Assembly: GCA_015233895.1 (NCBI GenBank)
Contig: JADFXG010000010.1
Coordinates: 1-64,000 of the forward strand
DNA length: 64,000 bases
Direction: 5' to 3'
DNA from: Nitrospirota bacterium
Lineage (GTDB): Bacteria; Nitrospirota; Thermodesulfovibrionia; Thermodesulfovibrionales; Magnetobacteriaceae
The notes under the pieces were generated by a model. The model had not been told where the DNA came from. It made no database searches and saw nothing but the letters and a program-made list of their open reading frames with translations. Of this stretch, positions 1 through 64,000 are shown one piece after another (position 1 is the first letter of the stretch; each line of letters begins with the position of its first letter). The translations under genes were made by a program, and so were the position numbers.

Positions 1-176
1 ATTCCAACAACTTTTGGTAAGTGGATATAGGAAAATTGAGATTATATACAAGAAGGTTATTTCGTTGTTAAACGTTAATATATATAGGACTGACCATTAT
101 TATCCTAAAATATTCGGGTAATGTCAGGGGTTTAAGGGGACAGTACAGAGTCCTTCCCCTTTCTATCTTTCCCTTA

Positions 177-758
177 TTATTTTTCGTATTTTTTCACAAT
201 TATATCGGTTAGTTTTCTTTTTGGCACATAGTGGACTGAGTTTTCATCGCGCCAGTACTGTATGCCAGCGCCATCTGCTAACTCAGTGACTATTATTTGC
301 TCTTTTGGTTTTCCTATGGGTATTACCATTAGAATTTCCAGTGTGTCCGGGATTTCAAGGATTTTCCGTAGCTCTTCCTTCTTTATGGAAATGACAATAC
401 AGCCGCCCAGTCCTTTTTCTCTGAGAGCCAGAAGGATGGTCTGTGCCGCTATGCCGTGGTCACAGATTATATTTTTACTGATACTTGTATCTCCAAGCAT
501 AACAATGTATGCGGCAGGGCGCTCACCAATTGCAGGCCCCGGCCAGTCCTTTAAGTACCCGGCCCAGGCAAGTGTGCTGAAAATGAGCTCGTTTGTCTCT
601 GTATTGTTTGACATTATGTATTTAAGCGGCTGAAGGTTTGCTGCCGACGCGGTATATCTTGATATATCAACAGCCCACGAAAGCGTCTCCATAGTAACCG
701 GAACATCCTGATAAAATCTCCTTACTGAACGGTTTCCCTTAACCAGTTCCTCTATCAC
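177..758 (-). CDS. nitroreductase family protein
   Basis: A 193-residue FMN-dependent nitroreductase-fold protein, a normal length for the family. The N-terminus carries the usual RSVRRF pattern (residues 10-15) that contacts the flavin phosphate, then the SAANLQP segment near residue 38-44. The C-terminal half has the GLGGC stretch and the IPIGKP motif typical of the fold. It starts at GTG 758, preceded by GGAGG. It lies 18 bp downstream of the phosphorylase gene on the same strand and is probably co-transcribed with it. The natural substrate (quinone, nitroaromatic or flavin) cannot be told from sequence. Family assignment is firm; function is inferred only at family level. Confidence 0.88.
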   Translation of the reverse strand: MIEELVKGNRSVRRFYQDVPVTMETLSWAVDISRYTASAANLQPLKYIMSNNTETNELIFSTLAWAGYLKDWPGPAIGERPAAYIVMLGDTSISKNIICDHGIAAQTILLALREKGLGGCIVISIKKEELRKILEIPDTLEILMVIPIGKPKEQIIVTELADGAGIQYWRDENSVHYVPKRKLTDIIVKKYEK

Positions 759-776
759 TCTAAACCTCCTTTGTAA

Positions 777-1562
777 TTACAACTTAGCATTTTTTAAAGC
801 GTTTTTACACGTACAGCCATGAAGCTCGTCAATCTCTGACACAACCTGAAACAACAGATTGTTCAGTTTTTGAGAAACCTTTCTGACAGCATCAATCACC
901 TCAGAGGTTGTGAGTTTTTCTTTGCTGATTCCTGCTGCATTATTTGTAACGGTGGCAATGGTGGCATAACAGAGTTCAAGCTCTCTTGCCAAAATTGCCT
1001 CCGGCATCTGAGTCATTCCAACCATGTCTGAGCCAAGCTGCCCGTAGAGTTTAATCTCAGCTCTGGTTTCAAAACGGGGGCCCTCGGTGCAGACATAGGT
1101 TCCTCTTGGCAGAACCGGAATATTACATTCTGCGGCACTTTTTAAAATAAACTCTCTAAGCGCCGGACAGTAGGGCTCGGTAAAATCCACGTGATACACG
1201 GCATCCGAGTCAAAAAACGTGGTAGGACGATTTTTAGTCATATCTATAATTTGGTCTGGGAGCACAAGATCACCGGGCGTCAGCAGTGAGCTTATAGAGC
1301 CCACAGAGCCTGTGGCTATTATGGTTTTAACCCCAAGCTTTCTCATTCCCCAGATGTTTGCCCGGTAGTTAATCATATGCGGAGGAATGTTGTGTGAGGA
1401 GTTATGTCTGGGTAAGAAAACTACGTCTTTGCCGCCTATTTTTACTATCTTAAAATTATCCGAGGGCTTGCCAAAAGGCGTCTCAAGTGGAAGATCTTTG
1501 ACCTTTTGAAGTCCTTTCATTTCGTAGATGCCGCTTCCCCCTATAATCCCTATGTTTGCCAT
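777..1562 (-). CDS. MTAP/PNP-family purine nucleoside phosphorylase, probably 6-oxopurine specific
   Basis: A 261-residue phosphorylase of the trimeric PNP/MTAP family, which cleaves purine nucleosides or 5'-methylthio nucleosides with phosphate. The N-terminal GGSGIY motif and the RHNSSHNIPPH segment (about residues 53-63) are phosphate/ribose-binding signatures. The base-recognition loop reads TNNAAG near residue 207. True methylthioadenosine phosphorylases have Asp in this loop, while enzymes acting on 6-oxopurines (inosine, guanosine, methylthioinosine) have Asn. I therefore favour methylthioinosine or inosine/guanosine phosphorylase over an automatic mtnP call. The start ATG 1562 has a strong AGGAGG. 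It is divergent from tldD and probably first in an operon with the nitroreductase. Confidence 0.85.
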   Translation of the reverse strand: MANIGIIGGSGIYEMKGLQKVKDLPLETPFGKPSDNFKIVKIGGKDVVFLPRHNSSHNIPPHMINYRANIWGMRKLGVKTIIATGSVGSISSLLTPGDLVLPDQIIDMTKNRPTTFFDSDAVYHVDFTEPYCPALREFILKSAAECNIPVLPRGTYVCTEGPRFETRAEIKLYGQLGSDMVGMTQMPEAILARELELCYATIATVTNNAAGISKEKLTTSEVIDAVRKVSQKLNNLLFQVVSEIDELHGCTCKNALKNAKL

Positions 1563-1684
1563 CTTATAAGCCTCCTATTATTTCTAATAAGCTTTGTTTA
1601 TAGTATAATGTATCAGTACCATATATATAGCAGTGTATAATATAGTCTAAAAGACAGAAAAAAAGCCAAAGGAGGCTTATATTA

Positions 1685-3073
1685 ATGTTAAAAGAAGAGC
1701 TTTGCCATGATCTGATAAGGGCGGCATTAAGCCGTGGAGGGGATTACTGCGATGTTTTTTTTGAATCTAAAACCCCCCTTTCTATCTCCCTTGAGGATGG
1801 CAATATAGAGAGATTTCTTACAGGCAACGATACCGGAGCAGGGATAAGAGTGATAAGCCGTGACAGGAGTTGCTATGCTTACACAAACGAATTGACCTCC
1901 GGCGCTCTTTTAGAGGCAGCAAAGGGGTTAAGTCTTGCAGTGAAAGGGAGAGAGCCACAGGATATTACAATTAAGCTTATGCACTCAAAACCGGCTATAG
2001 ATTTTAAAATACTAAAACCTCCCGCTTCAGTCAAAGCTGAGGAAAAAACGGACTTAGTAAAACGAGCCGATAGTGCGGCAAGAGCACAGGGAGATAAAAT
2101 CAGGCAGGTCTCGGTTAGCTACAACGACTACATTCAGCGTGTGATGATAGTTAACTCAGAGGGGATTTTGTGTGAGGATGAGCGTGTGCAGAGTTTTTTT
2201 ACGGTAACAGTGGTAGCTTCTGATGGTGGTGTAATACAGAGCGCTTATGAGTCAGCGGGAGGATTCACCGGTTTTGAGCTTTTTGATTCCATTGATGTTG
2301 AAGATGTTGCAGTAAAGGCCGCAAAACGGGCGCTCTCTATGCTTAAAGCCAGCCGGATACAAGGCGGGCGGATGCCTGTGGTAATATCCTCAGAGGCCGG
2401 AGGGACTATGATTCACGAGGCGGTAGGGCACGGGCTTGAGGCAGACTTAACCGGCCAGGGACTTTCTGTCTATGCCGGTAAACTCGGCCAACGTGTTGCT
2501 TCAGACGCTATCACTGTGATTGATGACGGAACAATACCTTATAAACGCGGCTCCTTCCGGTTTGATGATGAGGGAACACACTCAGGCAGAAATGTGCTGG
2601 TAGAAAACGGCATTTTGGTCAAGTACATGAACGACCGACTTTGGGCGATGAAAGACGGCGTAGCTCCAACTGGAAACGGGAGGCGGGAATCCTACAAGTA
2701 CAGACCAATTCCGAGAATGACAAACACCTATCTTGCCGCTGGAACGGATAAGGCTGAGGTTGCCGTCAAGGGAATCAAAGAGGGGCTGTTTGTTAAGAAA
2801 ATGGGAGGCGGTCAGGTTAATACAGTAAACGGTGATTTTGTGTTTGACGTTCAGGAGGGATACTTAATTAAAGACGGATGTGTTGAAGAGCTTGTAAGAG
2901 GGGCAACTCTTTGTGGAAACGGCCCGGAGGTGCTGAAGTCAATTGATTTTATATCATCGGATTTAGAGTTTGCCATTGGCACGTGCGGAAAGGATGGTCA
3001 GGGAGTGCCAGTTACAGATGCCCTGCCGACGATACGAATACCGGAGATTGTGGTCGGAGGCGCCTCACGGTGA
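1685..3073 (+). CDS. tldD: TldD zinc metalloprotease
   Basis: A 462-residue TldD subunit, close to the usual length. TldD pairs with TldE/PmbA to degrade or process unfolded peptides and some modified peptides. The HEAVGH motif near residue 243 is the HExxxH zinc site, followed by the family's Gly-rich C-terminal half ending in a GTCGKDGQGVPV segment. The start has AAAGGAGG about 10 nt upstream. No tldE is present in the window, so the partner must be encoded elsewhere. A diverged copy of the last ~125 bp of this gene lies at 6952-7086, showing that the 3' end was duplicated in the past. Confidence 0.95.
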   Translation: MLKEELCHDLIRAALSRGGDYCDVFFESKTPLSISLEDGNIERFLTGNDTGAGIRVISRDRSCYAYTNELTSGALLEAAKGLSLAVKGREPQDITIKLMHSKPAIDFKILKPPASVKAEEKTDLVKRADSAARAQGDKIRQVSVSYNDYIQRVMIVNSEGILCEDERVQSFFTVTVVASDGGVIQSAYESAGGFTGFELFDSIDVEDVAVKAAKRALSMLKASRIQGGRMPVVISSEAGGTMIHEAVGHGLEADLTGQGLSVYAGKLGQRVASDAITVIDDGTIPYKRGSFRFDDEGTHSGRNVLVENGILVKYMNDRLWAMKDGVAPTGNGRRESYKYRPIPRMTNTYLAAGTDKAEVAVKGIKEGLFVKKMGGGQVNTVNGDFVFDVQEGYLIKDGCVEELVRGATLCGNGPEVLKSIDFISSDLEFAIGTCGKDGQGVPVTDALPTIRIPEIVVGGASR

Positions 3074-3211
3074 TTGATAATACCAGGAGGAATTAACCAC
3101 AGATGAACACAGATAAGCACGGATGAAGAAAAAATAACCATTTAAAATACACAAATTGCAGATGTTTGGTTACAAAAGTAATAATAAATTTTTACAATAA
3201 GTAATTTTCAC

Positions 3212-3240
3212 TTGACAATTGTTTTTATCTGTGGTAGTCT
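3212..3240 (+). promoter_or_regulatory. candidate sigma70-type promoter
   Basis: TTGACA at 3212-3217, a 17-nt spacer, then TAGTCT at 3235-3240. It lies upstream of the secreted-protein gene at 3544 with a long leader that includes the tetranucleotide repeat. The -10 is a poor match, so this is only a candidate. Confidence 0.35.
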
Positions 3241-3325
3241 GTCGGCAAGAGCGTGGGAGGGGGCAATATAAGTAATGTTAGATACAAATAGTTCTCTGAA
3301 AAAGAGTACAATTAATAAGCGCAAC

Positions 3326-3352
3326 ATCTATCTATCTATCTATCTATCTATC
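3326..3352. repeat. ATCT tetranucleotide microsatellite
   Basis: Twenty-seven bases of uninterrupted ATCT (about 6.75 units), about 190 bp upstream of the start of a secreted surface-type protein. Simple repeats of this kind can change copy number by slippage; in pathogens such tracts upstream of surface genes alter expression. Whether this one does so is inference. Confidence 0.9.
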
Positions 3353-3543
3353 GCACGAAAAAGCCAAAAGTAACACCACCCATAATAACATCACAACTTC
3401 CTTACAAAATACTTATGCCTTATATCTGTTTAAATCTCGCTATAAACCCAAGCGAAATATCCTATTTTTGTTTGGGTTTCTGGGGTTTCTGTAATATAGA
3501 GTTCAAGGGTAGCGTGTCTGCCAATGATTTTTAGGGGGGGAAT

Positions 3544-5256
3544 ATGGGGTCTGTTTTTAAATCAAATAAGTTTTTAAAAGGGTTATTAATAGTTCTTATA
3601 ATTATGTTCTCTATATCATTATTTACCATTGTTGGTTTAGCGTTAGCAGATAATTACAACTGGACAGCACGAACAAGCTCTGGCAGCAGAAATTGGTCAG
3701 CAATAACTTCATCACCTGATGGGACAAAACTTGCCGCTGTTGTTGGTGATGGTGGATATATTTACACATCAACAGATTCAGGCTCTACATGGACTGAACG
3801 AACTGGTGCTGGTGGCAGAAATTGGATATCAATCGCATCTTCATCAGATGGTACAAAACTTGCTGCTGCCGTTTATGTTGGTGGATATATTTACACATCA
3901 ACAGATTCAGGTGCCACATGGACCGCGCGAACAAATGCAGGTAGCCATTATTGGAGACAAATAGCATCTTCATCAGATGGTTCAAAACTTGCAGCTGCAA
4001 ATGAAGATTATGCTGCACTTAGTTCTTCTAGTGGTTATATCTATACATCAACTGATTCAGGCGCCACATGGACAGCTCAAACGAGTTCAGGTAGCAGGTA
4101 TTGGACTGGGATAGCATCTTCATCAGATGGAACAAAACTCGCTGCTATAGTAGAAGCTGGTGGGTATATTTATACATCAACAGATTCAGGCGCTACATGG
4201 ACTGAGCGCTCTGGTACTTACATCAACAGTTGGAGCTATATATCATCATCACCAGATGGGTCTAAACTTGCAGCAGCAGCTTCTCAAGGCTATATTTATA
4301 CATCAACAGATTCAGGTGCCACATGGACAACTCAAACGAGCTCTGGTAATAGATATTGGCAATCAGTAGCGTTATCATCAGATGGTTCCAAACTCGTAGC
4401 TTATGCTGCTACAACCGGCGTTACACCAAGTATGTACACATCAACAAATTCCGGAACCTCATGGACTTATGAAAATAGTATTGGCGGCATATATTGTTAT
4501 TCTCTCGCAATCTCAACAGATGGCTCTAAGGTTGCTTGTGCAGGTCATGATGGATCTACTTCAGAATATATCTACACCGGAGTATTATCATCAAGCGGTA
4601 GCTCCTCAACAACCACAACCGCTGTATCTTCATCAAGCACAACTACAACCGCCGTATCATCATCCTCATCAACCACTACCACAGGCATCGGTTCATCAAC
4701 CACTACAACGGGAATTGGTTCAACTACCACGACATCATCAAGAGTTGGTTCAACCACAACGACTACGGGAGTAGTTACATCTACAACAGCAACGACCACA
4801 GCAATACCAACGGATTTTTCAAAAACTATAACTTATTTTTTGCCGTATCTTCACACAAACACAAATAATGTGGTATATTGTGTGGTATCTAACAATAGCA
4901 CATCAAAGGATGCTCTTGGAGTCTTAACTGTGCTTTCAAATAGTGGTACTAATAAGCCGTCTCAAACAAATGAACCCACCGGATTCCCGATTACAGCCAA
5001 ACAAACATCAATGATTATTTTTAGCGGCGCTAGTGTTACATCCGGTACAACTACTGTGGATATAACCACAAATACCGACAACACAGGCAATAATTCATCG
5101 CTAATATATTATTCTGCAAAAATTGGTTATGGAACCTATGATGCTGATGCAACGTGTGATACGATAGGAATGACTTGTTTCCAGGGCACTACAAGTCCTA
5201 AACGGAATATAAGGGGATTTTTTTGCTATGACGGAACTGCATACTTGCCACACTGA
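3544..5256 (+). CDS. secreted seven-blade BNR-repeat protein with Thr-rich linker and four-Cys C-terminal module
   Basis: A 570-residue exported protein. Residues 1-36 are a signal peptide or anchor with a hydrophobic core ending in LALA. Residues ~37-350 contain seven units of about 43-50 residues, each with SSxDGxKLAA followed by YIYTSTDSGATW; the S-T-D-S-G-A-T-W part is an Asp-box (BNR) motif, so a seven-bladed beta-propeller is likely. Residues ~352-420 are a Ser/Thr stalk. The last ~150 residues are the module shared with four other proteins here: YFLPYLHTN, VVYCVVSN, TCDTIGMTCFQG, TSPKRN and a final GFFCYDG. Four cysteines are conserved. It starts at ATG 3544 after AGGGGGGG. The propeller may bind a glycan or protein; no sialidase catalytic residues are evident. 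Function unknown. Confidence 0.85.
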   Translation: MGSVFKSNKFLKGLLIVLIIMFSISLFTIVGLALADNYNWTARTSSGSRNWSAITSSPDGTKLAAVVGDGGYIYTSTDSGSTWTERTGAGGRNWISIASSSDGTKLAAAVYVGGYIYTSTDSGATWTARTNAGSHYWRQIASSSDGSKLAAANEDYAALSSSSGYIYTSTDSGATWTAQTSSGSRYWTGIASSSDGTKLAAIVEAGGYIYTSTDSGATWTERSGTYINSWSYISSSPDGSKLAAAASQGYIYTSTDSGATWTTQTSSGNRYWQSVALSSDGSKLVAYAATTGVTPSMYTSTNSGTSWTYENSIGGIYCYSLAISTDGSKVACAGHDGSTSEYIYTGVLSSSGSSSTTTTAVSSSSTTTTAVSSSSSTTTTGIGSSTTTTGIGSTTTTSSRVGSTTTTTGVVTSTTATTTAIPTDFSKTITYFLPYLHTNTNNVVYCVVSNNSTSKDALGVLTVLSNSGTNKPSQTNEPTGFPITAKQTSMIIFSGASVTSGTTTVDITTNTDNTGNNSSLIYYSAKIGYGTYDADATCDTIGMTCFQGTTSPKRNIRGFFCYDGTAYLPH

Positions 5257-5306
5257 GACAGCAATAATTTATAGTGTTCTTAAATGAATAAATTAAGGAG
5301 TGAAAA

Positions 5307-6038
5307 ATGGGAGATAACAAAATTAGTATAATAAAGTCTATTGTGTTTCTATTAATTTTTGGGATTATTCTGCTGTTATCAAAACACATAGAATTAAATG
5401 CAGAGACAAATCCAAGAGATTTTATAAATACTACAACGACAACAGCGTTTGGCATAAGCCCAGGAGATAGTACGACAACAACAGCAATCGCGCTATCAAC
5501 AACGACGACAACAACAGCAATCGCACTGTCAACAACGACGACAACAGCAATCGCACTATCAACAACAACAGCAACAACGACCACATCGATACCAACAGAT
5601 TTTTCAAAAACTATAACTTATTTCCTGCCGTATCTTCACACAAACACAAATAATGTGGTATATTGCGAGGTATCCAACAATAGCACATCAAATGGTGCAC
5701 TTGGAGTTCTAACCGTACTCTCAAATAGTGGTACGAATAAGCCGTCTCAAACAAATGAACCTACCGGCTTTCCGATTACAGCCAAACAAACAGCAATGAT
5801 TACATTTAGCGGAGCCAGTGTTACGTTGGGAGGAACCACCGTGGATATAACCACGAACACAGACAATACAGGTGCTAATTCATCGCAAGTATATTATTCT
5901 GCAAAAATTGCGTTTGGCACTTATGATTCCACTGCAACTTGTGACACGATAGGAATGACGTGTTTTCAGGGGACTACAAGTCCTAAACGTAACTTAATCG
6001 GTTATCTTTGTTTTGATACTATTTATTATGCTCATTAG
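5307..6038 (+). CDS. secreted Thr-rich stalk protein with four-Cys C-terminal module
   Basis: A 243-residue protein: an N-terminal hydrophobic export segment (about residues 9-27), a stalk of TTTTAIALS-type repeats (about 45-100) and the same C-terminal module as the preceding gene. The module region is about 88% identical in DNA to that gene, so duplication was recent. The stalk is encoded by tandem ~27-30 bp repeats at about 5470-5580 and could vary in length by recombination. The RBS is AAGGAG before ATG 5307. It lies 50 bp downstream of its paralogue and is probably in one transcript with it and the next gene. No known family recognised. Confidence 0.8.
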   Translation: MGDNKISIIKSIVFLLIFGIILLLSKHIELNAETNPRDFINTTTTTAFGISPGDSTTTTAIALSTTTTTTAIALSTTTTTAIALSTTTATTTTSIPTDFSKTITYFLPYLHTNTNNVVYCEVSNNSTSNGALGVLTVLSNSGTNKPSQTNEPTGFPITAKQTAMITFSGASVTLGGTTVDITTNTDNTGANSSQVYYSAKIAFGTYDSTATCDTIGMTCFQGTTSPKRNLIGYLCFDTIYYAH

Positions 6039-6072
6039 TGGTTCACATATAAAATGAAAAAAGGAGAAAAGA

Positions 6073-6558
6073 ATGGAAAATAAGTATTCAATGAAAATAG
6101 TAGCTTTAGTAGTGTTGATGATGTTTGGGTTTTGCGGGAATTTATGGGCAACAGCATACTATTACCTACCATATTTCCATACTAATGCTGGCAATGTTAT
6201 CTACTGTGTTGCGTCAAATACTACAAACGGTACTGTAACTCCAACGATTACTGTAACAGCAGCTTCTAACGCATCCCCTACATCAAATACTTATACGCTA
6301 TCTGATATTGCGGCCAAAACAAGTCAAATGATAACATTCTCAGGAACATCTGTTTTAGAAGGAACATCTGTTACAAGTATTTTAGGTGCATTCAGTGGAA
6401 GTGTTACAGACACTATCAGCTATGGAGGAACATTAGCGTTTATTGGATCAGGGGATTGCAGCACCATAATAATGTCATGTTTTCAGGGTAATACAACCCC
6501 TAAGCGTAACGTTACCGGTTACAACTGTTATGACGGGACAAATCACTTTGCATATTGA
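6073..6558 (+). CDS. secreted stand-alone four-Cys module protein
   Basis: A 161-residue protein with a signal peptide (residues 1-26, ending LWA-TA) and then only the shared module: YYYLPYFHTN, VIYCVASN, DCSTIIMSCFQG, TTPKRN and GYNCYDG. Because the module occurs alone it is a folding domain and not just a tail sorting signal. It is last of three tandem paralogues and followed by a clear terminator. The start ATG 6073 has AAGGAG 8 nt upstream. Function unknown; four conserved cysteines suggest two disulfides in an oxidising compartment. Confidence 0.8.
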   Translation: MENKYSMKIVALVVLMMFGFCGNLWATAYYYLPYFHTNAGNVIYCVASNTTNGTVTPTITVTAASNASPTSNTYTLSDIAAKTSQMITFSGTSVLEGTSVTSILGAFSGSVTDTISYGGTLAFIGSGDCSTIIMSCFQGNTTPKRNVTGYNCYDGTNHFAY

Positions 6559-6570
6559 TTAGTTTTCAAA

Positions 6571-6602
6571 AACCCCACTGCTCTGTAGTGGGGTGTGTTT
6601 TT
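6571..6602 (+). terminator. Rho-independent terminator
   Basis: Stem CCCCACT (6573-6579) with AGTGGGG (6587-6593), 7-nt loop, then a T-rich tail. It closes the three-gene secreted-protein cluster. Confidence 0.85.
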
Positions 6603-6652
6603 CATCTGTGTATTAGAATATCCCGGTGTAATTCCAAATGTAATTCCAAATA

Positions 6653-6906
6653 GAGACCGTTGCAAAAATATTATAACACCAAAGTTGAGTTCAAAAATAT
6701 AACAAAATGTTATAGAAAAAGGATGAGATTGCCACACCCCCTGCGGGGGTTCGCAATGACGGCGTGGGCTGTGCGTGGGCGTACCTATCCGTCATTACGA
6801 GGAGCGATAGCGACGTGGTAATCTCATCATTATTATATTTTAGGCTGCTACTCGGTATTAATTGGGAAATACTTTTCCCCCATTTTGGGAATTTTGCAAC
6901 GGTCTC
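6653..6906. mobile_element. MITE-like element, copy 1
   Basis: A 254-bp segment bounded by perfect 15-bp inverted repeats GAGACCGTTGCAAAA (6653-6667) and its complement (6892-6906). No transposase is encoded. Inside is a nested palindrome of the CGTCATTACGAGGAGCG class (6723-6830). The flanks AAATA/AAATT resemble a 5-bp target duplication. A second copy with the same ends but a different interior is at 34635-34854, so the ends were mobilised in trans by some transposase outside the window. Confidence 0.8.
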
Positions 6907-6951
6907 AAATTGACAAAAACCGGAAATTATTGTTAGCATTTTCTTGTACAA
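6907..6951 (+). promoter_or_regulatory. promoter-like repeat, copy 1
   Basis: TTGACA (6910-6915), 18-nt spacer, TAGCAT (6934-6939), then a TTCTTGTACAAA tail. The same arrangement with nearly the same bases recurs at 7932-7978 in front of the TolC gene. Here it lies between the MITE and a tldD remnant and now drives nothing obvious. Confidence 0.5.
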
Positions 6952-7086
6952 AAGTCAATTGATTTTATATCAGGGGATTTAGGGTTTGCCATCGGCACGT
7001 GAGGAAAAGACGGTCAGGGAGTGCCTGTTACAGATGCTCTGCCGACAATACGAATACCGGAGATTGTGGTCGGCGGCGCCTCGTAA
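6952..7086 (+). pseudogene. tldD 3'-end fragment
   Basis: About 135 bp match the last part of tldD (2936-3071) at roughly 90% identity. The tldD Cys codon in the GTCGK segment is TGA here, and no start or upstream part is present, so this is a dead remnant. It ends with TAA at 7084-7086. It implies that the island between tldD and this point arose by duplication or insertion next to the tldD 3' end. Confidence 0.9.
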
Positions 7087-7136
7087 TAACTTTAGTGGAA
7101 CTATGGCTAAAGCAGCTACCGGAGTGTTTAAACTTT

Positions 7137-7481
7137 TTATAACATAGTATTGTTAAGAAGTGAACGGCAGGTTGTCTCCAATATATCGAGTTTGGTTTGC
7201 ACAATGTCCCAAATAATTGGAAGACTAACGCCAAAATATTCATGAATGAGAATGTTACGAATACCTACGATTTTTCGCCATTGTATTTCAGGTGCAGCTT
7301 GAAGATATAATTCTGGCAATTGTGCTGCCGCCTCACCTATAATTTCAAGGTTTCGGACTACTGCATCCTGAGTTTTTCTATCTTTAATGAAACTATCATA
7401 ATCCATTCCTCTAAGATACTTCCGGATACGCTCAATAGCTCCCAGAATATCCTCTAAATATAAACTACCGTCCCTAAACAT
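7137..7481 (-). CDS. hepT: HepT-like HEPN-domain toxin (DUF86)
   Basis: A 114-residue HEPN protein. The RNILIHEY sequence near residue 75-82 is the RX4HXY motif of HepT RNases. Such toxins cut RNA and are silenced when the MntA partner adds AMP to the tyrosine of this motif. The gene overlaps the upstream nucleotidyltransferase gene by 8 bp, the normal order for this type VII module. Length and helical pattern fit the family. Confidence 0.92.
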   Translation of the reverse strand: MFRDGSLYLEDILGAIERIRKYLRGMDYDSFIKDRKTQDAVVRNLEIIGEAAAQLPELYLQAAPEIQWRKIVGIRNILIHEYFGVSLPIIWDIVQTKLDILETTCRSLLNNTML

Positions 7482-7764
7482 AAACAGTTTCCCGTTCGAT
7501 AACCGCTTTAATTCGCTGCTTAACGGTATCAGCCATCACCAAATCCACGGGGTGGCCAAATAATTCCTCGAGGCGGAACTTCAGATCCATGTAATTGTCA
7601 AAAGTCGGACTCTCAAATTCCACAATTACATCCACGTCACTGTCAGACCGTTGCTCTCCTCTGACGCTGGAACCGAAAACACCAATCCGTCTTACCGTGT
7701 AACGCTCTGATAACTCTACACGTATTGCTGATATTGCAGTTAATATTTCGTTGAGTTTTGTCAT
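7474..7764 (-). CDS. mntA: MntA-like minimal nucleotidyltransferase antitoxin
   Basis: A 96-residue minimal nucleotidyltransferase. It shows GVFGSSVRGEQRSDSDVDV (about residues 28-46), which contains the GSxxRG...SDxD metal-binding signature, with a further acidic residue downstream in IVEFE. In known pairs it AMPylates HepT. It is the first gene of the toxin-antitoxin operon. No residue essential to the family looks missing, so the pair may be active. Confidence 0.92.
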   Translation of the reverse strand: MTKLNEILTAISAIRVELSERYTVRRIGVFGSSVRGEQRSDSDVDVIVEFESPTFDNYMDLKFRLEELFGHPVDLVMADTVKQRIKAVIERETVYV

Positions 7765-8045
7765 AACTATGCCTTAAAAACTTATTTGTCCTAAATTACA
7801 ACCACAAATCAGGGTATTGAACATAAAGTCAGGGTTTGTTCTTTCTACGATAGCTTTAATATTGCCTTCTTAAAATATAGATTAATATTCGCTTTTTGTC
7901 AAGTTACAATGCGTCACATGGTAATCAGTATAAATTGACAAATATCGGGGAAAATTGTTAGCATTCTCTTGCACAAACGGAACCATTTTTAACTTATTGC
8001 TGCTTAGTGCATAAAATATCGTTTCTGAGGAGTTTGAAAACTAAA
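7765..8045. promoter_or_regulatory. divergent intergenic region with promoter-like repeat copy 2
   Basis: The gap between mntA and the TolC gene contains TTGACA (7935-7940), an 18-nt spacer and TAGCAT (7959-7964), pointing at the TolC gene. The sequence from 7932 to 7978 is a diverged copy of 6907-6951. Nothing else coding is seen. Confidence 0.55.
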
Positions 8046-9368
8046 ATGGAACATTTACTCTTCATTACAAAAATAAAATCATATTTTACTAAAGCACTCT
8101 TTGCTGCATTTGTAATGGTTTTGATGCACACCCCGCTCTTATATGCCGACTCAGACACAATAGCTCCCGGCTCTGTGCTTACAGTGGAGTCTTCTGTGGA
8201 GACGGCCATTAAACACCATCCTGAACTTCTCACTTACTATTACGCAATAAAAGCAAAAGAGGCACAGGCAGGACAGGCGCGTGCCGGGTTTTTTCCACGC
8301 CTTGATTTCACATATTCATACACAAGAACTCAGTTGCTACACGATTTCCCTGCCGTATCGCAAAAGGTTTATAATAACTCAGATTTTTACACTGCCCTGG
8401 GAGTTACTCAAACCATCTACGATTTTGGAAAAATCAACACAAACCTTGAAATCTCTAACCTTAAACTTGAAGCCTCCAATTTCGATTACATCTCAAAGCT
8501 TAACTCTATAACCTATGATGTTAAAAAAGCATACTTTGACGTGCTTAAGGCGCTAAAATCTTATGATGTTGATAATGAAACCGTTACTCAGTTCACTCAG
8601 CACCTTGAGCAGGCTAAAGACTTCTACAAGGCCGGCACTAAGTCCAGATATGACGTGACTAAGGCTGAGGTGGATTTAAGTAATGCAAAACTCACACTCT
8701 TAAAAGGTGAAAATGCACTTAAACAGGCCTGGGTATCTCTTAATAACGCTATGGGTATCTATTCAGCATCAGAATATAAACTTACCGACGCTCTTTATGT
8801 GCCGTTTGATATAACACTTGAAGAGGCCATGGAGCGTGCCATGAAAAATCGTCCTGATTTGAAATCACTTATATCTCTGAGAGATGCGGCGAAAAAATCC
8901 ATCAAATACGCTAAGACTGACTATTATCCTACAGTGTCCGGTTCTGCCTCCTACATGTTTGACGGCAGCAATTATCCTGTAGATAACGGCTGGAGTGCCG
9001 GAATTATACTCAGCTGGAACATTTTTAAGGGGCTTGAAACAAAGCAGAAGGTGGCTGAGGCTGCGGCTGATTTGGATTCGGCTGACTCTAAAATTAATGC
9101 TCTTAAGCTTGATATTCAAAGCGCAATCCAAAAAGCATACCTTGACCTTAAGCTTGCTAAAGAGAGTATCGCCAATGCAAAAATACAGTTACAGCAGGCT
9201 TTGGAAAACCTTGAAATTGTTAAACTCAGGTATGAATCTGGTCTCAGCGGCCCTGTTGAGTTAACCGATGCCATTGTGACAAGCCAAAACGCAAACCTCA
9301 CCTACATAAATGCCCAGTACGATTACAAAATTGCTGTTGCGGCTATAGAAAAAACCATGGGTAGATAG
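8046..9368 (+). CDS. TolC-family outer-membrane efflux protein
   Basis: A 440-residue outer-membrane factor with a signal peptide (first ~34 residues, ending LLYA) and two TolC repeats of long coiled-coil helices. The pattern of GFFPRLDFTYSYT (strand), YDFG, and the second-repeat YYPTVSGSASY strand is typical of the family. I choose ATG 8046 over the in-frame GTG 8007, because a GAGGAG lies before it and the signal peptide then starts properly. No membrane-fusion or inner-membrane pump gene is adjacent, so its partner is elsewhere. The next gene on this strand after the stub at 9394 is an MFS exporter. Confidence 0.9.
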   Translation: MEHLLFITKIKSYFTKALFAAFVMVLMHTPLLYADSDTIAPGSVLTVESSVETAIKHHPELLTYYYAIKAKEAQAGQARAGFFPRLDFTYSYTRTQLLHDFPAVSQKVYNNSDFYTALGVTQTIYDFGKINTNLEISNLKLEASNFDYISKLNSITYDVKKAYFDVLKALKSYDVDNETVTQFTQHLEQAKDFYKAGTKSRYDVTKAEVDLSNAKLTLLKGENALKQAWVSLNNAMGIYSASEYKLTDALYVPFDITLEEAMERAMKNRPDLKSLISLRDAAKKSIKYAKTDYYPTVSGSASYMFDGSNYPVDNGWSAGIILSWNIFKGLETKQKVAEAAADLDSADSKINALKLDIQSAIQKAYLDLKLAKESIANAKIQLQQALENLEIVKLRYESGLSGPVELTDAIVTSQNANLTYINAQYDYKIAVAAIEKTMGR

Positions 9369-9393
9369 TAATTTCAGAAGGTTAAAGAACGCT

Positions 9394-9507
9394 ATGATTA
9401 GGGCAAGAACAGAGCAGTGGGTAAAAGCCGAAGCGGAGAGTATATTCCATGAGTTAGGCATGTCTGTTACAGAGGCTATCAATCTATTTTATCTCAGGTA
9501 TTGTTAA
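9394..9507 (+). pseudogene. RelB/DinJ-type antitoxin N-terminal stub
   Basis: A 37-codon frame that resembles the DNA-binding half of RelB/DinJ antitoxins (RAR near the start, then LGMSVTEAINLFY). It stops at about half the usual length, loses the toxin-binding tail, and no RelE/YafQ toxin follows. Its 3' end overlaps hicA on the other strand. It is probably a decayed antitoxin; it could still be a short DNA-binding peptide. Confidence 0.6.
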
Positions 9508-9663
9508 CATTTTACATATCTTACTTGCAAGAGCATTTGGAATTTCTATGTGCCTTGGGATAGCCTCAACAGCTCCTGTCAATGGATTCATCCACGAACC
9601 TCCCTCCCGCTTTAGATAACAACCATACATACGCAGGTGCCTCAGTAGAGCGCTTCGTTTCAT
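9484..9663 (-). CDS. hicA: HicA-like toxin, probably inactive
   Basis: A 59-residue HicA/YcfA protein beginning MKRSALLRHL, with the family's IPRHIEIPNALASKICK C-terminal half. HicA toxins are small double-stranded-RNA-binding-fold mRNA interferases whose catalytic His sits in a GGxH-type turn around residue 23-25. Here the turn reads REGGSWMNPL: the His and one or two neighbours appear deleted in frame. ATG 9663 overlaps the hicB stop by 4 bp, so translation is coupled. The fold is recognisable but activity is doubtful. Confidence 0.82.
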   Translation of the reverse strand: MKRSALLRHLRMYGCYLKREGGSWMNPLTGAVEAIPRHIEIPNALASKICKMLTIPEIK

Positions 9664-9875
9664 GAAACAGTAATTACCTCATACAACGCATCTCCAGGAA
9701 TGCCACGGAGTGCATCCTCCCTCCTGTCTTGCAGTATTAATGAGATAGCATCAGCAAGGTTTTGTTTGCATTGCTCTATAGTCTTTCCCTGTCCGTTAGC
9801 GCCGGGAACCTCAGGACAATAACCAATATACCACTTACCGTCTTTTTCTATAATTGCTGAAAATTCGTTACGCAT
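9660..9875 (-). CDS. hicB: HicB-family antitoxin
   Basis: A 71-residue HicB antitoxin of the short type: an RNase H-like partial fold with YIGYCPEVPGANGQGKT (about residues 16-32) and a helical LADAISLIL segment. It has no separate DNA-binding domain after it. It precedes hicA with a 4-bp overlap. HicB normally blocks HicA directly and may repress its own operon. Confidence 0.9.
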   Translation of the reverse strand: MRNEFSAIIEKDGKWYIGYCPEVPGANGQGKTIEQCKQNLADAISLILQDRREDALRGIPGDALYEVITVS

Positions 9876-9990
9876 AATTCAACCCCTTTTGCTTTGTTAA
9901 ATTATTTTTGGTTTATATTATTATACCAAAGAAGGAGCTACAAATCCTCATACTGTCTGACCAATTAATGTTAATATAGCCACACTTATT

Positions 9991-11193
9991 ATGAATGAAG
10001 ATAAGCACAGGTTTTCAGCGCTGTATGTGAAGGAGTTCAGGCATTATTTCTTAGCTCAGGCTGTATCGCTTTCAGGAACGTGGATACATCAGACTGCTGC
10101 CGGATGGCTTATGTACTCTCTGACGAAGTCCGCGTTTTATCTGGGTCTGCTTGGTGTGTCACTTTCCCTGCCGATTCTTTTGTTTACACTGGTAGGGGGA
10201 GTGTTAGCCGATAGATTTAAAAAAAGAGAGCTTCTTATCTTGACTCAGACTCTGTCCATAATACCAGCTGCAATTCTTGCCCTGTTATTAGCCTTTAATA
10301 TGATAAAAGTATGGGAAATCATAGCAATGTCGTTTCTCCTTGGCACTATTAACTCCATAGATACTCCGGTAAGACAGTCATTTCTGATAGAGATAGCAGG
10401 GAAAAACAATATTTTAAACGCTGTTGCACTGACCTCTACGATTTTTCATGCAGCACGGGCTGTGGGCCCTGTAATTGCCGGATTTGCTATAAACCACTTT
10501 GGGTTTTCTGTCTGTTTTGTATTAAATGCCGTTTCCTTTCTGCCTGTTGTGTATGTCCTCATACGGATGAAAATCACGTGTGACAACGAAAAATCCGCAC
10601 CACAGAGTATGTTTAAGGAGTTTTCAGATGGTCTGACGTACGTTATAAAATCCCACCGCATTGCTTTTATTATGGTAACAATAACGGTTTTTAGCCTTTT
10701 TTGCATACCATATAATCATTTTCTACCGCTTTTCATAGACGAAGTGTTTCATTCAAATGTTGTAGGGCTTGGGCTTCTGATGTCGGCAACAGGGGTAGGT
10801 TCATTGTGTGCCGGATTTATTATTGCTTACAGTGGTGATATCAAAAACAAAAGGAAGTTCATGTCTGTAACGGGACTTCTGTTTCCGCTTTCTCTGTTTA
10901 CATTTTGTTTTGTAAAAAACTTTACAGTTGCGATGTTGCTTTTAGCGTTTACAGGTTTTAATTTAGTATCATTTTTGGCAACAGCTAACAGCTACATTCA
11001 GCTTAAGATACCAGACTCAGTCAGGGGCAGGGTTATGAGTGTTTACACGTTAATGTTTCTTGGAATGGCTCCCCTTGGTGCGGCTCTGATTGGCTCTTTG
11101 GCACAACTATGGAGTATAGAAAGAACCATCGCCGTCACAACAAGTGTAAGCTTGTCCGGCTTTTTAATATTTAGAAGGAAATGGGCTAATTAA
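9991..11193 (+). CDS. MFS transporter (EntS/MFS_3-like exporter)
   Basis: A 400-residue, twelve-helix major facilitator. The motif GGVLADRFKKREL after helix 2 is the MFS motif A (GxLaDrxGrr), and the start GTWIHQTAAGWLMY matches the EntS-like subgroup. The substrate is unknown; this subgroup exports siderophores, drugs or other small molecules. There is no clear ribosome binding site before ATG 9991. A hairpin shared with rpsT follows. Confidence 0.88.
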   Translation: MNEDKHRFSALYVKEFRHYFLAQAVSLSGTWIHQTAAGWLMYSLTKSAFYLGLLGVSLSLPILLFTLVGGVLADRFKKRELLILTQTLSIIPAAILALLLAFNMIKVWEIIAMSFLLGTINSIDTPVRQSFLIEIAGKNNILNAVALTSTIFHAARAVGPVIAGFAINHFGFSVCFVLNAVSFLPVVYVLIRMKITCDNEKSAPQSMFKEFSDGLTYVIKSHRIAFIMVTITVFSLFCIPYNHFLPLFIDEVFHSNVVGLGLLMSATGVGSLCAGFIIAYSGDIKNKRKFMSVTGLLFPLSLFTFCFVKNFTVAMLLLAFTGFNLVSFLATANSYIQLKIPDSVRGRVMSVYTLMFLGMAPLGAALIGSLAQLWSIERTIAVTTSVSLSGFLIFRRKWAN

Positions 11194-11202
11194 TTAAACA
11201 CC

Positions 11203-11230
11203 GCACTGCCGCCTTGATATTCGGCAGTGC
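11203..11230. terminator. hairpin between convergent MFS and rpsT genes
   Basis: Stem GCACTGCCG (11203-11211) with CGGCAGTGC (11222-11230). No strong T-run on either side, so efficiency is uncertain, but the location between convergent genes fits a bidirectional terminator. Confidence 0.65.
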
Positions 11231-11247
11231 TGGTTCAATTGTATGTT

Positions 11248-11529
11248 TTAAGCCAGTTTAGCGACCTTTAAGGCCATCCGCGAAATTTTGCGTGATGACG
11301 TATTTCTGTGAATAATCCCCTTAGAAGCGGCCTTAAAAAAAGCGCTCTCAGCCTCAATTAATTGCTTCTGAGCCTCTTCTTTTTTATTTGCGGCAATGGA
11401 TTCCTGCACTTTTCTTGCAAGGGTACGCAGTCTGCTTACTGTCATTTTGTTAATAAGCTGACGCTTCAATGCCTGTCGCGCCCTCTTTTTTACCGACTTG
11501 CTTTTCTTAGGTCTTGATCTTGCTGCCAT
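11248..11529 (-). CDS. rpsT: 30S ribosomal protein bS20
   Basis: A 93-residue, Lys/Arg/Ala-rich helical protein starting MAARSRPKKSKS, the usual S20 N-terminal type with KRARQA and LINKMTVSRLRTL segments. S20 binds 16S rRNA at the bottom of the 30S subunit. Length is normal. The RBS AAGGAG lies 11 nt upstream. A small dual-CxxC gene lies 57 bp upstream on the same strand and may be co-transcribed. Confidence 0.96.
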   Translation of the reverse strand: MAARSRPKKSKSVKKRARQALKRQLINKMTVSRLRTLARKVQESIAANKKEEAQKQLIEAESAFFKAASKGIIHRNTSSRKISRMALKVAKLA

Positions 11530-11586
11530 TGATTCACTTACTCCTTTTTATTTACTCCTGTTATAGTATATACATATTTTTTCATG

Positions 11587-11754
11587 CTATACCGCGTCAC
11601 ACGACCGATTCGAGAGGTAGTTCCACGTGTTAGCGTCTATTTCGTCTATATATTCCGACAGGAGAAAGCGTGCGCCGCAATCCAAGCAGCGTAATTCCAC
11701 CGATCGTCACCTCACTATGAGGTCTAATGGTTTGCCGCAATCACGGCATTTCAT
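11587..11754 (-). CDS. dual-CxxC small protein with in-frame UGA (candidate selenoprotein)
   Basis: A 55-codon frame that is continuous if TGA at 11707-11709 is read as an amino acid. It carries CRDC near the N-terminus, the UGA in context IVR-U-RSVELRC, a second CLDC, and a family-like tail SEYIDEIDANTW ending in SCDAV. The second half keeps the full pattern after the UGA, which is unexpected for a simple nonsense mutation. From memory, protein databases hold a family named dual CXXC motif small (seleno)protein with this layout. The mRNA 16 nt after UGA can form CGCUGC/GCGGCG with a 7-nt loop containing GG, as in bacterial SECIS elements. ATG 11754 has GAGG just upstream (a second ATG lies at 11757). 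The alternative is a recent pseudogene. No sel genes are in the window. Confidence 0.6.
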
Positions 11755-11913
11755 CATTCCTCTTTGTCTTTCCACTGTCAACCACCTCTTTTTATCAGAC
11801 TATCACTATAGCTATATTATATATCATCACAATATATATTTAAAATGCAAGAGGATTTTTTTTATTTCAGGTATTTGACTATTTTTTTTTGTTTTATTAT
11901 AATTACTCTTATA

Positions 11914-12031
11914 TCGAGTTGCAGTCAGAAGCATAGCGAGGCGGCAAGGAGAAAGTGACGCAGGCGTACTTTTTAGTACGTTGAGGAGCTTTTGACGAAG
12001 CCAACAAAGCTAGGCGATAGAATGCGACTTG
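11914..12031. repeat. dispersed repeat, left inverted copy flanking bzaF
   Basis: About 115 bp starting near the ATCGAGTTGC segment and containing GAGGCGGCAAGGAG, GTACTTTTTAGTAC and GAGGAGCTTTTGACGAAG. The reverse complement of 13611-13735 matches it over most of its length with scattered differences. The core can form a hairpin around CGTACTTTTTAGTACG. Confidence 0.85.
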
Positions 12032-12045
12032 GTATTAGTATAGGA

Positions 12046-12200
12046 TTTCAGCATCCCGGAACACGGTGCAAGTCCGTGGCAGTCCCTCTGCTGTAAATGG
12101 TGATGAGGGTTGCAGATTTTAGCCACTGCTATGGGGGTTAACCATAGTGGGAAGGCGGCAGCCTACAGGTTAGTAGCCATAAGCCAGAAGACCTGCTGAA
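12046..12200 (+). promoter_or_regulatory. cobalamin (adenosylcobamide) riboswitch
   Basis: The conserved elements appear in order: GGAACACGGTGCAAGTCC (12058-12075), GGCAGTCCC, CTGCTGTAA, GCCACTG (12122-12128), GGGAAGGC (12149-12156), and the B12 box AAGCCAGAAGACCTGC (12181-12196). The intrinsic terminator just downstream supports control by premature termination when cobamide is abundant. It regulates the ThiC-family gene at 12311, which is the basis for calling that gene bzaF and not thiC. Confidence 0.95.
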
Positions 12201-12236
12201 ATTTTAAAGGAATTATCTATTAGGAATCTGATGGTA

Positions 12237-12283
12237 AAGGGTTCCGGAGGACTTTGGTGTCCTTCGGAACCCTTTTTTTTATT
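12237..12283 (+). terminator. riboswitch-controlled intrinsic terminator
   Basis: A 14-bp stem: GGGTTCCGGAGGAC (12239-12252) pairs with GTCCTTCGGAACCC, followed by eight T. It lies between the riboswitch and the gene start, so it is the expression platform. An upstream ATG at 12254 falls inside this hairpin and is not the real start. Confidence 0.93.
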
Positions 12284-12310
12284 GTTAATCTTAAATCAGG
12301 AGGCAGTACA

Positions 12311-13612
12311 ATGACACAAATTGAAAAGGCACAAAAAGGTGAAATCACAGAGGAGGTTAAGGCGGTTGCAGTATGTGAGAGCCTTGACGCTGCGCTTATA
12401 AGCGCAAGGGTAGCCTCGGGTAAAATAACAATCCCTTCTAATCCAAAAAGAAAATCGAAAACTATTGGTATCGGCAAAGGGTTACACACAAAGGTTAACG
12501 CCTCAATAGGTACTTCAACCGACATTGTTAACCCTGAGATGGAAATAGAAAAAGCAAAGATTGCAGAAAAATACGGTGCCGACACAATAATGGACTTAAG
12601 TGTGGGCGGAAATCTGGCTGAAATCAGAAAGTCTGTGATGGATGCCGTAACGCTGCCCTTAGGAACCGTCCCTCTTTATGAGGCATTTGCTGTGGCTGCT
12701 GAAAAATACGGCTCAATCACAGGAATGCCTGAGGAACTGCTATGGGAGGTCATAGAAAGACAGTGCGAGGAGGGGGTGGCCTTTATGGCAATCCATTGCG
12801 GGATAAACAGACTTACCTTAGAGGTACTGAAAAAGCAGCACTACCGGTATGGAGGATTGGTTTCAAAGGGTGGGGCATGTATGGTGGCATGGATGCAGTA
12901 CAACAACAAGGAAAATCCCTTATACGAAAAATTTGACCGTGTTGTTAGTATTTTGAAAAAGTATGACGTAGTTTTAAGTCTTGGTAATGGATTTCGTGCA
13001 GGGGCAATTCATGATGCTACGGACAGGGTTCAGATACAGGAGTTAATTATCAACTGTGAGTTTGCAGAGCTTGGAAGGGAGATGGGTTGCCAGACAATGG
13101 TAGAGGGCCCTGGACACATTCCAATTAACGAGATAGAGGCAAACATCATTTTGGCTAAAAAACTAAGCGGAGAGGCTCCGTTTTATATGCTGGGGCCAAT
13201 TACCACAGACATAGCGCCCGGTTATGACCACATAACATCCGCAGTAGGGGCAGCTCTGTCATCGTCATATGGTGTGGATTTCCTCTGTTATGTAACACCT
13301 GCCGAACACATAGCTTTGCCTTTTCCGGAGGACGTGAGAGAGGGTGTAATAGCAGCAAAGATAGCGGCTCACATCGGTGATATGGTAAAGCTCAGGGATA
13401 CTGAAAGAGATAAAAAAATCAGCAAGGCAAGAAGGAATATGGACTGGCAGAGTCAGTTTTCTCTGGCAATTGATACACAGAGGGCTATTGAGATAAGAAA
13501 TAAAAGGGGGGATGCGAGCGATCACTCCTGCACAATGTGCGGAAAGTTCTGTGCTAACGATATGCTGCAGGGCATGTTTGAAGAACACACCAGAGGGACA
13601 GACAAACACTAA
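12311..13612 (+). CDS. bzaF: ThiC paralogue, probable 5-hydroxybenzimidazole synthase BzaF
   Basis: A 433-residue radical-SAM protein of the ThiC family. ThiC turns aminoimidazole ribotide into the thiamine pyrimidine; the paralogue BzaF turns the same substrate into 5-hydroxybenzimidazole, an oxygen-independent cobamide lower-ligand precursor. The body shows MDLSVGG, MAIHCGINR, MVEGPGH and GPITTDIAPGYDH motifs. The C-terminal cluster motif is CTMCGKFC, Cys spacing C-x2-C-x3-C. ATG 12311 has AGGAGG 7 nt upstream; the earlier in-frame ATG lies in the terminator. The cobalamin riboswitch (instead of a TPP riboswitch) and cobT and cobB in the window favour bzaF. No bzaC/D/E-like genes are adjacent, so the product would be 5-hydroxybenzimidazolyl cobamide. 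A true thiC is the alternative. Confidence 0.85.
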   Translation: MTQIEKAQKGEITEEVKAVAVCESLDAALISARVASGKITIPSNPKRKSKTIGIGKGLHTKVNASIGTSTDIVNPEMEIEKAKIAEKYGADTIMDLSVGGNLAEIRKSVMDAVTLPLGTVPLYEAFAVAAEKYGSITGMPEELLWEVIERQCEEGVAFMAIHCGINRLTLEVLKKQHYRYGGLVSKGGACMVAWMQYNNKENPLYEKFDRVVSILKKYDVVLSLGNGFRAGAIHDATDRVQIQELIINCEFAELGREMGCQTMVEGPGHIPINEIEANIILAKKLSGEAPFYMLGPITTDIAPGYDHITSAVGAALSSSYGVDFLCYVTPAEHIALPFPEDVREGVIAAKIAAHIGDMVKLRDTERDKKISKARRNMDWQSQFSLAIDTQRAIEIRNKRGDASDHSCTMCGKFCANDMLQGMFEEHTRGTDKH

Positions 13613-13735
13613 TTCTAATTCAATTGTCTAACTTTGTTAGCTTCGTTACAAGCTCCTCAACGTACAAACAGTACGTCTGCGTCGCTTGCTCCTTGCCGCC
13701 TCGTTATACTTCTGAATTAGAATCAGTATTAGGTA
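13611..13735. repeat. dispersed repeat, right inverted copy flanking bzaF
   Basis: The inverted counterpart of 11914-12031. It contains CTCCTCAACGTAC, CAGTACGTCTGCGTCGC and CTCCTTGCCGCCTCG in the opposite direction. It begins right at the bzaF stop codon. Its outer bases TAATTCTAATTC and GAATTAGAATC are themselves complementary, so the copy could fold into one long hairpin. Confidence 0.85.
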
Positions 13736-13760
13736 TAAAACAGAGTAGAGGGGGTGCGTA

Positions 13761-13790
13761 TTGACAAAAACACAGTCTTATGTTTAGGAT
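13761..13790 (+). promoter_or_regulatory. candidate promoter of the second secreted-protein pair
   Basis: TTGACA (13761-13766), 18-nt spacer, TAGGAT (13785-13790), 30 bp before ATG 13820. Confidence 0.5.
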
Positions 13791-13819
13791 AGATTAGTGT
13801 GACCATGAGGGAGATCGTA

Positions 13820-14353
13820 ATGATAAAAAGAGTTAAGAGAGCTGCGGTTTTCATCGTTATGTCTGTCAGTATGTTATTGTTGCCGGAGCTATGCAGAGGC
13901 GAGAGCAATGTGTACTATTACCTGCCATATTTGTCAACAAACAGCAGTGTTGTAACATATTGTGTAGTGTCAAACACATCCACTTATGATGTGACAACGA
14001 TGACGTTTGCTGTGATGGCATCCCAGTTTGTTGAAGCTTCACAAACTGCACAAACATTTTCATCATCGCTGAATTTAGGTAGGGCTAAGACATCTCTTTT
14101 TACTTTTAATCAGCAGACAGTATCGGTAGATGGTACTACCGGCCTTGACATTTCATCATACTCGCAAACAAACAGCATATACGGCGGCACTTTGAAATTT
14201 CTCTCCACATCCTCTGGCAGCATAAATTGCAAAAACATACTGATGTCATGTTTTCAGGGCACCACTACACCAAAGCGCAATCTTTTAGGATATCTTTGTG
14301 AAGACGACAGTACATCGGGGCCAGGCAGCAACTTTAACCTCATAGGTTACTAA
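13820..14353 (+). CDS. secreted stand-alone four-Cys module protein
   Basis: A 177-residue protein: a signal peptide (about 24 residues, ending LCRG), then the shared module with YYYLPYLSTN, VTYCVVSN, NCKNILMSCFQG, TTPKRN and GYLCEDD. All four cysteines are kept. I choose ATG 13820 because GAGGGAG precedes it; the frame is open from GTG 13799. A fourth member of the family, 7 kb from the first three and more diverged from them than they are from each other. It forms a pair with the next gene, 10 bp downstream. Function unknown. Confidence 0.8.
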   Translation: MIKRVKRAAVFIVMSVSMLLLPELCRGESNVYYYLPYLSTNSSVVTYCVVSNTSTYDVTTMTFAVMASQFVEASQTAQTFSSSLNLGRAKTSLFTFNQQTVSVDGTTGLDISSYSQTNSIYGGTLKFLSTSSGSINCKNILMSCFQGTTTPKRNLLGYLCEDDSTSGPGSNFNLIGY

Positions 14354-14363
14354 AAGCATACTT

Positions 14364-15527
14364 ATGCGCTATACACAAAAAAAGCGGAGAGCTTTACTTA
14401 TAAGAGTATTATTAAGCTTGCTAATTATAGGTTGTTCGGTAGCATTAGTAGCTGAACTGGTTGTAAGTTCGCCTGTTTACACTGTAACGATTAATAAAAC
14501 CGGTACTGGTACCGGCACAATAACCTGTGACAATGGCACTATAACCTGGTCCGGAAATACAGGAACAGTATCATTCGATAATATCACAACGGAGGTTCAT
14601 TTTACACCTACAGCGGCAACTGGTGCGGTGTTTGGTAGCTGGAGCGGCTGCGACTCTGTCTCAAACAACATTTGCGCACTTACTCCTACAGACAACAAAT
14701 CAATAACAGCCACATTTAATGGTGTTAATGTTTATACTCTGACGGTTAGAATAGCTGGTTTCGGAAGGGGTACGATAAGGGACAGTTCAGGTGCTATATA
14801 TTTAAGTAATGACAACATCACTACAAGCGACAACGTCACTACAAGCGACAACGTCACTACAAGCGATAACTCCTCTTTTGTATCGTATAATTTCAATATG
14901 AATAGAATTGTTTACCTTACTGCAACCCCCAAAACTAATAATTACATGCTGTCATTGTGGAGCGGCTGTGACCGTGTTTACGACAACGGTACGTGTGCAA
15001 TTACTATGTCAACGAGCAGGACTGTAACTGGCAGATTTTCCGGGGCATATAACGTCACCTACAACATCCCCTATGTAGTTCCAGATACAAATGGTGTTAT
15101 TTATTGTGTTGTTTCAAATTTTTCGCTGGATAATGCTACAACGGACGGACTTGCAGTAATGAGCTTTCAAGGAGGTGTGGCGTCTCAGAATTACTATTAT
15201 TTTCCATCAAATCTCTCGATTAAAAGAAAAAGAACCACATTTCTTATGTTTTATTCCAACAATGCAGTTATTGGCGACAACTTAACAATATATGATAACT
15301 CCACCCATGTTGATTATTCATCAGAGGTCAGCGGTAATTATCTATATGGTGTTAAATTAAAATTCACATCAACAGGTGGAATAGGAATATCCGGCATAAA
15401 TTGCAAAAATATTCTTATGGCATGTTTCCAGGGTGACACGACCCCTAAGAGAAATCTTGCCGGATATACCTGTGAGGATAACAGTGCAGCAGGTCCTGGT
15501 AGAAACTCTATTATTGTAGGCTATTAG
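14364..15527 (+). CDS. secreted protein with two bacterial repeat domains and four-Cys C-terminal module
   Basis: A 387-residue protein: export segment (residues ~10-33), two divergent units of the GxGxGTI ... FGSWSGCD ... CALTPTDNKSITATF type (about 35-120 and 122-230), which resemble the Gly-rich bacterial repeat domain of surface proteins, then the shared module: YNIPYV, VIYCVVSN, NCKNILMACFQG, TTPKRN, GYTCEDN. An 18-bp unit coding for TTSDNV is repeated three times at about 14816-14870. It is probably translationally coupled to the preceding gene. Cys-lined repeats and the module suggest an extracellular location. Function unknown. Confidence 0.8.
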   Translation: MRYTQKKRRALLIRVLLSLLIIGCSVALVAELVVSSPVYTVTINKTGTGTGTITCDNGTITWSGNTGTVSFDNITTEVHFTPTAATGAVFGSWSGCDSVSNNICALTPTDNKSITATFNGVNVYTLTVRIAGFGRGTIRDSSGAIYLSNDNITTSDNVTTSDNVTTSDNSSFVSYNFNMNRIVYLTATPKTNNYMLSLWSGCDRVYDNGTCAITMSTSRTVTGRFSGAYNVTYNIPYVVPDTNGVIYCVVSNFSLDNATTDGLAVMSFQGGVASQNYYYFPSNLSIKRKRTTFLMFYSNNAVIGDNLTIYDNSTHVDYSSEVSGNYLYGVKLKFTSTGGIGISGINCKNILMACFQGDTTPKRNLAGYTCEDNSAAGPGRNSIIVGY

Positions 15528-15601
15528 CTTTATTGAGCTATACGGTGCGTAATTAAATATTTAGTAAAATAACCCTATATCACATATTAAAGGAGCGGTA
15601 A

Positions 15602-16009
15602 ATGGAGATAAAAGTGAGTTTTGGAGAGGGAAAAATAGTGAAGGCTGAGTTCGGCGGTTTTTTGGTGCAGACAGACCAGTCGGTTAAAAATGGAGGAGCT
15701 GGGACTGCTCCCGAGCCTTTTATGTATTTTTTGTCATCAATAGGAACCTGTGCTGGGATATATGTGCTCGGTTTTTGCCAAAAAAACAACATCCCTACAG
15801 AAAACATTTCGCTTGTGCAGAGAAACGAATTTGCTCCTGATGAAGGCGGTAAGATGAGACTCTCCAGGGTATCAATAGACATCCAGGTTCCTCCGGATTT
15901 CCCTGAAAAGTATTATGATGCAATCATCAGGGTGGCAGATCTCTGTGCTGTAAAAAAGACCATCATGTCGCCGCCTGAGTTTGACATCAAAACGGTTGTA
16001 TCACCATAA
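15602..16009 (+). CDS. OsmC-family protein
   Basis: A 135-residue OsmC/Ohr-fold protein. The two cysteines expected in this fold are in GTCAGIYV (about residue 45) and DLCAVKKTI (about residue 120), so it may reduce peroxides or bind a thiol-reactive substrate; some family members are not peroxidases. The RBS AAAGGAG lies 8 nt before ATG 15602. A monocistronic gene just before tRNA-Val. Confidence 0.87.
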   Translation: MEIKVSFGEGKIVKAEFGGFLVQTDQSVKNGGAGTAPEPFMYFLSSIGTCAGIYVLGFCQKNNIPTENISLVQRNEFAPDEGGKMRLSRVSIDIQVPPDFPEKYYDAIIRVADLCAVKKTIMSPPEFDIKTVVSP

Positions 16010-16051
16010 ATATTTGACATTTAGTTCAGATAAAGCGTAAAGTATAAATCA

Positions 16052-16126
16052 GGGCGATTAGCTCAGTGGTGGAGCGCTGCCTTCACACGGCAGAGGTCGC
16101 AGGTTCGAGCCCCGCATCGCCCACCA
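16052..16126 (+). tRNA. tRNA-Val (CAC)
   Basis: A complete cloverleaf of 75 nt. The acceptor stem GGGCGAT pairs with ATCGCCC, the anticodon loop is TTCACAC (anticodon CAC), the T loop is GTTCGAG, and CCA is encoded at the 3' end (16124-16126). Confidence 0.96.
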
Positions 16127-16159
16127 TAATAATACGTTAGCTTTTTGGAGTTAGATTGG

Positions 16160-17212
16160 TCAACGCAGATGAGGCTGAGTGACCGGACAGCGCACACACA
16201 TAGTATCACAGGTTAATTTTTTGTTGGCAGGGTCTTTTATTAATGCTCTGCTTTTTAAGTAGTAGTCGTTGTTCCAGATTGTTTTAAACCCATCCCTGAA
16301 GACGTTTCCAAAATCGTTTGAGAGTAGCCGTGTGTCTTTACAGCATGGGAGCACTCCGCCGTCATAGTTTATATAGACAGAGCGGTATGGCCATGAGCAG
16401 CCTGGATTATCCTGATTGCTTAACTCAAGACGCTTACGGGGAAAAATATCCGATATGAAATCCTCCTCGGCGCTTACCGGAAAGAAGGGTTTTATAAAAC
16501 GCACGTTGTCTATGCCAAGCTCTGAAGCCTTTTTTTGTGCCAAATGGATTTCACTCTGATTAAACTTAGTAACACAAAACTGCCAGTCAATAAAGGGGGT
16601 TTTAAGGCCGTGCGCTTTACGTTCTTTTAAAATACCGGTTACGTTTTTAAAGGCAAGTTCCATGTTGCCCTTACCCATGAACTTTGAGTAGCTTTCCTGA
16701 GTAACACCGTGGCAGGAAAATATCAGTACCTCTAACCCTGATTCCACAATCCGGCGTGGCAACGTGCCTTCATCTATGTTAAGGTTTGAAGAGACTCCAA
16801 CACCGATGTTTTTCTTAGTAGCGTAAGCTATCATATCGAGGGTCTCAGGAAAAAGAAACGGTTCGCCAAAACCGTAAAGGTTTATCTTAAAAAGATATGA
16901 ACCGATATCGTCTATGAGTTTTTGAAAATTATCAAAAGACATTTTGCCAAAGGCACGTTCGCCGTCAACCGGTTGCCTCCTTCCTTCATAACAGTAGGCA
17001 CACTTAAAATTACATATATTTGTGGTTTCAAGTTTTAAAATATAGGGCAGCGAATTGAGTCTGATTTTTTTGGTTTTGAGGTTATACTCAGTCTTTATAA
17101 AGTTAAACAGTTTTTTTATTGTCAAATGCTTCATAAACGCATATATATGCCTTTTAAGTATTTTAAACCGTGACTCCCCGTTCAATCCGTGGGTCGCAAG
17201 CCCTAAGTTCAT
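16160..17212 (-). CDS. radical SAM/SPASM domain protein
   Basis: A 350-residue protein. CNFKCAYC near residue 72-79 is the CxxxCxxC site for the SAM-binding 4Fe-4S cluster. The C-terminal third has GCSWPYRSVYINYDGGVLPCC, DTMCVRC and further Cys, a SPASM-type auxiliary cluster region. ATG 17212 has GGAGGA 9 nt upstream. SPASM proteins modify peptides or carbohydrates, or act in cofactor synthesis. No precursor peptide gene is visible next to it, so the substrate stays unknown. Confidence 0.88.
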   Translation of the reverse strand: MNLGLATHGLNGESRFKILKRHIYAFMKHLTIKKLFNFIKTEYNLKTKKIRLNSLPYILKLETTNICNFKCAYCYEGRRQPVDGERAFGKMSFDNFQKLIDDIGSYLFKINLYGFGEPFLFPETLDMIAYATKKNIGVGVSSNLNIDEGTLPRRIVESGLEVLIFSCHGVTQESYSKFMGKGNMELAFKNVTGILKERKAHGLKTPFIDWQFCVTKFNQSEIHLAQKKASELGIDNVRFIKPFFPVSAEEDFISDIFPRKRLELSNQDNPGCSWPYRSVYINYDGGVLPCCKDTRLLSNDFGNVFRDGFKTIWNNDYYLKSRALIKDPANKKLTCDTMCVRCPVTQPHLR

Positions 17213-17482
17213 TTAGTTTTCCTCCAAAAGCAATTTTTGTATTAATATATCATACACTACGGCTGCATTTCATTATATCAAATTATGGACAATATTGCTT
17301 ATACTGGCAAAATATGTGCGCTTACAGATAATTTATAATCCTGCAATCCTAAAAAATTTATCATAAGTCTGCAATATCAGAGTTCAGTACAATAAAGCCC
17401 TTGAATAAATTATGAGTTTTCATCTATAATAGATGCTGTGGCTTTATTTTTGCCCAAACGTAAAGAACATGGGAAAATATAA
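17213..17482. other. divergent AT-rich intergenic region
   Basis: This 270-bp gap between divergent genes must hold promoters for both, but I see no strong -35/-10 pair, repeat or small gene. Confidence 0.5.
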
Positions 17483-20400
17483 ATGGATCATATAGGGCTT
17501 GATGTAGGCTCAGTGAGCGTAAAGGCAGTCGTCCTGGATGAAAGCGGTAATCTAAAAGACCATGTGTATGAAAGACACAGAGGGCATCCTCTCCCTTTAA
17601 CCCTTAAAATTCTAAAGGCGTATGAGGGGATGTCTTTGACGATGTCTATAACCGGTTCGGCAGGGAAAATGGTAGCTGAGGCATTGGGCATTAACCATAT
17701 AAATGAACTTGCCGCCCAGTCTTATACAGCGCTAAAGTTCCACCCTGAGGTTAAAACCATAATTGAAATGGGTGGAGAGGACTCTAAACTCATTCTGCTT
17801 GGTGAAAGCTCTATACAGGATTTTTCGATGAATTCGGTTTGTGCAGCCGGCACAGGGTCGTTTTTAGACCAACAGGCTGAAAGGATGCGTCTTAGCATTG
17901 AGCAATTTAGCGACTTAGCAGTTAAGTGTGAAAAACCGCCCCGTATTGCCGGACGATGCAGTGTCTTTGCCAAATCTGATATGATACACCTGCAGCAGAT
18001 AGCCACTCCGGTTGAAGATATTGTCTCTGGGCTGTGTTTTGCTGTTGCCAGAAATTTTAAGGGTGCCATTGTTAAGGGCAGACAGATATTTCCTGAAATC
18101 GCCTTTACCGGCGGTGTTGCCCTAAATAAGGGGATGGTCAGAGCATTTAAAGAGGTTTTTGCACTAAACAATCTGATTGTGCCGGAACACTGCGCTTTGA
18201 CAGGAGCCATAGGCGCTGCTCTTAAAGACATTGACAGTGGGACTATTCAACACTATGATTTAAGCAGACTTGAACACTATATAAAAACCGTTAAATACTC
18301 CGATAAGGGTAAAAAGCCTCTCATTGCCGAAGGCGATGATTTTAAAAAAAGGCACATTAAAGGCGGAAACGGAAATGCAGCATCAGTAAACTTATCTGAT
18401 CAGCCTCACGGCGCCTCATGTTTATCCCTGAAAAACCAACGGATTAAAGCCTACATGGGTGTTGACATTGGCTCCATTAGTACAAACGTTGCGGTTATTG
18501 ACGCAACTGGAAAACTCCTTGCAAGGCAGTACCTGATGACTGCCAGCCGCCCCATAGAGGCCGTGATGCAGGGGCTCAGAGAGGTTGGAAAGTCCATCGG
18601 AGGATTTGTTGAAATCGCAGGCGTAGGAACAACTGGCTCGGGCAGGTATATGATTGCTGATTTTATCGGTGCTGATATTGTAAAAAACGAAATCACAGCT
18701 CAGGCCACCGCAGCCATTGCCATTGATAACAAAGTGGACACGATTTTTGAAATTGGCGGTCAGGACTCTAAATACATCTCTATTGAAGATGGTGTCATAG
18801 TGGACTTTGAGATGAACAAAGCGTGTGCCGCAGGCACTGGTTCATTTTTAGAAGAGCAGGCGGAAAAACTCAGTATATCCATAAAAGAGGATTTTGCAAC
18901 TGAGTGCTTTGACTCCTCAAAGCCCTGTAGTTTAGGAGAGAGATGCACCGTGTTTATGGAAAACTCCCTAATGGCAAATATTCATAAAGGAGCCGAAAGA
19001 AAAGACTTACTAGCTGGCCTTTCATACTCAATCGTGGAAAACTACATAAACCGGGTGGTTGCCGGAAAGAAAATTGGCGGTAATATTTTCTTTCAGGGCG
19101 GCACTGCACACAATAAAGCGGTGGTGGCGGCTTTTGAAAAGTTTACTGGCCAGCAAGTTACCGTACCGCCTAATCATGACGTCACAGGCGCTATTGGTAT
19201 GGCGCTGATTGCGCGTGACAAAATGTCTGAGACCGCAACATCGGCGTTTAAGGGATTTTCCATTGTGGACAGCACCTATTCGGTAAATTCTTTTGAATGT
19301 AAGAGCTGTGCAAATATGTGTGAAATAAATAAGGTTACAATTGACGGAGATAAGGGTAATCTCTTCTATGGCGGAAGATGTGAAAAATATGACATTAAAC
19401 GTAAGCAGCATAACAACATTGAAGACCTGTTCCTATTTAGAGAACAGCTTTTGTGGAATGGGCTTGAAGACAGTTATAAGGATGCTGAGGCTAAGGGTGC
19501 GCTTAAAAACACGATTGGAATACCGTACATATTTTTAATGCACGATTATTTACCCTTTTGGAAAGTGGTACTGACTGAGCTTGGGTTTAACATTATCGTA
19601 TCCCCTAAGACAAACCGTCAGGTTGTAAATCTGGGCGCAGAGGTGGTGTTATCCGAGTCCTGTTTTCCTGTAAAAACTGCACACGGCCACGTTAAGTGGC
19701 TGCTCAATAAGGGAATTAAAAATATCTTTCTGCCTTCTTATGTAAACACTGGCGGCAACAGTGAGGAGTTTTCCAAAGGCTCTCCATGCCCATACACTCA
19801 GACAATTCCTTACATGGCTCTGGCCACATTTAGCGGCATAAACGTCATAAGCCCTATAATTAACTTCTCACGCAATGATAGTTTCCTTGAAAAAGAAATT
19901 GCAGAAGCTTTTGGGGTATCCGTTGCTTCGGTCAAAAGGGTATTGCCAAAGGCTAAGGCACTGCAGAATGAGTTTCACGCCAGTATTCGTAAAAAAGGCC
20001 AGGAGGCACTCTCTCTTGTTAATGACAATGCCATAGTAATAATTGGCAGACCGTATAATGCATTTGATAGCGGCGTAAATCTTCAGATACCGCAAAAACT
20101 GGCAACTCTTGATGTAAAATCAATACCTATGGATATGCTGCCGCTATCTGAGACTGAAATCAAAGCCGACTGGCCGGATATGTACTGGAGAAGCGGACAG
20201 AGAATTTTAAAGGCTGCACGATTTATAAAAAACCATCCGAACTTATATCCGGTATTTATCGGGAATTTTAACTGTGGCCCGGATTCTTTTATTCTAAAAT
20301 ACTTTAAAGAGGAACTCGGAGACAAACCGTTCTTACACCTTGAGATAGATGAACACAGCGCCGATGCCGGAGCTATTACAAGATGTGAGGCTTTTTTAGA

Positions 20401-21703
20401 CAGCATTGCTAACAGACAAAATAAGTCAACACCGAATCCAGTTGAAACAACGACTCAGCCAGTAAAGCAGAGAAAATTTGAGAAAATCTATATTCCCCGC
20501 ATGTCAGACCATGCGTTTGCGCTTGCAGCAGCGTTTGAGCACTCAGGCATTGCCTCTGAGGTGCTTCCGGAAAGCGATGAGGAATCCATTGAATTGGGCA
20601 GGCGTTATGTCTCCGGAAAGGAGTGTTATCCCTGCGTGGTAACAACCGGAGATATGCTAAGAGCGGTGTTTTCCGAGGGGTTTGACGCTGATAAGTCAAC
20701 TTTCTTTATGCCCGCAGGAACCGGCCCCTGCAGATTTGGCCAATACACGGTGTTTCAGCGGCTTTTGCTGGATCAGGTGGGGCTTAAGAACGTTCAGATA
20801 TTTTCGCCCGTACAGGATGCGAGTTTTTATTCAGACCTTGGGATAGCGGGGCAGGACTTTGTTATGCGCTCATGGAATGGGATAGTGGCTATTGAGCTTT
20901 TAACCAAATCACTGCATGAGACACGTCCTTATGAGCTCGTTAAAGGCCAAACCGCCGAGATTTACAACCGCTACTTAATGGAAACGTATAATGCACTGCG
21001 AGGGAAAGACCTTAAGCTTGATCCAATACTAAAACGCGCAAGGAGCGAATTTCAAGCGGTTCCCAGAGCAAAAGAGGAAAGGCCACTGATAGGAGTAATT
21101 GGCGAGATATTTGTGCGCTCAAATAAGTTTTCAAATGAAAACCTTATAGAGAAAATTGAGGCACTGGGCGGAGAGGCGTGGCTTGCGCCAGTTGAAGAGT
21201 GGATTTATTATGTAAATTATTTTGGATTTAAACATGCGCTTGTACAAAAAGACTACAAGGCGCTTATGGATATAGCTATTAAGCGGGTTTATAAAAAGGC
21301 GATAGAGTACAAGTATGCCAGGCACTTCAGAGGATTCCTTAAAACCCTGCATGAGCCTGACACTGGAGCAATTATGAGAAAAGCAGCCCCATACGTGCAT
21401 GAATCCTTTGAGGGTGAGACAATTCTCAGCATGGGAAAAGCTGTGGATTTAATACAGCACGGAGTGGCAGGGATTGTAAACACAATGCCTTTTGGCTGTA
21501 TGCCCGGCACTATAGTGACAGCCCTTATGCGTGCCTTAAGCCGTGATTATGGTATTGCCAGTATAAGTATTCCTTATGACGGCACTGAATCCACGACAAC
21601 GGAACTTCAGCTTGAGACCTTTATGGAACAGGCTTTGGGACGATATGGTAACGGTAATAATAAAATAAAAAAGCGTGAAAACAAACTGCAAGGAGGTAAT
21701 TGA
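17483..21703 (+). CDS. giant acyl-CoA dehydratase activase-type protein (two ASKHA domains + DUF2229/HgdB-like)
   Basis: A 1406-residue protein. Two BadF/BcrA-type ATPase domains come first: residues ~1-250 (GLDVGSVSVKAV start, CAAGTGSFLDQQ near 120) and ~322-580 (GVDIGSISTNVAV, CAAGTGSFLEEQ near 447). Each CAAGTGSF Cys would ligate a 4Fe-4S cluster shared at a dimer interface. A Cys-rich linker (CKSCANMC near 604) leads into a CoA-enzyme-activase region (DUF2229) and an HgdB-like C-terminal half. In known systems such activators pass one ATP-energised electron to 2-hydroxyacyl-CoA dehydratases or benzoyl-CoA reductases. This long fused form is widespread in anaerobes with no fixed role. The start is ATG 17483 with a weak RBS. 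A tiny ribosomal-type gene starts directly at its stop. Confidence 0.88.
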   Translation: MDHIGLDVGSVSVKAVVLDESGNLKDHVYERHRGHPLPLTLKILKAYEGMSLTMSITGSAGKMVAEALGINHINELAAQSYTALKFHPEVKTIIEMGGEDSKLILLGESSIQDFSMNSVCAAGTGSFLDQQAERMRLSIEQFSDLAVKCEKPPRIAGRCSVFAKSDMIHLQQIATPVEDIVSGLCFAVARNFKGAIVKGRQIFPEIAFTGGVALNKGMVRAFKEVFALNNLIVPEHCALTGAIGAALKDIDSGTIQHYDLSRLEHYIKTVKYSDKGKKPLIAEGDDFKKRHIKGGNGNAASVNLSDQPHGASCLSLKNQRIKAYMGVDIGSISTNVAVIDATGKLLARQYLMTASRPIEAVMQGLREVGKSIGGFVEIAGVGTTGSGRYMIADFIGADIVKNEITAQATAAIAIDNKVDTIFEIGGQDSKYISIEDGVIVDFEMNKACAAGTGSFLEEQAEKLSISIKEDFATECFDSSKPCSLGERCTVFMENSLMANIHKGAERKDLLAGLSYSIVENYINRVVAGKKIGGNIFFQGGTAHNKAVVAAFEKFTGQQVTVPPNHDVTGAIGMALIARDKMSETATSAFKGFSIVDSTYSVNSFECKSCANMCEINKVTIDGDKGNLFYGGRCEKYDIKRKQHNNIEDLFLFREQLLWNGLEDSYKDAEAKGALKNTIGIPYIFLMHDYLPFWKVVLTELGFNIIVSPKTNRQVVNLGAEVVLSESCFPVKTAHGHVKWLLNKGIKNIFLPSYVNTGGNSEEFSKGSPCPYTQTIPYMALATFSGINVISPIINFSRNDSFLEKEIAEAFGVSVASVKRVLPKAKALQNEFHASIRKKGQEALSLVNDNAIVIIGRPYNAFDSGVNLQIPQKLATLDVKSIPMDMLPLSETEIKADWPDMYWRSGQRILKAARFIKNHPNLYPVFIGNFNCGPDSFILKYFKEELGDKPFLHLEIDEHSADAGAITRCEAFLDSIANRQNKSTPNPVETTTQPVKQRKFEKIYIPRMSDHAFALAAAFEHSGIASEVLPESDEESIELGRRYVSGKECYPCVVTTGDMLRAVFSEGFDADKSTFFMPAGTGPCRFGQYTVFQRLLLDQVGLKNVQIFSPVQDASFYSDLGIAGQDFVMRSWNGIVAIELLTKSLHETRPYELVKGQTAEIYNRYLMETYNALRGKDLKLDPILKRARSEFQAVPRAKEERPLIGVIGEIFVRSNKFSNENLIEKIEALGGEAWLAPVEEWIYYVNYFGFKHALVQKDYKALMDIAIKRVYKKAIEYKYARHFRGFLKTLHEPDTGAIMRKAAPYVHESFEGETILSMGKAVDLIQHGVAGIVNTMPFGCMPGTIVTALMRALSRDYGIASISIPYDGTESTTTELQLETFMEQALGRYGNGNNKIKKRENKLQGGN

Positions 21704-21799
21704 GTGGGTAATGTAAAGAAATGGCGTAAGAAGAAAATGTCAAAACACAAGCATAAGAAACTTCGCAGAAAGATGAAATTCCAACGTAGAAGAAAATAG
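21704..21799 (+). CDS. AURKAIP1/COX24-family small basic protein (bS22/mS38-like)
   Basis: A 31-residue Lys/Arg-rich protein (GTG start, GNVKKWRKKKMSKHKHKKL then RRKMKFQRRRK). This matches the short bacterial relatives of mitochondrial mS38 and of mycobacterial bS22, which bind the small ribosomal subunit. AAGGAGGT lies 7 nt upstream, inside the end of the activase gene; the GTG directly follows that gene's TGA. It is easily missed because of its size. I am fairly sure of the family; its role in this organism is inferred. Confidence 0.85.
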   Translation: MGNVKKWRKKKMSKHKHKKLRRKMKFQRRRK

Positions 21800-21869
21800 G
21801 CCTATTTTTTGATAAAGAGAGTTTAATCAATACAGGGTTTCATTCAAAGACAAAATTAAATTACACCAA

Positions 21870-22012
21870 AAAGAGGAGATTGCGACGCTATGCTCGCAAT
21901 GACGGTGAAAGTTGTTGCCTTATGATGGACAGCGGCAACAAATACAATTCTTTTCTCCGTCATTACGAGGAGCGTTAGTGACCAGAGGAATCACCTTGAG
22001 AGGAAAGTAACC
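21870..22012. repeat. REP-type palindromic repeat pair
   Basis: Two inverted arms, GAGATTGCGACGCTATGCTCGCAATGACGG type at 21879-21906 and CCGTCATTACGAGGAGCG at 21957-21974, with about 50 bp between them. The same arms occur inside the MITE at 6723-6830. The 21800-22088 gap holds no other feature. Confidence 0.75.
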
Positions 22013-22088
22013 TCTAGGGAGACGGAGCATTTTTGTGGACGTAAATAACAGATTGATTTTTTGTTTAGCCTTTCCTTAGAATAGTGTC

Positions 22089-22598
22089 ATGTTAGACTAT
22101 AACAATGTAATATTTAAAACTGTATTTGATTACGGGTTAAATATATTTAGTGCTATAGCCATTCTTGTAGTTGGTAACATGGCTGCAAAAATATTAAAAA
22201 GAGTTATCTCGACAATCCTTACTAAAAGTGGTCAAGAGAAAACAGTTATTTCATTTATTAGTAGTCTCATTCATGTTCTAATAATGACTTTTGCTATAAT
22301 TGCCACACTTGCCAAATTTGGAATTCAAACTGCGTCTTTTATTGCAGTGATAGGCTCTGCTGGTATTGCCGTTGGCTTAGCTCTCCAAGGCTCATTAGCC
22401 AATTTCGCCTCTGGTTTTCTTATCCTATTATTCAGACCCTTTAAATCTGGTGATTTTATTGAGGCTGCTGGTGTCACAGGGCGTGTTGAAGATGTGCTTC
22501 TATTAACTACAATTCTGATTTCAACTGAAAATATCAAAATCATAATCCCTAATGGAAAACTCTACTCCGATATTATAAAAGTGTACCCTAAATCATAG
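22089..22598 (+). CDS. truncated MscS-like mechanosensitive channel
   Basis: A 169-residue protein. It has two to three N-terminal helices, then the pore helix pattern GSAGIAVGLALQGSLANFASG (about 97-117) and the start of the beta-domain (FKSGDFIEAAGVTGRVEDVLLLTT, then IPNGKLYSD). The protein stops right after this, while MscS normally continues about 100 residues with an alpha/beta domain. Homology is clear, but the missing C-terminal cage makes it a minimal or truncated channel. ATG 22089 has no strong RBS. Confidence 0.82.
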   Translation: MLDYNNVIFKTVFDYGLNIFSAIAILVVGNMAAKILKRVISTILTKSGQEKTVISFISSLIHVLIMTFAIIATLAKFGIQTASFIAVIGSAGIAVGLALQGSLANFASGFLILLFRPFKSGDFIEAAGVTGRVEDVLLLTTILISTENIKIIIPNGKLYSDIIKVYPKS

Positions 22599-22673
22599 TC
22601 TGTGTTGGTTTATCTGGTTAATGATATTTTATGTTATTTGGATTTGAATACTATTATGAAAAACGTGTTTTGA

Positions 22674-24032
22674 TTAGCTTAGAAATACTTTGCCGGGATT
22701 TAAAATATTTTCAGGGTCAAATAATTTCTTAATCCCTTTCATCAGTTCAATATTAACGGCATCCAGCTCCATATCCAGATACTTAGCCTTTGTAAGGCCA
22801 ATCCCGTGCTCGCCGGAAATAGTCCCACCCATGTCAAGTGTTGCCTTAAATATCTCTCTTACTATTTTTTCCGATTTTGCGACACTTTCCTTGTTATTTT
22901 TGTCCACCATTACATTGACGTGAATGTTGCCATCTCCGGCATGGCCAAAACAGGCGATAGGGATACCGAATTTTTCGGAAATCCGCTGTACGGCAACCAA
23001 AATATCAGCCACCCTCGTTATGGGAACGACAATATCTTCATTAATTTTGGTCGGGCTGATTTTATAAAGAGCAGGTGACACAGCTCGCCTTGCCTCCCAA
23101 AGCATATCCCGTGAGGCGGCATCCTCTGCAATTTTTATTTTACCCTCAAAGGAGTTACAAATGTTAGAGACTTTCTCAGCATCCTGCACTATCGCCCTGC
23201 GGTTACCATCAAGCTCAACCAAAAGCATAGCCTCGACGTTTTCCGGAAACCCTACGTTTTTATACTTATTTACGGCCATAAGGGTCATCCTGTCCATAAT
23301 TTCCATGGTTCTGGGCAGAAGTGCCGATGCTATTATCTTTGATACCGTCTTGCCTGCCAATTCAATACTGTTAAAAGCGCACAGGATTGTGACTATGGCC
23401 TCAGGGGCAGGCAGTATTTTAAGACGTATCTTGGTTATCATGGCAAGTGTCCCCTCAGAGCCCACAAGGAGGCGCGTAAGATCATATCCGACCACTCCCT
23501 TTGAGGTCTCCACCCCCGTGCTTATCAACCTCCCATCGGGCAGCACAGCCTCTATCTGCATCACGTAGTCTCTTGTTACGCCATATTTCAGCGCTCGCGG
23601 CCCTCCGGCATTCTCTGCAACATTACCCCCTATCGTGCATATATTTAAACTGGCAGGGTCAGGGGGATAAAAAAAACCGCTGTCCTCAAGCTCGCTCTGC
23701 AGATGGCCGTTTATCACACCGGGTTCAACAATAGCCGTCAAATTACCGGCATCTATTTCCAGTATGCGGTTCATTTTCTCAAAACTCAGCACAATAGAAT
23801 CCTCACCGGGCACCGACCCACCTGTCATACCGCTTCCTGCTCCCCGGGGAATTATCTTTAATCCGTTTTCACGGGCAAATTTCACTGTCTTAATTACATC
23901 AAGGGTGTTGATAGGCCATACCACGGTTGCAGGACAATTATCCAGTCCGGAGGCATCATACCCATAACAGATAAGGTCCTCTTTGTCTGTGGTATATGTC
24001 CCCTCTAATAGTAATTTACTGAGACTTCTCAT
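22674..24032 (-). CDS. FAD-linked oxidase, glycolate/D-lactate dehydrogenase GlcD-like
   Basis: A 452-residue FAD oxidoreductase of the VAO/PCMH fold. The FAD-binding half contains PRGAGSGMTGGSVP (about 59-72) and GGNVAENAGGPRALKYGVTRDYV (about 132-154). The C-terminal half has CFGHAGDGNIHVNVM and SGEHGIGLTKAKYL. It oxidises a 2-hydroxy acid such as D-lactate or glycolate and passes electrons to a quinone or Fe-S partner. No glcE or glcF is adjacent. It lies 60 bp downstream of ccsA on the same strand. Confidence 0.9.
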   Translation of the reverse strand: MRSLSKLLLEGTYTTDKEDLICYGYDASGLDNCPATVVWPINTLDVIKTVKFARENGLKIIPRGAGSGMTGGSVPGEDSIVLSFEKMNRILEIDAGNLTAIVEPGVINGHLQSELEDSGFFYPPDPASLNICTIGGNVAENAGGPRALKYGVTRDYVMQIEAVLPDGRLISTGVETSKGVVGYDLTRLLVGSEGTLAMITKIRLKILPAPEAIVTILCAFNSIELAGKTVSKIIASALLPRTMEIMDRMTLMAVNKYKNVGFPENVEAMLLVELDGNRRAIVQDAEKVSNICNSFEGKIKIAEDAASRDMLWEARRAVSPALYKISPTKINEDIVVPITRVADILVAVQRISEKFGIPIACFGHAGDGNIHVNVMVDKNNKESVAKSEKIVREIFKATLDMGGTISGEHGIGLTKAKYLDMELDAVNIELMKGIKKLFDPENILNPGKVFLS

Positions 24033-24092
24033 AATTGTTTTTCTGTTTCCACGGCTTTGGTAAGATTACAACTGCAAAGAGGGCATGTCAAC

Positions 24093-25166
24093 TTAGGGCA
24101 TCTCGCCGTAGCTGTGGAGTCCCGAAAGAAATATGTTAACTCCAAGATACGTAAACACGACAGTTACGAAAGCTACAACTGCCACAACTGCCACCTTTGT
24201 ACCGCGCCATCCCTTGATAAAACGGGCATGAAGATAAAATGCGTATGAAAGCCATGTTATCAAAGACCATGTCTCTTTAGGGTCCCAGCTCCAATAAACC
24301 CCCCAAGCCTGATCTGCCCACACGGCTCCAAAAATTAACCCGCCCAGCGTAAAAATTGGAAATCCAAGAGCTATCAAATTGTAGTTTAACTGATCCAAAA
24401 GCTCAGCAGATACCCCAAAGTAAGTAAACGTCCGCTTTAACACCCCGCCGTAACGCCACACAATACCTGTAAAAACTGCCGCAGCAAGATAACTTAACAG
24501 TCTTATTGATGAAGATTTATTTCTAAAGGTCGAACCTAAGAGAGCATCTTTAGCGTCGGCTACAGGGGTATGAAGTATATGGTAATTCAGATAATCTGCC
24601 AGCATAGCAACCAGTACTGATACAAATATGCCTGCTGTTATTGTCCAAAACCAATAAGCCGAACCCTTACGGTCATCTGTCTTAAGTATCAGGTACATCA
24701 TGGCAGCACCAAAAGACAAACCAAAAGCAGAGTATGATATAAAAGCCATCGTAACGTGAGCTAATAGCCAGTTGCTCTGCAGAGCCGGTACAAGCGGCTC
24801 AATTGTGGTCTTCATTGCAGTTAAATCAATGAATCCAAGGGTTAAACCAGCTATTGGCGTTATGAAAGCGCCAAATGACCGAGTTTTATACTTAAACTCA
24901 ATTATCAAATACCCTAAGATCAAACACCAAACAAAAAACTCAAGCGATTCGTACAGATTTGTGAGCGGCGCTCTGCCTATGCCCATTTGATAGGACTCAA
25001 ACCATCTAAGTAATATTGCCGCTGTCTGGGAGGCAAAAGAAACTGAGGTTACAACCGTAGCCGCCTTGCCTGCCGATGCACTGCGAAAGACAAAGTACCC
25101 TATATATACCATCATGGCTACAAAATAGCCAATTTCGGCTGCTCCGAAAAACTGTGAGCTTCCCAT
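24093..25166 (-). CDS. ccsA: cytochrome c biogenesis protein CcsA/ResC
   Basis: A 357-residue multi-helix membrane protein of System II cytochrome c maturation. The haem-handling WWD segment reads WADQAWGVYWSWDPKETW, and conserved His residues lie on either side. With ResB it moves haem across the membrane and attaches it to apocytochrome c. The start is ATG 25166 because GGGAGG lies 6 nt before it; an earlier in-frame start would run back into resB. It follows resB directly. Confidence 0.93.
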   Translation of the reverse strand: MGSSQFFGAAEIGYFVAMMVYIGYFVFRSASAGKAATVVTSVSFASQTAAILLRWFESYQMGIGRAPLTNLYESLEFFVWCLILGYLIIEFKYKTRSFGAFITPIAGLTLGFIDLTAMKTTIEPLVPALQSNWLLAHVTMAFISYSAFGLSFGAAMMYLILKTDDRKGSAYWFWTITAGIFVSVLVAMLADYLNYHILHTPVADAKDALLGSTFRNKSSSIRLLSYLAAAVFTGIVWRYGGVLKRTFTYFGVSAELLDQLNYNLIALGFPIFTLGGLIFGAVWADQAWGVYWSWDPKETWSLITWLSYAFYLHARFIKGWRGTKVAVVAVVAFVTVVFTYLGVNIFLSGLHSYGEMP

Positions 25167-25200
25167 CAGATACCTCCCTTTATAGAAAACCTTTCTCTCA

Positions 25201-26628
25201 TCATCTTTGTGCTGTGAGCATTTCAAATGCTCTATATATGACGCCTTCAAAAGACAGACGATTTTTATTCGTTGTAGCGGCTACCATAACAGTGGTCTGA
25301 TTCTTAGTACCTTTCAATAATACCCATATCTTTCTGTGGCTCAGGAAAAAAGCCCCATAAAGGCCAAGCAGCATTGTAAGGCAGCCAAGATAGACTATCC
25401 ACACGCCGGGGTCATTTCTTACCTGCAAACCCGTATATTGATAGCCCCAGTAATCCACCAGCTCTATCTTGTTTCCATCTGGCATGTCCCACGTTTTAGG
25501 ATAACGCTTAACCACCCAGCCCTCATACAAGTCCTTACCGTCTTTCTTGAATTCCAAATACACAGCCGGATTATTCATCATCTCTGAATAGGTAAACGGT
25601 TCTTTAGTTTCCTTGTTAAAGGCGATGGCAGGAGAGAAAGACTTAGCTTTACCCTCAATGTTTGTGCCTGGAATCTTAAAGGAATCCCCTACGTGCATTG
25701 ACATAGTTTCGGTTTTACCACCGGATGGGGTCACACGCAATATAATAAGAGCGTTTTTATCCGTTACAGGTCCGTAGCTTGCCTGATAAATAGCATAACC
25801 CTTATACTTAAGCGGTCTGTTTACCTCTATAGACTGGCTTAAAATTTCCTTACCGTTTTCATGAATCGAAAGCCAGCTCTTATATTCTTTAGGCATATCA
25901 GTATCGTTGTAGAAATCCACGTTAAAATCATCACATCTGACTGTAAAGCCAAGGGGCTGCGTTTTGCCATCCCGTGTGTATGCGACATCTGATGACTCAC
26001 CCTCAGGCAGAGACAGATAGCCGTTAAAGCCAAATTTCACGCCAATAACTGCCCCCAACAATATCAGCACGATGCTAAGGTGAACTATATACACGGCATA
26101 CCGGCTAATGCCCCATTTCTGGCCATAGAACTGAAGGCCGTCGGCGCTTTTATGTTCTTCGGACTTAAACCCAAGAGATTTTAATAGTTTTAAAATATCT
26201 TCGGCTCTGTCTTTAATATTGCCTTGCAGGTGGTATTCCTTGTGAATTGTGAATTTTTTAAAGGAGGGCTCCTCCATTGGCAAAAGCTTCTCTTTAACGA
26301 GATGCGATATTTTAGGCAGTCTGTCTATTGAACATATTATAAGGTTAGCGCAAAAAAGAACCAAAAGGCCGGTAAACCACCCAGAATGGTACATGTCCAT
26401 AAGGCCCATGGCATCAGAGGCGCTATAAATTGACGGAGCAAGCTTGGCTCCAAAGATTTTGACAAACAGTTTAACATTTTTTGCGGGTTCGGTCTGCTGC
26501 TCAATTACCGTGCCTGCTATGGAGGTAATTGCAATCGTTAAGATGAGTACAGCGGCAAGTTTAACCGAAGTGAAAATTTTCCAAACTTTCTCAACAATAT
26601 TGTTGTTCTTTTTATCCGGCTTTTCCAT
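25201..26628 (-). CDS. resB: cytochrome c biogenesis protein ResB/CcsB
   Basis: A 475-residue ResB protein. There are three N-terminal membrane helices (about 15-35, 70-90, 160-185), a large extracytoplasmic domain with EINRPLKYKGYAIYQASYG-like core near residue 275-295, and a last helix near 415-435. It acts with CcsA as the haem chaperone-ligase. The gene order resB-ccsA is usual for System II. Start ATG 26628. Confidence 0.92.
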   Translation of the reverse strand: MEKPDKKNNNIVEKVWKIFTSVKLAAVLILTIAITSIAGTVIEQQTEPAKNVKLFVKIFGAKLAPSIYSASDAMGLMDMYHSGWFTGLLVLFCANLIICSIDRLPKISHLVKEKLLPMEEPSFKKFTIHKEYHLQGNIKDRAEDILKLLKSLGFKSEEHKSADGLQFYGQKWGISRYAVYIVHLSIVLILLGAVIGVKFGFNGYLSLPEGESSDVAYTRDGKTQPLGFTVRCDDFNVDFYNDTDMPKEYKSWLSIHENGKEILSQSIEVNRPLKYKGYAIYQASYGPVTDKNALIILRVTPSGGKTETMSMHVGDSFKIPGTNIEGKAKSFSPAIAFNKETKEPFTYSEMMNNPAVYLEFKKDGKDLYEGWVVKRYPKTWDMPDGNKIELVDYWGYQYTGLQVRNDPGVWIVYLGCLTMLLGLYGAFFLSHRKIWVLLKGTKNQTTVMVAATTNKNRLSFEGVIYRAFEMLTAQR

Positions 26629-26660
26629 TTAAAGGGCATTCCCACAGTGCTTTAGTATAA

Positions 26661-26897
26661 TCACAATTTGCCACCGATAAACTGCCCCACAACGGATGCA
26701 GCCAGCGAAAGCGGAATATACCGTATATCCATATGCAAAACATAGCGCATCAGAATAACAAATGGTATTGGAATATGTATGTACATAAACCACTTAGGAG
26801 ACTTCTTTCTCTCCTTAGATCTGCGGTATCCAAAAGGCAAATTTATTATAAAGGCAAAAACCATTAAAATCACCACCATTATCACACCATCAGGCAT
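26661..26897 (-). CDS. small membrane protein, unknown
   Basis: A 78-residue protein with about three hydrophobic segments (residues 5-20, 41-54, 60-77) and a basic loop GYRRSKERKKSPKW. It sits 32 bp upstream of resB on the same strand and could be its first operon member. I do not recognise the family. Codon pattern and placement support a real gene. Confidence 0.6.
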   Translation of the reverse strand: MPDGVIMVVILMVFAFIINLPFGYRRSKERKKSPKWFMYIHIPIPFVILMRYVLHMDIRYIPLSLAASVVGQFIGGKL

Positions 26898-27060
26898 ATA
26901 GTAAATTTAACAAAAAAGACATAAATTTGTAAACTATGAAAAATATTATTTTCTACTAAAATGCGTTGGTGTGTCTTGACAAATTTTTTCCTTCTATGTT
27001 TAACTTTTTTATCACAACAGTTTTTTCGATTTCTTGGGATTTATTAAAGGGAGGGCGGTA

Positions 27061-29944
27061 ATGAGTAAGCGCAGTAATAACAAAACATCGGTGTGTACCA
27101 TCTTAAATTGTGCGGCAGTCTTATTGGTTTTTTTATTTGCATCCGGACTAAACAATCCAGCCACATCTACTGCCGCTGAGCCGCCCTCTGAGCCAATCCT
27201 CCGTATTAATACCGAAATGCACACTGCGGCGATTATAAGGATTGGTGTTGATGCCGAAAGCAAATATCTCGTAACCGGCTCAGAAGACAAAACTGTAAAA
27301 GTGTGGGATATTTCCTCCGGCAGGCTTCTACAAACCCTCAGGGTACCTATCGGTGATGGTGATGAAGGAAAGGTTGCCATATCTCCTGATGGTAGAACAA
27401 TTGTCTGTGGCGGATGGACTGGTGCCGAGTGGGATAATAAAACAGCTTCCATCTACATATTTGACCGACAGACCGGAAAACTAATAAAGCGAATTGCAGA
27501 GCTGCCTAATGTTATACATCATCTTGCATATTCTAAGGATGGGAGGTTTCTTGTTGCTACATTAGATGGTAAAACGGCATACGTGTTTATGAAACAAATA
27601 ATTATTCTCCTGTTGCCTCAGACAGTGATTACGGCGATATAAGTCCCTGTGCTGATTTCGACAGAGACGGCAGGCTTGTTACATCATCCTATGATGGTTA
27701 TATAAGGCTTTATGATGAAAACTTTAATTTAATCAAAAAGGAAAAGCCACAGGGAGGCACGCAACCTTTTTCAGTTAGTTTTTCACTTGACAGTTCAAAG
27801 ATAGCCGTTGGGTTTGCTGATACAAAGAAGGTGGATATACTTTCCGGAGGTGACCTTTCTTATCAATTCTCTTCGGATACTTCAGGCGCTATTGATGCAT
27901 TAGCAAATGCCTATTTTTCTCTTGATGGTAAATACCTCTATGCTGGTGGAATGGTTTATCGCATTAGGAAATGGTCAAACGGAGGCAAAGGCACATACAA
28001 AGACATATTAACTGGTTCAGTCAATACTATAGAGCAAATAGTACCACTTAAAAACGGCGGTATTGTTTTTGGCTCAACTGACCCAGCCTTTGGTGTGTTT
28101 GATAAAAATGATAAAAGACGCGTTTTTAAGCAAACGGATAAAGCTGATTACAGAGGAGACAATGAGAATTTTCAAGTATCCAGAGATGCTAAAACCATCA
28201 AGTTCTGGTACGAAAATAAAAGTAAATCTCCTAAAGTCTTTTCGCTAACAGAAAGAGAATTATCAGATGTTTCCAATTCAAAAGAAAACCTTTTTAAACC
28301 GATTTTAGAATCTGATAAATTAAATATTACAAACTGGTTTAATGAAGATTACCCGAAACTAAATGGAACAGCTTTACAACTTCAGCAATACGAAATGTCG
28401 AGAAGCCTTGCGATATTACCGAATAACAGCGGTTTCCTACTCGGCACAGAATTGCGATTAAGATTATTTGACAGTACCGGAAATGAAAAATGGAAAGTAG
28501 CAGCACCCGGTGTAGTATGGGATGTAAACGTATCACAAAATGGGAAAATAGCGGTAGCGGCTTATGATGACGGAACGATTAGGTGGTACAGGGTAAGCGA
28601 CGGGAAGGAACTCTTGGCGTTTTTCCCGCATAAAGACAAAAAGAGATGGGTACTGTGGACGCCAAAGGGATATTATGATGCCTCAGTCGGAGGCGATGAC
28701 CTAGTCGGCTGGCATGTAAACAGAGGCAAAGACAAAGAAGCTGATTTCTTTCCGGTATCAAAATTCCGTGACACATATTTCAGACCGAATATAGTCTCAA
28801 AAGTTCTCGATACGCTTGATGAGGATGAAGCAATAAAACAGGCAAATGCTCAATCTGACAGAAAAACCCCAACCGCGGCAGTTACCGAAACACTGCCGCC
28901 GGTTGTTAAAATCAACTCACCAATTGATGGAGCAAATGTTAATGATTCAGAAGTGACATTAGAATACGAAATCCGTACACCTGCGGATGCTCCGGTTACA
29001 TCGGTAATGGTGCTTGTAAACGGAGTTAAACAAGCAGTCGAAAAGAATGTTAACAAAGTAAATAAAACTTACAAAATATCAGCCTTAATTCCAGAAAAAG
29101 ACAATGAAATTAGTGTAATTGCCGTAAACAAATATGAGTCCAGCGTTCCTGCCACAGTAGCACTTGGTTGGAAAGAAAAAGTTAAAAAAGATGAGGAATT
29201 TTTGAAGAAACCGAAGCTTTATGTACTTGCTATCGGGATAAGCAATTATAAAGATGAAGACAATAAACTAATGTATTCATCAAAAGATGCAAAAGACTTT
29301 GCTGGAGTAATGGAAAAGCAGAAAGGCTTGCTCTATCGGGATGTTGAAGTAAAGGTTATAACAGATGAAATAGCAACGAGAATGAACGTATTGGATGGGT
29401 TTGATTGGATTCTAAATAATGTGACAAACAAAGACATAGCGATGGTGCTGCTTTCCGGACATGGGTATAACGATCCAGATGGAGCATATTACTACATACC
29501 TGTTGATGTGGATTTAAAAAGAATTAAAAGCACAGCGGTGATATTTACTGAAATAAAAAACACTGTGAACGCACTTGCCGGTAAAAAACTGTTTTTATAG
29601 ACACATGTCATGCAGGGAACGTGATGGGAAAACGTAAAGGATTAGACGACTTAAGCGAAATAATAAAAGAATTAGTACGTGCAGAAAATGGTGCAATCGT
29701 CTTTACATCCTCCACGGGCAGGCAGGATTCCTGAGAGGACTCAGGTAACAGCGCATTTACAAAAGCAGTTATTGAGGGCATAGAAGGCAGGGCTGCATAC
29801 AAAAATGGCAGTAGTAAGATAACCGTCAACATGCTTGAGTTATATATATCAGAACGGGTTAAGGAACTAACGAAAGGTAAACAAACACCGACAACGGCAA
29901 AACCAAACACCGTGCCCGATTTCCCAATAGCGGTTGTGAAGTAG
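27061..29944 (+). pseudogene. secreted WD40-caspase (peptidase C14-like) gene, multiply broken
   Basis: The reconstructed protein has a signal peptide, WD40-like repeats (TGSEDKTVKVWD and later SxDGKYLYAGG), a middle Ig-like part and a caspase-fold domain with SGHGYNDPDGAYYY and DTCHAGN, the catalytic His and Cys. Three lesions break it. One T is missing from a T-run near 27588 (frame returns if GTGTTTATG had four T). One T is missing near 29596, just before DTCHAG. A TGA sits in frame at 29732-29734. ATG 27061 has GGGAGG upstream. Two open pieces remain, 27061-27642 and 27831-29600, but neither contains a full enzyme. Decay, or sequencing error in T-runs for the two indels. Confidence 0.82.
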
Positions 29945-30026
29945 GCTACAGTCTTATGTAATATCCTATCCGCTGATTTGTAGTCGGCTTATTGAGTTTT
30001 TTTTGATTTTATGGTAACGTAAGACT

Positions 30027-30405
30027 ATGTCAACAGCTATAGACACTTTAAAAATATACGAACGGCTTAGAAAGGCCAATCTTGGCGATGAAGCTGCCAA
30101 AGAGATTGCTGAGGTTTTTAAAGAAACCTCTGAGGGGTTCAGGCATCGCTACAATAAAAGCAGAGATAAAAGAGGAATTGTCTAAGGAACTGGCTAATAA
30201 AGCAGATTTGCACGCTGTAAAGGCAGGATTAACAGCGGATTTGATGTTAATAAAATCAGAATTAACAGCAAAAATAGAAAATCTTGAAGAAAAAATGAAA
30301 GTAAATATAGAAAAATCTAAGTCCGAAACATTGAAATGGATGTTCCTCTTCTGGGCAGGGCAATTAGTAGCCATGTTCACCTTATTTAAATTTTTTCTTA
30401 AGTAA
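30027..30405 (+). pseudogene. DUF1640-like coiled-coil membrane protein, frameshifted
   Basis: The first ~37 codons from ATG 30027 (STAIDTLKIYERLRK) match the N-terminus expected for this family, then the frame ends. The following frame holds the coiled coil and the end SETLKWMFLFWAGQLVAMFTLF. The intact paralogue at 47761 has both parts in one frame, so a single indel near 30130-30160 breaks this copy. The last 90 bp are almost identical in DNA to that paralogue. A downstream start at 30082 could still make the second half. Confidence 0.75.
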
Positions 30406-30552
30406 CACATCTCTTTAACTACTACATTTACCCCACGAACTCCATATTGATATTTTCCCATAAATAGAGTTACAATTAGGTTTGTCGGGGGGAGACAAAC
30501 TTGAAACGCTTTCCCTGAAAACTTAGTTATCGTGACAGGAGGTACGGAAGCA

Positions 30553-32457
30553 GTGACAAAGGAAGTTTTAGAGTTTAAAACAGAGGTAAACCAGCTACTG
30601 GATCTGATGATCCATTCGCTGTACTCACACAAAGAGGTTTTTCTGCGTGAGCTTATCTCTAATGCCTCAGACGCTATAGATAAGGCCCGCTACGAGTCGT
30701 TGACAAACAGTGAAATCCAAAAAGACGGTGGAGAGTGGAAAATTAAATTATCTATAGACAAAGCAGCCGGTACGCTTACGATAAGCGACAACGGCATAGG
30801 CATGAATAAGGATGAGGGCATACGGGAGCTTGGCACAATAGCCCACTCCGGAACTATGGAGTTTTTAACTAAACTCAAAGAGAAATCCCCCGATGACTCC
30901 ACAGAGCTTATAGGGCAGTTTGGCGTTGGGTTTTACTCCTCCTTTATGGTGGCAGATAAGGTTGTGCTGATTTCAAAAAAGGCCGGCACTAACGACTGCA
31001 TACGGTGGGAATCCGCAGCAGACGGCACTTTTACGATTGAGGACGCTGAGAAGGCAACACGCGGAACTGACGTTATCCTCTATATTAAGGATGAAGAGAA
31101 AGAGAAATATCTCACCGAGTACGAATTAAGACGTATCGTTACAAAGTACTCCGACTACATAGACTACCCTGTTGTAATGGACGTGGAGCGGCAAAAGGAA
31201 AGTGAAATTGATAAGGGTAAGAAATATACCGTTACTGAGGAGGAGAAACTTAATTCCCAAAAAGCTATCTGGCTCAGGGATAAGTCCGAGATAACAGAGT
31301 CAGATTACAACGAGTTTTATAAACACGTTTCTCACGACTTTACTGACCCCACAAGGGTTATCCACTATAAGGCTGAGGGTACTACGGAATTTACTGCGCT
31401 TTTGTTTATCCCGTCACGGATGCCGTTTGATATTTTCTATAAGGACTTTAAGTACGGCCCAACCCTTTACGTCAGACGGGTTCAGATTATGGAACACTGC
31501 GAGGAGCTGATCCCGCAATATCTGCGCTTTGTAAAAGGTGTGGTGGATTCCTCTGACTTACCGCTGAATGTTTCCAGAGAAATTCTGCAAAACAACCGCC
31601 AAATTGAAGTTATCAATAAAAATCTGACAAAGAAGGTGATAGACACCCTCTCGGATATGAAACAAAACGAATTTGACAAATACCTTGAATTTTATAAACA
31701 ATTCGGACGAATCCTGAAAGAGGGTATTCACTTTAGTTACGAAAAACGGGAGACTGTGGCAGACCTGCTTCTTTTTAGCTCTACAGCTACAGAGAGCGGT
31801 AAATACACTACTCTTAAAGATTATGTAAAAAACATGAAAGAAGACCAGAAGGATATCTACTACATGACGGCAACCGATTTTGAGGATGCTGTCCACTCAC
31901 CCTATCTGGAGACTTTTAAAGAGAAAGGCTATGAGGTGCTGATTCTTCTTGATGAAATTGATGACATGATTTTTACAGGGTTTCAGTACTCAGATAAAGA
32001 TTTTAAATCGGCGCTGCGAGGCGATATCACCTTGGATAAGGCTAAAGAGGAGGAAAAGAAAGAGAGCGAAAAGAAGTACAAAAAACTATTGGATTTAATC
32101 AACACGCGGCTAAAGGCTGATGTTAAAGAGGCGAGGTTTTCAGGCAGGCTGAAGGATTCCCCGTGCTGCCTTGTTGGTGATGAGGGTGCTATGGATGCTA
32201 ACATGGAACGCCTTTTACGCTCCATTGGCAAAGAAATTCCACCTACTAAGAAAATCTTTGAGCTTAATCCGACTCATCCCCTTATTGAGGCAATGAATGA
32301 GCTTTTTGAAAAAGATCAAACAAGTGAAAAACTCATGAAGTACATTGATATGCTCTACAATCAGGCATTGGTTTTAGAAGGGAGCAGACCTAAGGATTCA
32401 CAGTTGTTCACCTCGATGGTATCGGAGCTGATGGTTAAGGACATGAAAAGCGTATGA
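30553..32457 (+). CDS. htpG: HtpG (bacterial Hsp90) chaperone
   Basis: A 634-residue ATP-dependent chaperone. The N-terminal GHKL ATPase shows LRELISNASDAIDKARYE, DNGIGM, the lid region and GQFGVGFYSSFMV. The middle domain has DLPLNVSREILQNN, and the C-terminal dimerisation domain ends near VKDMKSV. Normal length. I choose GTG 30553, which has AGGAGGT 9 nt before it, over the in-frame GTG at 30532. It sits 66 bp upstream of a DsbC-like gene on the same strand; a shared transcript is possible. Confidence 0.95.
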   Translation: MTKEVLEFKTEVNQLLDLMIHSLYSHKEVFLRELISNASDAIDKARYESLTNSEIQKDGGEWKIKLSIDKAAGTLTISDNGIGMNKDEGIRELGTIAHSGTMEFLTKLKEKSPDDSTELIGQFGVGFYSSFMVADKVVLISKKAGTNDCIRWESAADGTFTIEDAEKATRGTDVILYIKDEEKEKYLTEYELRRIVTKYSDYIDYPVVMDVERQKESEIDKGKKYTVTEEEKLNSQKAIWLRDKSEITESDYNEFYKHVSHDFTDPTRVIHYKAEGTTEFTALLFIPSRMPFDIFYKDFKYGPTLYVRRVQIMEHCEELIPQYLRFVKGVVDSSDLPLNVSREILQNNRQIEVINKNLTKKVIDTLSDMKQNEFDKYLEFYKQFGRILKEGIHFSYEKRETVADLLLFSSTATESGKYTTLKDYVKNMKEDQKDIYYMTATDFEDAVHSPYLETFKEKGYEVLILLDEIDDMIFTGFQYSDKDFKSALRGDITLDKAKEEEKKESEKKYKKLLDLINTRLKADVKEARFSGRLKDSPCCLVGDEGAMDANMERLLRSIGKEIPPTKKIFELNPTHPLIEAMNELFEKDQTSEKLMKYIDMLYNQALVLEGSRPKDSQLFTSMVSELMVKDMKSV

Positions 32458-32523
32458 TTATAATTGTATCACACAGAGCCTTTTTTAAGGCTTAAAAATA
32501 AAAAACTAACGGAGAAGAGAAAA

Positions 32524-33333
32524 GTGTTAAAAAAATTGCTAATTTTTCTCGGTGTATTTCTTGCGCTTGCGGTATATTGCAGTGCGGAAACAACTGAGGA
32601 GGCGTTTAAAAAGGTATTTCCAAATGTTAAATACGACACAATAAAGGAGTCCCCTGTTAAGGGACTTTACGAGATTTTGGTGGGGTCAGAGATTATTTAT
32701 TTTGATCCGGCAACCGGTATTTTGATCTTAGGTGAGATGCGGATGAATAACGGCAAGAACCTGACATCGGAAAGTTTAATGGCAGTTATGAAAGAACGTG
32801 TCAAAAATATTCCATATGAAAAGGGTATGAAAATTGGTAACGGTAAAAATATCGTTGTTGAATTTACTGACCCGGATTGCCCGTATTGCAGACGCGCCGC
32901 TGCCTTTCTTAAGACCAAAAAAGATATTACCCGTTATGTTTTCCTGTATCCTTTGGTTCAACTGCATCCTGATTCCGAAAAGAAGGCCAGGTTTATTCTC
33001 TGCGCCAAGGACAAAGTTAAGGCCTTTTATGACGTTCTGGATGGGAAATATGATGATAAGGAAATCACTGTATGTAATGATGACAAAGTAGAGGCGACGT
33101 TAAAGGAATACCGCAATGTAGGTGATAAGATTGGTGTATCCGGCTCGGGCACACCATTTCTGATTGTAAACGGTGAACCGGTTCAAGGCGCCAACCTTCC
33201 GCTTATCAATAAATATCTTGGCGAACCAGAGGAACAAGTACCTGGACACAATCATTCAAAACTAGATACCGAAAAAACCCCTGATAAGCATGAGGATGAA
33301 AAAGCCCCTGCAAAACAGGATAGTGAAAAATAA
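32524..33333 (+). CDS. DsbC-like periplasmic thiol:disulfide oxidoreductase
   Basis: A 269-residue exported protein: signal peptide (about 22 residues, ending CSAE), a small DsbC-type N-terminal domain, and a thioredoxin fold with active site CPYC near residue 118-121 and the cis-Pro loop SGTPFL near 210. The C-terminal ~40 residues are a charged, low-complexity tail rich in Lys, Glu and Asp. GTG 32524 has GGAGAAGAG upstream and gives the signal peptide. It likely isomerises disulfides or helps cytochrome c assembly. Being DsbC-like fits a genome that exports Cys-paired proteins. Confidence 0.85.
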   Translation: MLKKLLIFLGVFLALAVYCSAETTEEAFKKVFPNVKYDTIKESPVKGLYEILVGSEIIYFDPATGILILGEMRMNNGKNLTSESLMAVMKERVKNIPYEKGMKIGNGKNIVVEFTDPDCPYCRRAAAFLKTKKDITRYVFLYPLVQLHPDSEKKARFILCAKDKVKAFYDVLDGKYDDKEITVCNDDKVEATLKEYRNVGDKIGVSGSGTPFLIVNGEPVQGANLPLINKYLGEPEEQVPGHNHSKLDTEKTPDKHEDEKAPAKQDSEK

Positions 33334-33350
33334 AACATTCCCTTCCGATC

Positions 33351-33379
33351 CCCCTCCCACTTTCTTTAGCAGGGAGGGG
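33351..33379. terminator. GC-rich hairpin after DsbC-like gene
   Basis: CCCCTCCC (33351-33358) pairs with GGGAGGGG (33372-33379) with a 13-nt loop. No T-run follows, so it may be a repeat-derived hairpin, not a true terminator. Confidence 0.45.
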
Positions 33380-33460
33380 CGATTGAAGCGGTAATAAACT
33401 CCCTTGTTAGTTTAGCTGGATGAGAAATGAGAAAAATCAAACAGGAGGACTTCAGTAGTA

Positions 33461-34531
33461 ATGACAATTTCAGAGGCAACTGCCAAAATAAAACCATTAG
33501 ACGATAAATACATAAAATTATCACAGGAACGGCTCGATAGTTTAACCAAACCGAGGGGCAGTCTGGGGAAACTCGAGGATTTTGCCAAACGGCTCTGTGC
33601 CATATATCAGACGGATATGCCTGAGATGCCAAAGAAGGGCGTCTTTGTATTTGCCGGAGATCATGGAGTGGTTGAGGAGGGAGTGTCAGCGTATCCCTCA
33701 GAGGTGACTCCTCAGATGGTGTTTAACTTTTTAAGGGGAGGGGCCGGGATAAATGTTTTAGCCAGACACGCCGGTGCTGATGTTTTTGTAATAGATATGG
33801 GGGTCAACTACGTTTTTAAGGACTGTCCGGGACTGATAAATAAAAAGGTGGTCTCAGGCACCAGGAATATGTGTAAGGGGCCTGCAATGAGCACAGATGA
33901 GGCAGTGAGGACAATTGAGGCAGGAATATCATTGGCTGAGGAGTATGCAAAAAAAGGCTATCGTTTATTTGGCACAGGCGATATGGGAATAGGAAACACC
34001 ACACCGTCATCTGCTATAACAGCCGTACTTACCGGACTGTCACCTCAGGCAGTAACAAGCCGCGGAACGGGAATAGATGACGCAGCGCTTGCTAAGAAAA
34101 TCAAGGCTATAGAGACGGCACTTACCGTAAATAAACCTGATAAGCACGATGCTCTCGATGTGCTTTCAAAAGTGGGCGGAGCAGAAATAGGCGGCATTGC
34201 AGGACTGTGTATAGGGGCGGCATCCCTTGGGATACCAGTGGTAGTGGATGGGTTTATATCAACTGCCGGAGCGGCAATAGCGTGTGTGTTAGATACGCGA
34301 GTGTCTGCATATCTTATAGGCAGCCACATGTCTCAGGAGGGTGGACACAAACCTCTTTTAAATTTCATGGGAGTTGAGCCGCTTTTTGATTTTAATATGA
34401 GACTTGGCGAGGGAACCGGAGCGGCGCTGGCTATGACGGTTTTGGACGCATCGCTTAAGATTTACAAAGAGATGGCAACTTTTGCCGAGGCCATGGTTTC
34501 TGACACTGACAAGGATATTCATAAAACTTAA
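33461..34531 (+). CDS. cobT: nicotinate-nucleotide-dimethylbenzimidazole phosphoribosyltransferase CobT
   Basis: A 356-residue CobT, normal length. It activates the cobamide lower ligand by transferring ribose phosphate from nicotinate mononucleotide. Seen: LTKPRGSLGKLE near 27, FAGDHGVVEEGVSAYPSEVT near 67, the GDMGIGNTTPSSA loop near 175, and GGAEIGGIAG near 242. AGGAGG lies 12 nt before ATG 33461. Together with BzaF (12311) and CobB (59731) it marks a cobamide-making cell. CobT homologues accept other benzimidazoles, consistent with a 5-hydroxybenzimidazole supply. Confidence 0.95.
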   Translation: MTISEATAKIKPLDDKYIKLSQERLDSLTKPRGSLGKLEDFAKRLCAIYQTDMPEMPKKGVFVFAGDHGVVEEGVSAYPSEVTPQMVFNFLRGGAGINVLARHAGADVFVIDMGVNYVFKDCPGLINKKVVSGTRNMCKGPAMSTDEAVRTIEAGISLAEEYAKKGYRLFGTGDMGIGNTTPSSAITAVLTGLSPQAVTSRGTGIDDAALAKKIKAIETALTVNKPDKHDALDVLSKVGGAEIGGIAGLCIGAASLGIPVVVDGFISTAGAAIACVLDTRVSAYLIGSHMSQEGGHKPLLNFMGVEPLFDFNMRLGEGTGAALAMTVLDASLKIYKEMATFAEAMVSDTDKDIHKT

Positions 34532-34634
34532 CAATATGTATCACGAGATGGACACAGATAATTCCAATAACCATAATCTGTGTTCATCCATGGTTTATTC
34601 GTTTTTTGTTAATCTACTTTTTTGACGGCAAATT

Positions 34635-34854
34635 GAGACCATTGCAAAAATAATATAATTGTTTATTGATTTAACTCCGATAGATGGCTTAATTACTTTT
34701 ACGGATGTAGAGAAAATGACTGGATCCCGCAACAAGTGCGGGATGACAAAGGAGGGAAGGGTTCTTTTTCTGTCATTCCTGCGAAGGCAGGAATCCAGTC
34801 TTTTATTAGCTGAGTTAACTATATAGACATTTTTGAGAATTTTGCAACGGTCTC
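34635..34854. mobile_element. MITE-like element, copy 2
   Basis: 220 bp with inverted ends GAGACCATTGCAAAA (34635-34649) and TTTTGCAACGGTCTC (34840-34854), one mismatch. It is flanked on both sides by AAATT, a likely 5-bp target duplication. The interior differs from copy 1: it carries the other local palindrome class, GACTGGATCCCGC at 34716 and CAGGAATCCAGTC at 34787-34799. The rest of the 34532-34907 gap has a weak GACACAGAT/ATCTGTGT hairpin near 34550-34585. Confidence 0.82.
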
Positions 34855-35018
34855 AAATTGGTATTACTCAAATTCTCACCTTTTTTTTAATAGCTCTCAT
34901 CTAAAATATGTTACAATATTTCAATGGTGGGTTTAACTCGTTTAATTTAGGCGTTAAGGGGTATAAACTAAATGGGTTTAGTAATGTGCACTTAAGTACA
35001 ATTATCATGGAGGACTCT

Positions 35019-36041
35019 ATGAAACGAAATATTTTCAACACATTAAGTGCTCTGATTGTGGCACTTTTATGTGCGCTGTGTTTTAACTTTGCGGTAAGTG
35101 CGGCTGATAAGGCTGCTGCTAAAGATCCTCTCAGGGGTATTCCATTTTCTGATCCCAAAAAGATTTTCAAGATGTCTGATGAGTGGATGAAAGCTCCCAT
35201 AAAGTATGAATCATGGGCTAAAGGCGCTGACATTGCCGTAGCGCTTGATCAGCAGATATACCCGGCCCTTCTGCCGCTTATTCGGGAGTACGAAAAACAA
35301 AACGGTCTGAAAATTGCCGTTGAGGAGGGAACTTGTGGAATAGCGGCAGGGGCGGTATCGAAAAAAACTGTTGATATCTCCGGTATGTGCTGTCCTCCCG
35401 GTGAGGTTGACCGGCTGCCGGGTTTGAAATACTTAAATCTCGGCATTGGCTCTCTTGCAATTTTGGTTAACAAAGACAACCCCGTCGAAAACATCTCAAC
35501 CGCTGACCTACGAAACATCTTTAGAGGTAAAGTGGATAAGTGGTCGCAGTTGAAAACCGACAAAAAAGCGCAGGATATTGAAATAAAGCCCATCATAAGG
35601 CTTCACTGTAAAAACCGCCCTGGCCACTGGTGTCTGCTTCTGGGTTCTGAGGATCTGTTCAGCCCGAGGGCAATGGATGTAGGTTCTATTGCGGATATGC
35701 TTACACAAGTCGCCTCGGTTAAGGGTGCTGTCGGGTATGAAACCCTTTGGATGGTTGAACACAACAATAAAAATTCGGTACTTAAGGCGCTTTCTATAGA
35801 CGGCTACTCCCCATACGACAACTCGGCATTAATCAGCGGCAAATACAACATTTACCGCACATTTAACATAACAGTGTGGAATGCTCCCAACCTGATTAAT
35901 GAAAAAGCGGCAAAACTTGTCGACTACATCATAAAAAATCTTGAAAGAATTGACAAGAGTTATTACATAGTGCCAGCAACAGAGTTAAGAAAAGCAGGCT
36001 GGAAATTTGACGGCAATGAGCTTGTCGGAGAGCCTTTCTGA
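35019..36041 (+). CDS. PstS-like periplasmic substrate-binding protein
   Basis: A 340-residue exported protein with a signal peptide (about 29 residues, ending AVSA). The fold is of the PBP/PstS superfamily: GADIAVALDQQIYPALLPLIREYE near residue 68, an EEGTCGIAAGAVSKKTVDISG ligand-loop, and a C-terminal half with GSIADMLTQVASVKGAVGYETL. ATG 35019 has GGAGG 6 nt before it. No ABC permease or ATPase follows; the next gene is a large sensor kinase. It may bind an anion such as phosphate or molybdate, or serve as a sensory binding protein. Confidence 0.82.
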   Translation: MKRNIFNTLSALIVALLCALCFNFAVSAADKAAAKDPLRGIPFSDPKKIFKMSDEWMKAPIKYESWAKGADIAVALDQQIYPALLPLIREYEKQNGLKIAVEEGTCGIAAGAVSKKTVDISGMCCPPGEVDRLPGLKYLNLGIGSLAILVNKDNPVENISTADLRNIFRGKVDKWSQLKTDKKAQDIEIKPIIRLHCKNRPGHWCLLLGSEDLFSPRAMDVGSIADMLTQVASVKGAVGYETLWMVEHNNKNSVLKALSIDGYSPYDNSALISGKYNIYRTFNITVWNAPNLINEKAAKLVDYIIKNLERIDKSYYIVPATELRKAGWKFDGNELVGEPF

Positions 36042-36104
36042 AAAGATTGAAATGCCTATCAAGTTAATTCCTATAAAGGGCTTTCTGTCATCTAAGGAAG
36101 TAAT

Positions 36105-36235
36105 AAAAAGGACTGGATTCCCGCTCGTAGGCGGGAATGACAGAGGAGGGGATAGTCTTTTTCTGTTATTCTCTTTTCTGTCATTTCTTTTCTGTCATTC
36201 CTGCGAAGGCAGGAATCCAGTCTTTTATCAACATG
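36105..36235. repeat. palindromic REP element
   Basis: Two arms, GACTGGATTCCCGC...GGGAATGACAG (36112-36141) and CTGTCATTCCTGCGAAGGCAG plus GAATCCAGTC (36193-36222), which can pair. The same pair lies inside MITE copy 2 (34716-34800), showing one repeat family occurring free and nested. Confidence 0.8.
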
Positions 36236-36256
36236 GTTAACTAAAAGGCACTATTA

Positions 36257-39200
36257 ATGAACCTAAACCGTATATCTCTGACCGTTAAGATGACTGTTAT
36301 TACGGTGTTTGTCAGCCTTGCTGTAAGCGCCGTAGGCAGCCATCTCCTTGATAAAAATCTGCAGAAGCTCCTACATGCTCAACTTACCGACAGGCTTTCA
36401 CGCCGGGCAGTTGATAACAGACGTGTTTTTGACAAGTACTATCTTGGCTACCATCAGTTTGTCAAATTATTTACAGCCCTGCCAGGTTTTACAAATTATG
36501 TTTCCAAAGTAAAACGGGATAACTCTACAAAACCTGTAATCACAAAAGAAGCCCCGCCATGGATTCCCCCGCCATCTGTGTTGAGGGTGTTCCCTAAGTT
36601 TGACTACGCGTTGCTCTTTGACCCGCAGGGAAATCTTAGGGAATTGTTTCAAAACTCTGCAAAATCGCCAACCCCCGGTCTCCTAAAACCATCACACTCT
36701 ATTTTGCAGATGACTTATAACCAAACGTTTCAGACATCTATAGACGATAAGCTTTTCATACTGGCTTCTGAGGTGGTCAAAGACAGCAGCGGAAATACTA
36801 TAGCAACGCTTATGGTAGCCCATCATATAGATTCTAAACTTCTTGATGAAATTTTCGGCAACGTGGGACAAAGCACAGTAGCTCTTGTTGCTGGAAAGAA
36901 TTTAAAAGTCCTGGCAAGTAATAAGCCCGATTTATTGCGGCAAGGAGACAGTCTTGAGGATTTGAAAGATAATTATACTTTTATAGGAAAATCTTTTTTA
37001 GACTATGGTGATGCTGAAAATACGATAATGTTTGCTTCTTTAATATCTAACGAGGATATTGATAAGTTAAGCACTGATATCAGGCACAAGAGTAAGATGA
37101 TAAGTATGACGGCGGCTTTTTTCATGATATGCTCATTCTTACTCATAATGATACATATAGTGAAGAGAATAATTCGTCTAAATAGAGGAATTACAGAATT
37201 TTCACAGCAGATCGGTTTAAATCTGGGACAATTTGCTGGTATTTCTGATCAACTCACATCCCTTGAGTTTAGGTTCAGGAGACTTTTTGAGGAAATTATA
37301 TTCTCAAGAAATGCACTACTTGAAGCATCTCAAGAGTTGCAAAACAGTGAAAAAAGTATAAGAGCTATAATGGAAAATATGCCCGATGGCATGATAGCTA
37401 TTGATAACAACAAGACAATAACCATGTTTAACCGCTCAGCCGAACAAATCTTTGGTTATAATGTCTCCGAGGTCATAGGCCTTAGTTTTATGAAGCTTTT
37501 GTCGGATGAGTTTGAAGGCATACATGACTCAATCAGCTCATTTGAACATAGGACAGAAACATTTGAGATGTCTGGCAAACGTAAGGATGGCAATGTATTT
37601 CCTATTGATATTAACACTAACATTGTTGACTTTTTGGGTAAACCAATGACCATAGTCATGGTAAGGGATATAACAAGACGCAAGCTATATGAGGATGAAA
37701 TTAAACGCACTAAAGAAGAGCTTGAACTAAAAGTGCAAGAGAGAACTTACGAGTTAATACAGACTAACAGCAAACTTACTATGGAGATACTTGAAAGAAA
37801 GCGTTCTGAGGAACAAAACAGAGCAATTCTGAGTACATCGCTAGATGGATTTGTGATGTGCGATATGGAGGGCAGATTTATAAATGTAAATGATGCTTTT
37901 TGTAAGATGATTGGTTACGAGAGAGAAGAGTTACTGCAAATGAAAGTAGCAGACATTGAAGCATCAAAAACGCCAGAGGCCATAATAAGTGAAATTGAAA
38001 GAATAAAGGTTATTGGTGGTGTTCGTTTTGAGAGTAAACAAAGACGCAAAGACGGTAACATTATTAATGTTGAAGTCAGCATAAATATTATAAGTGAGGA
38101 GAATATTCTTTTTGCGTTTATAAGGGACATAACGCAGCGTGTACTTTTAGAGGAACGGAACAACGCGATTTTCAGTACATCTCTGGATGGTTTTGTAATG
38201 ACTGATTTATACGGCAGTTTTATTTTTGTAAATGATGCATATTGTAAAATGACGGGCTACACCAGAGAAGAGTTGTTGAAAATGTTTGTATCAGATATAG
38301 AAATATTAAACACACAGAATGACACAAGGCAAGACATCTCAAATATAATAAAAATGGGCGGAGGCCGCTTAGACGGCAAACTAAGAGCTAAGGATGGAAC
38401 GATTATTTATGTCGAGGCCAGTATAAATATTTTAAATGTGGAGAAAATTCTCTTTGCCTTTATAAGGGACATAACGCAGCGTGTATATTTAGAGGAGGAA
38501 AACAGAAGACACTACGACATCCAGCGAGTAACGAGTGCCATATTATCAATATCAATGGAGCCGATTCCTTTTGAGCATCAGCTTGAGCAAGTCATTGATC
38601 TCATACTCAATATAGAATGGCTTGCTCTTGAATCAAAGGGTTGTATATTTTTAGCGGATGAGGGCGCAGTAGAGGTGCTTGAAATGAAAGCTAACAGGGG
38701 GCTTTCTCATGAAATCATGACTCTTTGCAAGTGGGTACCGTTTGGCACCTGTATATGTGGACGGGCGGCTGTGGCAAAAGAGATTATTTTTACCGACTGC
38801 ATTGATGACCAGCACGACATAACATATGAAGGCGTTGGTCCCCATGGGCACTACTGCGTGCCGATACTTTCCAGTGACAGAAGTGTAATGGGGATTATTA
38901 ACTTGTATGTCAAAGAAGGACATAAGCAGGAAAAGACCGAGATGGAGTTTCTGGGAGCAGTTTCAAACACCCTTGCCGGAATTATAGAGAGGATGAGAAC
39001 TCAGAAAAATCTTGAATTAAGTCAGACTCTGTTTCAAAGCTTTATGAGCAAAAGCCCTATGATGGCCTTCATAAAGGATGAAAACGGAAGGTACGTTTTT
39101 GTTAACGATAAATTCAACAGGGTAACTCACCACAAGGAAAACGAGGTAATAGGCAAAAGCGATTTTGACATCTTTCCGGCAGATACGGCAACAGCCATGA

Positions 39201-40504
39201 GAGCGCACGATTCAATGGCAATAGCTGTCGAAAAGACAGTTGATACCATGGAAAATATTCCTGAGCCTGACGGTATTCATCAGTGGCTTATTATTAAGTT
39301 CCCGTATAAAGACATCACAGGAAGAAGGCTACTGGCCGGTATGGGGATAGACACAACGGAGCATAAGAGAGTGGAGGAAACTCTCAAAAAATCTGAAGAG
39401 AAATACTTAAATATAATAAACAGCACATCAGAGGGGTTTATAGAGATAAACAAGTCAATGCAGGTTGTTAGGGTAAACGACTCAACCTGTGCGATGGTAA
39501 AAGCAACTTTTAATGAGATTAGGGACAAAGGGATATTGTATTTCATAGATAAAGAATATAGAGAGGAATATGTTGAGCTTATCAGGGATCTGATGGGTGG
39601 CTCAGGAGTAGCCTCAGATTTAACTCTGAGGGCAACTGACGGTGCCTTGATACATACGAGAATTAACGCAACGCCAGTAAAGGATGCAACAGGAGCGGTT
39701 ACAGGAGCTTTTGCACTAATTTCTGATATTACGGAAATAATCGATATGAAAGACTCTGTTACCCGCTATGCAGCCGAGCTACAGCGAAGCAACCAGGATC
39801 TTCAGGATTTTGCCAACGTTGCCTCTCATGATTTACAGGAACCGCTTCGGAAAATAGTTGCCTTTGGCGAAAGACTACGTGAAGTGTCGGCTGACACGTT
39901 AACCACCGATGCCCTTGACTATCTGAACCGAATGGATTCTGCGGCAGAGAGAATGCAGCAATTGATAGATGATCTGTTAAATTTCTCACGTATAACCACA
40001 CGGGCAAAACCTTTTACCCGCACCGAAATAAGCAAAATAGTAGAGGATATCAAAACCGACCTTGAAGTGCGGCTTATGAAAAGTAAAGGGAAAATCGAGG
40101 CTGCTTCGCTTTGTGTGGTAGATGCCGACCGTTTCCAGTTGCAGCAGCTGCTTACGAATCTTATAGCCAATGGGTTAAAATTTCACAGAGATGGAGTGCC
40201 TCCGGTTGTAAGGGTAAGCAGTGTCAGCAGCGCTGATGGTCTTTGCCGTATAAGAGTAGAGGACAACGGAGTTGGGTTTGATATGAAGTATGTGGATAAG
40301 ATATTTAAGCCGTTTCAGAGGCTTCATAGCAAGAGTCAATACGAGGGGACTGGGATGGGGCTTGCTATATGTGAAAAAATAGTGCAGCGGCACGGCGGCA
40401 CAATATCTGTGGACAGCGCTCTTGGCAAGGGGACGGTGTTTACCATAACTTTGCCCATTGTTCATGAAAAGGTGGATGAAAGAGAAAGTGAAGAGCAGAA
40501 ATAA
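36257..40504 (+). CDS. membrane sensor histidine kinase with five PAS and one GAF domain
   Basis: A 1415-residue kinase. TM1 is at ~11-30 and TM2 at ~282-303, with a ~250-residue periplasmic sensor between. In the cytoplasm come PAS domains starting near residues 363, 521, 635, 924 and 1049, and a GAF domain near 763-905. The second and third PAS are recent internal duplicates (both have STSLDGFVM and AFIRDITQRV). HisKA has SHDLQEPLRK with the phosphate-accepting His near 1189, and HATPase contains DNGVGFD and GTGMGLAIC. There is no receiver domain. It lies 215 bp after the binding-protein gene; a REP element is between. Ligand unknown. Confidence 0.92.
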   Translation: MNLNRISLTVKMTVITVFVSLAVSAVGSHLLDKNLQKLLHAQLTDRLSRRAVDNRRVFDKYYLGYHQFVKLFTALPGFTNYVSKVKRDNSTKPVITKEAPPWIPPPSVLRVFPKFDYALLFDPQGNLRELFQNSAKSPTPGLLKPSHSILQMTYNQTFQTSIDDKLFILASEVVKDSSGNTIATLMVAHHIDSKLLDEIFGNVGQSTVALVAGKNLKVLASNKPDLLRQGDSLEDLKDNYTFIGKSFLDYGDAENTIMFASLISNEDIDKLSTDIRHKSKMISMTAAFFMICSFLLIMIHIVKRIIRLNRGITEFSQQIGLNLGQFAGISDQLTSLEFRFRRLFEEIIFSRNALLEASQELQNSEKSIRAIMENMPDGMIAIDNNKTITMFNRSAEQIFGYNVSEVIGLSFMKLLSDEFEGIHDSISSFEHRTETFEMSGKRKDGNVFPIDINTNIVDFLGKPMTIVMVRDITRRKLYEDEIKRTKEELELKVQERTYELIQTNSKLTMEILERKRSEEQNRAILSTSLDGFVMCDMEGRFINVNDAFCKMIGYEREELLQMKVADIEASKTPEAIISEIERIKVIGGVRFESKQRRKDGNIINVEVSINIISEENILFAFIRDITQRVLLEERNNAIFSTSLDGFVMTDLYGSFIFVNDAYCKMTGYTREELLKMFVSDIEILNTQNDTRQDISNIIKMGGGRLDGKLRAKDGTIIYVEASINILNVEKILFAFIRDITQRVYLEEENRRHYDIQRVTSAILSISMEPIPFEHQLEQVIDLILNIEWLALESKGCIFLADEGAVEVLEMKANRGLSHEIMTLCKWVPFGTCICGRAAVAKEIIFTDCIDDQHDITYEGVGPHGHYCVPILSSDRSVMGIINLYVKEGHKQEKTEMEFLGAVSNTLAGIIERMRTQKNLELSQTLFQSFMSKSPMMAFIKDENGRYVFVNDKFNRVTHHKENEVIGKSDFDIFPADTATAMRAHDSMAIAVEKTVDTMENIPEPDGIHQWLIIKFPYKDITGRRLLAGMGIDTTEHKRVEETLKKSEEKYLNIINSTSEGFIEINKSMQVVRVNDSTCAMVKATFNEIRDKGILYFIDKEYREEYVELIRDLMGGSGVASDLTLRATDGALIHTRINATPVKDATGAVTGAFALISDITEIIDMKDSVTRYAAELQRSNQDLQDFANVASHDLQEPLRKIVAFGERLREVSADTLTTDALDYLNRMDSAAERMQQLIDDLLNFSRITTRAKPFTRTEISKIVEDIKTDLEVRLMKSKGKIEAASLCVVDADRFQLQQLLTNLIANGLKFHRDGVPPVVRVSSVSSADGLCRIRVEDNGVGFDMKYVDKIFKPFQRLHSKSQYEGTGMGLAICEKIVQRHGGTISVDSALGKGTVFTITLPIVHEKVDERESEEQK

Positions 40505-40519
40505 AGGGGAGCTTTCCAT

Positions 40520-41296
40520 TCAATGGGTTGTAAATCTCGACACTGTGATACCAATAAAGGACATATTTACGGCATAGTCAAGTAAGGGAACTTTTTTAAC
40601 TTTGTAGTTTTCATTTTCTTTGTTTTTAAGTCCGCTTGCGTGGATAAGGTAAACGTCGCCATTTTCCACCTTAATAACGCCCTCGTGGCCGACTATTTCA
40701 CCGACTACACGTTTTTCAACCTTTTTTATCAGAAACACTATGTCACCGCTTTTAAGCTTTGAAAGCACATCCTTTATGTTTTCCTTTGGGACAATTGAGA
40801 CGCTCTCTACTCCTCTGTCTCCTTTTATCTTAGTTGTACTGCCTATCTCTTGTGTTATGTCAGTGCCCCACTTTCCGCTTGACACCATATCCTCGGCATA
40901 CTGAAATCTGTCGTCATAGTTAGTGACAAGCCCGTCAGAGCCAAGTTTTCCTTTAGTTTTAAACCGCAGATTGAGAGCAATTTTAAGAGACTCCTCAGGA
41001 GTGCCGCCAAAGGCTAACTCAACAGACCTGAACACATGATACATACAGTCAACGCTTTTATCATAAACGATAACCTTGTTTCTCACATAAGCTCCCAGAG
41101 GGTCAGTGTCATATGGGGTGCCGACAAAATTTTCAGCCCACAGCGCAATCCTTTCGCCAATCGGAAGAGTTTTCGTCTGTTGTTGCAATTGTGAGATTTC
41201 CTTCTCAGAAGGAAAACATTGGCCATTGCCAGTTAAAATCAATAATGCCGTTATAACGGTCAGTATGTAAATTAATTGCACTTTAGAGTTTTTCAC
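40520..41296 (-). CDS. NlpC/P60-superfamily (DUF1460-like) exported protein
   Basis: A 258-residue protein. I choose GTG 41296, which has GGAGGA 5-6 nt before it and starts a signal peptide (VKNSKVQLIYILTVITALL), over ATG 41344 that lacks one. The core pattern AENFVGTPYDTDPLG, then VDCMYHVF (probable catalytic Cys) and GHEGVIKVENGDVYLIHAS (probable catalytic His) matches the NlpC/P60-like cysteine peptidase/amidase fold in the DUF1460 style. It could cut peptidoglycan peptides or act on another amide. Family call moderate. Confidence 0.72.
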   Translation of the reverse strand: MKNSKVQLIYILTVITALLILTGNGQCFPSEKEISQLQQQTKTLPIGERIALWAENFVGTPYDTDPLGAYVRNKVIVYDKSVDCMYHVFRSVELAFGGTPEESLKIALNLRFKTKGKLGSDGLVTNYDDRFQYAEDMVSSGKWGTDITQEIGSTTKIKGDRGVESVSIVPKENIKDVLSKLKSGDIVFLIKKVEKRVVGEIVGHEGVIKVENGDVYLIHASGLKNKENENYKVKKVPLLDYAVNMSFIGITVSRFTTH

Positions 41297-41686
41297 CTGT
41301 TCCTCCGGACAATGTTTTTTCATTAAAGATATTTTAACACGCATCTTTGTTATTTTGGCAACAAAGTTAGAGAACTTCTTAAAAAAGAAGGATAGTTGAA
41401 ACCGTAAATCAGTAAATAAGGAAAATAGTATTTACAGATTATTTACCTATGTTAAAAATCTAAGCTAACGATTGCTTGGCTGCATTCGTTGAAAAAGCTA
41501 TCAAAACAATAGACAAAAGAATTGTTTTTGTCTATTGTTATTAGATACTATGCAGAAACAGACTAATACTTGATTTTGCATGTAGAAACATAGTACAGTT
41601 TCATCATGATGATTTAATTTTGTCTATGAATTAAAATGTAGTGTCTGCGGCCGTAGGCCACTTAACTTGTGGTAAGGAGGGATTTT
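41297..41686. other. divergent intergenic region upstream of glgX
   Basis: AT-rich, no coding frame. It holds the long hairpin at 41505-41539, a half-site TTTTGTCTAT near 41622, and a weaker TACTATG/CATAGTA inverted pair (about 41547 and 41591). These could be regulatory sites for glgX. Confidence 0.5.
41505..41539. promoter_or_regulatory. inverted repeat upstream of glgX, possible operator
   Basis: AACAATAGACAAAA (41505-41518), 7-nt spacer, TTTTGTCTATTGTT (41526-41539): a perfect 14-bp palindrome. Its core AGACAAAA-N7-TTTTGTCT is identical in sequence and spacing to the hairpin after glgX at 43866-43904. Confidence 0.65.
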
Positions 41687-43771
41687 ATGGCTCAATATAT
41701 GGTGGAAAGAGGAAAGTTTCATCCTCTTGGAATGGAATTGTCAAAAGACGGAGCTAATTTTTCGTTATATTCACGTTACGCCAAAGGCGTCCAGTTGTTG
41801 CTCTTTAACAACCATGACGACCCGGACCCGGTTCAGATTATCACGTTTGATCCGCAAAAAAATAAGACTTTTTTTTTCTGGCATGTCTTCATCCGAGGCC
41901 TAAACCCTGGCATGCACTATGCCTTAAGGGTTGACGGAGACTTCAATCTTCAGGCGGGCCTCCGTTTTAACCCTAAAAAGGTGGTGCTTGACCCCTATGC
42001 ACTCGGTAACACCTGTAATCTTTGGAACCGCGCCAATGCGTGTGGCAGTGACGATAATCTGAAGACGTCCATGCGCAGCGTAATCATAGATATTAACGAT
42101 TACGATTGGGAGGGCGATAAACCCCTGAACCACGACATGGCCGACACTATTATCTACGAGATTCACGTAGGCGGTTTCACCAGGTCCCCATCGTCCGGAG
42201 TAAAGAACCCCGGCAAGTTTGCCGGAATTGTAGAGAAGATTCCGTATTTAAAAGAACTTGGTGTTACGGCGGTTGAGCTTTTACCTGTCATGCAGTTTGA
42301 TGATTCGGAGGGGCTCCGGACGCTTCCGGACGGCACCAGGCTTAGCAATTACTGGGGATACAGCACCGTTAATTTTTTTGCGCCCCATCCCGCATACTGC
42401 ATCTCTCCAGAGGACGGCCTGCACATAAAAGAGTTTCGCGACATGGTGAAGGCCCTCCATAAAGCGGACATAGAAGTCATCATGGACGTTGTCTTCAACC
42501 ACACGGACGAGGGCGATCAAAACGGGCCGACTTTTAGCTTCAAGGGTATAGACAACGGCGTTTATTACTATCTGTCGCCTCAAGACAAGCAATACTATAT
42601 GAACTATTCGGGTTGCGGCAACACCGTCAACTGTAATCAACCGATTGTGACGAAGTTTATCGTTGAGTGCCTCGAGCATTGGGTGAAGGATATGCACGTG
42701 GACGGATTTCGCTTTGACGAGGGCACAATTTTGTCGCGCGGAACCGACGGGGCAAGAATGTCGGATCCCCCGGTACTTTGGGAGATACAGCTTTCCGAGG
42801 TAATGGCCGACACAAAGATTATAGCGGAGGCATGGGACGCTGGCGGACTCTATGAAGTCGGTGACTTTCCGGGCTACAGATGCGCGGCGTGGAACGGCAG
42901 GTACCGTGACGATATCCGTAGTTTCGTAAAGGGGGACGCAGGTATCGTGGGCAACGTGGCCTCCAGGGTGGCCGGAAGCTCAGATCTTTTTCAGTATGCC
43001 GGCCGTCTGCCGATAAACGGTATTAGTTTTGTTGTCTGCCATGACGGTTTCACTCTGAACGATCTCGTATCTTACAACGAAAAGCATAATTGGAAAAACG
43101 GAGAGAACAATAAAGACGGCATAGACAATAATCTTAGCTGGAACTGCGGAGTCGAAGGGCAGACAAACGATGCAAACGTGGAAAATTTGCGGCAGCGGCA
43201 GATAAGAAACTTTACGGCCATTCAATTCTTATCGCAGGGCGTGCCGATGATACTTGCCGGGGACGAGGTGCGCAGGACTCAAAACGGTAACAACAACGCC
43301 TATTGCCAGGACAATGCTCTAAACTGGTTCGACTGGAATTTAACGAAAAACAACGGTGATCTCCTGAGGTTTTTCAGGCTTATGATAGCTTTTAGAAGAA
43401 AACATGCCGCATTACACCGCTCGGATTTTTTTAATGGCTCGGTTAACGAGCGTGGGGTTGCCGATATATCATGGCACGGGTGCAGTTTAAACTCTCCGAA
43501 CTGGAATGACCCGATGGCACGGGCGTTGGCGTTTACACTTGGAGGGTTTGGCGGCGACGACGACTTACACGTGATGATGAATATGTACTGGGAACCGTTG
43601 AGTTTCGAGATTCCAATCGTGCGTGGAAGGCAGTGGTACAGGGTTATCGACACATCTAAACCATCTCCCAATGATATCGTCGACGAGGGTAAAGAGGTGA
43701 AGCTCTCTGATAATAGCTATTTGGTAGAGGGAAGAGGCGTTGTAGTGCTTATGTCCAAAATTATAGTATAG
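41687..43771 (+). CDS. glgX: glycogen debranching enzyme / isoamylase GlgX-like
   Basis: A 694-residue GH13 alpha-1,6-glucosidase. An N-terminal CBM48 (GMELSKDGANFSLYS start) leads into the catalytic barrel: YEIHVGGFT, VVFNHT, VDGFRFDEGT (nucleophile Asp in FRFD), IIAEAWD (acid Glu) and CHDGFTLND (transition-state Asp). All catalytic residues are present. ATG 41687 has AAGGAGG 8 nt before it; an earlier start is poorer. It trims alpha-1,6 branches of glycogen. The third codon positions look GC-richer than those of neighbours, which may mean transfer. No other glycogen gene lies nearby. Confidence 0.9.
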   Translation: MAQYMVERGKFHPLGMELSKDGANFSLYSRYAKGVQLLLFNNHDDPDPVQIITFDPQKNKTFFFWHVFIRGLNPGMHYALRVDGDFNLQAGLRFNPKKVVLDPYALGNTCNLWNRANACGSDDNLKTSMRSVIIDINDYDWEGDKPLNHDMADTIIYEIHVGGFTRSPSSGVKNPGKFAGIVEKIPYLKELGVTAVELLPVMQFDDSEGLRTLPDGTRLSNYWGYSTVNFFAPHPAYCISPEDGLHIKEFRDMVKALHKADIEVIMDVVFNHTDEGDQNGPTFSFKGIDNGVYYYLSPQDKQYYMNYSGCGNTVNCNQPIVTKFIVECLEHWVKDMHVDGFRFDEGTILSRGTDGARMSDPPVLWEIQLSEVMADTKIIAEAWDAGGLYEVGDFPGYRCAAWNGRYRDDIRSFVKGDAGIVGNVASRVAGSSDLFQYAGRLPINGISFVVCHDGFTLNDLVSYNEKHNWKNGENNKDGIDNNLSWNCGVEGQTNDANVENLRQRQIRNFTAIQFLSQGVPMILAGDEVRRTQNGNNNAYCQDNALNWFDWNLTKNNGDLLRFFRLMIAFRRKHAALHRSDFFNGSVNERGVADISWHGCSLNSPNWNDPMARALAFTLGGFGGDDDLHVMMNMYWEPLSFEIPIVRGRQWYRVIDTSKPSPNDIVDEGKEVKLSDNSYLVEGRGVVVLMSKIIV

Positions 43772-43865
43772 GGGGGAATTACATTCAAGGGAAAACCGCC
43801 ATAGAAGCCCGCCAGAGTGTTTTTTCCCGTCGAACATCCCGCATACTCGTTACAACACCAGCGGT

Positions 43866-43904
43866 GTAACCCCAGACAAAATGAGTCCTTTTGTCTGGGG
43901 TTAC
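43866..43904. terminator. long hairpin after glgX
   Basis: GTAACCCCAGACAAAA (43866-43881), 7-nt loop, TTTTGTCTGGGGTTAC (43889-43904): a perfect 16-bp stem. There is no T-run after it, so it may be a bidirectional terminator or a regulator site. It shares its core with the palindrome upstream of glgX. Confidence 0.6.
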
Positions 43905-43982
43905 ATGTATGATAGCCTGTAAACCCCTGTCATTTCTAATGGCGGGTAAGGGCAACATTTGACGAAATGATAACAATAACTT

Positions 43983-44414
43983 CTATAACTGTATCTCGTT
44001 TAACCGGTACAAAAACTCTTCCGGTTTTAAAATCTCCACTCCCTGAAAAACTTTTAAATCCAAAAGATGATGGTCTCCTGAAATAATAAAATCGGCTCTG
44101 CCCTCTAAAGCACATTCCAGATATTTATTATCGGTAGGGTCGTTGGGTATGGCTTCTATCTTTAAACCACCTTCGATGACTTCAGCTATGGCAAATAGAT
44201 TGTTTAAATCCTGTTCAACTTCATGTAAGGCTTTTTTATGGCGGTTTTGAATTTTCGGATACATGGCTACTTTTTTGACTTCAGAAATGATTTTAGTTGA
44301 AGTGATTAACTGAAGTTCGTCGGTTCTCAGTAAGTCAAAAATTTGTGCGGGTTTACCGTGAGAATTTAAAATGGCACTAATGAATATATTAGCATCCAGA
44401 ACGATTTTTAGCAT
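43983..44414 (-). CDS. PIN-domain toxin
   Basis: A 143-residue PIN-fold RNase of the putative toxin group COG1569. Acidic metal ligands: DAN (residue 7), SEVKK (Glu near 44), DNKYLECAL and a final SGDHHLLDL. It lies 16 bp downstream of a Phd/YefM-type antitoxin gene. These toxins cut RNA and are neutralised by the antitoxin. All expected acidic residues are present. Confidence 0.87.
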   Translation of the reverse strand: MLKIVLDANIFISAILNSHGKPAQIFDLLRTDELQLITSTKIISEVKKVAMYPKIQNRHKKALHEVEQDLNNLFAIAEVIEGGLKIEAIPNDPTDNKYLECALEGRADFIISGDHHLLDLKVFQGVEILKPEEFLYRLNEIQL

Positions 44415-44430
44415 GTTTTCAATTAGTTTT

Positions 44431-44748
44431 TCAAATTACTGTGTTAACTTTGTTTATCTCTTCACGCTCTTGTTTTTTAACAGCTTCTACGGCTTCCGCT
44501 ATTTCGTGCTCCAATATTTCAGGGTCAACATCCTTTGTAGTTTCTCGAATCTCATCAACCCATTTAAAAAACTTATCCCTCGCCCGTTCCTTTTCCTGTT
44601 TCATCCATTCGTATTTTTTTAGTGGTACAATGGCTACAAGCGGTTTTCCGGCACGCTCAATAATGTAGTCATCTTCTTTTAATGATACCTCATTCATAAT
44701 CTGCCCGAACTGGCGGCGGGCTTCTATCGCCGATATTGTTTTAAGCAT
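44431..44748 (-). CDS. Phd/YefM-family antitoxin
   Basis: A 105-residue antitoxin starting LKTISAIEARRQFGQIMNEV, the Phd/YefM DNA-binding start, with RAGKPLVAIVPLKKYE following and an acidic toxin-binding tail. I choose ATG 44748, 9 nt after AAAGGAGC; a longer frame reads back to 44910 but its N-terminal extension is unlike any antitoxin. It is first in the operon with the PIN toxin. Confidence 0.87.
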   Translation of the reverse strand: MLKTISAIEARRQFGQIMNEVSLKEDDYIIERAGKPLVAIVPLKKYEWMKQEKERARDKFFKWVDEIRETTKDVDPEILEHEIAEAVEAVKKQEREEINKVNTVI

Positions 44749-44899
44749 GGTCATTGCTCCTTTAGTTAGGATTGCTATAATTAGTATAGTATATGCAATA
44801 GCTATAGTCAAATGACTGTATTTGACACCGGCATAAGGTTTCAGATAATGCTTTTTATCGAATAATTTATTCTGAAGTATTATGTGATGCAAAAAAATA

Positions 44900-44924
44900 A
44901 TACTTGACAAAATTAGTAAGGTAT
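44900..44924 (+). promoter_or_regulatory. IscR type 1-like binding site
   Basis: The 25 bases match the IscR type 1 pattern ATASYYGACTRWWWYAGTC... at the ATA...GAC...AGT...TAT positions: ATACTTGACA-AAATT-AGTAAGGTAT. Only the bases at positions 10 and 19 differ from the usual T and C. It overlaps a TTGACA (44904-44909) and lies 18 bp before the Rrf2 gene start, as in autoregulated isc operons. Binding by the Rrf2 protein encoded next is inferred. Confidence 0.75.
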
Positions 44925-44941
44925 TATAAAATTAATTCATA

Positions 44942-45478
44942 ATGTTGAGATTATCAACAAAATGCCAGTACGGCGTAAGGGCTATGTATGAGATAGCGCG
45001 TGGATATCCTGACTCCCCATTGTCCATACGGGTGATATCGGAGCGGCAGGACGTATCAGTGCCGTTTTTAGAGCAGATACTGGGAAGGCTGCGCAAGGAT
45101 GGCCTTATAAAGAGTGTAAAGGGTCCGGGCGGTGGTTATTTATTAACAAAAAACCCTGAGGATATTACTATTGCAGAGATATTAACTACTTTAGAGGGCC
45201 CGTTTGCCATTACACTTTGTGCATCGGTGCATCCTGAAGACTCAGCTAGCTCAAAAGGCTGTATGAAAGCCGACCACTGTGTAATACAACACTTGTGGAG
45301 AGCGTTAGGGAGACAGATAGAGGAATTTTTACAGACCATAACACTGATGGATCTACTCAAGGGTAAACAGTTTGAGGATTTAATTTTTTCCTGTGATGCC
45401 GGTGCAGCCGGTTCGGTGTGTCCGAGGGATGTGCTACGGGCAGGCAGTAGCAAAGCTGTGGAGAGCGCTCTGACATGA
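44942..45478 (+). CDS. Rrf2/IscR-family regulator
   Basis: A 178-residue Rrf2 protein. The N-terminal winged helix begins LRLSTKCQYGVRAMYEIA; the GPGGGYLL wing is near residue 60. The three cluster Cys are in LCASVHP and KGCMKADHC (C-x14-C-x5-C), longer in the first gap than in E. coli IscR, then HLWRALGRQIEEFL. It likely senses Fe-S status. It starts 18 bp after the IscR-like box and overlaps the next gene by 4 bp. A long tail after the cluster ends in Cys-containing SCDAGAAGSVCPRDVL of unknown use. Confidence 0.88.
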   Translation: MLRLSTKCQYGVRAMYEIARGYPDSPLSIRVISERQDVSVPFLEQILGRLRKDGLIKSVKGPGGGYLLTKNPEDITIAEILTTLEGPFAITLCASVHPEDSASSKGCMKADHCVIQHLWRALGRQIEEFLQTITLMDLLKGKQFEDLIFSCDAGAAGSVCPRDVLRAGSSKAVESALT

Positions 45479-45765
45479 GTTTAAAATTTGTTGAAAATGT
45501 TAAGGCTGACGTGACAAGCGACATAGTGTATATGATGTGTCCTATGCACTTATTGAAATTAGACGAGCAAATAAAGGAGTTGGAAGACAGACAGGTGTTG
45601 GAGCTTCTAACAGACTATGATGGAGCTCTTGAGGATGTTCCGGCATGGTGCCAGAAGACTGGAAACGAGTTTTTGGGCATAGATGAGGAGGATGATTATT
45701 ACAAAATTTACATCAGAAAAGCCAGCGGCAAACCAGCGCCGGCGCTAAAAGAGGTGAATACATGA
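45475..45765 (+). CDS. TusA/SirA-like sulfur-carrier domain protein
   Basis: A 96-residue protein with the TusA core MMCPMHLLKLDEQIKEL (Cys near residue 22, in a CPxxLL-like pattern) and a later TGNEFLGIDEEDDYYKIYIRK. TusA relatives carry a persulfide to tRNA or cofactor enzymes. It overlaps both neighbours by 4 bp, so translation is coupled between the regulator and the IscS-like gene. A role as persulfide carrier in this operon is an inference. Confidence 0.8.
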   Translation: MSLKFVENVKADVTSDIVYMMCPMHLLKLDEQIKELEDRQVLELLTDYDGALEDVPAWCQKTGNEFLGIDEEDDYYKIYIRKASGKPAPALKEVNT

Positions 45766-46955
45766 AAAGACTATATTTTGACCATGTGGCTACAAACCCG
45801 CTGCTGCCTGAGGTGTTTGAGGTAATGGAGCCATACTTTAAGGGTGAGTTTGGAAATCCCCTTAGCATGTATGATCTGGGTTTTACGGCAAAACAGGGGA
45901 TAGAAAAAGCAAGGGAGCAGGTAGGTGCGTTAATAAACGCTAAGGCAGCGGAGATAATTTTCACGTCATCTGGAGCTGAGGCAAATAATTTCGCAGTAAA
46001 AGGACTTGCCATGTCAAGGCAAAACGATGGTAACCACGTAATAATATCTAAAGCCGAACACCACTCGGTGCTTAACACTGCCAGGTCACTGGAAAAACAG
46101 GGTTTTGTTGTAACATACCTGTCTTTGGATAAACACGGGCTTGTTGACCCTGCAGCTGTAAAGGCGGCAATCAACAAAGACACAGTACTGATTTCAATCA
46201 CACATGCCAATTCCGAGGTGGGTACGATAGAGCCAATACAGGAGATAGCTGAAATTGCCCATGAGCATAAAATTACTTTTCACGCCGATGGTGTTGCCAC
46301 AGTGGGCAACATGGAGGTGGATGTAAAGGCACTGGGAGTGGATGCTCTAAGTATGGCAGCGCACCAGTTTTATGGCCCTAAGGGAGCAGGGGCGCTTTAT
46401 CTGAGGGCAGGGCAGAGGATTTTACCCCTTATCTATGGCGGAATACAGGAAAACGGCAGGCGGGCGGGAACTGAAAATGTGCCAGCAATAGTTGGTATGG
46501 GTAAGGCGGCAGAGCTTGCTAAGGAAAAACTGCCGGAGCGGATGGCACACGTTAAAAAGTTAAGAGACAGGTGTATTGAGGGTCTATCTAAGGTGGAAAA
46601 GGTGCACTTAACGGGGCATCCTACGCTGAGACTTCCCGGGCATGCCAGTTTCGTTGTGGAGTTTATAGAGGGAGAAGGGATGTTGCTTATGCTCCTTTCT
46701 AAGTCAATATATGCAGCAAGCGGTTCAGCTTGTACATCAAAGGCACTTAAGGCCTCTCCCACGCTTGCCTCAATGGGCATACCGATAAGCCTCACGCACG
46801 GCTCGATTGTGTTTTCCTTTGGTATAGGCAACGAGATGGAGGATGTGGAGAGTTTACTTGTGGAGTTTCCAGCCATAGTGGGTAAGTTAAGGGCAATGTC
46901 TCCTTTTGCTAAGGAGGGCTGGCGCCCGGAGGATATGAAAACAGAGGAAAGTTAA
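45762..46955 (+). CDS. IscS/NifS-like cysteine desulfurase lacking the PLP lysine
   Basis: A 397-residue class V aminotransferase fold. It keeps the PLP-pocket features FTSSGAEANNFAV (about 67-79), AEHHSVL, THANSEVGTIEP, FHADGVAT and the mobile Cys loop SGSACTSKAL near residue 324. The catalytic motif, normally S-x-H-K-x-YGPKG, reads AAHQFYGPKG near residue 202: the Schiff-base Lys is Gln (CAG at 46366-46368). The start of the family (FDxxATTP) reads FDHVATNPL. PLP-dependent desulfuration should fail. Archaeoglobus IscS is a known case with this Lys replaced, proposed to give a Cys ligand during cluster assembly with IscU instead of sulfur. It is the third gene of the Rrf2 operon. Confidence 0.9.
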   Translation: MKRLYFDHVATNPLLPEVFEVMEPYFKGEFGNPLSMYDLGFTAKQGIEKAREQVGALINAKAAEIIFTSSGAEANNFAVKGLAMSRQNDGNHVIISKAEHHSVLNTARSLEKQGFVVTYLSLDKHGLVDPAAVKAAINKDTVLISITHANSEVGTIEPIQEIAEIAHEHKITFHADGVATVGNMEVDVKALGVDALSMAAHQFYGPKGAGALYLRAGQRILPLIYGGIQENGRRAGTENVPAIVGMGKAAELAKEKLPERMAHVKKLRDRCIEGLSKVEKVHLTGHPTLRLPGHASFVVEFIEGEGMLLMLLSKSIYAASGSACTSKALKASPTLASMGIPISLTHGSIVFSFGIGNEMEDVESLLVEFPAIVGKLRAMSPFAKEGWRPEDMKTEES

Positions 46956-46988
46956 TGTAACTTAAACATAAAAAACGGGAGGTTTAAC

Positions 46989-47357
46989 ATGTATAGCCAA
47001 AAATTAATGGATCACTTTACAAACCCAAGAAACGTGGGGGAGATGCCCGATGCCGATGGGGTTGGGATGGAGGGAAATCCTACCTGCGGCGATACAATGA
47101 AACTTTTCATTAAAGTGGAAAATGAAAAAATAGTTGATATAAAATTTCAGACATTTGGCTGTGGAGCGGCAATAGCGGTCTCCAGTATGATAACAGAGAT
47201 GGCAAAGGGCAAGACGCTGGATGAGGCGCTCCTGATAACGAAACAGGATGTGGCAGATGCTTTAGACGGGCTGCCGCCACAGAAAATGCACTGCTCAAAT
47301 CTTGGCGCCGATGCTTTAAGAAAAGCCATCGAGGACTATCGCCAGCGTGGTAATTGA
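46989..47357 (+). CDS. iscU: IscU/NifU-type Fe-S scaffold
   Basis: A 122-residue scaffold. The three Cys are in NPTCGD (with the conserved Asp), FGCGAA and MHCSNL, all intact, so clusters can form. It lies 33 bp after the IscS-like gene. The N-terminal MYSQKLMDHFTNPRNVG is the normal family start. With the Lys-less IscS the sulfur source is unclear; sulfide is an option in an anaerobe. Confidence 0.95.
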   Translation: MYSQKLMDHFTNPRNVGEMPDADGVGMEGNPTCGDTMKLFIKVENEKIVDIKFQTFGCGAAIAVSSMITEMAKGKTLDEALLITKQDVADALDGLPPQKMHCSNLGADALRKAIEDYRQRGN

Positions 47358-47483
47358 AAGCCTTTGAAGGTAAAGTGGACTGTAACAGGAATTAAACCCT
47401 GAGTGGTTGCTATTTTACTTTTAAAATGTTACAATACGTGCCGGTTCAGCTGTGTGTTGTCATCAGGCTGAAGTGAGTTAAAT

Positions 47484-47572
47484 GGAGAGGTGGCCGAGCG
47501 GTCGAAGGCAGCCGCCTGCTAAGCGGTTGTGGGGGTAATACTCCACCCAGGGTTCGAATCCCTGCCTCTCCG
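47484..47572 (+). tRNA. tRNA-Ser (GCT)
   Basis: A complete type II tRNA of 89 nt: acceptor GGAGAGG with CCTCTCC, a long variable arm (GTGGGGGTAATACTCCAC region), anticodon loop CTGCTAA giving GCT, T loop GTTCGAA. The 3' CCA is not encoded. Confidence 0.96.
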
Positions 47573-47760
47573 GTTCTTTTATCTTTTAAAATCAATAGGT
47601 TAGCTTCGCTTGTTTTACATAATAAGTGTTCCCGAACTGTCCTCAGGTATTTTCAATCTATATTTTTAATTGTAGTATCGTTCAAGTCTATTAGTTTTTT
47701 ACTTGAGGCAACTCGTGGTTGCGTGTTGCAATTCTAATGTTTTTATGGTAACGTAGGAGT

Positions 47761-48057
47761 ATGAACACATTAACCTTTGATACGTTAAAAGTATTTGAGA
47801 CACTTAAATCGTCCGGCTTTTCAGAGGAACAAGCAAAAGGCTTGTCTGATACGCTCAAGGTTGCACAGGAAACAGGGATCGAACGGTTTGCCACTAAAGA
47901 GGATGTATTTAAACTTGAAGTCAAAATAGAATCTGTAAAAGCAGAATTAAAAATAGATATAGAAAAATCAAAGTCCGAAACATTGAAGTGGATGTTCCTA
48001 TTCTGGGCAGGGCAGTTAGTAGCCATGTTCACCTTATTTAAATTCTTTTTTAAGTAA
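47761..48057 (+). CDS. DUF1640-like coiled-coil membrane protein (intact)
   Basis: A 98-residue protein: N-terminal helix pair (TLKVFETLKSSGFSEEQA), a ~40-residue coiled coil with KIESVKAELKIDIEKSK, and a C-terminal membrane helix WMFLFWAGQLVAMFTLF. The layout is that of DUF1640 (CCDC90-like) small proteins. The upstream TTTTATGGTAACGTA is shared with the broken paralogue at 30027, so the promoter or leader was duplicated too. Function unknown. Confidence 0.75.
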   Translation: MNTLTFDTLKVFETLKSSGFSEEQAKGLSDTLKVAQETGIERFATKEDVFKLEVKIESVKAELKIDIEKSKSETLKWMFLFWAGQLVAMFTLFKFFFK

Positions 48058-48194
48058 ACTACCTTACAAGACAATTTTATAAATCAATAAAGATTTAGCT
48101 TTCCTGTCTATAACTACTTGTAATGTATAGATGAATTAACAAATGTAAATAAAAAGGCCAGAGGAGTACTCTATATTAAAACCTCACTCCGGTT

Positions 48195-48602
48195 TTAAAA
48201 CGTATGTCCCACGTGCAGAAGAAAGAGGATTCCTATTGCCATAACACAAAGTGACAGAATCAAATCAAGAACAGGCGACAGGATAAACCTCTCGGCACAA
48301 ATCTGCTTTTCGATTTTCTTATACCGGATAAAACAAAATAAACTTAACACCACTCCCACTGCTATCAACAATTTGCCGATTGACGTAGAATAGTTTTTTA
48401 TCTCTTGTATTGCTCCTGTCTTAATACCGGTTATATTCATAATATCTATTGATTTCAGTAAAAACAGGCCAAACTTCTCTATCACAAAGCCAAATGCCAT
48501 GATGGACAGAGACGTTCGTATCCACGATAAAAACGTTCTCTCGTTTGAAAGATGCTGAAGGATATGGTCGAACTCGTTATTGTCTGGTTTGCACTCTGCC
48601 AT
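48195..48602 (-). CDS. DUF202 membrane protein (YidH-like)
   Basis: A 135-residue small membrane protein. LSWIRTSLSIMAFGFVIEKFG (about 20-40) is the DUF202 signature; two more helices follow at ~68-85 and ~108-130. Tandem with the next DUF202 gene, 16 bp upstream. Function unknown. Confidence 0.88.
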   Translation of the reverse strand: MAECKPDNNEFDHILQHLSNERTFLSWIRTSLSIMAFGFVIEKFGLFLLKSIDIMNITGIKTGAIQEIKNYSTSIGKLLIAVGVVLSLFCFIRYKKIEKQICAERFILSPVLDLILSLCVMAIGILFLLHVGHTF

Positions 48603-48618
48603 AGTGTTATGAGTCTCC

Positions 48619-49011
48619 TTATAAAGATTTATAAAGATTATAAATTAAGACAGTACTGATAACCAGGCCTGCCGCGGTAAGAAAACACGTTAAATAGTTC
48701 GTAAGCGTGTATCGCCCTTGCTGTATCATTTTATTAACATTTCTATACCGTATGCCGGCTAAAAATATAACGGAGGTTCCCAGCACAAGTAAAATACTGC
48801 CTGCTGCTGATGAGGTAATAAGTATTCCGGAGAAAAATATAGACTTTCGTTGAGTTAAGGAGGAAAACGCATTCAGGCTTTCGACAAAAATAACAAATTT
48901 CTCACTGATTATCCCAAATACGACTATGGATATTCCTGTTTTAACCCACGACAGGAAATTTCTGTCCATCACCTGCCGTGCTCTTTCTATGAGTTTCTCC
49001 TGCTCTGTCAA
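48619..49011 (-). CDS. DUF202 membrane protein
   Basis: A 130-residue DUF202 protein with LSWVKTGISIVVFGIISEKF near 21-40 and two later helices. It is a diverged tandem partner of the preceding gene and probably its upstream operon mate. It is divergent from hldE. Function unknown. Confidence 0.88.
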   Translation of the reverse strand: MTEQEKLIERARQVMDRNFLSWVKTGISIVVFGIISEKFVIFVESLNAFSSLTQRKSIFFSGILITSSAAGSILLVLGTSVIFLAGIRYRNVNKMIQQGRYTLTNYLTCFLTAAGLVISTVLIYNLYKSL

Positions 49012-49065
49012 ACCTAATAATTATACCAAATTTTAAACCAAATATGCTAAAATCAAAGGAGTTCT

Positions 49066-49542
49066 ATGGCACCGGAGTTCAAAGATAAGGTGTTGGGGCT
49101 TCTTGAGTTAAAGAGCCGTATCAACGCACTTAAAACCGATGGGAAAAAAATAGTGTTTACAAACGGTTGCTTTGACATCATTCACGTGGGACACACACGG
49201 TATTTAACTATGGCAAAGTCGCTTGGGGACATTCTCATAGTAGCCGTAAATTCCGATGATTCTGTTAGCAGACTAAAGCCGGGACGGCCTATAGTCAGTG
49301 AATATGAGCGTGCCGAGGTACTTGCCTCTCTCAGTATGGTTGACTATGTGGTGATTTTTAATGAGGATACCCCTTATGAGACAATTTGTGAGCTTTGTCC
49401 AGATGTGCTGGTTAAGGGCGGGGACTGGAAAAAACAAGATATTGTTGGTGCTGATATTGTGCCGGAGGTTCATAGTTTGCCTTTTGTTGATGGCAGATCC
49501 ACTACGGAGATTATAAATAAAATACTAAGGATCTGTTCCTAA
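49066..49542 (+). CDS. rfaE2: D-glycero-beta-D-manno-heptose 1-phosphate adenylyltransferase (HldE C-domain/RfaE2)
   Basis: A 158-residue nucleotidyltransferase: TNGCFDIIHVGHTRYL contains the HxGH motif (about residue 45-48), with VNSDDSVSRLKPGRP and a final DGRSTTEIINKI. It makes ADP-heptose for LPS. It is the stand-alone adenylyltransferase, so the kinase half must be separate. AAAGGAG precedes ATG 49066. It indicates a Gram-negative outer membrane. Confidence 0.93.
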   Translation: MAPEFKDKVLGLLELKSRINALKTDGKKIVFTNGCFDIIHVGHTRYLTMAKSLGDILIVAVNSDDSVSRLKPGRPIVSEYERAEVLASLSMVDYVVIFNEDTPYETICELCPDVLVKGGDWKKQDIVGADIVPEVHSLPFVDGRSTTEIINKILRICS

Positions 49543-49557
49543 AGGGTTTATGCAACT

Positions 49558-52500
49558 TTGTCAGTAAAAGACCTGATTGAAAAAAGACTTGCCCCCTGCC
49601 TCACAACGCCAATGCCGCAGAGGATATACAATCTTAAGGGCTCTTTGCTGCCACTGCTGCTAGCTCATACAGATGAGCCTTTTATCGCAGTTACCGAAAC
49701 TGAGGAGGAGGCTATTTCGGTGTTTGATGGGGTTGGGTATTTCTCAAAGCTTATGGGAAAACAACCCGCCATATACTTTCCGGAATCTCTTGATGCTGCC
49801 TCCAGCGGCAAACAGATTGAAATCCTGCTTAACGCAAAAAATGACTCATCATTTATCCTCACTCTGGCCTCATTTACTGCTCAGGTTGCCGATAAAACCG
49901 CAATCACCACACAGTCTATTGAGCTAAAAACCGGAGAGGAGTTTCCCCGTGAATATCTGAACGAAACCCTCACAGCGATGGGTTACAAAAGATCGGCGAT
50001 GGTGGTTGATGAGGGTGAGTTTAGCGTAAGAAACTATATATTCGACATATACCCGCCGGGTAGAAAAAACCCCATACGTGTTGAGTTTTTTGGTGATGAG
50101 ATAGACTCTGTCAGAGCCTTTGATGCCGACACCCAAAAGACAATAGAAAAGTTAGATAGTGAATCCATCCTGCCGCTAACTCAAAGCGGTGGCACTTGTT
50201 ATCTGTTTGAATCGTTTGAGACAAAACGGTTGTTTTTCATAAATGATGCAAAGACAAAGGGGAAAGAGTTTATCGCTGACTTTAAAAATGCCCCACCTTG
50301 TACGATTCTCTCCGGCATTGCGGTTGACACTGAGGGAACAGATGCCAAAGCGCTAGCACTTAATGGGCTTGGGCTGCTATCGGAAGAACGAAAGAACATA
50401 TCAGAGCTGCCTGCTGCAATAGCTGCAATCTCTGAAACCACACAAGTAATGCTGGTCTCCAAAACTGTTGCACAGTCGGAGCGCATTCGGGAGCTCTTTG
50501 CTGAAGTCTCTATGGATATACCCCTTGTCCCGGAACAAAAAGCATTTTCCGATTACGACGGAAATGTGTTTGTGGTAACGGGAGCGCTTAATGGAGGATT
50601 TTATCTGGATGGGCTTTTGGTGTTAACGGAGCTTGAGTTGTTTGGCGAGGTTAGAAGGCCTAAAAAATACAGGGGGTCAACAAAGGGTGAAATCCTAAGA
50701 ACCGCAGATGATTTAAAGCCCGGTGACTACATAGTCCACAGTGAGCATGGAATAGGCCTGTTTGAGGGCCTGAGGCGAGAAACTGCCGAGGACTTTAACT
50801 ATGACATGCTTGCCATCCAGTATGCTGACGGCGCAAGGCTCTACGTACCCGTCTATGGCATAGAGATGGTTAAAAAGTACCGCGCTTCAGAGGGCGTTGT
50901 CCCGCGGCTTGATAAACTTGGCGGTAAAACATGGGCTGCCGTAAAGCGCAAAGTCCGAAAAAACATAGAAGAGCTTGCCCAAAAACTCATTGCTCATTAT
51001 GCTCAACGGGAAATCACACCGGCTTTTGCCGTAAGTGCGGACTCCCACCTGCACCAGGAGTTTGACACCTTTTTCCCCTACGAACCGACTGTGGACCAAC
51101 TGAGCGCAACGGAGGAAATCAAGCGCAGTATGGAATCTGATAAACCTATGGACAGACTGCTTTGCGGCGACGTCGGGTACGGCAAGACCGAGGTAGCTAT
51201 GCGCGCTGCTTTCAAGGCCGTCTTTGACAGCAAACAGGTGATGGTTCTGGTTCCTACGACAATCCTCTGTGAGCAACACTATATTACTTTTAAGGAGAGA
51301 TTTGCCCCGTTTCCGGTCAGCGTTGACTATGTAAGCAGATTCAAGACTAAGGCAGAGATAGAGGGCGCACTGCTTCGGGCATCAAAGGGTGAGGTGGATA
51401 TAATTATAGGCACTCAGGCGCTGCTTTCTAAAAAAGTAGATGTCCCAAACCTTGCGCTTTTGATTATAGATGAAGAGCACCGCTTTGGTGTGGCGCAGAA
51501 GGAAAAAATAAAGGAGCTAAAAAGAGGCGTTCATTGCCTTACACTTAGTGCTACCCCCATACCACGAACACTTCAGATGTCTCTTTCCGGCATATGGACA
51601 ATGAGCACGATAGAGACTCCGCCTGAGGAAAGGCAAGCCGTGCGTACGTTTGTGATAAGTTTTGACAAAAACATAATAAAAGAGGCCATAGGCCGTGAAC
51701 TTCACAGACACGGACAGGTGTTTTTTGTTCATAACCGGATAGGCGACATTGATAAGTATGCTGCAATGATAAAGACGTTGTTTCCGGATAACACTGTGGC
51801 AGTGGCACACGGGCAGATGCATGAGCGTGAACTTGAAGATAAGATGCTTAAGTTTATGAAGCATGATATAGACGTGCTGGTTTCAACTTCAATAATAGGC
51901 TCAGGAATTGATGTGCCATCGGCTAACACGATAATAGTAAACCGGGCAGATATGATGGGGCTAGCTGACCTGTACCAGTTAAGGGGACGCGTGGGGAGAT
52001 CTAACGTAAGAGCGTATGCCTATCTAATCACTCCGGGTGAGGACTCGATGACAGGGGATGCTAAGAAGCGCTTGACGGCAATTCAGGAGTTAAGTTATCT
52101 TGGGGCGGGCCTGAGGCTTGCCATGAGGGATATGGAAATCCGCGGAGCCGGCAATCTGCTAGGCCCGCAGCAATCCGGCCACATATACGCACTTGGGTTT
52201 GACACCTACATGGAACTGCTTGAAGAGGAGGTGTCAAAGCAGCGGGGAACTTTTATAGAGCGAGAGTTTGAACCGACCGTGGATTTACGCATTCAGGCGC
52301 TGATACCGGAGGACTACATCGAGGATGTCGGGCTTAGGCTTAATTTTTACCGCAGAGTTGCCGCCGTTAAAGATGAGGATGCGTTGATTGCCCTGAAAGA
52401 CGAGATGAGAGACAGGTTTGGTGCTGTTCCGGATGTGGTTGAAAATCTCCTGGGTGTAGTAAGAGTAAAGCAACTCTGCAAAGCGCTTAAGCTTGAATTA

Positions 52501-52743
52501 GTTAAGCGTTACGGTCAAAAAATAGTGGTAACCGCCTCAGAGGATGCTGGTTTTGTCGCTGAGGATTTGCTAACACTTAAGAAAGCAACGAGAAATAATA
52601 TAAAACTCCTTCAGAGCGGATTTGAATTTTCCCCTGCTGATTTCAAAAAAGACGTTATAATTACAGAATTGACTGAGTTATTCAAAGCGCTTATAGAAAT
52701 AAATAGAAAGGGAGAGACGAGCTCCGCCCGCAAAACAGATTAA
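49558..52743 (+). CDS. mfd: transcription-repair coupling factor Mfd
   Basis: A 1061-residue Mfd. In order: UvrB-like damage-recognition region (1-~320), a CarD-like RNA polymerase-interaction domain (PGDYIVHSEHGIGLFEG near 395), the RecG-like translocase with GDVGYGKTEVA (Walker A, near 540) and DEEHRFG (Walker B), TRCF-type C-terminal domain near 930-1050. TTG 49558 is the only in-frame start here, following a weak AAAGGG, 15 bp after rfaE2. It removes stalled RNA polymerase and recruits UvrA. Confidence 0.95.
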   Translation: MSVKDLIEKRLAPCLTTPMPQRIYNLKGSLLPLLLAHTDEPFIAVTETEEEAISVFDGVGYFSKLMGKQPAIYFPESLDAASSGKQIEILLNAKNDSSFILTLASFTAQVADKTAITTQSIELKTGEEFPREYLNETLTAMGYKRSAMVVDEGEFSVRNYIFDIYPPGRKNPIRVEFFGDEIDSVRAFDADTQKTIEKLDSESILPLTQSGGTCYLFESFETKRLFFINDAKTKGKEFIADFKNAPPCTILSGIAVDTEGTDAKALALNGLGLLSEERKNISELPAAIAAISETTQVMLVSKTVAQSERIRELFAEVSMDIPLVPEQKAFSDYDGNVFVVTGALNGGFYLDGLLVLTELELFGEVRRPKKYRGSTKGEILRTADDLKPGDYIVHSEHGIGLFEGLRRETAEDFNYDMLAIQYADGARLYVPVYGIEMVKKYRASEGVVPRLDKLGGKTWAAVKRKVRKNIEELAQKLIAHYAQREITPAFAVSADSHLHQEFDTFFPYEPTVDQLSATEEIKRSMESDKPMDRLLCGDVGYGKTEVAMRAAFKAVFDSKQVMVLVPTTILCEQHYITFKERFAPFPVSVDYVSRFKTKAEIEGALLRASKGEVDIIIGTQALLSKKVDVPNLALLIIDEEHRFGVAQKEKIKELKRGVHCLTLSATPIPRTLQMSLSGIWTMSTIETPPEERQAVRTFVISFDKNIIKEAIGRELHRHGQVFFVHNRIGDIDKYAAMIKTLFPDNTVAVAHGQMHERELEDKMLKFMKHDIDVLVSTSIIGSGIDVPSANTIIVNRADMMGLADLYQLRGRVGRSNVRAYAYLITPGEDSMTGDAKKRLTAIQELSYLGAGLRLAMRDMEIRGAGNLLGPQQSGHIYALGFDTYMELLEEEVSKQRGTFIEREFEPTVDLRIQALIPEDYIEDVGLRLNFYRRVAAVKDEDALIALKDEMRDRFGAVPDVVENLLGVVRVKQLCKALKLELVKRYGQKIVVTASEDAGFVAEDLLTLKKATRNNIKLLQSGFEFSPADFKKDVIITELTELFKALIEINRKGETSSARKTD

Positions 52744-52759
52744 GAAAAACAATACTTAT

Positions 52760-55063
52760 TTAAAAGAATGTCTCAGCATACTCTTTTAGCCAGAGTTCAA
52801 AAAGAGGCACACGCATTTTTAACTTATCGCCGTCTTTTGCGATAAATCCGTGCTCAAGAAGCCGGGCTATGCTTACTTTGTCTGAGGGTGGGTTGCCTTT
52901 AATGATTTTAAGAACCGTTTCTTTATCGGAGTCCGTGCAGAATTGGCTCCAAAACACGCTCATCGCATGTGTTGAACGATCTATGCTTTTGGCTAATGCC
53001 TCATCGAGGTTTGCAAAGGTCATATTGCCGTTTAATGCCCTGTTAGCAATATCCACCATTTCGCTGCATATTGCCTGCAAAAGGGCAGGGTGCCCTTGTG
53101 TTATTTCATACATGTGATTGGCAAGTTCAGGCGGATATTTAAGGTTAAAGTCCTCAACCGGTTTGGTTATCAGTTTTATGGCCTCGTCATATTTGAGGTA
53201 GTCAACCTTGAGGGTTACTGTCTGTACAAAATATTCGTTCCAGTTGGGGTCTCTTAATTCGCTAAATAACCGTGTGCCTGCAAAGAGAAAAACCACATAG
53301 TTTTGACTTTGGGAAAAACTTCTCATTGCCCCAAGTAATTGAGCGCCTTGTTCCGGGTCTTTTGATATTAATTTATGTATATCTTCATATTCGTCAAAGG
53401 CAATCACCAGTTTATAATCTTTTTCTTTAGAGACGTGTTCAAGAAACTCTTTTAACTCACTACATGCCTTAAGCCATTGTTCCGGGGCTTTGTAATTATC
53501 CGGCGGCAAAGAAAGTTCTTTATTGATAGCACCTCTCAACTCAGAAAACCATCCGCTTACCGTATGTTCTATTAGTCCCTGCATATCAAACTTCACGATT
53601 TTAAATCTTGCACCAAGGCGTTCTGGTAGGAAGTTTAAGAGGCTCGTTTTACCAACCCTGCGCTGTCCTCTGATTAGAAACATGGGCATTGCGACTGCCG
53701 TCATAACTTTTGTTATAAATTCATCCTTAACATCATCACGTTCCATAAAAACCCGTGAATCACTTTTAGGGTTAAGTGCATCTCCTGACCTATAAACATT
53801 CGCCGTAATTGGCATAGCTGACTGAAGTTTTAATTTAAGACTCTCAAGTTCACCAATTGCAACATCTAACCATTTCTCTATAGCTGGCAGATAATACTTA
53901 TTCCAAAGAGGCGATTCCCTTAAGGTTAAATCACGCAATTCCTTAAGTAAACGCATAAAATCCTCAAAAGACTTTTTCCTTATTCCAATATTATTTTCTT
54001 TTTGACTTGCTACAAGTTGGGCTTTTATTGCCTCGATTTTTGCAGTCCAATTTTGTGAAGGTAGAAATTTTTCTTGCTTAACTGCTATTTGAGGGATTAT
54101 AAGCGCATCAGCCTTTAGTACATTTTTGTCCCATTGTCCTGCTGTTGCAGAATGTGAAATGTGCATAGCAAAAGAACGCTGTAAGGGGCGATATTCCAAA
54201 AGAAAATCAACAAACTCAAAAGCTGAATCAGGGTCTTCGTATGCTGATTCTGCAAGCCTTGATTTTAAAAACGGAATTGGCAGCCATATTATGCTATCGT
54301 TAATATATGGGTTTTGTTTAAGATTTACGCTCTGGAAAATGCTCAATAAATAAATGGGATACATGTAAATTCTAAAATACGATAAAAAGAAAAATAAACT
54401 AGCCTGTAAGCCTCCTTCCAAAGTACCTCCCAAACCTAACATTAAAAAAGCGACGAATAGACAACCACCCAAGCCACCCACTAAACCTATTTTAAAACCA
54501 GAAATTGACCCATCTATCAGATTCAAAATCATAAATAACACAATGCCACTTCCTATACCTAAGACTACACCTGTAGTCAAGGCACCTGTTAAAACTGGTA
54601 CTAAACCACCTGAATAAGATATTAGAAAACCAATGATTAAATCAATAATCAAGCTAATAATCAAACCAGCACCTAAACTAACAACGAAAGTACCTGCTAA
54701 ACCAAAAAACAAACCACTTAACAAACTATACGGTAAAACACGAAATCCATGTTTAAAAAATGAAAAAAACTTTTCAGTATAATTGTTAGCTTTATCCCAT
54801 TTGAGAATTAAACTATCTGGAAATAATTCTTGATAATTATGAGGTAAATCTAAAATAATTGCTATAAAGATATAGAATGTAAACAAAATAATAGATAGTA
54901 GTATGATCAACAAATAGGTATTGAAAAACCATTTAACAGCATTTTTCCTATCGAGAGTTTTTGAAAATCTATCTAAAAGAAGCGGCTCAAAAAAAAGCCA
55001 TTTCAAAAGCTCAAAACTGTTTTTTGGGACAGAGGGTTTATAAAAGGGAGAGGTTGTTTCCAT
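52760..55063 (-). CDS. multi-pass membrane STAND-like ATPase
   Basis: A 767-residue protein. The first ~270 residues have six or more Gly-rich membrane helices (two near 47-70 and 112-185, then GLxGG repeats to about 235). A linker with helices follows; the ATPase has LIRGQRRVGKTSLLNFL (Walker A, near 465) and VIAFDEYEDIH (Walker B, near 565), then an ITQGHPALLQAICSEM helix and a winged-helix-like end. This C-terminal pattern is like ORC/Cdc6-type STAND ATPases of sensing or defence proteins. It follows the partner gene by 3 bp. Function unknown; a defence or membrane stress sensor is a guess. Confidence 0.75.
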   Translation of the reverse strand: METTSPFYKPSVPKNSFELLKWLFFEPLLLDRFSKTLDRKNAVKWFFNTYLLIILLSIILFTFYIFIAIILDLPHNYQELFPDSLILKWDKANNYTEKFFSFFKHGFRVLPYSLLSGLFFGLAGTFVVSLGAGLIISLIIDLIIGFLISYSGGLVPVLTGALTTGVVLGIGSGIVLFMILNLIDGSISGFKIGLVGGLGGCLFVAFLMLGLGGTLEGGLQASLFFFLSYFRIYMYPIYLLSIFQSVNLKQNPYINDSIIWLPIPFLKSRLAESAYEDPDSAFEFVDFLLEYRPLQRSFAMHISHSATAGQWDKNVLKADALIIPQIAVKQEKFLPSQNWTAKIEAIKAQLVASQKENNIGIRKKSFEDFMRLLKELRDLTLRESPLWNKYYLPAIEKWLDVAIGELESLKLKLQSAMPITANVYRSGDALNPKSDSRVFMERDDVKDEFITKVMTAVAMPMFLIRGQRRVGKTSLLNFLPERLGARFKIVKFDMQGLIEHTVSGWFSELRGAINKELSLPPDNYKAPEQWLKACSELKEFLEHVSKEKDYKLVIAFDEYEDIHKLISKDPEQGAQLLGAMRSFSQSQNYVVFLFAGTRLFSELRDPNWNEYFVQTVTLKVDYLKYDEAIKLITKPVEDFNLKYPPELANHMYEITQGHPALLQAICSEMVDIANRALNGNMTFANLDEALAKSIDRSTHAMSVFWSQFCTDSDKETVLKIIKGNPPSDKVSIARLLEHGFIAKDGDKLKMRVPLFELWLKEYAETFF

Positions 55064-55066
55064 TTA

Positions 55067-56005
55067 TTAAGAATTGTCCATGTTAATTAGAGAATCTTCA
55101 TTTAAACCAATTGCAAATTTGAGTAACTTCCTAAATAGTTTTCCATTTCTATCTAATTTAAACGTAGCCGCAATTGCATTTGCACGTTTTATCCATTTTA
55201 ATAATGAATTAGCCACGGGTTTTTTCAAATTATTAAAATTTTTAGTAGTTCTGTCCAAACATTCATTAAAATTATCTTTTGTGACATTGTTTAGTTTTAA
55301 ATCATCTTTTAACAGATTGAAAAAGCTATATGGTTTTTTATTATCAAAAATATAGCTTACAAGTTCTCCTTTAACATGGTTATCAATTTCGGGGTTATCC
55401 CGTTTTAATTCGTTTTCAATATGTGAATATGATAGCTCTGGTATAGGTGTAGGTTGGACATCAATATTAGAAGTGTGAGGCTCTCGTTTATTAATTAAAA
55501 TACAGTGAATAAGGGGCATTGTCGAGCTTGTAAAGAACAAATTACAGTTGATATTGTGGTCATTCTTTATAGCATTTATATAGCCTAAGAATATGAGGTC
55601 ATATTTTACGTCTGTTTTAAGGTTATTAAATATGGCGTCAAAATTATCGAGAAAAATAAAAATTCTGCCGTTATTAAGATTTGCCTCTTGAATAATTTCT
55701 AATATGCGTTTCTGGCGCTTTCCGTTCTTTACAGGTAGCTTGAGCTGATTACATAAATCAATAATAGACCCGTCATAGTTTTCTTTGTAGGGTTTCATGT
55801 TTATATGAGCGATTTTTGTATTACTTCTTGAAAGGGCAACTCCATTAACAGTGATGCCATTTTCTATAACTTTTATTAAATCCTCAATTAGGCGTGCTTT
55901 ACCTGTTCCCTCATTTCCATGTACGTTAAAAGCTGCGCCAGTACTGATTTTTGTTAAAACCAACTCTGTAAATTCAGGTCTCAGACAATCTTTAAACTCA
56001 TCCAT
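55067..56005 (-). CDS. partner P-loop ATPase with atypical Walker A
   Basis: A 312-residue ATPase-like protein. HGNEGTGKARL near residue 29-39 is a Walker A loop with Ala after GK in place of Ser/Thr, so magnesium binding may be weak. RIFIFLDNFDAIF near 115-127 is a Walker B-like stretch. The rest (helical C-terminal ~130 residues) is unlike anything I recognise. It comes first in a two-gene operon with the membrane ATPase; both are ORC/STAND-like, suggesting they act together. Confidence 0.7.
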   Translation of the reverse strand: MDEFKDCLRPEFTELVLTKISTGAAFNVHGNEGTGKARLIEDLIKVIENGITVNGVALSRSNTKIAHINMKPYKENYDGSIIDLCNQLKLPVKNGKRQKRILEIIQEANLNNGRIFIFLDNFDAIFNNLKTDVKYDLIFLGYINAIKNDHNINCNLFFTSSTMPLIHCILINKREPHTSNIDVQPTPIPELSYSHIENELKRDNPEIDNHVKGELVSYIFDNKKPYSFFNLLKDDLKLNNVTKDNFNECLDRTTKNFNNLKKPVANSLLKWIKRANAIAATFKLDRNGKLFRKLLKFAIGLNEDSLINMDNS

Positions 56006-56343
56006 CTCACTCTCCTCATTCCCCTTGCTGATACGTTCCTGTTGCTATGACGCCACATAATAGTACATTGAAAACATAATTGTCAAATGGTGTAGGCGTT
56101 TAATCAAAATGGAGAAGATGTCCGGTTTCGGCAATTGTGCGAAAGTGGTTTCGAAAAAGGGGGCTACTTAAGTTTTAGGTTTCATTCCACTGGTCTGCGC
56201 CTTAACGTTAGGCGTATCTATGACCAGTATGTAAACCTACGGTGATGGAATGAAAACAAAGCATTAAAACTAGAACTTCAAGCAACCCTCTGTGGAATGC
56301 TCACATTATCGTAAACCGCGAAATCACAATGTGTCTGTCCGCT
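56006..56343. other. intergenic region with nested inverted repeats
   Basis: No gene is seen. At 56180-56255 TTTCATTCCA and TGGAATGAAA form an outer pair; inside are CTGGTC/GACCAG (56190, 56222) and CGCC-TTAACGTTA-GGCG (56198-56214). The region 56108-56170 (GTCCGGTTTCGGCAATTGTGC) looks like the end of a decayed insertion sequence, but I cannot name it. Confidence 0.45.
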
Positions 56344-56751
56344 TTATGAAACATACTGAAATTCGTCCGAAAATACCTTATGCGGCAGTTTGATGTCTTT
56401 TTCAGAAATAATTCCCCGCTTCATTTCCATAACTGAGGGGTTTTTAGACTCAAACTTGTCAATTAGATACTTTGCCGCATGGTCAGGGTTAATAATATCA
56501 CCGCAGGTAAATATATCTACCGCAGCATAATTATATTCAGGCCATGTGTGAATAGAAAGATGTGACTCCGCAATTATAACCATTCCACTAATACCAAAGG
56601 GGTTAAACTCATGAAATGAAACGTCAACTATCGTTGCTTTAGCTGCTCTTGCGGCACCGACCAACGCATCGGTAACTTCTTTGAGGTCAATAATCCTGGT
56701 GGGATTGCACTCCCTTAATTCAATTAATAGATGTTTACCTAAAGCATGCAA
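56344..56751 (-). CDS. speD: S-adenosylmethionine decarboxylase SpeD (SpeH-type)
   Basis: A 135-residue proenzyme. AESHLSIHTWPEYNYAAVDIFTCG holds the self-cleavage Ser (between Glu and Ser in ESHLS), which becomes the pyruvoyl group, plus the conserved CGD. Normal length for the class 1b type. It makes decarboxylated SAM for spermidine synthesis. No speE is adjacent. GGAGGG precedes ATG 56751. Confidence 0.95.
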   Translation of the reverse strand: MHALGKHLLIELRECNPTRIIDLKEVTDALVGAARAAKATIVDVSFHEFNPFGISGMVIIAESHLSIHTWPEYNYAAVDIFTCGDIINPDHAAKYLIDKFESKNPSVMEMKRGIISEKDIKLPHKVFSDEFQYVS

Positions 56752-56881
56752 TTGCCTACCCTCCTGTTAACCTTAATTATAGATATACTATCCATTTGAA
56801 CGTGTATAATAGCTTAATAAGATTATTTTGTCAACAACTATTTTGATGTCCTCAGATTTTTTTTATGTCTTGGGTGTTATT

Positions 56882-56901
56882 CCCCGCCGCTTGCGGCGGG
56901 G
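56882..56901. terminator. GC-rich hairpin after 3D-domain gene
   Basis: CCCCGCCGC (56882-56890) pairs with GCGGCGGGG (56893-56901) around a tiny loop. No adjacent T-run, so it is at most a weak terminator for the leftward gene at 56910. Confidence 0.5.
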
Positions 56902-56909
56902 TGCGGTAT

Positions 56910-57371
56910 TTACACTTTATAGTAATAGACTTTAAGAGTTTGGCGCCCAAAATCAATGGCCTCATCTTCTGAATCAAAAAACACGTCTATCATCTTACCT
57001 TTGATTTTGCTGCCCGTGTCCTCGGCTATGCGCCAGCCTACTCCTTCTATGTAAACCAGCGAACCGATAGGAATAATTGTGGGATCAACTGCCACTGTTC
57101 TATACCTGTGAGGTGTTGTGCCGCTTTTTGTCAGATGATTGCGGCTCCACTTGCCCGTACTCCTAAGAGATACATCATAGGCGGTTACTTCAAACTCTCC
57201 CTTCTCTAAATCCGTAAGAAACTCTGACTCTAAAACATTTACCTTTCTCGATAGCTGCTCATTTTTTTCCTTTAAATGTGACACCGTGTCAAAGTAGTGC
57301 ATACCAACCAAAAATAGCACTATCGCCATTATCCCTGCAGACAACGAAAAACAAGTCAGTCTTATTTGCAT
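56910..57371 (-). CDS. membrane-anchored 3D-domain protein
   Basis: A 153-residue protein: TM helix ~11-30, a short coiled coil (SHLKEKNEQLSRKVNVLES), then the 3D domain from ~75: AVDPTIIPIGSLVYIEGVG, RIAEDTGSKIKGKMIDVFF with the three Asp that name the domain. The fold is like the end of MltA lytic transglycosylases and the YuiC/RpfB-type cell-wall proteins, so a peptidoglycan-cleaving or binding role is possible. It is short and carries no separate LysM or G5 domain. Confidence 0.85.
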   Translation of the reverse strand: MQIRLTCFSLSAGIMAIVLFLVGMHYFDTVSHLKEKNEQLSRKVNVLESEFLTDLEKGEFEVTAYDVSLRSTGKWSRNHLTKSGTTPHRYRTVAVDPTIIPIGSLVYIEGVGWRIAEDTGSKIKGKMIDVFFDSEDEAIDFGRQTLKVYYYKV

Positions 57372-57858
57372 AACTTTTTACCTCCTTTTTGTAACTACAC
57401 ACACAATTTCGCGTATAATCACATAACTTAAAGCGCACTTTCATTGTTTTAGTGATTTTGAAATCTTTGCTTATTGCAGTTACTAATATAATTGCAATAT
57501 TCATGCCAGTTTGTTAATAATCCGATAGATAATCTGTAAATCTATATTTTGCTAATATTTCTACGTTAAACGCTTAAGAAAAAGCAGTCAAATTAGAGGC
57601 TTTTTTGCAACAGTTGTGTAACCCGTGTAAAATAAGGATAAGCCAGCTTTATGAAAGGCTGTAACAAGCAAATCCGGCTAATACAGGAAATCGCGTTGTG
57701 TAGCTTTTTTGCAACACAAAGGTCATCACAAATGATAAAATCGCTGTTTCAAAAAATCAAACGGGATTTTTATTTTTTTTTACAGTATTTGGTTGACATA
57801 TCGGTATATTTTATTTTACAATCTGAAGTAATCATTAAAATTTAAGGTGGAACGTATA
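57372..57858. other. upstream region of ribosomal operon
   Basis: A 487-bp non-coding gap. Apart from the rplM promoter, it holds two CTTTTTTGCAACA-type stretches (57600 and 57704) that form a direct repeat. No gene or stable RNA fold recognised. Confidence 0.5.
57793..57822 (+). promoter_or_regulatory. promoter of rplM-rpsI-argC
   Basis: TTGACA (57793-57798), 18-nt spacer, TACAAT (57817-57822), 36 bp before the L13 start. Confidence 0.7.
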
Positions 57859-58287
57859 ATGAAAACCAGATATGTTACAAAAGACGAGGCAGATAGAAGG
57901 TGGTTTGTGGTTGATGCCGAAGGCAGGATACTTGGCAGAATGGCAGCAAAAATCGCCGTATATTTAAGGGGCAAGCATAAGCCCTCCTTTACGCCAAATG
58001 CAGACACCGGTGACTTTGTTGTTGTGGTTAACGCTGAAAAGGTAAAACTGACTGGCGATAAGTTAAACGATAAGATTTATTATCACCACAGCGGCTACAT
58101 CGGGGGCATTAAGGCTGAGGCCGCTAAAGACCGTATAAAGAGACAGCCTGAGGCCATGCTTAAAGACGCTGTGTGGGGAATGCTGCCCAAGAACAGACTT
58201 GGCCGCGCTCTTATAAAAAAACTGAAGGTTTACGCCGGAAAAGAACATCCGCATTCCGCACAGAAACCGGAACTATTAAACTTATAG
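57859..58287 (+). CDS. rplM: 50S ribosomal protein uL13
   Basis: A 142-residue L13. [26 protein letters not shown] at the start, [18 protein letters not shown] in the middle and a HPHSAQKPE end are typical. ATG 57859 has AAGGTGGA 7-8 nt upstream; the in-frame GTG at 57847 lies in that RBS. Followed by rpsI as in most bacteria. Confidence 0.96.
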
Positions 58288-58306
58288 CCTGAAGGAGACA
58301 CTAAAG

Positions 58307-58699
58307 ATGGCAGATATAAAGTATGCGGCTACGGGAAAGAGAAAAACCTCCGTGGCACGTGTCGTTTTAAAGAAAGGATCCGGTGATATTACCGTTAACT
58401 CAAGAACTTTTGAAAATTATTTCACAAGAGAAACTCTCAGGATGATAATCAAACAGCCGCTTGAAATATCCGGCATGATCGGCAAATACGATGTGATGGC
58501 AAAGGTTACCGGTGGCGGCCCGGCAGGACAGGCTGGTGCGGTAAGACACGGCATTACAATAGCCCTCATTAAATCGGACTCTGATTTACGCCCTAAACTT
58601 AAAAAAGAAGGGCTTGTTACAAGAGACCCCAGAGAGAAGGAAAGAAAGAAGTACGGTCAGAAGGGCGCAAGAAAACGCTTCCAGTTCTCTAAGAGATAA
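58307..58699 (+). CDS. rpsI: 30S ribosomal protein uS9
   Basis: A 130-residue S9: [18 protein letters not shown] start, [15 protein letters not shown] in the middle and the conserved [17 protein letters not shown] tail reaching the P-site tRNA. It overlaps argC by one base at its stop codon, an unusual extension of the operon. Confidence 0.97.
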
Positions 58700-59748
58700 T
58701 GGGTGGGAAAATACGTGCTGTAATCTGTGGCGCTAGTGGTTATACTGGTGCGGAACTTCTACGGATTCTCAGCAGGCATCTACATGTTAAGGTAGTTGCA
58801 GCAACATCAGAACGGTCGGCAAATAAGCCTGTTACAGGCTTATTTCCGCACTTAATACAGTTTGCTGGTTTAGTCTTACAATCCCTCGATGTCAAAGCGC
58901 TTGCAGACAAAGGCGATGTGTTTTTTATGGCTTTGCCTCACGGAGCCTCTCAGCAGGCTGTTAATTCATTATTTGATGCTGGTAAAAAAGTCATTGATTT
59001 GTCGGCTGATTTCAGACTTAGAAACCCTGATGTTTATGAAAAATGGTATAAAGAAAAGCATAGCTATCACACTGCCCTTTCATCTGCTGTGTACGGACTA
59101 CCTGAGCTTTACAGAGAATCCATAAAGGGGGCATCACTGGTTGCCAATCCAGGGTGTTATCCCACATCGGCAATTTTGGCGCTCTACCCGGCGCTTAAAC
59201 AAAACATTGTCAACACTGCGGATATCGTGGTTGATTCAAAATCGGGAGTTTCAGGGGCTGGTCGAAAAGCCGACCTTGCAATTTCCTTTTGTGAGGTAAA
59301 TAATGGGTTTAAAGCCTATGGCGTAAGCACTCACAGACACACGCCGGAGATAGAGCAGGAACTATCGGCTATTGACAAAACTGATATAAAAATAAGCTTT
59401 ACTCCGCATCTTATCCCTGTAAATCGCGGAATGTTGAGCACTGTGTATGCCAAGCTTAAAACGGATATCTCAATAGATGAGGTAATCACTATTTATAATA
59501 ACGCATATAAAGATGAGCCTTTTGTAAAAGTGCTGCCTCAGGGAATGTTTCCCGATACCCGGTATGTTGCCGGCACAAATTACTGCCACATTGGGCTTTC
59601 CATAAACCACAACAATACGCTGATTGTAGTCTCTGCCATTGACAACCTGATCAAAGGAGCATCAGGACAGGCAGTTCAAAACATGAATCTCATGTTTGGC
59701 TTTAAGGAAACAGACGCTCTCGATACTCTTTCACCGGCTATACCATAA
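58699..59748 (+). CDS. argC: N-acetyl-gamma-glutamyl-phosphate reductase ArgC
   Basis: A 349-residue ArgC for the third step of arginine biosynthesis. NADP-binding start VICGASGYTGAELLRIL; active-site Cys in NPGCYPTSAIL near 153; later STHRHTPEIEQE and GTNYCHIG. ATG 58699 uses the A of the rpsI stop codon (TAATG). Its 3' end overlaps convergent cobB by 18 bp. Confidence 0.95.
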   Translation: MGGKIRAVICGASGYTGAELLRILSRHLHVKVVAATSERSANKPVTGLFPHLIQFAGLVLQSLDVKALADKGDVFFMALPHGASQQAVNSLFDAGKKVIDLSADFRLRNPDVYEKWYKEKHSYHTALSSAVYGLPELYRESIKGASLVANPGCYPTSAILALYPALKQNIVNTADIVVDSKSGVSGAGRKADLAISFCEVNNGFKAYGVSTHRHTPEIEQELSAIDKTDIKISFTPHLIPVNRGMLSTVYAKLKTDISIDEVITIYNNAYKDEPFVKVLPQGMFPDTRYVAGTNYCHIGLSINHNNTLIVVSAIDNLIKGASGQAVQNMNLMFGFKETDALDTLSPAIP

Positions 59749-61077
59749 ATTCATTCCCGTTGCCAATTTTAATGCAAAGGATGGGTTTCCGGCAAAGTGT
59801 AGGTGTACATAGCTTGCAAGCGTATGCTTTACGAAAAACCCTGCTGCTCCCTCAGTGTTTTCATAAATATTTTCAATAGATGAGGAGTTTTCATAAATAT
59901 CTGAGTAATGAAACTCATGGCCTCTCAAAATATCCCCCTTGTGTCCAATTATTGTGTCCTCAGTAAGTTTCACCTCTCTATAGCCAAGACGCGATAACTT
60001 TGGCCTCATCTCACACTTAACAGGCAACACACCACACATCGGATAAAAACTCCCGTCTGTAGTCTTTATCCCATCGGAAATATACATAAGCCCGCCGCAT
60101 TCGGCGTACACAACCCCGCCACTTTCTGAAAACTCCCGTATCCGATTTCTAAGGTATTCGTTTTTGGAAAGTGCCTCACTGTAAAGCTCCGGATACCCGC
60201 CGCCAAAATAAATCCCACAGGTTCCCTCCGGCAGTTCCTTGTCGCTTATCGGACTAAAAAATACTGTCTCTATCCCAAATGAACGCAAAAGCTCAAGATT
60301 GTCCTCATAGTAAAAACAAAACGCCGCGTCACGTGCTACTGCAAGGCGCAGCTTGTGGTTATGTAATGGCAAATTCTTGTTATCATTTATCAATGACGGC
60401 ACGGGTTCAATGCTGGTTTTAGCCAAAATCTTATCTATATCCACAGTGTCTTTTACTAATGACACAAGATTGTTAATAAAATCCGAACCGATAATTGAAT
60501 CCTCTGCCGTAAAAAGCCCCAAATGACGCTCAGGTATTTTGATGTCAGCGCTTGCTGCAATAAACCCAAACACTTCTGACTTACAGTTGGATTCCACAGC
60601 AGCCTTCAGTCTTTCAAAATGTGTGCGGCTTCCAACCCTGTTTAAGATCACTCCGGCAACAGCCACATCCTTGTCAAATGCCTCTATGCCTGATAAAACG
60701 GCAGAAACGGTCTCAGCCATTCCCTTGCAATCCAGCACAACAATAACCGGTATGCCTAAAAATTTTGCAAGGTTTGCTGATGACCTCTCTTTGCCGTCAA
60801 AAAGCCCCATCACCCCTTCCACTATTGATACATCGGAAAGAGCAGTATACTTATTAAACACAGCCTGTACAAAAGTATCCCCGCACATCCACCTGTCCAG
60901 ATTCCTTGAGTGAAGGCCTGTAACGGCTCTGTGAAGACCGGGGTCTATGAAGTCAGGGCCTGCCTTAAAGGGAGCAACTGTCAGTCCATGATGCTTAAAG
61001 AGAGCCATAAGGGCAAGTGAAACCGTGGTTTTACCTGCTCCGCTTTGTATGGCGGAGATTATAAAGGCGTTTTTCAC
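59731..61077 (-). CDS. cobB: cobyrinate a,c-diamide synthase CobB/CbiA
   Basis: A 448-residue amidase of cobamide synthesis. The N-terminal P-loop QSGAGKTTVSLALM and GPDFIDPGLH, then a class I glutamine amidotransferase with YAECGGLMYIS (nucleophile Cys) and a HEFHYSD, HLHFAGN end. It amidates side chains a and c using Gln and ATP. Size fits CbiA. No other corrin genes are near; those lie elsewhere. It overlaps argC at the 3' end. Confidence 0.93.
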   Translation of the reverse strand: MKNAFIISAIQSGAGKTTVSLALMALFKHHGLTVAPFKAGPDFIDPGLHRAVTGLHSRNLDRWMCGDTFVQAVFNKYTALSDVSIVEGVMGLFDGKERSSANLAKFLGIPVIVVLDCKGMAETVSAVLSGIEAFDKDVAVAGVILNRVGSRTHFERLKAAVESNCKSEVFGFIAASADIKIPERHLGLFTAEDSIIGSDFINNLVSLVKDTVDIDKILAKTSIEPVPSLINDNKNLPLHNHKLRLAVARDAAFCFYYEDNLELLRSFGIETVFFSPISDKELPEGTCGIYFGGGYPELYSEALSKNEYLRNRIREFSESGGVVYAECGGLMYISDGIKTTDGSFYPMCGVLPVKCEMRPKLSRLGYREVKLTEDTIIGHKGDILRGHEFHYSDIYENSSSIENIYENTEGAAGFFVKHTLASYVHLHFAGNPSFALKLATGMNLWYSR

Positions 61078-61191
61078 TTTTGTAATTAATACCGAGTTAC
61101 TTTCAAACCAATAATAATTATAAATTTTTTAATCTTTTCGTATGTTGTGCGGGCGGAGCTCGCCTCCCCTAAGGGGATTCCCCTGTAAGAC

Positions 61192-61345
61192 TTTTTAACC
61201 GGCAAAATGCCGGTTAAAAAATTCTTTACCTAACAAACAAAACACTAAATAAAACCCAGTAGCCAAAAAACCGAGGGGTCACGGGGAAATCATTTCCCCG
61301 TGCGGAGGGGGTATAAGGGGGAGGCAGTGCCTCCTCCTTAAATAT
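61192..61345. repeat. set of hairpins between cobB and gpmI
   Basis: Three palindromes: TTTTTAACCGGC/GCCGGTTAAAAA (61192-61220, a good terminator in both directions), CACGGGGAAA/TTTCCCCGTG (61280-61302), and GGAGGCA/TGCCTCC (61320-61334) just after gpmI. The 61078-61351 gap has no gene. Confidence 0.75.
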
Positions 61346-61351
61346 TTCCCT

Positions 61352-62977
61352 TTATTTAACAAAAGTAATTAGCGACGGATCATAGCCCGCCGGACTTTCA
61401 AACCCAAGCAGATTGCACAGTGTGGCTGCTGAGTTACTAAGCCCGGGTTTATCTACTTTAGAAAGTTTATACTCGCCAGCAAAGCCCTGATCGTATATGA
61501 TAAACGGCACAGGGTTTAGCGTGTGTGAGGTCTTAACCGTTCTCTTACCCTTTTTAATTGAAATCATTTCGTCTGAATTCCCATGATCTGCCGTTACAAT
61601 CGCTATACCGCCAAGAGAGCTGACTACATCAAGGAGTTTCCCGACACATTCATCAACCGTTTCAACCGCTGTGATTGCAGCCTCCATTACACCAGTGTGT
61701 CCAACCATATCGCCATTAGCAAAGTTAAGCCTCACAAAACGATACTTGCCGGACTTAAGAGCTTCAGTGACTGCTTCAGTTATCTCATACGCTTTCATCT
61801 TAGGAGCCTTATCAAAGGTTAATTTATCGGATGGAATTTCCATGTATTTTTCAAGTTTTTCGTCTATATACCCGGAGCGGTTACCGTTCCAAAAATATGT
61901 CACATGGCCATATTTCTGAGTCTCAGATATTGCAAACATCGGGATGCTCTCCTTAGCAAGATACTCACACACAGTTTTATCTATCTGAGGCGGAACGACC
62001 AGATAATTTTTGGGTACCTTTGCGTCCGAGTCGTACTCCATCATACCGGCATAAAATACATCGGGAAAACGCCCTCGCTCAAACTTATCAAACTCCGGGC
62101 CTGAATCAAATGTCTTAGAGATTTCTATTGCCCTGTCTCCCCTGAAATTGAAAAATATTACAGAGTCCCCGTCCTCCATGCGTCCAACAGGATTACCTGC
62201 GTCATCAACCACGACAAAGGCGTCCATGTTCTGGTCGTCAATGTCTTTTGCGTAAGAAGCGTTAACGTACTCGGTACAGGACTTACAAGGAGTTCCGATG
62301 CCGTTTACATGAGCATCCCAGCCCCGTTTTACAATCCGCCAGTCGGCTTCATACCTGTCCATGGTGACGTTCATTCGTCCGCCTCCGGAGGCTATGACGT
62401 AGTGAAATCCGCGTTCATCCCGGATTTTTTTCAGCGCCTCCTCAAGAGGGGTGACGTATTCAAGTGCGGTTCTTGGCCCCACATCGCGACCGTCTAAAAG
62501 CGGGTGCACCCGCACTTTTTTGACTCCCACCTCGGCAAGTTTATTAATCATTGCGTATAAATGGCTGATATTTGAGTGGACGTTAGCATCTGAAAAGAGG
62601 CCTATAAAGTGAACAGCGCCGCCGTTTTTGCCGCGTTCTGCGATTTTTTGCCAAAGCTTACCGCTAAACACGGCTCCAGTGGCAAAGTCTTCATTTACTC
62701 GTTTTGCTCCCTGAGCAAACACACGGCCTGCACCGAAGGCGTTATGCCCGACCTCGCTGTTACCCATATCCTCATCCGAGGGTAGCCCCACGGCCTCACC
62801 GTGTGCACGAATCGAGGTAAAGAACTCACTCTTAAACAGTTTATCCAAAGTCGGCGTTTTTGCTAAAAACACCGCATTGGTTTCATCCTCTTTACCAAGT
62901 CCCACACCATCCATGATTATCATAAGAAGCGGGCCCTTTCGTCCGGCAAAACCCTTTAGTTTTTTTAATCTCTCCAT
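61352..62977 (-). CDS. gpmI: 2,3-bisphosphoglycerate-independent phosphoglycerate mutase
   Basis: A 541-residue two-domain iPGM of the alkaline phosphatase superfamily. IIMDGVGLG near 20 (metal Asp), MGNSEVGHNAFGAGRV with the phosphoryl Ser near 72, HPLLDGRDVGPRTALEY near 155, VTADHGNSDEM near 463. It interconverts 3- and 2-phosphoglycerate. All metal-site residues are there. Slightly longer than the common 510-residue form. Confidence 0.94.
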   Translation of the reverse strand: MERLKKLKGFAGRKGPLLMIIMDGVGLGKEDETNAVFLAKTPTLDKLFKSEFFTSIRAHGEAVGLPSDEDMGNSEVGHNAFGAGRVFAQGAKRVNEDFATGAVFSGKLWQKIAERGKNGGAVHFIGLFSDANVHSNISHLYAMINKLAEVGVKKVRVHPLLDGRDVGPRTALEYVTPLEEALKKIRDERGFHYVIASGGGRMNVTMDRYEADWRIVKRGWDAHVNGIGTPCKSCTEYVNASYAKDIDDQNMDAFVVVDDAGNPVGRMEDGDSVIFFNFRGDRAIEISKTFDSGPEFDKFERGRFPDVFYAGMMEYDSDAKVPKNYLVVPPQIDKTVCEYLAKESIPMFAISETQKYGHVTYFWNGNRSGYIDEKLEKYMEIPSDKLTFDKAPKMKAYEITEAVTEALKSGKYRFVRLNFANGDMVGHTGVMEAAITAVETVDECVGKLLDVVSSLGGIAIVTADHGNSDEMISIKKGKRTVKTSHTLNPVPFIIYDQGFAGEYKLSKVDKPGLSNSAATLCNLLGFESPAGYDPSLITFVK

Positions 62978-63137
62978 GTTTATTACTATCCTCCTAATTT
63001 ATTCGCATCTCTCTCAGTAGTTGAGATTATATAACAATTGCAGGCTAATTATAAATAGCTTTTTAACAGCATAAAAAATTTGAGAAAAAATTTCATTTAG
63101 TGTTAGTATAAAAAATGCAAACCGGGAGATTATAGGG

Positions 63138-64000
63138 ATGGCAAGCGGCAGAATTTTTGTTGTTGACGATGAGGTAATAATATCTCAGGATATAACTGTA
63201 ACCCTTAAGAAACTTGGGTATGATGTTGTTGGATCAGCCTCCACAGGGCAGGATGCTATAGATAAAGTATTAGAGTTAAAGCCGGATTTAATTCTTATGG
63301 ACATACAGCTCATCGGAGATATTGACGGCATAGAGGCAGCAAGAGAAATTCATAACTATTACGACATCCCTGTAATATTTGTAAGCTCCTACTCAGATGA
63401 TCAATTATTAAAGAGAGCAAAAGTGACAGGACCCTTTGGCTACATCCTGAAACCATTTGATGACAGGTCACTGTATGCCTCAATAGAGATGACTCTCTTT
63501 AAACATGGCATGGAAAAAAAGCTGAAGGAAAATTCCGAACGCTATGCGATGGCTTCAAGTGCCGGAGGGATTGGGATATGGGACTGGGATATTGAGTCCG
63601 GTGATGTGTTTATAGATACCAACCTGAAAAGAATGGCTGGTTACAATGAAGATGAAATAGAAAACTCTATGAGCGCTTTCTATAGCTTGATTAGTGTGGA
63701 TGATACGATTTATTTTAAAACTGAATTACAAAAGGCAATAAGCCAGTGTATGTCAAATTTTGAAATCACGCACAAGTTAAAGCATAAAGACGGCACAGTC
63801 TTGTCAATGCTTGCAAGAGGTAAAGTATATTGCGGCAAGAGGGGCAAACCAACGAGGGTTATGTGTGCCGACATGGATATATCAAGGCTTACCGCCATAG
63901 AGAAAACGCTTAAGAAAACCGTCATAAAAGAGATAAAACAGAAAGAGTTTTTTAAAGCCATGTTTGAAAAAAACATAGCCGGTATAATCATCACAGAGAT
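63138..64000 (+). CDS. response regulator with PAS domain (cut by window end)
   Basis: A partial protein of 287 codons that runs off the end. The receiver begins FVVDDEVIISQD with the phospho-Asp in LILMDIQL near residue 55 and a Lys in YILKPFDD near 104. A PAS fold follows from about residue 134 (SAGGIGIWDWDIESG), a second PAS is just starting at the end (FEKNIAGIIITE). Such RR-PAS proteins often continue into a kinase or diguanylate cyclase, which cannot be seen. ATG 63138 has GGGAGA 8 nt upstream. Confidence 0.88.
   Translation, partial: MASGRIFVVDDEVIISQDITVTLKKLGYDVVGSASTGQDAIDKVLELKPDLILMDIQLIGDIDGIEAAREIHNYYDIPVIFVSSYSDDQLLKRAKVTGPFGYILKPFDDRSLYASIEMTLFKHGMEKKLKENSERYAMASSAGGIGIWDWDIESGDVFIDTNLKRMAGYNEDEIENSMSAFYSLISVDDTIYFKTELQKAISQCMSNFEITHKLKHKDGTVLSMLARGKVYCGKRGKPTRVMCADMDISRLTAIEKTLKKTVIKEIKQKEFFKAMFEKNIAGIIITE

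Follow-up and report, generated by a model that had tools for sequence, protein, structure and literature searches.

A stop-interrupted dual-CxxC gene between a cobalamin riboswitch and rpsT

The window, that is, the whole 64,000-nucleotide stretch analyzed here (positions 1 to 64,000 of contig JADFXG010000010.1 of the Nitrospirota bacterium assembly GCA_015233895.1), contains a small minus-strand gene located between a cobalamin riboswitch (RF00174, 12032-12214, plus strand) and rpsT (Table 1). The original prediction had described this locus as a 55-codon minus-strand frame with a single TGA and a CxxC motif on each side of it, and both points were borne out: reading of the open reading frames with translation table 11 gave one frame from 11754 to 11587 in which the TGA at 11709-11707 is the sole internal stop, and the two motifs are seen in this same frame at residues 3-6 and 23-26. 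When the TGA is read through, the product has 55 residues (MKCRDCGKPLDLIVRURSVELRCLDCGARFLLSEYIDEIDANTWNYLSNRSCDAV). The in-frame start candidates are ATG 11754, ATG 11757, and GTG 11775, and the choice among them is uncertain. The best Shine-Dalgarno sequence belongs to GTG 11775, and because this codon is in frame and has AAGAGGTGG six bases upstream, the protein may begin there, in which case it would have 62 residues.

On the plus strand, the cobalamin riboswitch is followed by a terminator-like hairpin (12236-12275) and then by a ThiC-family gene, the whole arrangement occupying window positions 12032-13612. The product of this gene scores 593.8 bits against a ThiC cut-off of 410, and 511 bits against the BzaB (B12 lower ligand) cut-off of 700, which is below that threshold. 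A link between the ThiC-family gene and B12 control is possible.

Table 1. Features of the dual-CxxC locus, in window coordinates.
Feature	Position	Strand	Basis
CDS, dual-CxxC selenoprotein	11587..11754	-	ATG 11754, stop TAG 11589-11587; NF041197.2 60.1 bits, cut-off 40
In-frame UGA read as Sec, residue 16	11707..11709	-	UGA in 84/90 relatives, Cys in 6/90; purifying selection downstream; full sel set
SECIS hairpin CGCUGC-UUGGAUU-GCGGCG	11673..11691	-	Fold, synonymous-site constraint, and covariation in relatives
First CxxC, residues 3-6	11737..11748	-	Cys invariant in 90/90 relatives
Second CxxC, residues 23-26, overlapping the SECIS hairpin	11677..11688	-	Cys invariant in 90/90 relatives
Near-C-terminal Cys, residue 52	11599..11601	-	Cys in 79/90 relatives
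Shine-Dalgarno-like AAGAGGTGG (11790-11782) and 6-nt spacer before GTG 11775	11776..11790	-	Read from sequence
Promoter-like TTTAAA-17-TATAAT upstream of the dual-CxxC gene	11816..11844	-	Consensus match only
rpsT (30S ribosomal protein S20), next downstream gene, same strand	11248..11529	-	TIGR00029 73.4 bits, cut-off 33

The genome encodes a complete selenocysteine decoding machinery

Against NCBIfam, the read-through protein matched NF041197.2, "dual CXXC motif small (seleno)protein" (Table 1), with the runner-up at 15 bits; the database family of dual-CXXC small (seleno)proteins that had been mentioned in the original prediction thus exists and is matched above its cut-off. The NF041197 match in a six-frame search of the genome scored 50.1 bits, all 79 rows of our alignment A2 (the window and 78 distinct whole members) matched NF041197 at E 0.001, and Pfam gave only sub-threshold zinc-ribbon matches to the read-through protein.

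The genome from which the window derives (G000; 65 contigs, completeness 100) has selB on contig C25 (362.5 bits, above cut-off), a tRNA-Sec with a UCA anticodon (tca) on C31 (70.7 bits), selA on C2 (605.2 bits), and selD on C3 (315.4 bits), so that selA, selB, selC, and selD, the genes to be looked for according to the original prediction, are all present. The selD gene (C3:71250-72173, L230) itself holds one in-frame TGA, at the active-site AAG-U-VSK position, and because it does so alongside a full sel set, this genome very probably decodes UGA as Sec at other genes too. At the dual-CxxC gene, SelB would bring Sec-tRNA to the UGA at codon 16, aided by a hairpin formed over the codons of the second CxxC motif, and translation would thus run through to the TAG.

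Conservation of the UGA and of the frame that follows it

To place the gene among its relatives, 395 genomes drawn from the phylum were searched for family matches at E 0.001. The dual-CxxC family was found in 152 of the 395 genomes, which puts a number on its spread in the lineage, and above its cut-off in 139. Internal stops in the family matches listed were TGA only, never TAA or TAG, and six of the whole-length matches listed had no stop (G241, G243, G337, G235, G186, and G164). From somewhat more than 150 matches we extracted 91 sequences (the window, 30 search loci, and 60 further stretches); the fragment L097, in which the first CxxC is missing, was dropped, leaving 90. All 90 members, window included, share the gapless arrangement C-x2-C-x9-(U/C)-x6-C-x2-C, with UGA at the Sec site in 84 and Cys in 6. 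The extraction pattern demanded U or C at this site, and the HMM matches likewise show no other residue there; the 84:6 proportion is not the natural UGA:Cys ratio because all six stop-free genomes were deliberately included.

The presence of the family was compared with that of selB, for which the three best candidates were scored in each of the 395 genomes. A selB above cut-off was found in 172 of them and, by row-by-row tally, in 140 of the 152 family-positive versus 32 of the 243 family-negative genomes. When the 12 family-positive genomes lacking it were rechecked with all candidates scored, none rose above the cut-off.

The frame after the UGA was then compared between close relatives. 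Over the 39 codons that follow it, the window differs from the same-genus member L065 by 15 synonymous and 4 replacement changes (4, 0, and 16 differences at the 3 codon positions), giving a dN/dS of 0.04, and from L089 by 11 synonymous and 5 replacement changes (dN/dS 0.07). These patterns indicate that the protein downstream of the UGA is under purifying selection. Among 483 member pairs with a synonymous difference below 0.6, the median dN/dS was 0.41, with values up to 1.03; we give this figure little weight because the pairs are mostly distant and almost saturated for synonymous change, and because the SECIS itself keeps synonymous positions from varying.

These data bear directly on the idea that the locus is a nonsense pseudogene, in which an ordinary mutation to TGA closed the frame and the remainder is decaying. 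TGA is a normal stop in table 11, and one relative (G243, see below) does have sel genes in decay, but the same TGA recurs in 84 of the 90 extracted relatives with Cys as the only alternative, TAA and TAG are absent from the matches listed, and dN/dS past the TGA is low. We therefore reject the pseudogene, which we consider extremely improbable. The original prediction had named the absence of sel genes, or homologues with neither Cys nor UGA at the site, as signs of a pseudogene; neither was found, since the sel genes are present and all 90 motif-bearing homologues have UGA or Cys. Its preference for a selenoprotein is thus supported by the sel genes, the UGA/Cys homologues, and the NF041197 score, and as far as sequence evidence can tell, we hold the identification as a selenoprotein gene to be nearly certain. 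In this Nitrospirota lineage, a dual-CxxC gene hidden by a stop codon can be regarded as settled to be real.

Selenocysteine and cysteine forms across Nitrospirota

The Cys forms are spread over three of the GTDB families drawn (f1, f9, and f10). Genus g35 is mixed, with Cys in G164 and UGA in G178, and genus g5 has Cys in all three sampled genomes, of which G235 and G337 retain selA and selB and G241 has neither. G186, also a Cys form, has neither gene. In G243, another Cys form, selB and selA are left as separate pieces (C97 and C105) and one selA piece has an internal TAA, as if selenocysteine use had been lost recently. Because the g5 Cys genomes G235 and G337 keep selA and selB and G243 keeps sel pieces, the distribution is consistent with an order of events in which Sec would be replaced before the machinery decays, several times over. 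The Cys forms thus allow the loss of selenium use to be watched.

Nine UGA-form genomes lack a selB above cut-off, and several of these are incomplete assemblies. Four of them (G170, G205, G307, and G073) have selA, and their missing selB probably reflects assembly gaps. The other five (G140, G215, G389, G349, and G041) have neither selA nor selB above cut-off; the absence of these genes may be due to missing contigs, or the UGA forms may be relics, and G140, with a completeness of 99, is harder to fit to missing contigs. As a separate observation, direct reading of the stop codon in 53 members gave TGA in 25, so that Sec and stop are written with the same codon within one 55-codon gene.

A probable SECIS hairpin over the second CxxC motif

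The stem of the predicted hairpin (11691-11673) starts 16 nt downstream of the UGA, and the loop starts 22 nt downstream of it. The hairpin is formed in the predicted fold of a 39-nt piece (-9.9 kcal/mol), and this single-sequence fold is unexceptional: 41 of 200 dinucleotide shuffles were at least as stable, as were 36 of 200 for a 58-nt piece. Against a null of synonymous recoding, the mean z was -1.30 for the 84 UGA members versus -1.46 for the 6 Cys members, so overall folding energy fails to separate the two groups.

Constraint on the hairpin was therefore examined by asking which synonymous codons the 84 UGA members use at fixed columns. All 66 Arg codons at +6 are CGC, versus 62 of 413 Arg codons elsewhere in the same genes; the nearly invariant Arg at +34, used as a control, is encoded by CGT (29), AGG (15), CGC (13), CGG (12), AGA (7), and CGA (5). 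Nucleotide +18 is C in 84/84 members, across nine different codons, and the Thr codon at +8 is ACG in 24/25 (37/152 elsewhere). The Cys codons at +7 and +10 are TGC in 79/84 and 80/84, respectively, and those at -13, -10, and +36 in 58/84, 47/84, and 36/76. Fisher p-values for these biases are overstated because related sequences are treated as independent, and since that test ignores kinship, the within-gene control at Arg +34, which has the same ancestry and is written with all six codons, is the better argument.

Base pairing points the same way. Pairs 18-32, 19-31, 20-30, and 21-29 are formed in 84/84 UGA members, pair 22-28 in 81, pair 17-33 in 74, and pair 23-27 in 56. The last of these is made by T-A, C-G, G-C, and A-T combinations in different members. 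It is also formed in 27 of 40 lower-scoring members, mostly Desulfobacterota, retrieved by a DNA scan whose pattern left this pair free; there it is made by other base combinations (A-T 10, G-C 10, and C-G 4), which are compensatory changes. Of the six Cys members, half have T and half have C at nucleotide +18, three carry A at nucleotide 25, and three have lost pair 19-31, so that the predicted SECIS features are mostly gone from this group. A chance hairpin, which folding energy alone could not exclude, is hence rejected, since codon use at fixed columns separates UGA from Cys members; it is the family score and the conservation across relatives, rather than the single-sequence fold, that lift the hairpin beyond chance.

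In the 2026 review PMC13188914, the bSECIS model has a loop of 3-9 nt, a stem of 4-16 bp, at least one G in the first two loop positions, 16-37 nt between UGA and loop, and a minimum free energy of at most -7.5 kcal/mol. The window hairpin lies within these limits for loop (7 nt), stem (6 bp), distance (21 nt), and energy (-9.9 kcal/mol), and misses the loop rule, as scored by script, because the GG of its loop UUGGAUU is at positions 3-4. This position follows from the TTG at codon +8, which makes pair 22-28 a U.U mismatch in place of A-U. TTG is shared with L071, the nearest relative in the set, while most members have ATG or ACG; the same-genus L065 (loop AUGGAAU) and L089 have ATG, an 8-bp stem, and a G in the first two loop positions. 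The window gains a C-G pair at 16-34 that is formed in only 22/84 UGA members. With the U.U mismatch and the shifted GG, recoding may be weaker in the window and in L071. Of the SECIS put forward in the original prediction, the CGCUGC/GCGGCG stem, the 7-nt GG loop, and the start 16 nt after the UGA stand, reinforced by the constraint in relatives; the qualification is the loop-G rule of the published model, which the window's hairpin misses.

The signature at synonymous sites can itself be used to find members. We scanned genome contigs for TGY, TGY, TGA, CGCTGC, GG, and TGC at fixed spacing, which yielded at least 119 stretches; among the 119 matches listed, 83 are family members (family HMM at 20 bits or more) and 36 look like chance, so the DNA signature by itself is specific enough for members to be picked out. 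The members listed come from Nitrospirae/Thermodesulfovibrionia and Deltaproteobacteria/Desulfobacterota, with a few under broader titles such as Proteobacteria. Two genomes of the window's GTDB family, G172 and G381, encode the same protein as Candidatus Magnetomicrobium cryptolimnococcus (L142) and Candidatus Magnetominusculus sp. LBB02 (L176), so that the Nitrospirota family of the window would include these two genera, which are magnetotactic. A candidate viral relative (L110), the sole stretch retained from 20 pattern stretches, was discarded since by-eye reading of its DNA gave an unrelated zinc-ribbon protein without a Sec site.

Predicted fold and possible function of the protein

We consider it highly probable that this is a functional selenoprotein gene with hairpin-directed read-through of the UGA; its product may be a Zn/Fe ribbon with a redox Sec. 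Besides the four invariant CxxC cysteines, the 90 extracted members have near-invariant Tyr at +19 (88), Trp at +28 (87), Arg at +34 (87), Asp at +24 (81), Arg at +38 (80), and Cys at +36 (79). An AlphaFold2 model based on alignment A2 (mean pLDDT 79.6, pTM 0.54) has strands at residues 9-14 and 19-23, with Sec16 in the turn between them, and helices at 32-38 and 41-48; its tail is poorly predicted (pLDDT near 56 for the last residues). Fold searches gave weak generic matches to ZifS, RPB9, and initiation-factor zinc ribbons (Foldseek best E 0.18; VIA best Z 4.1), and sequence matches to solved structures were generic zinc-ribbon or zinc-finger pieces over short stretches (best E 0.00056). The CxxC layout and the model agree with a zinc ribbon and the fold matches are weak; we infer that the protein is a small zinc ribbon in which four Cys hold the metal and the Sec stands apart at the beta-hairpin turn. 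In such a protein the two CxxC motifs would most likely bind one Zn (or Fe), and the Sec-bearing turn would lie between the knuckles, with two helices and a C-terminal Cys-Asp/Asn-Arg tail coming after it. Sec would be a redox-active selenol and none of the four metal ligands, partnered mostly with the near-C-terminal Cys or an external thiol, and could serve thiol-peroxide or metal/sulfide redox in anaerobes; we judge the redox role of the Sec form to be about evenly balanced. The tail Cys is absent in 11 of the 90 members, 8 of which have Sec, so an intramolecular Sec-Cys pair cannot be general and the tail Cys is not required.

Alternatively, the protein might be a metallochaperone or a zinc or iron sensor in which the Sec binds metal or has a structural part. 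The four Cys in zinc-ribbon layout, the weak scores against zinc-binding families (ECs_2282 and HypA among them), and the zinc-ribbon look-alikes by fold would fit this, but the four CxxC cysteines already fill a tetrahedral site and, as judged from strand order, Sec16 would sit in the hairpin turn away from the point where the knuckles meet, and we regard such a role as rather unlikely.

The neighborhoods of 114 members contain lineage-specific neighbors (raw counts, with no null). rpsT is near 4 of the 114 loci, a cluster read as rplM near 16, and one read as truA near 17, all names except the window's rpsT coming from sequence reading. No universally conserved partner gene was found across the 114 neighborhoods, and they indicate no substrate. 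Two recurring cysteine-rich neighbors (15 and 11 loci) had no Pfam match at E 0.001. At seven loci (L023, L047, L157, L172, L184, L213, and L216), a gene for a cysteine-rich protein with a GCDxNCCE motif starts on the same strand -1 to +7 nt after the selenoprotein gene, with which, given this spacing, it is probably co-transcribed; one representative of this protein gave no match against Pfam.

The rpsT, putative rplM, and putative truA neighbors, together with fold look-alikes that are RNA-polymerase and initiation-factor zinc ribbons, raise the alternative that the ribbon attaches to RNA polymerase, to the ribosome, or to nucleic acid and is switched by oxidation of Sec, sensing oxidants for translation genes. 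Zinc ribbons, however, resemble each other whatever their function (Z at most 4.1 here), and the neighbor counts are uncontrolled and vary from one lineage to another; we consider this reading unlikely. Its most specific form, in which the Sec at the hairpin tip, outside the metal knuckles, would act as a selenium-based switch that responds to oxidation and controls transcription or translation in anaerobic members of Nitrospirota and Desulfobacterota, is a speculation that we rate as decidedly improbable. If true, it would make this a selenoprotein for sensing and regulation and not for bulk catalysis.

Comparison with known families

Zinc ribbons such as RPB9, RPB12, eIF2-beta, and ZifS resemble the protein in carrying two CxxC knuckles on a beta-hairpin, with weak similarity in fold and sequence, but they have no Sec and the scores given above are too weak for homology.

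The protein belongs to a known, curated, and published selenoprotein family without an assigned function. In PMC13188914, the only open-licence paper we found that treats NF041197 by name, this entry is listed as "Dual CXXC motif small protein (hypothetical protein OS_HP3)" with the motif RxU and one Sec. A table in the same review files a further entry, "Hypothetical protein DW" with the motif GxU, likewise under NF041197 and keeps it as a separate entry. OS_HP3 also appears in a table of a 2022 review (PMC9312934), and both reviews cite Zhang and Gladyshev 2007 for it. The deep-Sep paper (PMC12013277) reports OS_HP3 of Desulfosarcina widdelii PP31 as the one known selenoprotein that this recent tool missed, and our DNA pattern scan found a family member in this same strain (L150), so that the organism named for OS_HP3 encodes such a protein and cultured members of the family exist. 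In open-licence papers we found no SECIS covariation, phylum-wide survey, or structure for the NF041197 family.

Desulfobacterota members mostly have R-x-U at the Sec site and are without the EYIDEID...W core. With NF041197 itself, the window protein shares the length, both CxxC motifs, and the Sec/Cys site between them (60.1 bits versus the cut-off of 40), and there is no essential difference: Arg directly precedes its Sec (IVRU), a position held by Gly in most Nitrospirota members, and it ends in CDAV where most end in C(D/N)R(A/V).

Follow-up and report, generated by a model that had tools for sequence, protein, structure and literature searches.

In a Nitrospirota bacterium, the IscS protein encoded in an Fe-S cluster assembly operon has lost the catalytic residues of a cysteine desulfurase and retains the mobile loop and the residues that dock IscU; the operon and its operator are conserved, and SUF is absent. 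IscS normally takes sulfur from cysteine for Fe-S cluster building. We consider it quite probable that this desulfurase-dead IscS presents its loop cysteine to IscU, and that sulfur comes from sulfide, from a TusA persulfide, or from both. The absence of desulfurase activity, the complex with IscU and the role of TusA are all inferred, without biochemistry. Our evidence consists of sequences only, the genomes are mostly metagenome-assembled, and phyla other than Nitrospirota were outside the survey. The window referred to below is the whole 64,000 nucleotide stretch that was analysed (contig JADFXG010000010.1, positions 1 to 64,000); the source genome has 3.71 Mb and a completeness of 100%.

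The operon and its regulator

Four genes follow each other on the forward strand. The first (44942..45478) encodes an Rrf2/IscR-type regulator of 178 aa (PF02082, 131 bits) with cluster-ligand cysteines at 93, 107 and 113, and the second (45475..45765) a TusA-family sulfur carrier of 96 aa, with the active Cys22 and a second Cys59 (PF01206, 72.7 bits, cut-off 28.6). Then come the desulfurase-dead IscS (45762..46955, 397 aa), an IscS homolog with replaced catalytic residues whose fold is nearest to that of Archaeoglobus fulgidus IscS (4hvk/4eb5), and an IscU/NifU_N scaffold (46989..47357, 122 aa) with Cys33, Cys58 and Cys102 (PF01592, 167.9 bits; NifU_clost, 204 bits, cut-off 187.9). The regulator stop overlaps the tusA start and the tusA stop overlaps the iscS start, both as ATGA, and iscU starts 33 bp 3' of iscS.

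An IscR type-1-like operator, ATACTTGACAAAATTAGTAAGGTAT, is found at 44900..44924 on the forward strand, and matches the consensus ATASYYGACTRWWWYAGTCRRSTAT at 23 of 25 positions. For the E. coli type-1 consensus at 3 mismatches, 0.03 matches are expected per window. A box with at least 21 of 25 matches was present in 140 of the 151 orthologous upstream regions, while shuffled upstream regions reached at most 19. The three ligand cysteines of the regulator are present in all 129 aligned homologs. The Rrf2 regulator with three ligand cysteines and the type-1 box agree with an IscR-regulated ISC operon, of which the HscB co-chaperone is lacking, and the genes are probably under the control of an IscR-type [2Fe-2S] regulator. 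An earlier, sequence-only reading of this DNA had described an operon made of a regulator, an IscR-like box, a TusA-like carrier and an intact IscU. The Pfam and NCBIfam profile matches bear this out, and the box is real, as it is kept upstream of orthologous operons.

The order Rrf2-TusA-IscS-IscU is kept across the class Thermodesulfovibrionia (Nitrospirota). Elsewhere in Nitrospirota, the arrangements are Rrf2-IscS-IscU-TusA, Rrf2-IscS-TusA, or IscS paired with TusA and no IscU. In the window, a PIN_3 toxin/Phd-YefM antitoxin-like pair lies upstream of the operon in the opposite orientation (43983-44910, reverse strand), a tRNA-Ser (gct) is located directly 3' of it (47483-47573), and two adjoining DUF202 membrane protein genes are found on the reverse strand at 48195-49011.

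The active site of IscS

In E. coli IscS, K206 forms the Schiff base, R354 binds the substrate carboxylate, Q183, T76 and N155 contact PLP, and C328 is the cysteine of the mobile loop. The corresponding lysine motif of the window IscS reads AAHQFYGPKG, and Gln202 replaces the PLP lysine. The missing Schiff-base lysine had been pointed out in the sequence-only reading, with its codon placed at 46366-46368; translation and alignment of the ORF give CAG at 46365..46367 on the forward strand, one base away. The mobile loop SGSACTSK, reported there as kept, is indeed intact, with the codon of Cys324 (E. coli Cys328) at 46731..46733 on the same strand. Not mentioned in that reading is that substrate-binding and other PLP-binding residues are gone too, throughout the class. 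Aligned with the IscS of E. coli (L192) and of A. fulgidus, the window protein has K206 replaced by Q202, R354 by V350, Q183 by A179, T76 by A72, N155 by S151 and S203 by A199 (E. coli numbering first), and H104, D180, H205, T243 and C328 are retained.

This pattern is shared by the relatives, in which a check of the Lys-Gln change had been proposed. Lys is absent from all 114 distinct class orthologs read: position 206 is Q in 109, E in two, and M, L or I in one each. The R354 position is V in 113 and I in one, the Q183 position A in 107, S in four and V in three, and no variation is seen at C328, D180, H104, H205 and T243. Outside the class, 23 Lys-less Nitrospirota homologs carry Q, N, R, P, M, T or S at position 206. 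The loop cysteine is present in 137 of 137 Lys-less homologs, and D180 and H104 are likewise kept.

When K206, R354 and Q183 were scored in 179 aligned rows, 33 had all three, 138 had none and eight had K206 alone; no homolog among the 179 had lost K206 and kept R354 or Q183. As no Lys-less homolog has R354 or Q183, and eight have only the Lys, it is probable that the Lys went after desulfurase function had already been lost. The alignment suggests that the substrate Arg and the PLP Gln were lost before, or together with, the Lys, and that the Lys position drifted later. The eight proteins with K206 and without Arg354 and Gln183 are all from Nitrospirota (L193, L195, L142, L145, L146, L134, L135, L137); they are likely intermediates, and probably dead despite their Lys.

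Homology to NifS and IscS and the aminotransferase class V fold are well supported (PF00266, 265 bits), and the score is below the curated NCBIfam cut-offs of both NifS (462 versus 530.75) and IscS (366 versus 643.2). Of the features that define a cysteine desulfurase (EC 2.8.1.7), the mobile-loop Cys is met, and the Schiff-base Lys, Arg354 and Gln183 are not. From the residues lost, we infer that the protein cannot be a PLP-dependent cysteine desulfurase, although no biochemistry supports this lack of activity.

Conservation, predicted structure and phylogeny

The closest named relatives of the window IscS are from Nitrospirota: a MAG (97% identity), Ca. Magnetominusculus (74%) and Ca. Magnetobacterium casense (71%). 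The same Gln is present in the ortholog of 97% identity, which comes from another MAG, and in orthologs of 89-97% identity from three further genomes of the same genus. These assemblies being independent, an error of reads or assembly is ruled out, and with no Lys in the 114 class orthologs, a lysine masked by a sequence error, which would have refuted the sequence-only reading, was not found. In a contig scan, the nearest 80 matches were all Nitrospirota-like. The scan pattern contained AHQFYGPK, and the scan therefore favours Gln; a genome search free of this bias left the picture unchanged. In a plasmid collection, the only relatives were below 48% identity, and the annotated ones were ordinary nifS.

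Compared with its orthologs in the same genus, iscS has a dN/dS of 0.05-0.07, near the values of iscU and tusA; on this estimate, the operon is under purifying selection. No variation is seen in the 114 class rows at S326, A327, C328, L333, S336, L380, R381, S384 and P385. In E. coli IscS, the changes S326A and L333A bring IscU-dependent s2C down to 10-20%, and the C-terminus is part of the IscU interface (PMC2854127). The earlier claim that the locus is not decayed is consistent with this low dN/dS, the 114 intact orthologs and the invariant loop and docking residues.

A predicted model of the window IscS has a mean pLDDT of 81, with low confidence in the loop and in the 225-236 stretch. Its best Foldseek match is A. 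fulgidus IscS 4hvk (TM 0.87/0.94), and the TM values to IscS structures are 0.87-0.91. For phylogeny, a quick IscS tree was built with the active-site columns removed. The class Thermodesulfovibrionia IscS form one clade in it (34 rows, starred 100). The distribution of K versus non-K requires 6 changes, at least 3 of them forced by starred branches, and that of R354 versus non-R requires 3. A. fulgidus IscS, on a long branch, falls outside both the 52-row clade that includes the Nitrospirota dead IscS (starred 97) and the class clade (starred 100). As it branches away from the Nitrospirota clade, its Lys loss looks separate.

Fe-S assembly systems in the genomes

The window iscU is the only NifU_N gene of the source genome, so that a second IscU is absent there. 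No SUFBD_core match was found in the source genome, the domain being detected in 14 of 14 controls, and on that ground SUF was rejected as a backup there. For HscB, no HSCB_C match was found in the source genome either; among the controls only E. coli has HSCB_C. The ligand cysteines of IscU are kept in every homolog that covers the site.

The class was surveyed through 121 genomes at least 95% complete, of which 88 encode an IscS of at least 58% identity. About 60 of these 88 IscS sequences were read, all Lys-less, and the remainder are inferred to be Lys-less. A single NifU_N is present in 39 of the 88 operon genomes, and 25 of these are without any SUFBD match, including the source genome and G001, a single contig from the same genus. 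The other 49 have a second NifU_N, which at the loci inspected with their flanks (L172, L173) adjoins a Lys-bearing NifS. Strong SufB (E < 1e-30) is found in 5 of the 88 genomes with the operon versus 20 of the 33 without it (Fisher p 4e-10), and operon and strong SufB are nearly mutually exclusive within the class. The p value overstates the evidence, since most of the 33 operon-less genomes come from a single genus and a single family in which the operon was lost. As far as profile searches can tell, the dead-IscS operon is the main Fe-S assembly system that can be recognised, and in many genomes the sole one, and the dead IscS apparently holds an essential position.

The operon-less lineages of the class (genus g15, with G026, G038 and eight further genomes, and family f10) have a strong SmsB-like SufB instead, and in genus g15 NifU_N is missing altogether. 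In G029, G024, G138 and others, which have the dead IscS, a short (~310-350 aa) and weak SUFBD_core protein is encoded.

TusA and the source of sulfur

With the catalytic site gone, and the operon often the only assembly system, sulfur must come from elsewhere than this IscS. We propose that the IscS dimer would be retained as a partner of IscU, docking the scaffold, and that the loop Cys324 would be presented as a cluster ligand and/or as a persulfide acceptor. Sulfur would arrive as sulfide or on the persulfide of the co-encoded TusA, and not via cysteine desulfuration by the dead IscS. The data permit sulfide, a TusA persulfide, or cysteine sulfur relayed from a paralog.

Such a second, Lys-bearing desulfurase had been recommended as a check, and the source genome contains a single full-length one: a NifS-like paralog on contig C3, at a locus (G000:C3:82545-91687, L186) where it lies beside two PF04143 sulfur-transport genes. 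A Lys-bearing NifS-like paralog is present in nearly all dead-IscS genomes. Together with the second NifU_N of the 49 genomes, this means that cysteine sulfur could still feed the pathway, which counts against our proposal.

The window TusA meets the criterion of the family (PF01206, active Cys) and not that of the TusA equivalog (NCBIfam TusA, 30.7 bits versus a cut-off of 78), and it is one of seven TusA-family genes in the source genome. Its active-site motif is C-P-M-H and not C-P-x-P. The C-P-x-H form is class-wide (His in 110 of 110), and the other Nitrospirota homologs carry C-P-x-P.

One explanation is a relay in which a Lys-bearing desulfurase, a rhodanese or a sulfur-oxidation enzyme would charge TusA, which would pass its persulfide to Cys324 and from there to IscU, in the reverse of the E. 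coli direction. Within 900 bp, a TusA gene accompanies 121 of the 129 dead IscS and 0 of the 29 canonical IscS, and Cys22 is present in 136 of 136 TusA homologs (Cys59 in 134). The IscU-less IscS-TusA pairs of other Nitrospirota families, the invariant loop Cys, S326 and L333, and the position of the Lys-bearing NifS beside the two PF04143 genes also speak for a relay. However, the tree yields only one independent contrast for the association of TusA with dead IscS, so that no statistical claim can be made for it. In the alignment, the E. coli TusA-contact residues Trp45, Glu49 and Arg237 are not conserved in dead IscS, and conservation of the TusA interface was rejected as support; nor is there any demonstration of reverse transfer. 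We regard the relay as a serious possibility, somewhat short of even odds. The fixed linkage of TusA to dead IscS favours taking TusA seriously as a sulfur source.

Lys-less IscS with TusA and without IscU was seen at L196 and L200, and also at L197, L204, L209 and L210. The pairs of L196 and L200 adjoin a fatty-acid desaturase gene, and at least L196 and L197 additionally carry a separate canonical Rrf2-IscS-IscU operon.

Alternatively, sulfide alone might be the source. The dead IscS would then be a structural and ligand partner of IscU, as in A. fulgidus (PMC7585200), and TusA would merely be co-transcribed, for another pathway or for regulation. In an anaerobic E. coli delta-iscS strain, sulfide restores Fe-S assembly, with IscU required (PMC13015791), and methanogens and Thermococcus offer parallels for a desulfurase-independent sulfur supply (PMC12442378). 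As dsrA is above cut-off in 113 of the 121 class genomes, the source genome included, sulfide is metabolically at hand. To discriminate between sulfur sources dsrA is uninformative, being nearly universal and found also in operon-less genomes. Some dead IscS-IscU pairs are without TusA (L157, L164, L193, L195, L199, L207), and the lack of conservation at Trp45 and Glu49 also speaks for this account. On the other hand, TusA adjoins dead IscS in four or more gene arrangements, IscU-less pairs included, its active Cys is invariant, and tusA overlaps the iscS start codon here. Supply by sulfide only is a somewhat doubtful account, which we do not discard.

Tentatively, our proposal can be pushed further: the operon would be a sole Fe-S machinery without a desulfurase of its own, TusA persulfide would load the dead IscS platform, in the reverse of the IscS-to-TusA direction, and dissimilatory sulfur would enter clusters directly. 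As to the direct donor, we would give something less than half of the weight to TusA persulfide, a slightly smaller share to free sulfide, and a small remainder to other donors; this is an approximate judgement, and not a measurement.

Other explanations

The protein could still be a PLP enzyme, with PLP held non-covalently or via another lysine, and with a slow desulfurase or some other activity. The invariance of Asp180 and His104 leaves room for binding of PLP or of another ligand, which counts against our proposal, and His205 and Thr243 do not vary within the class either. However, the Schiff-base Lys, Arg354, Gln183, Thr76 and Asn155 are all replaced, the Lys position drifts between Q, E, M, L, I, R, N, P, T and S, which is unexpected for a catalytic residue, and the A. 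fulgidus IscS, with Asp, is reported to be inactive. We find a remaining PLP enzyme very unlikely.

The dead IscS might also pair with the Lys-bearing NifS paralog as a heterodimer, and lend its loop Cys in trans to the PLP site of the latter. The paralog is indeed found in almost all dead-IscS genomes, and the phosphate residue Thr243, which is shared across the dimer subunits, is invariant. The two proteins have only ~40% identity and are encoded at separate loci, however, and in one genome (G007, 92% complete) no full-length Lys-bearing paralog was found. Such a heterodimer seems highly improbable to us. Lastly, a decaying gene or a Gln due to a sequencing error, for which only the loss of several catalytic residues could be invoked, was rejected and is practically ruled out by the class-wide conservation, the independent assemblies and the dN/dS.

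Relation to known systems

The closest precedent for a desulfurase-dead partner of IscU is A. fulgidus IscS (AF IscS2; PDB 4eb5, 4eb7, 4hvk; D199K mutant 4r5f), whose sequence we verified letter for letter against PDB 4eb5. This protein, in which an Asp replaces the Lys, is reported to be without desulfurase activity and yet to provide one of its Cys as a ligand of the cluster on IscU (PMC7585200). The window IscS shares with it the replaced Lys (Asp199 in A. fulgidus), the kept loop Cys and a ligand-bearing IscU as partner, encoded alongside; Gln183 and Arg354 are lost in A. fulgidus too, as Ala and Leu. The two differ in having Gln instead of Asp, they share 41-42% identity, and the Nitrospirota operon adds an IscR-type regulator and TusA. 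Of the parallel with A. fulgidus drawn in the sequence-only reading, the mode of action with IscU fits all the evidence; a shared lineage seems not to, as the loss looks separate on the quick tree, where the A. fulgidus branch is long, and the two cases are rather analogous. By all signs that sequences can give, the Nitrospirota protein functions like A. fulgidus IscS, but belongs to a bacterial clade with what looks like its own Lys loss and with its own TusA operon. No report of a bacterial Lys-less IscS was found in the open-access literature, subscription papers being outside the search.

Methanosarcina acetivorans IscS1 (MA0808) is also a Lys-less IscS beside IscU, and possibly A. fulgidus-like (PMC7585200). 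It belongs to one of three iscSU clusters in that organism and is without biochemistry, because of inclusion bodies, whereas in Nitrospirota the dead IscS-IscU pair frequently stands alone as the ISC/SUF system. The MIS (MisS-MisU) and SMS (SmsB-SmsC) systems are likewise described as minimal, with no HscBA, Fdx or IscA in the operon of the IscS-IscU pair (PMC12442378). MisS is described as a cysteine desulfurase homolog, unlike the window IscS, which is without the active site. With the E. coli operon IscR-IscS-IscU-IscA-HscB-HscA-Fdx, the window operon shares an IscR-type regulator with a type-1 box, the IscS fold and IscU; it differs by its dead IscS, by TusA inside the operon and by the absence of HscB from the genome. 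TusA is a known partner of IscS in E. coli (PMC2854127). The nearest solved sequences (~430 bits), PDB 9wep and its variants, are cysteine desulfurases with the same SPF-type C-terminus, but keep the Lys, Gln183 and Arg354.

Implications

In current models, ISC systems obtain their sulfur from cysteine through IscS. The Nitrospirota operon indicates that two roles of IscS are separable, that of sulfur source and that of IscU partner and Cys donor. Its relatives suggest the order in which the first was lost, the substrate Arg and the PLP Gln going first and the Lys later. More than 100 proteins likely labelled as cysteine desulfurases by homology are probably not desulfurases. A widespread group of bacteria, magnetotactic and Dsr-bearing Nitrospirota among them, would have kept the IscS-IscU partnership and discarded the desulfurase, often in their sole assembly system, and the question of where sulfide-rich anaerobes obtain the sulfur of their Fe-S clusters becomes directly testable.
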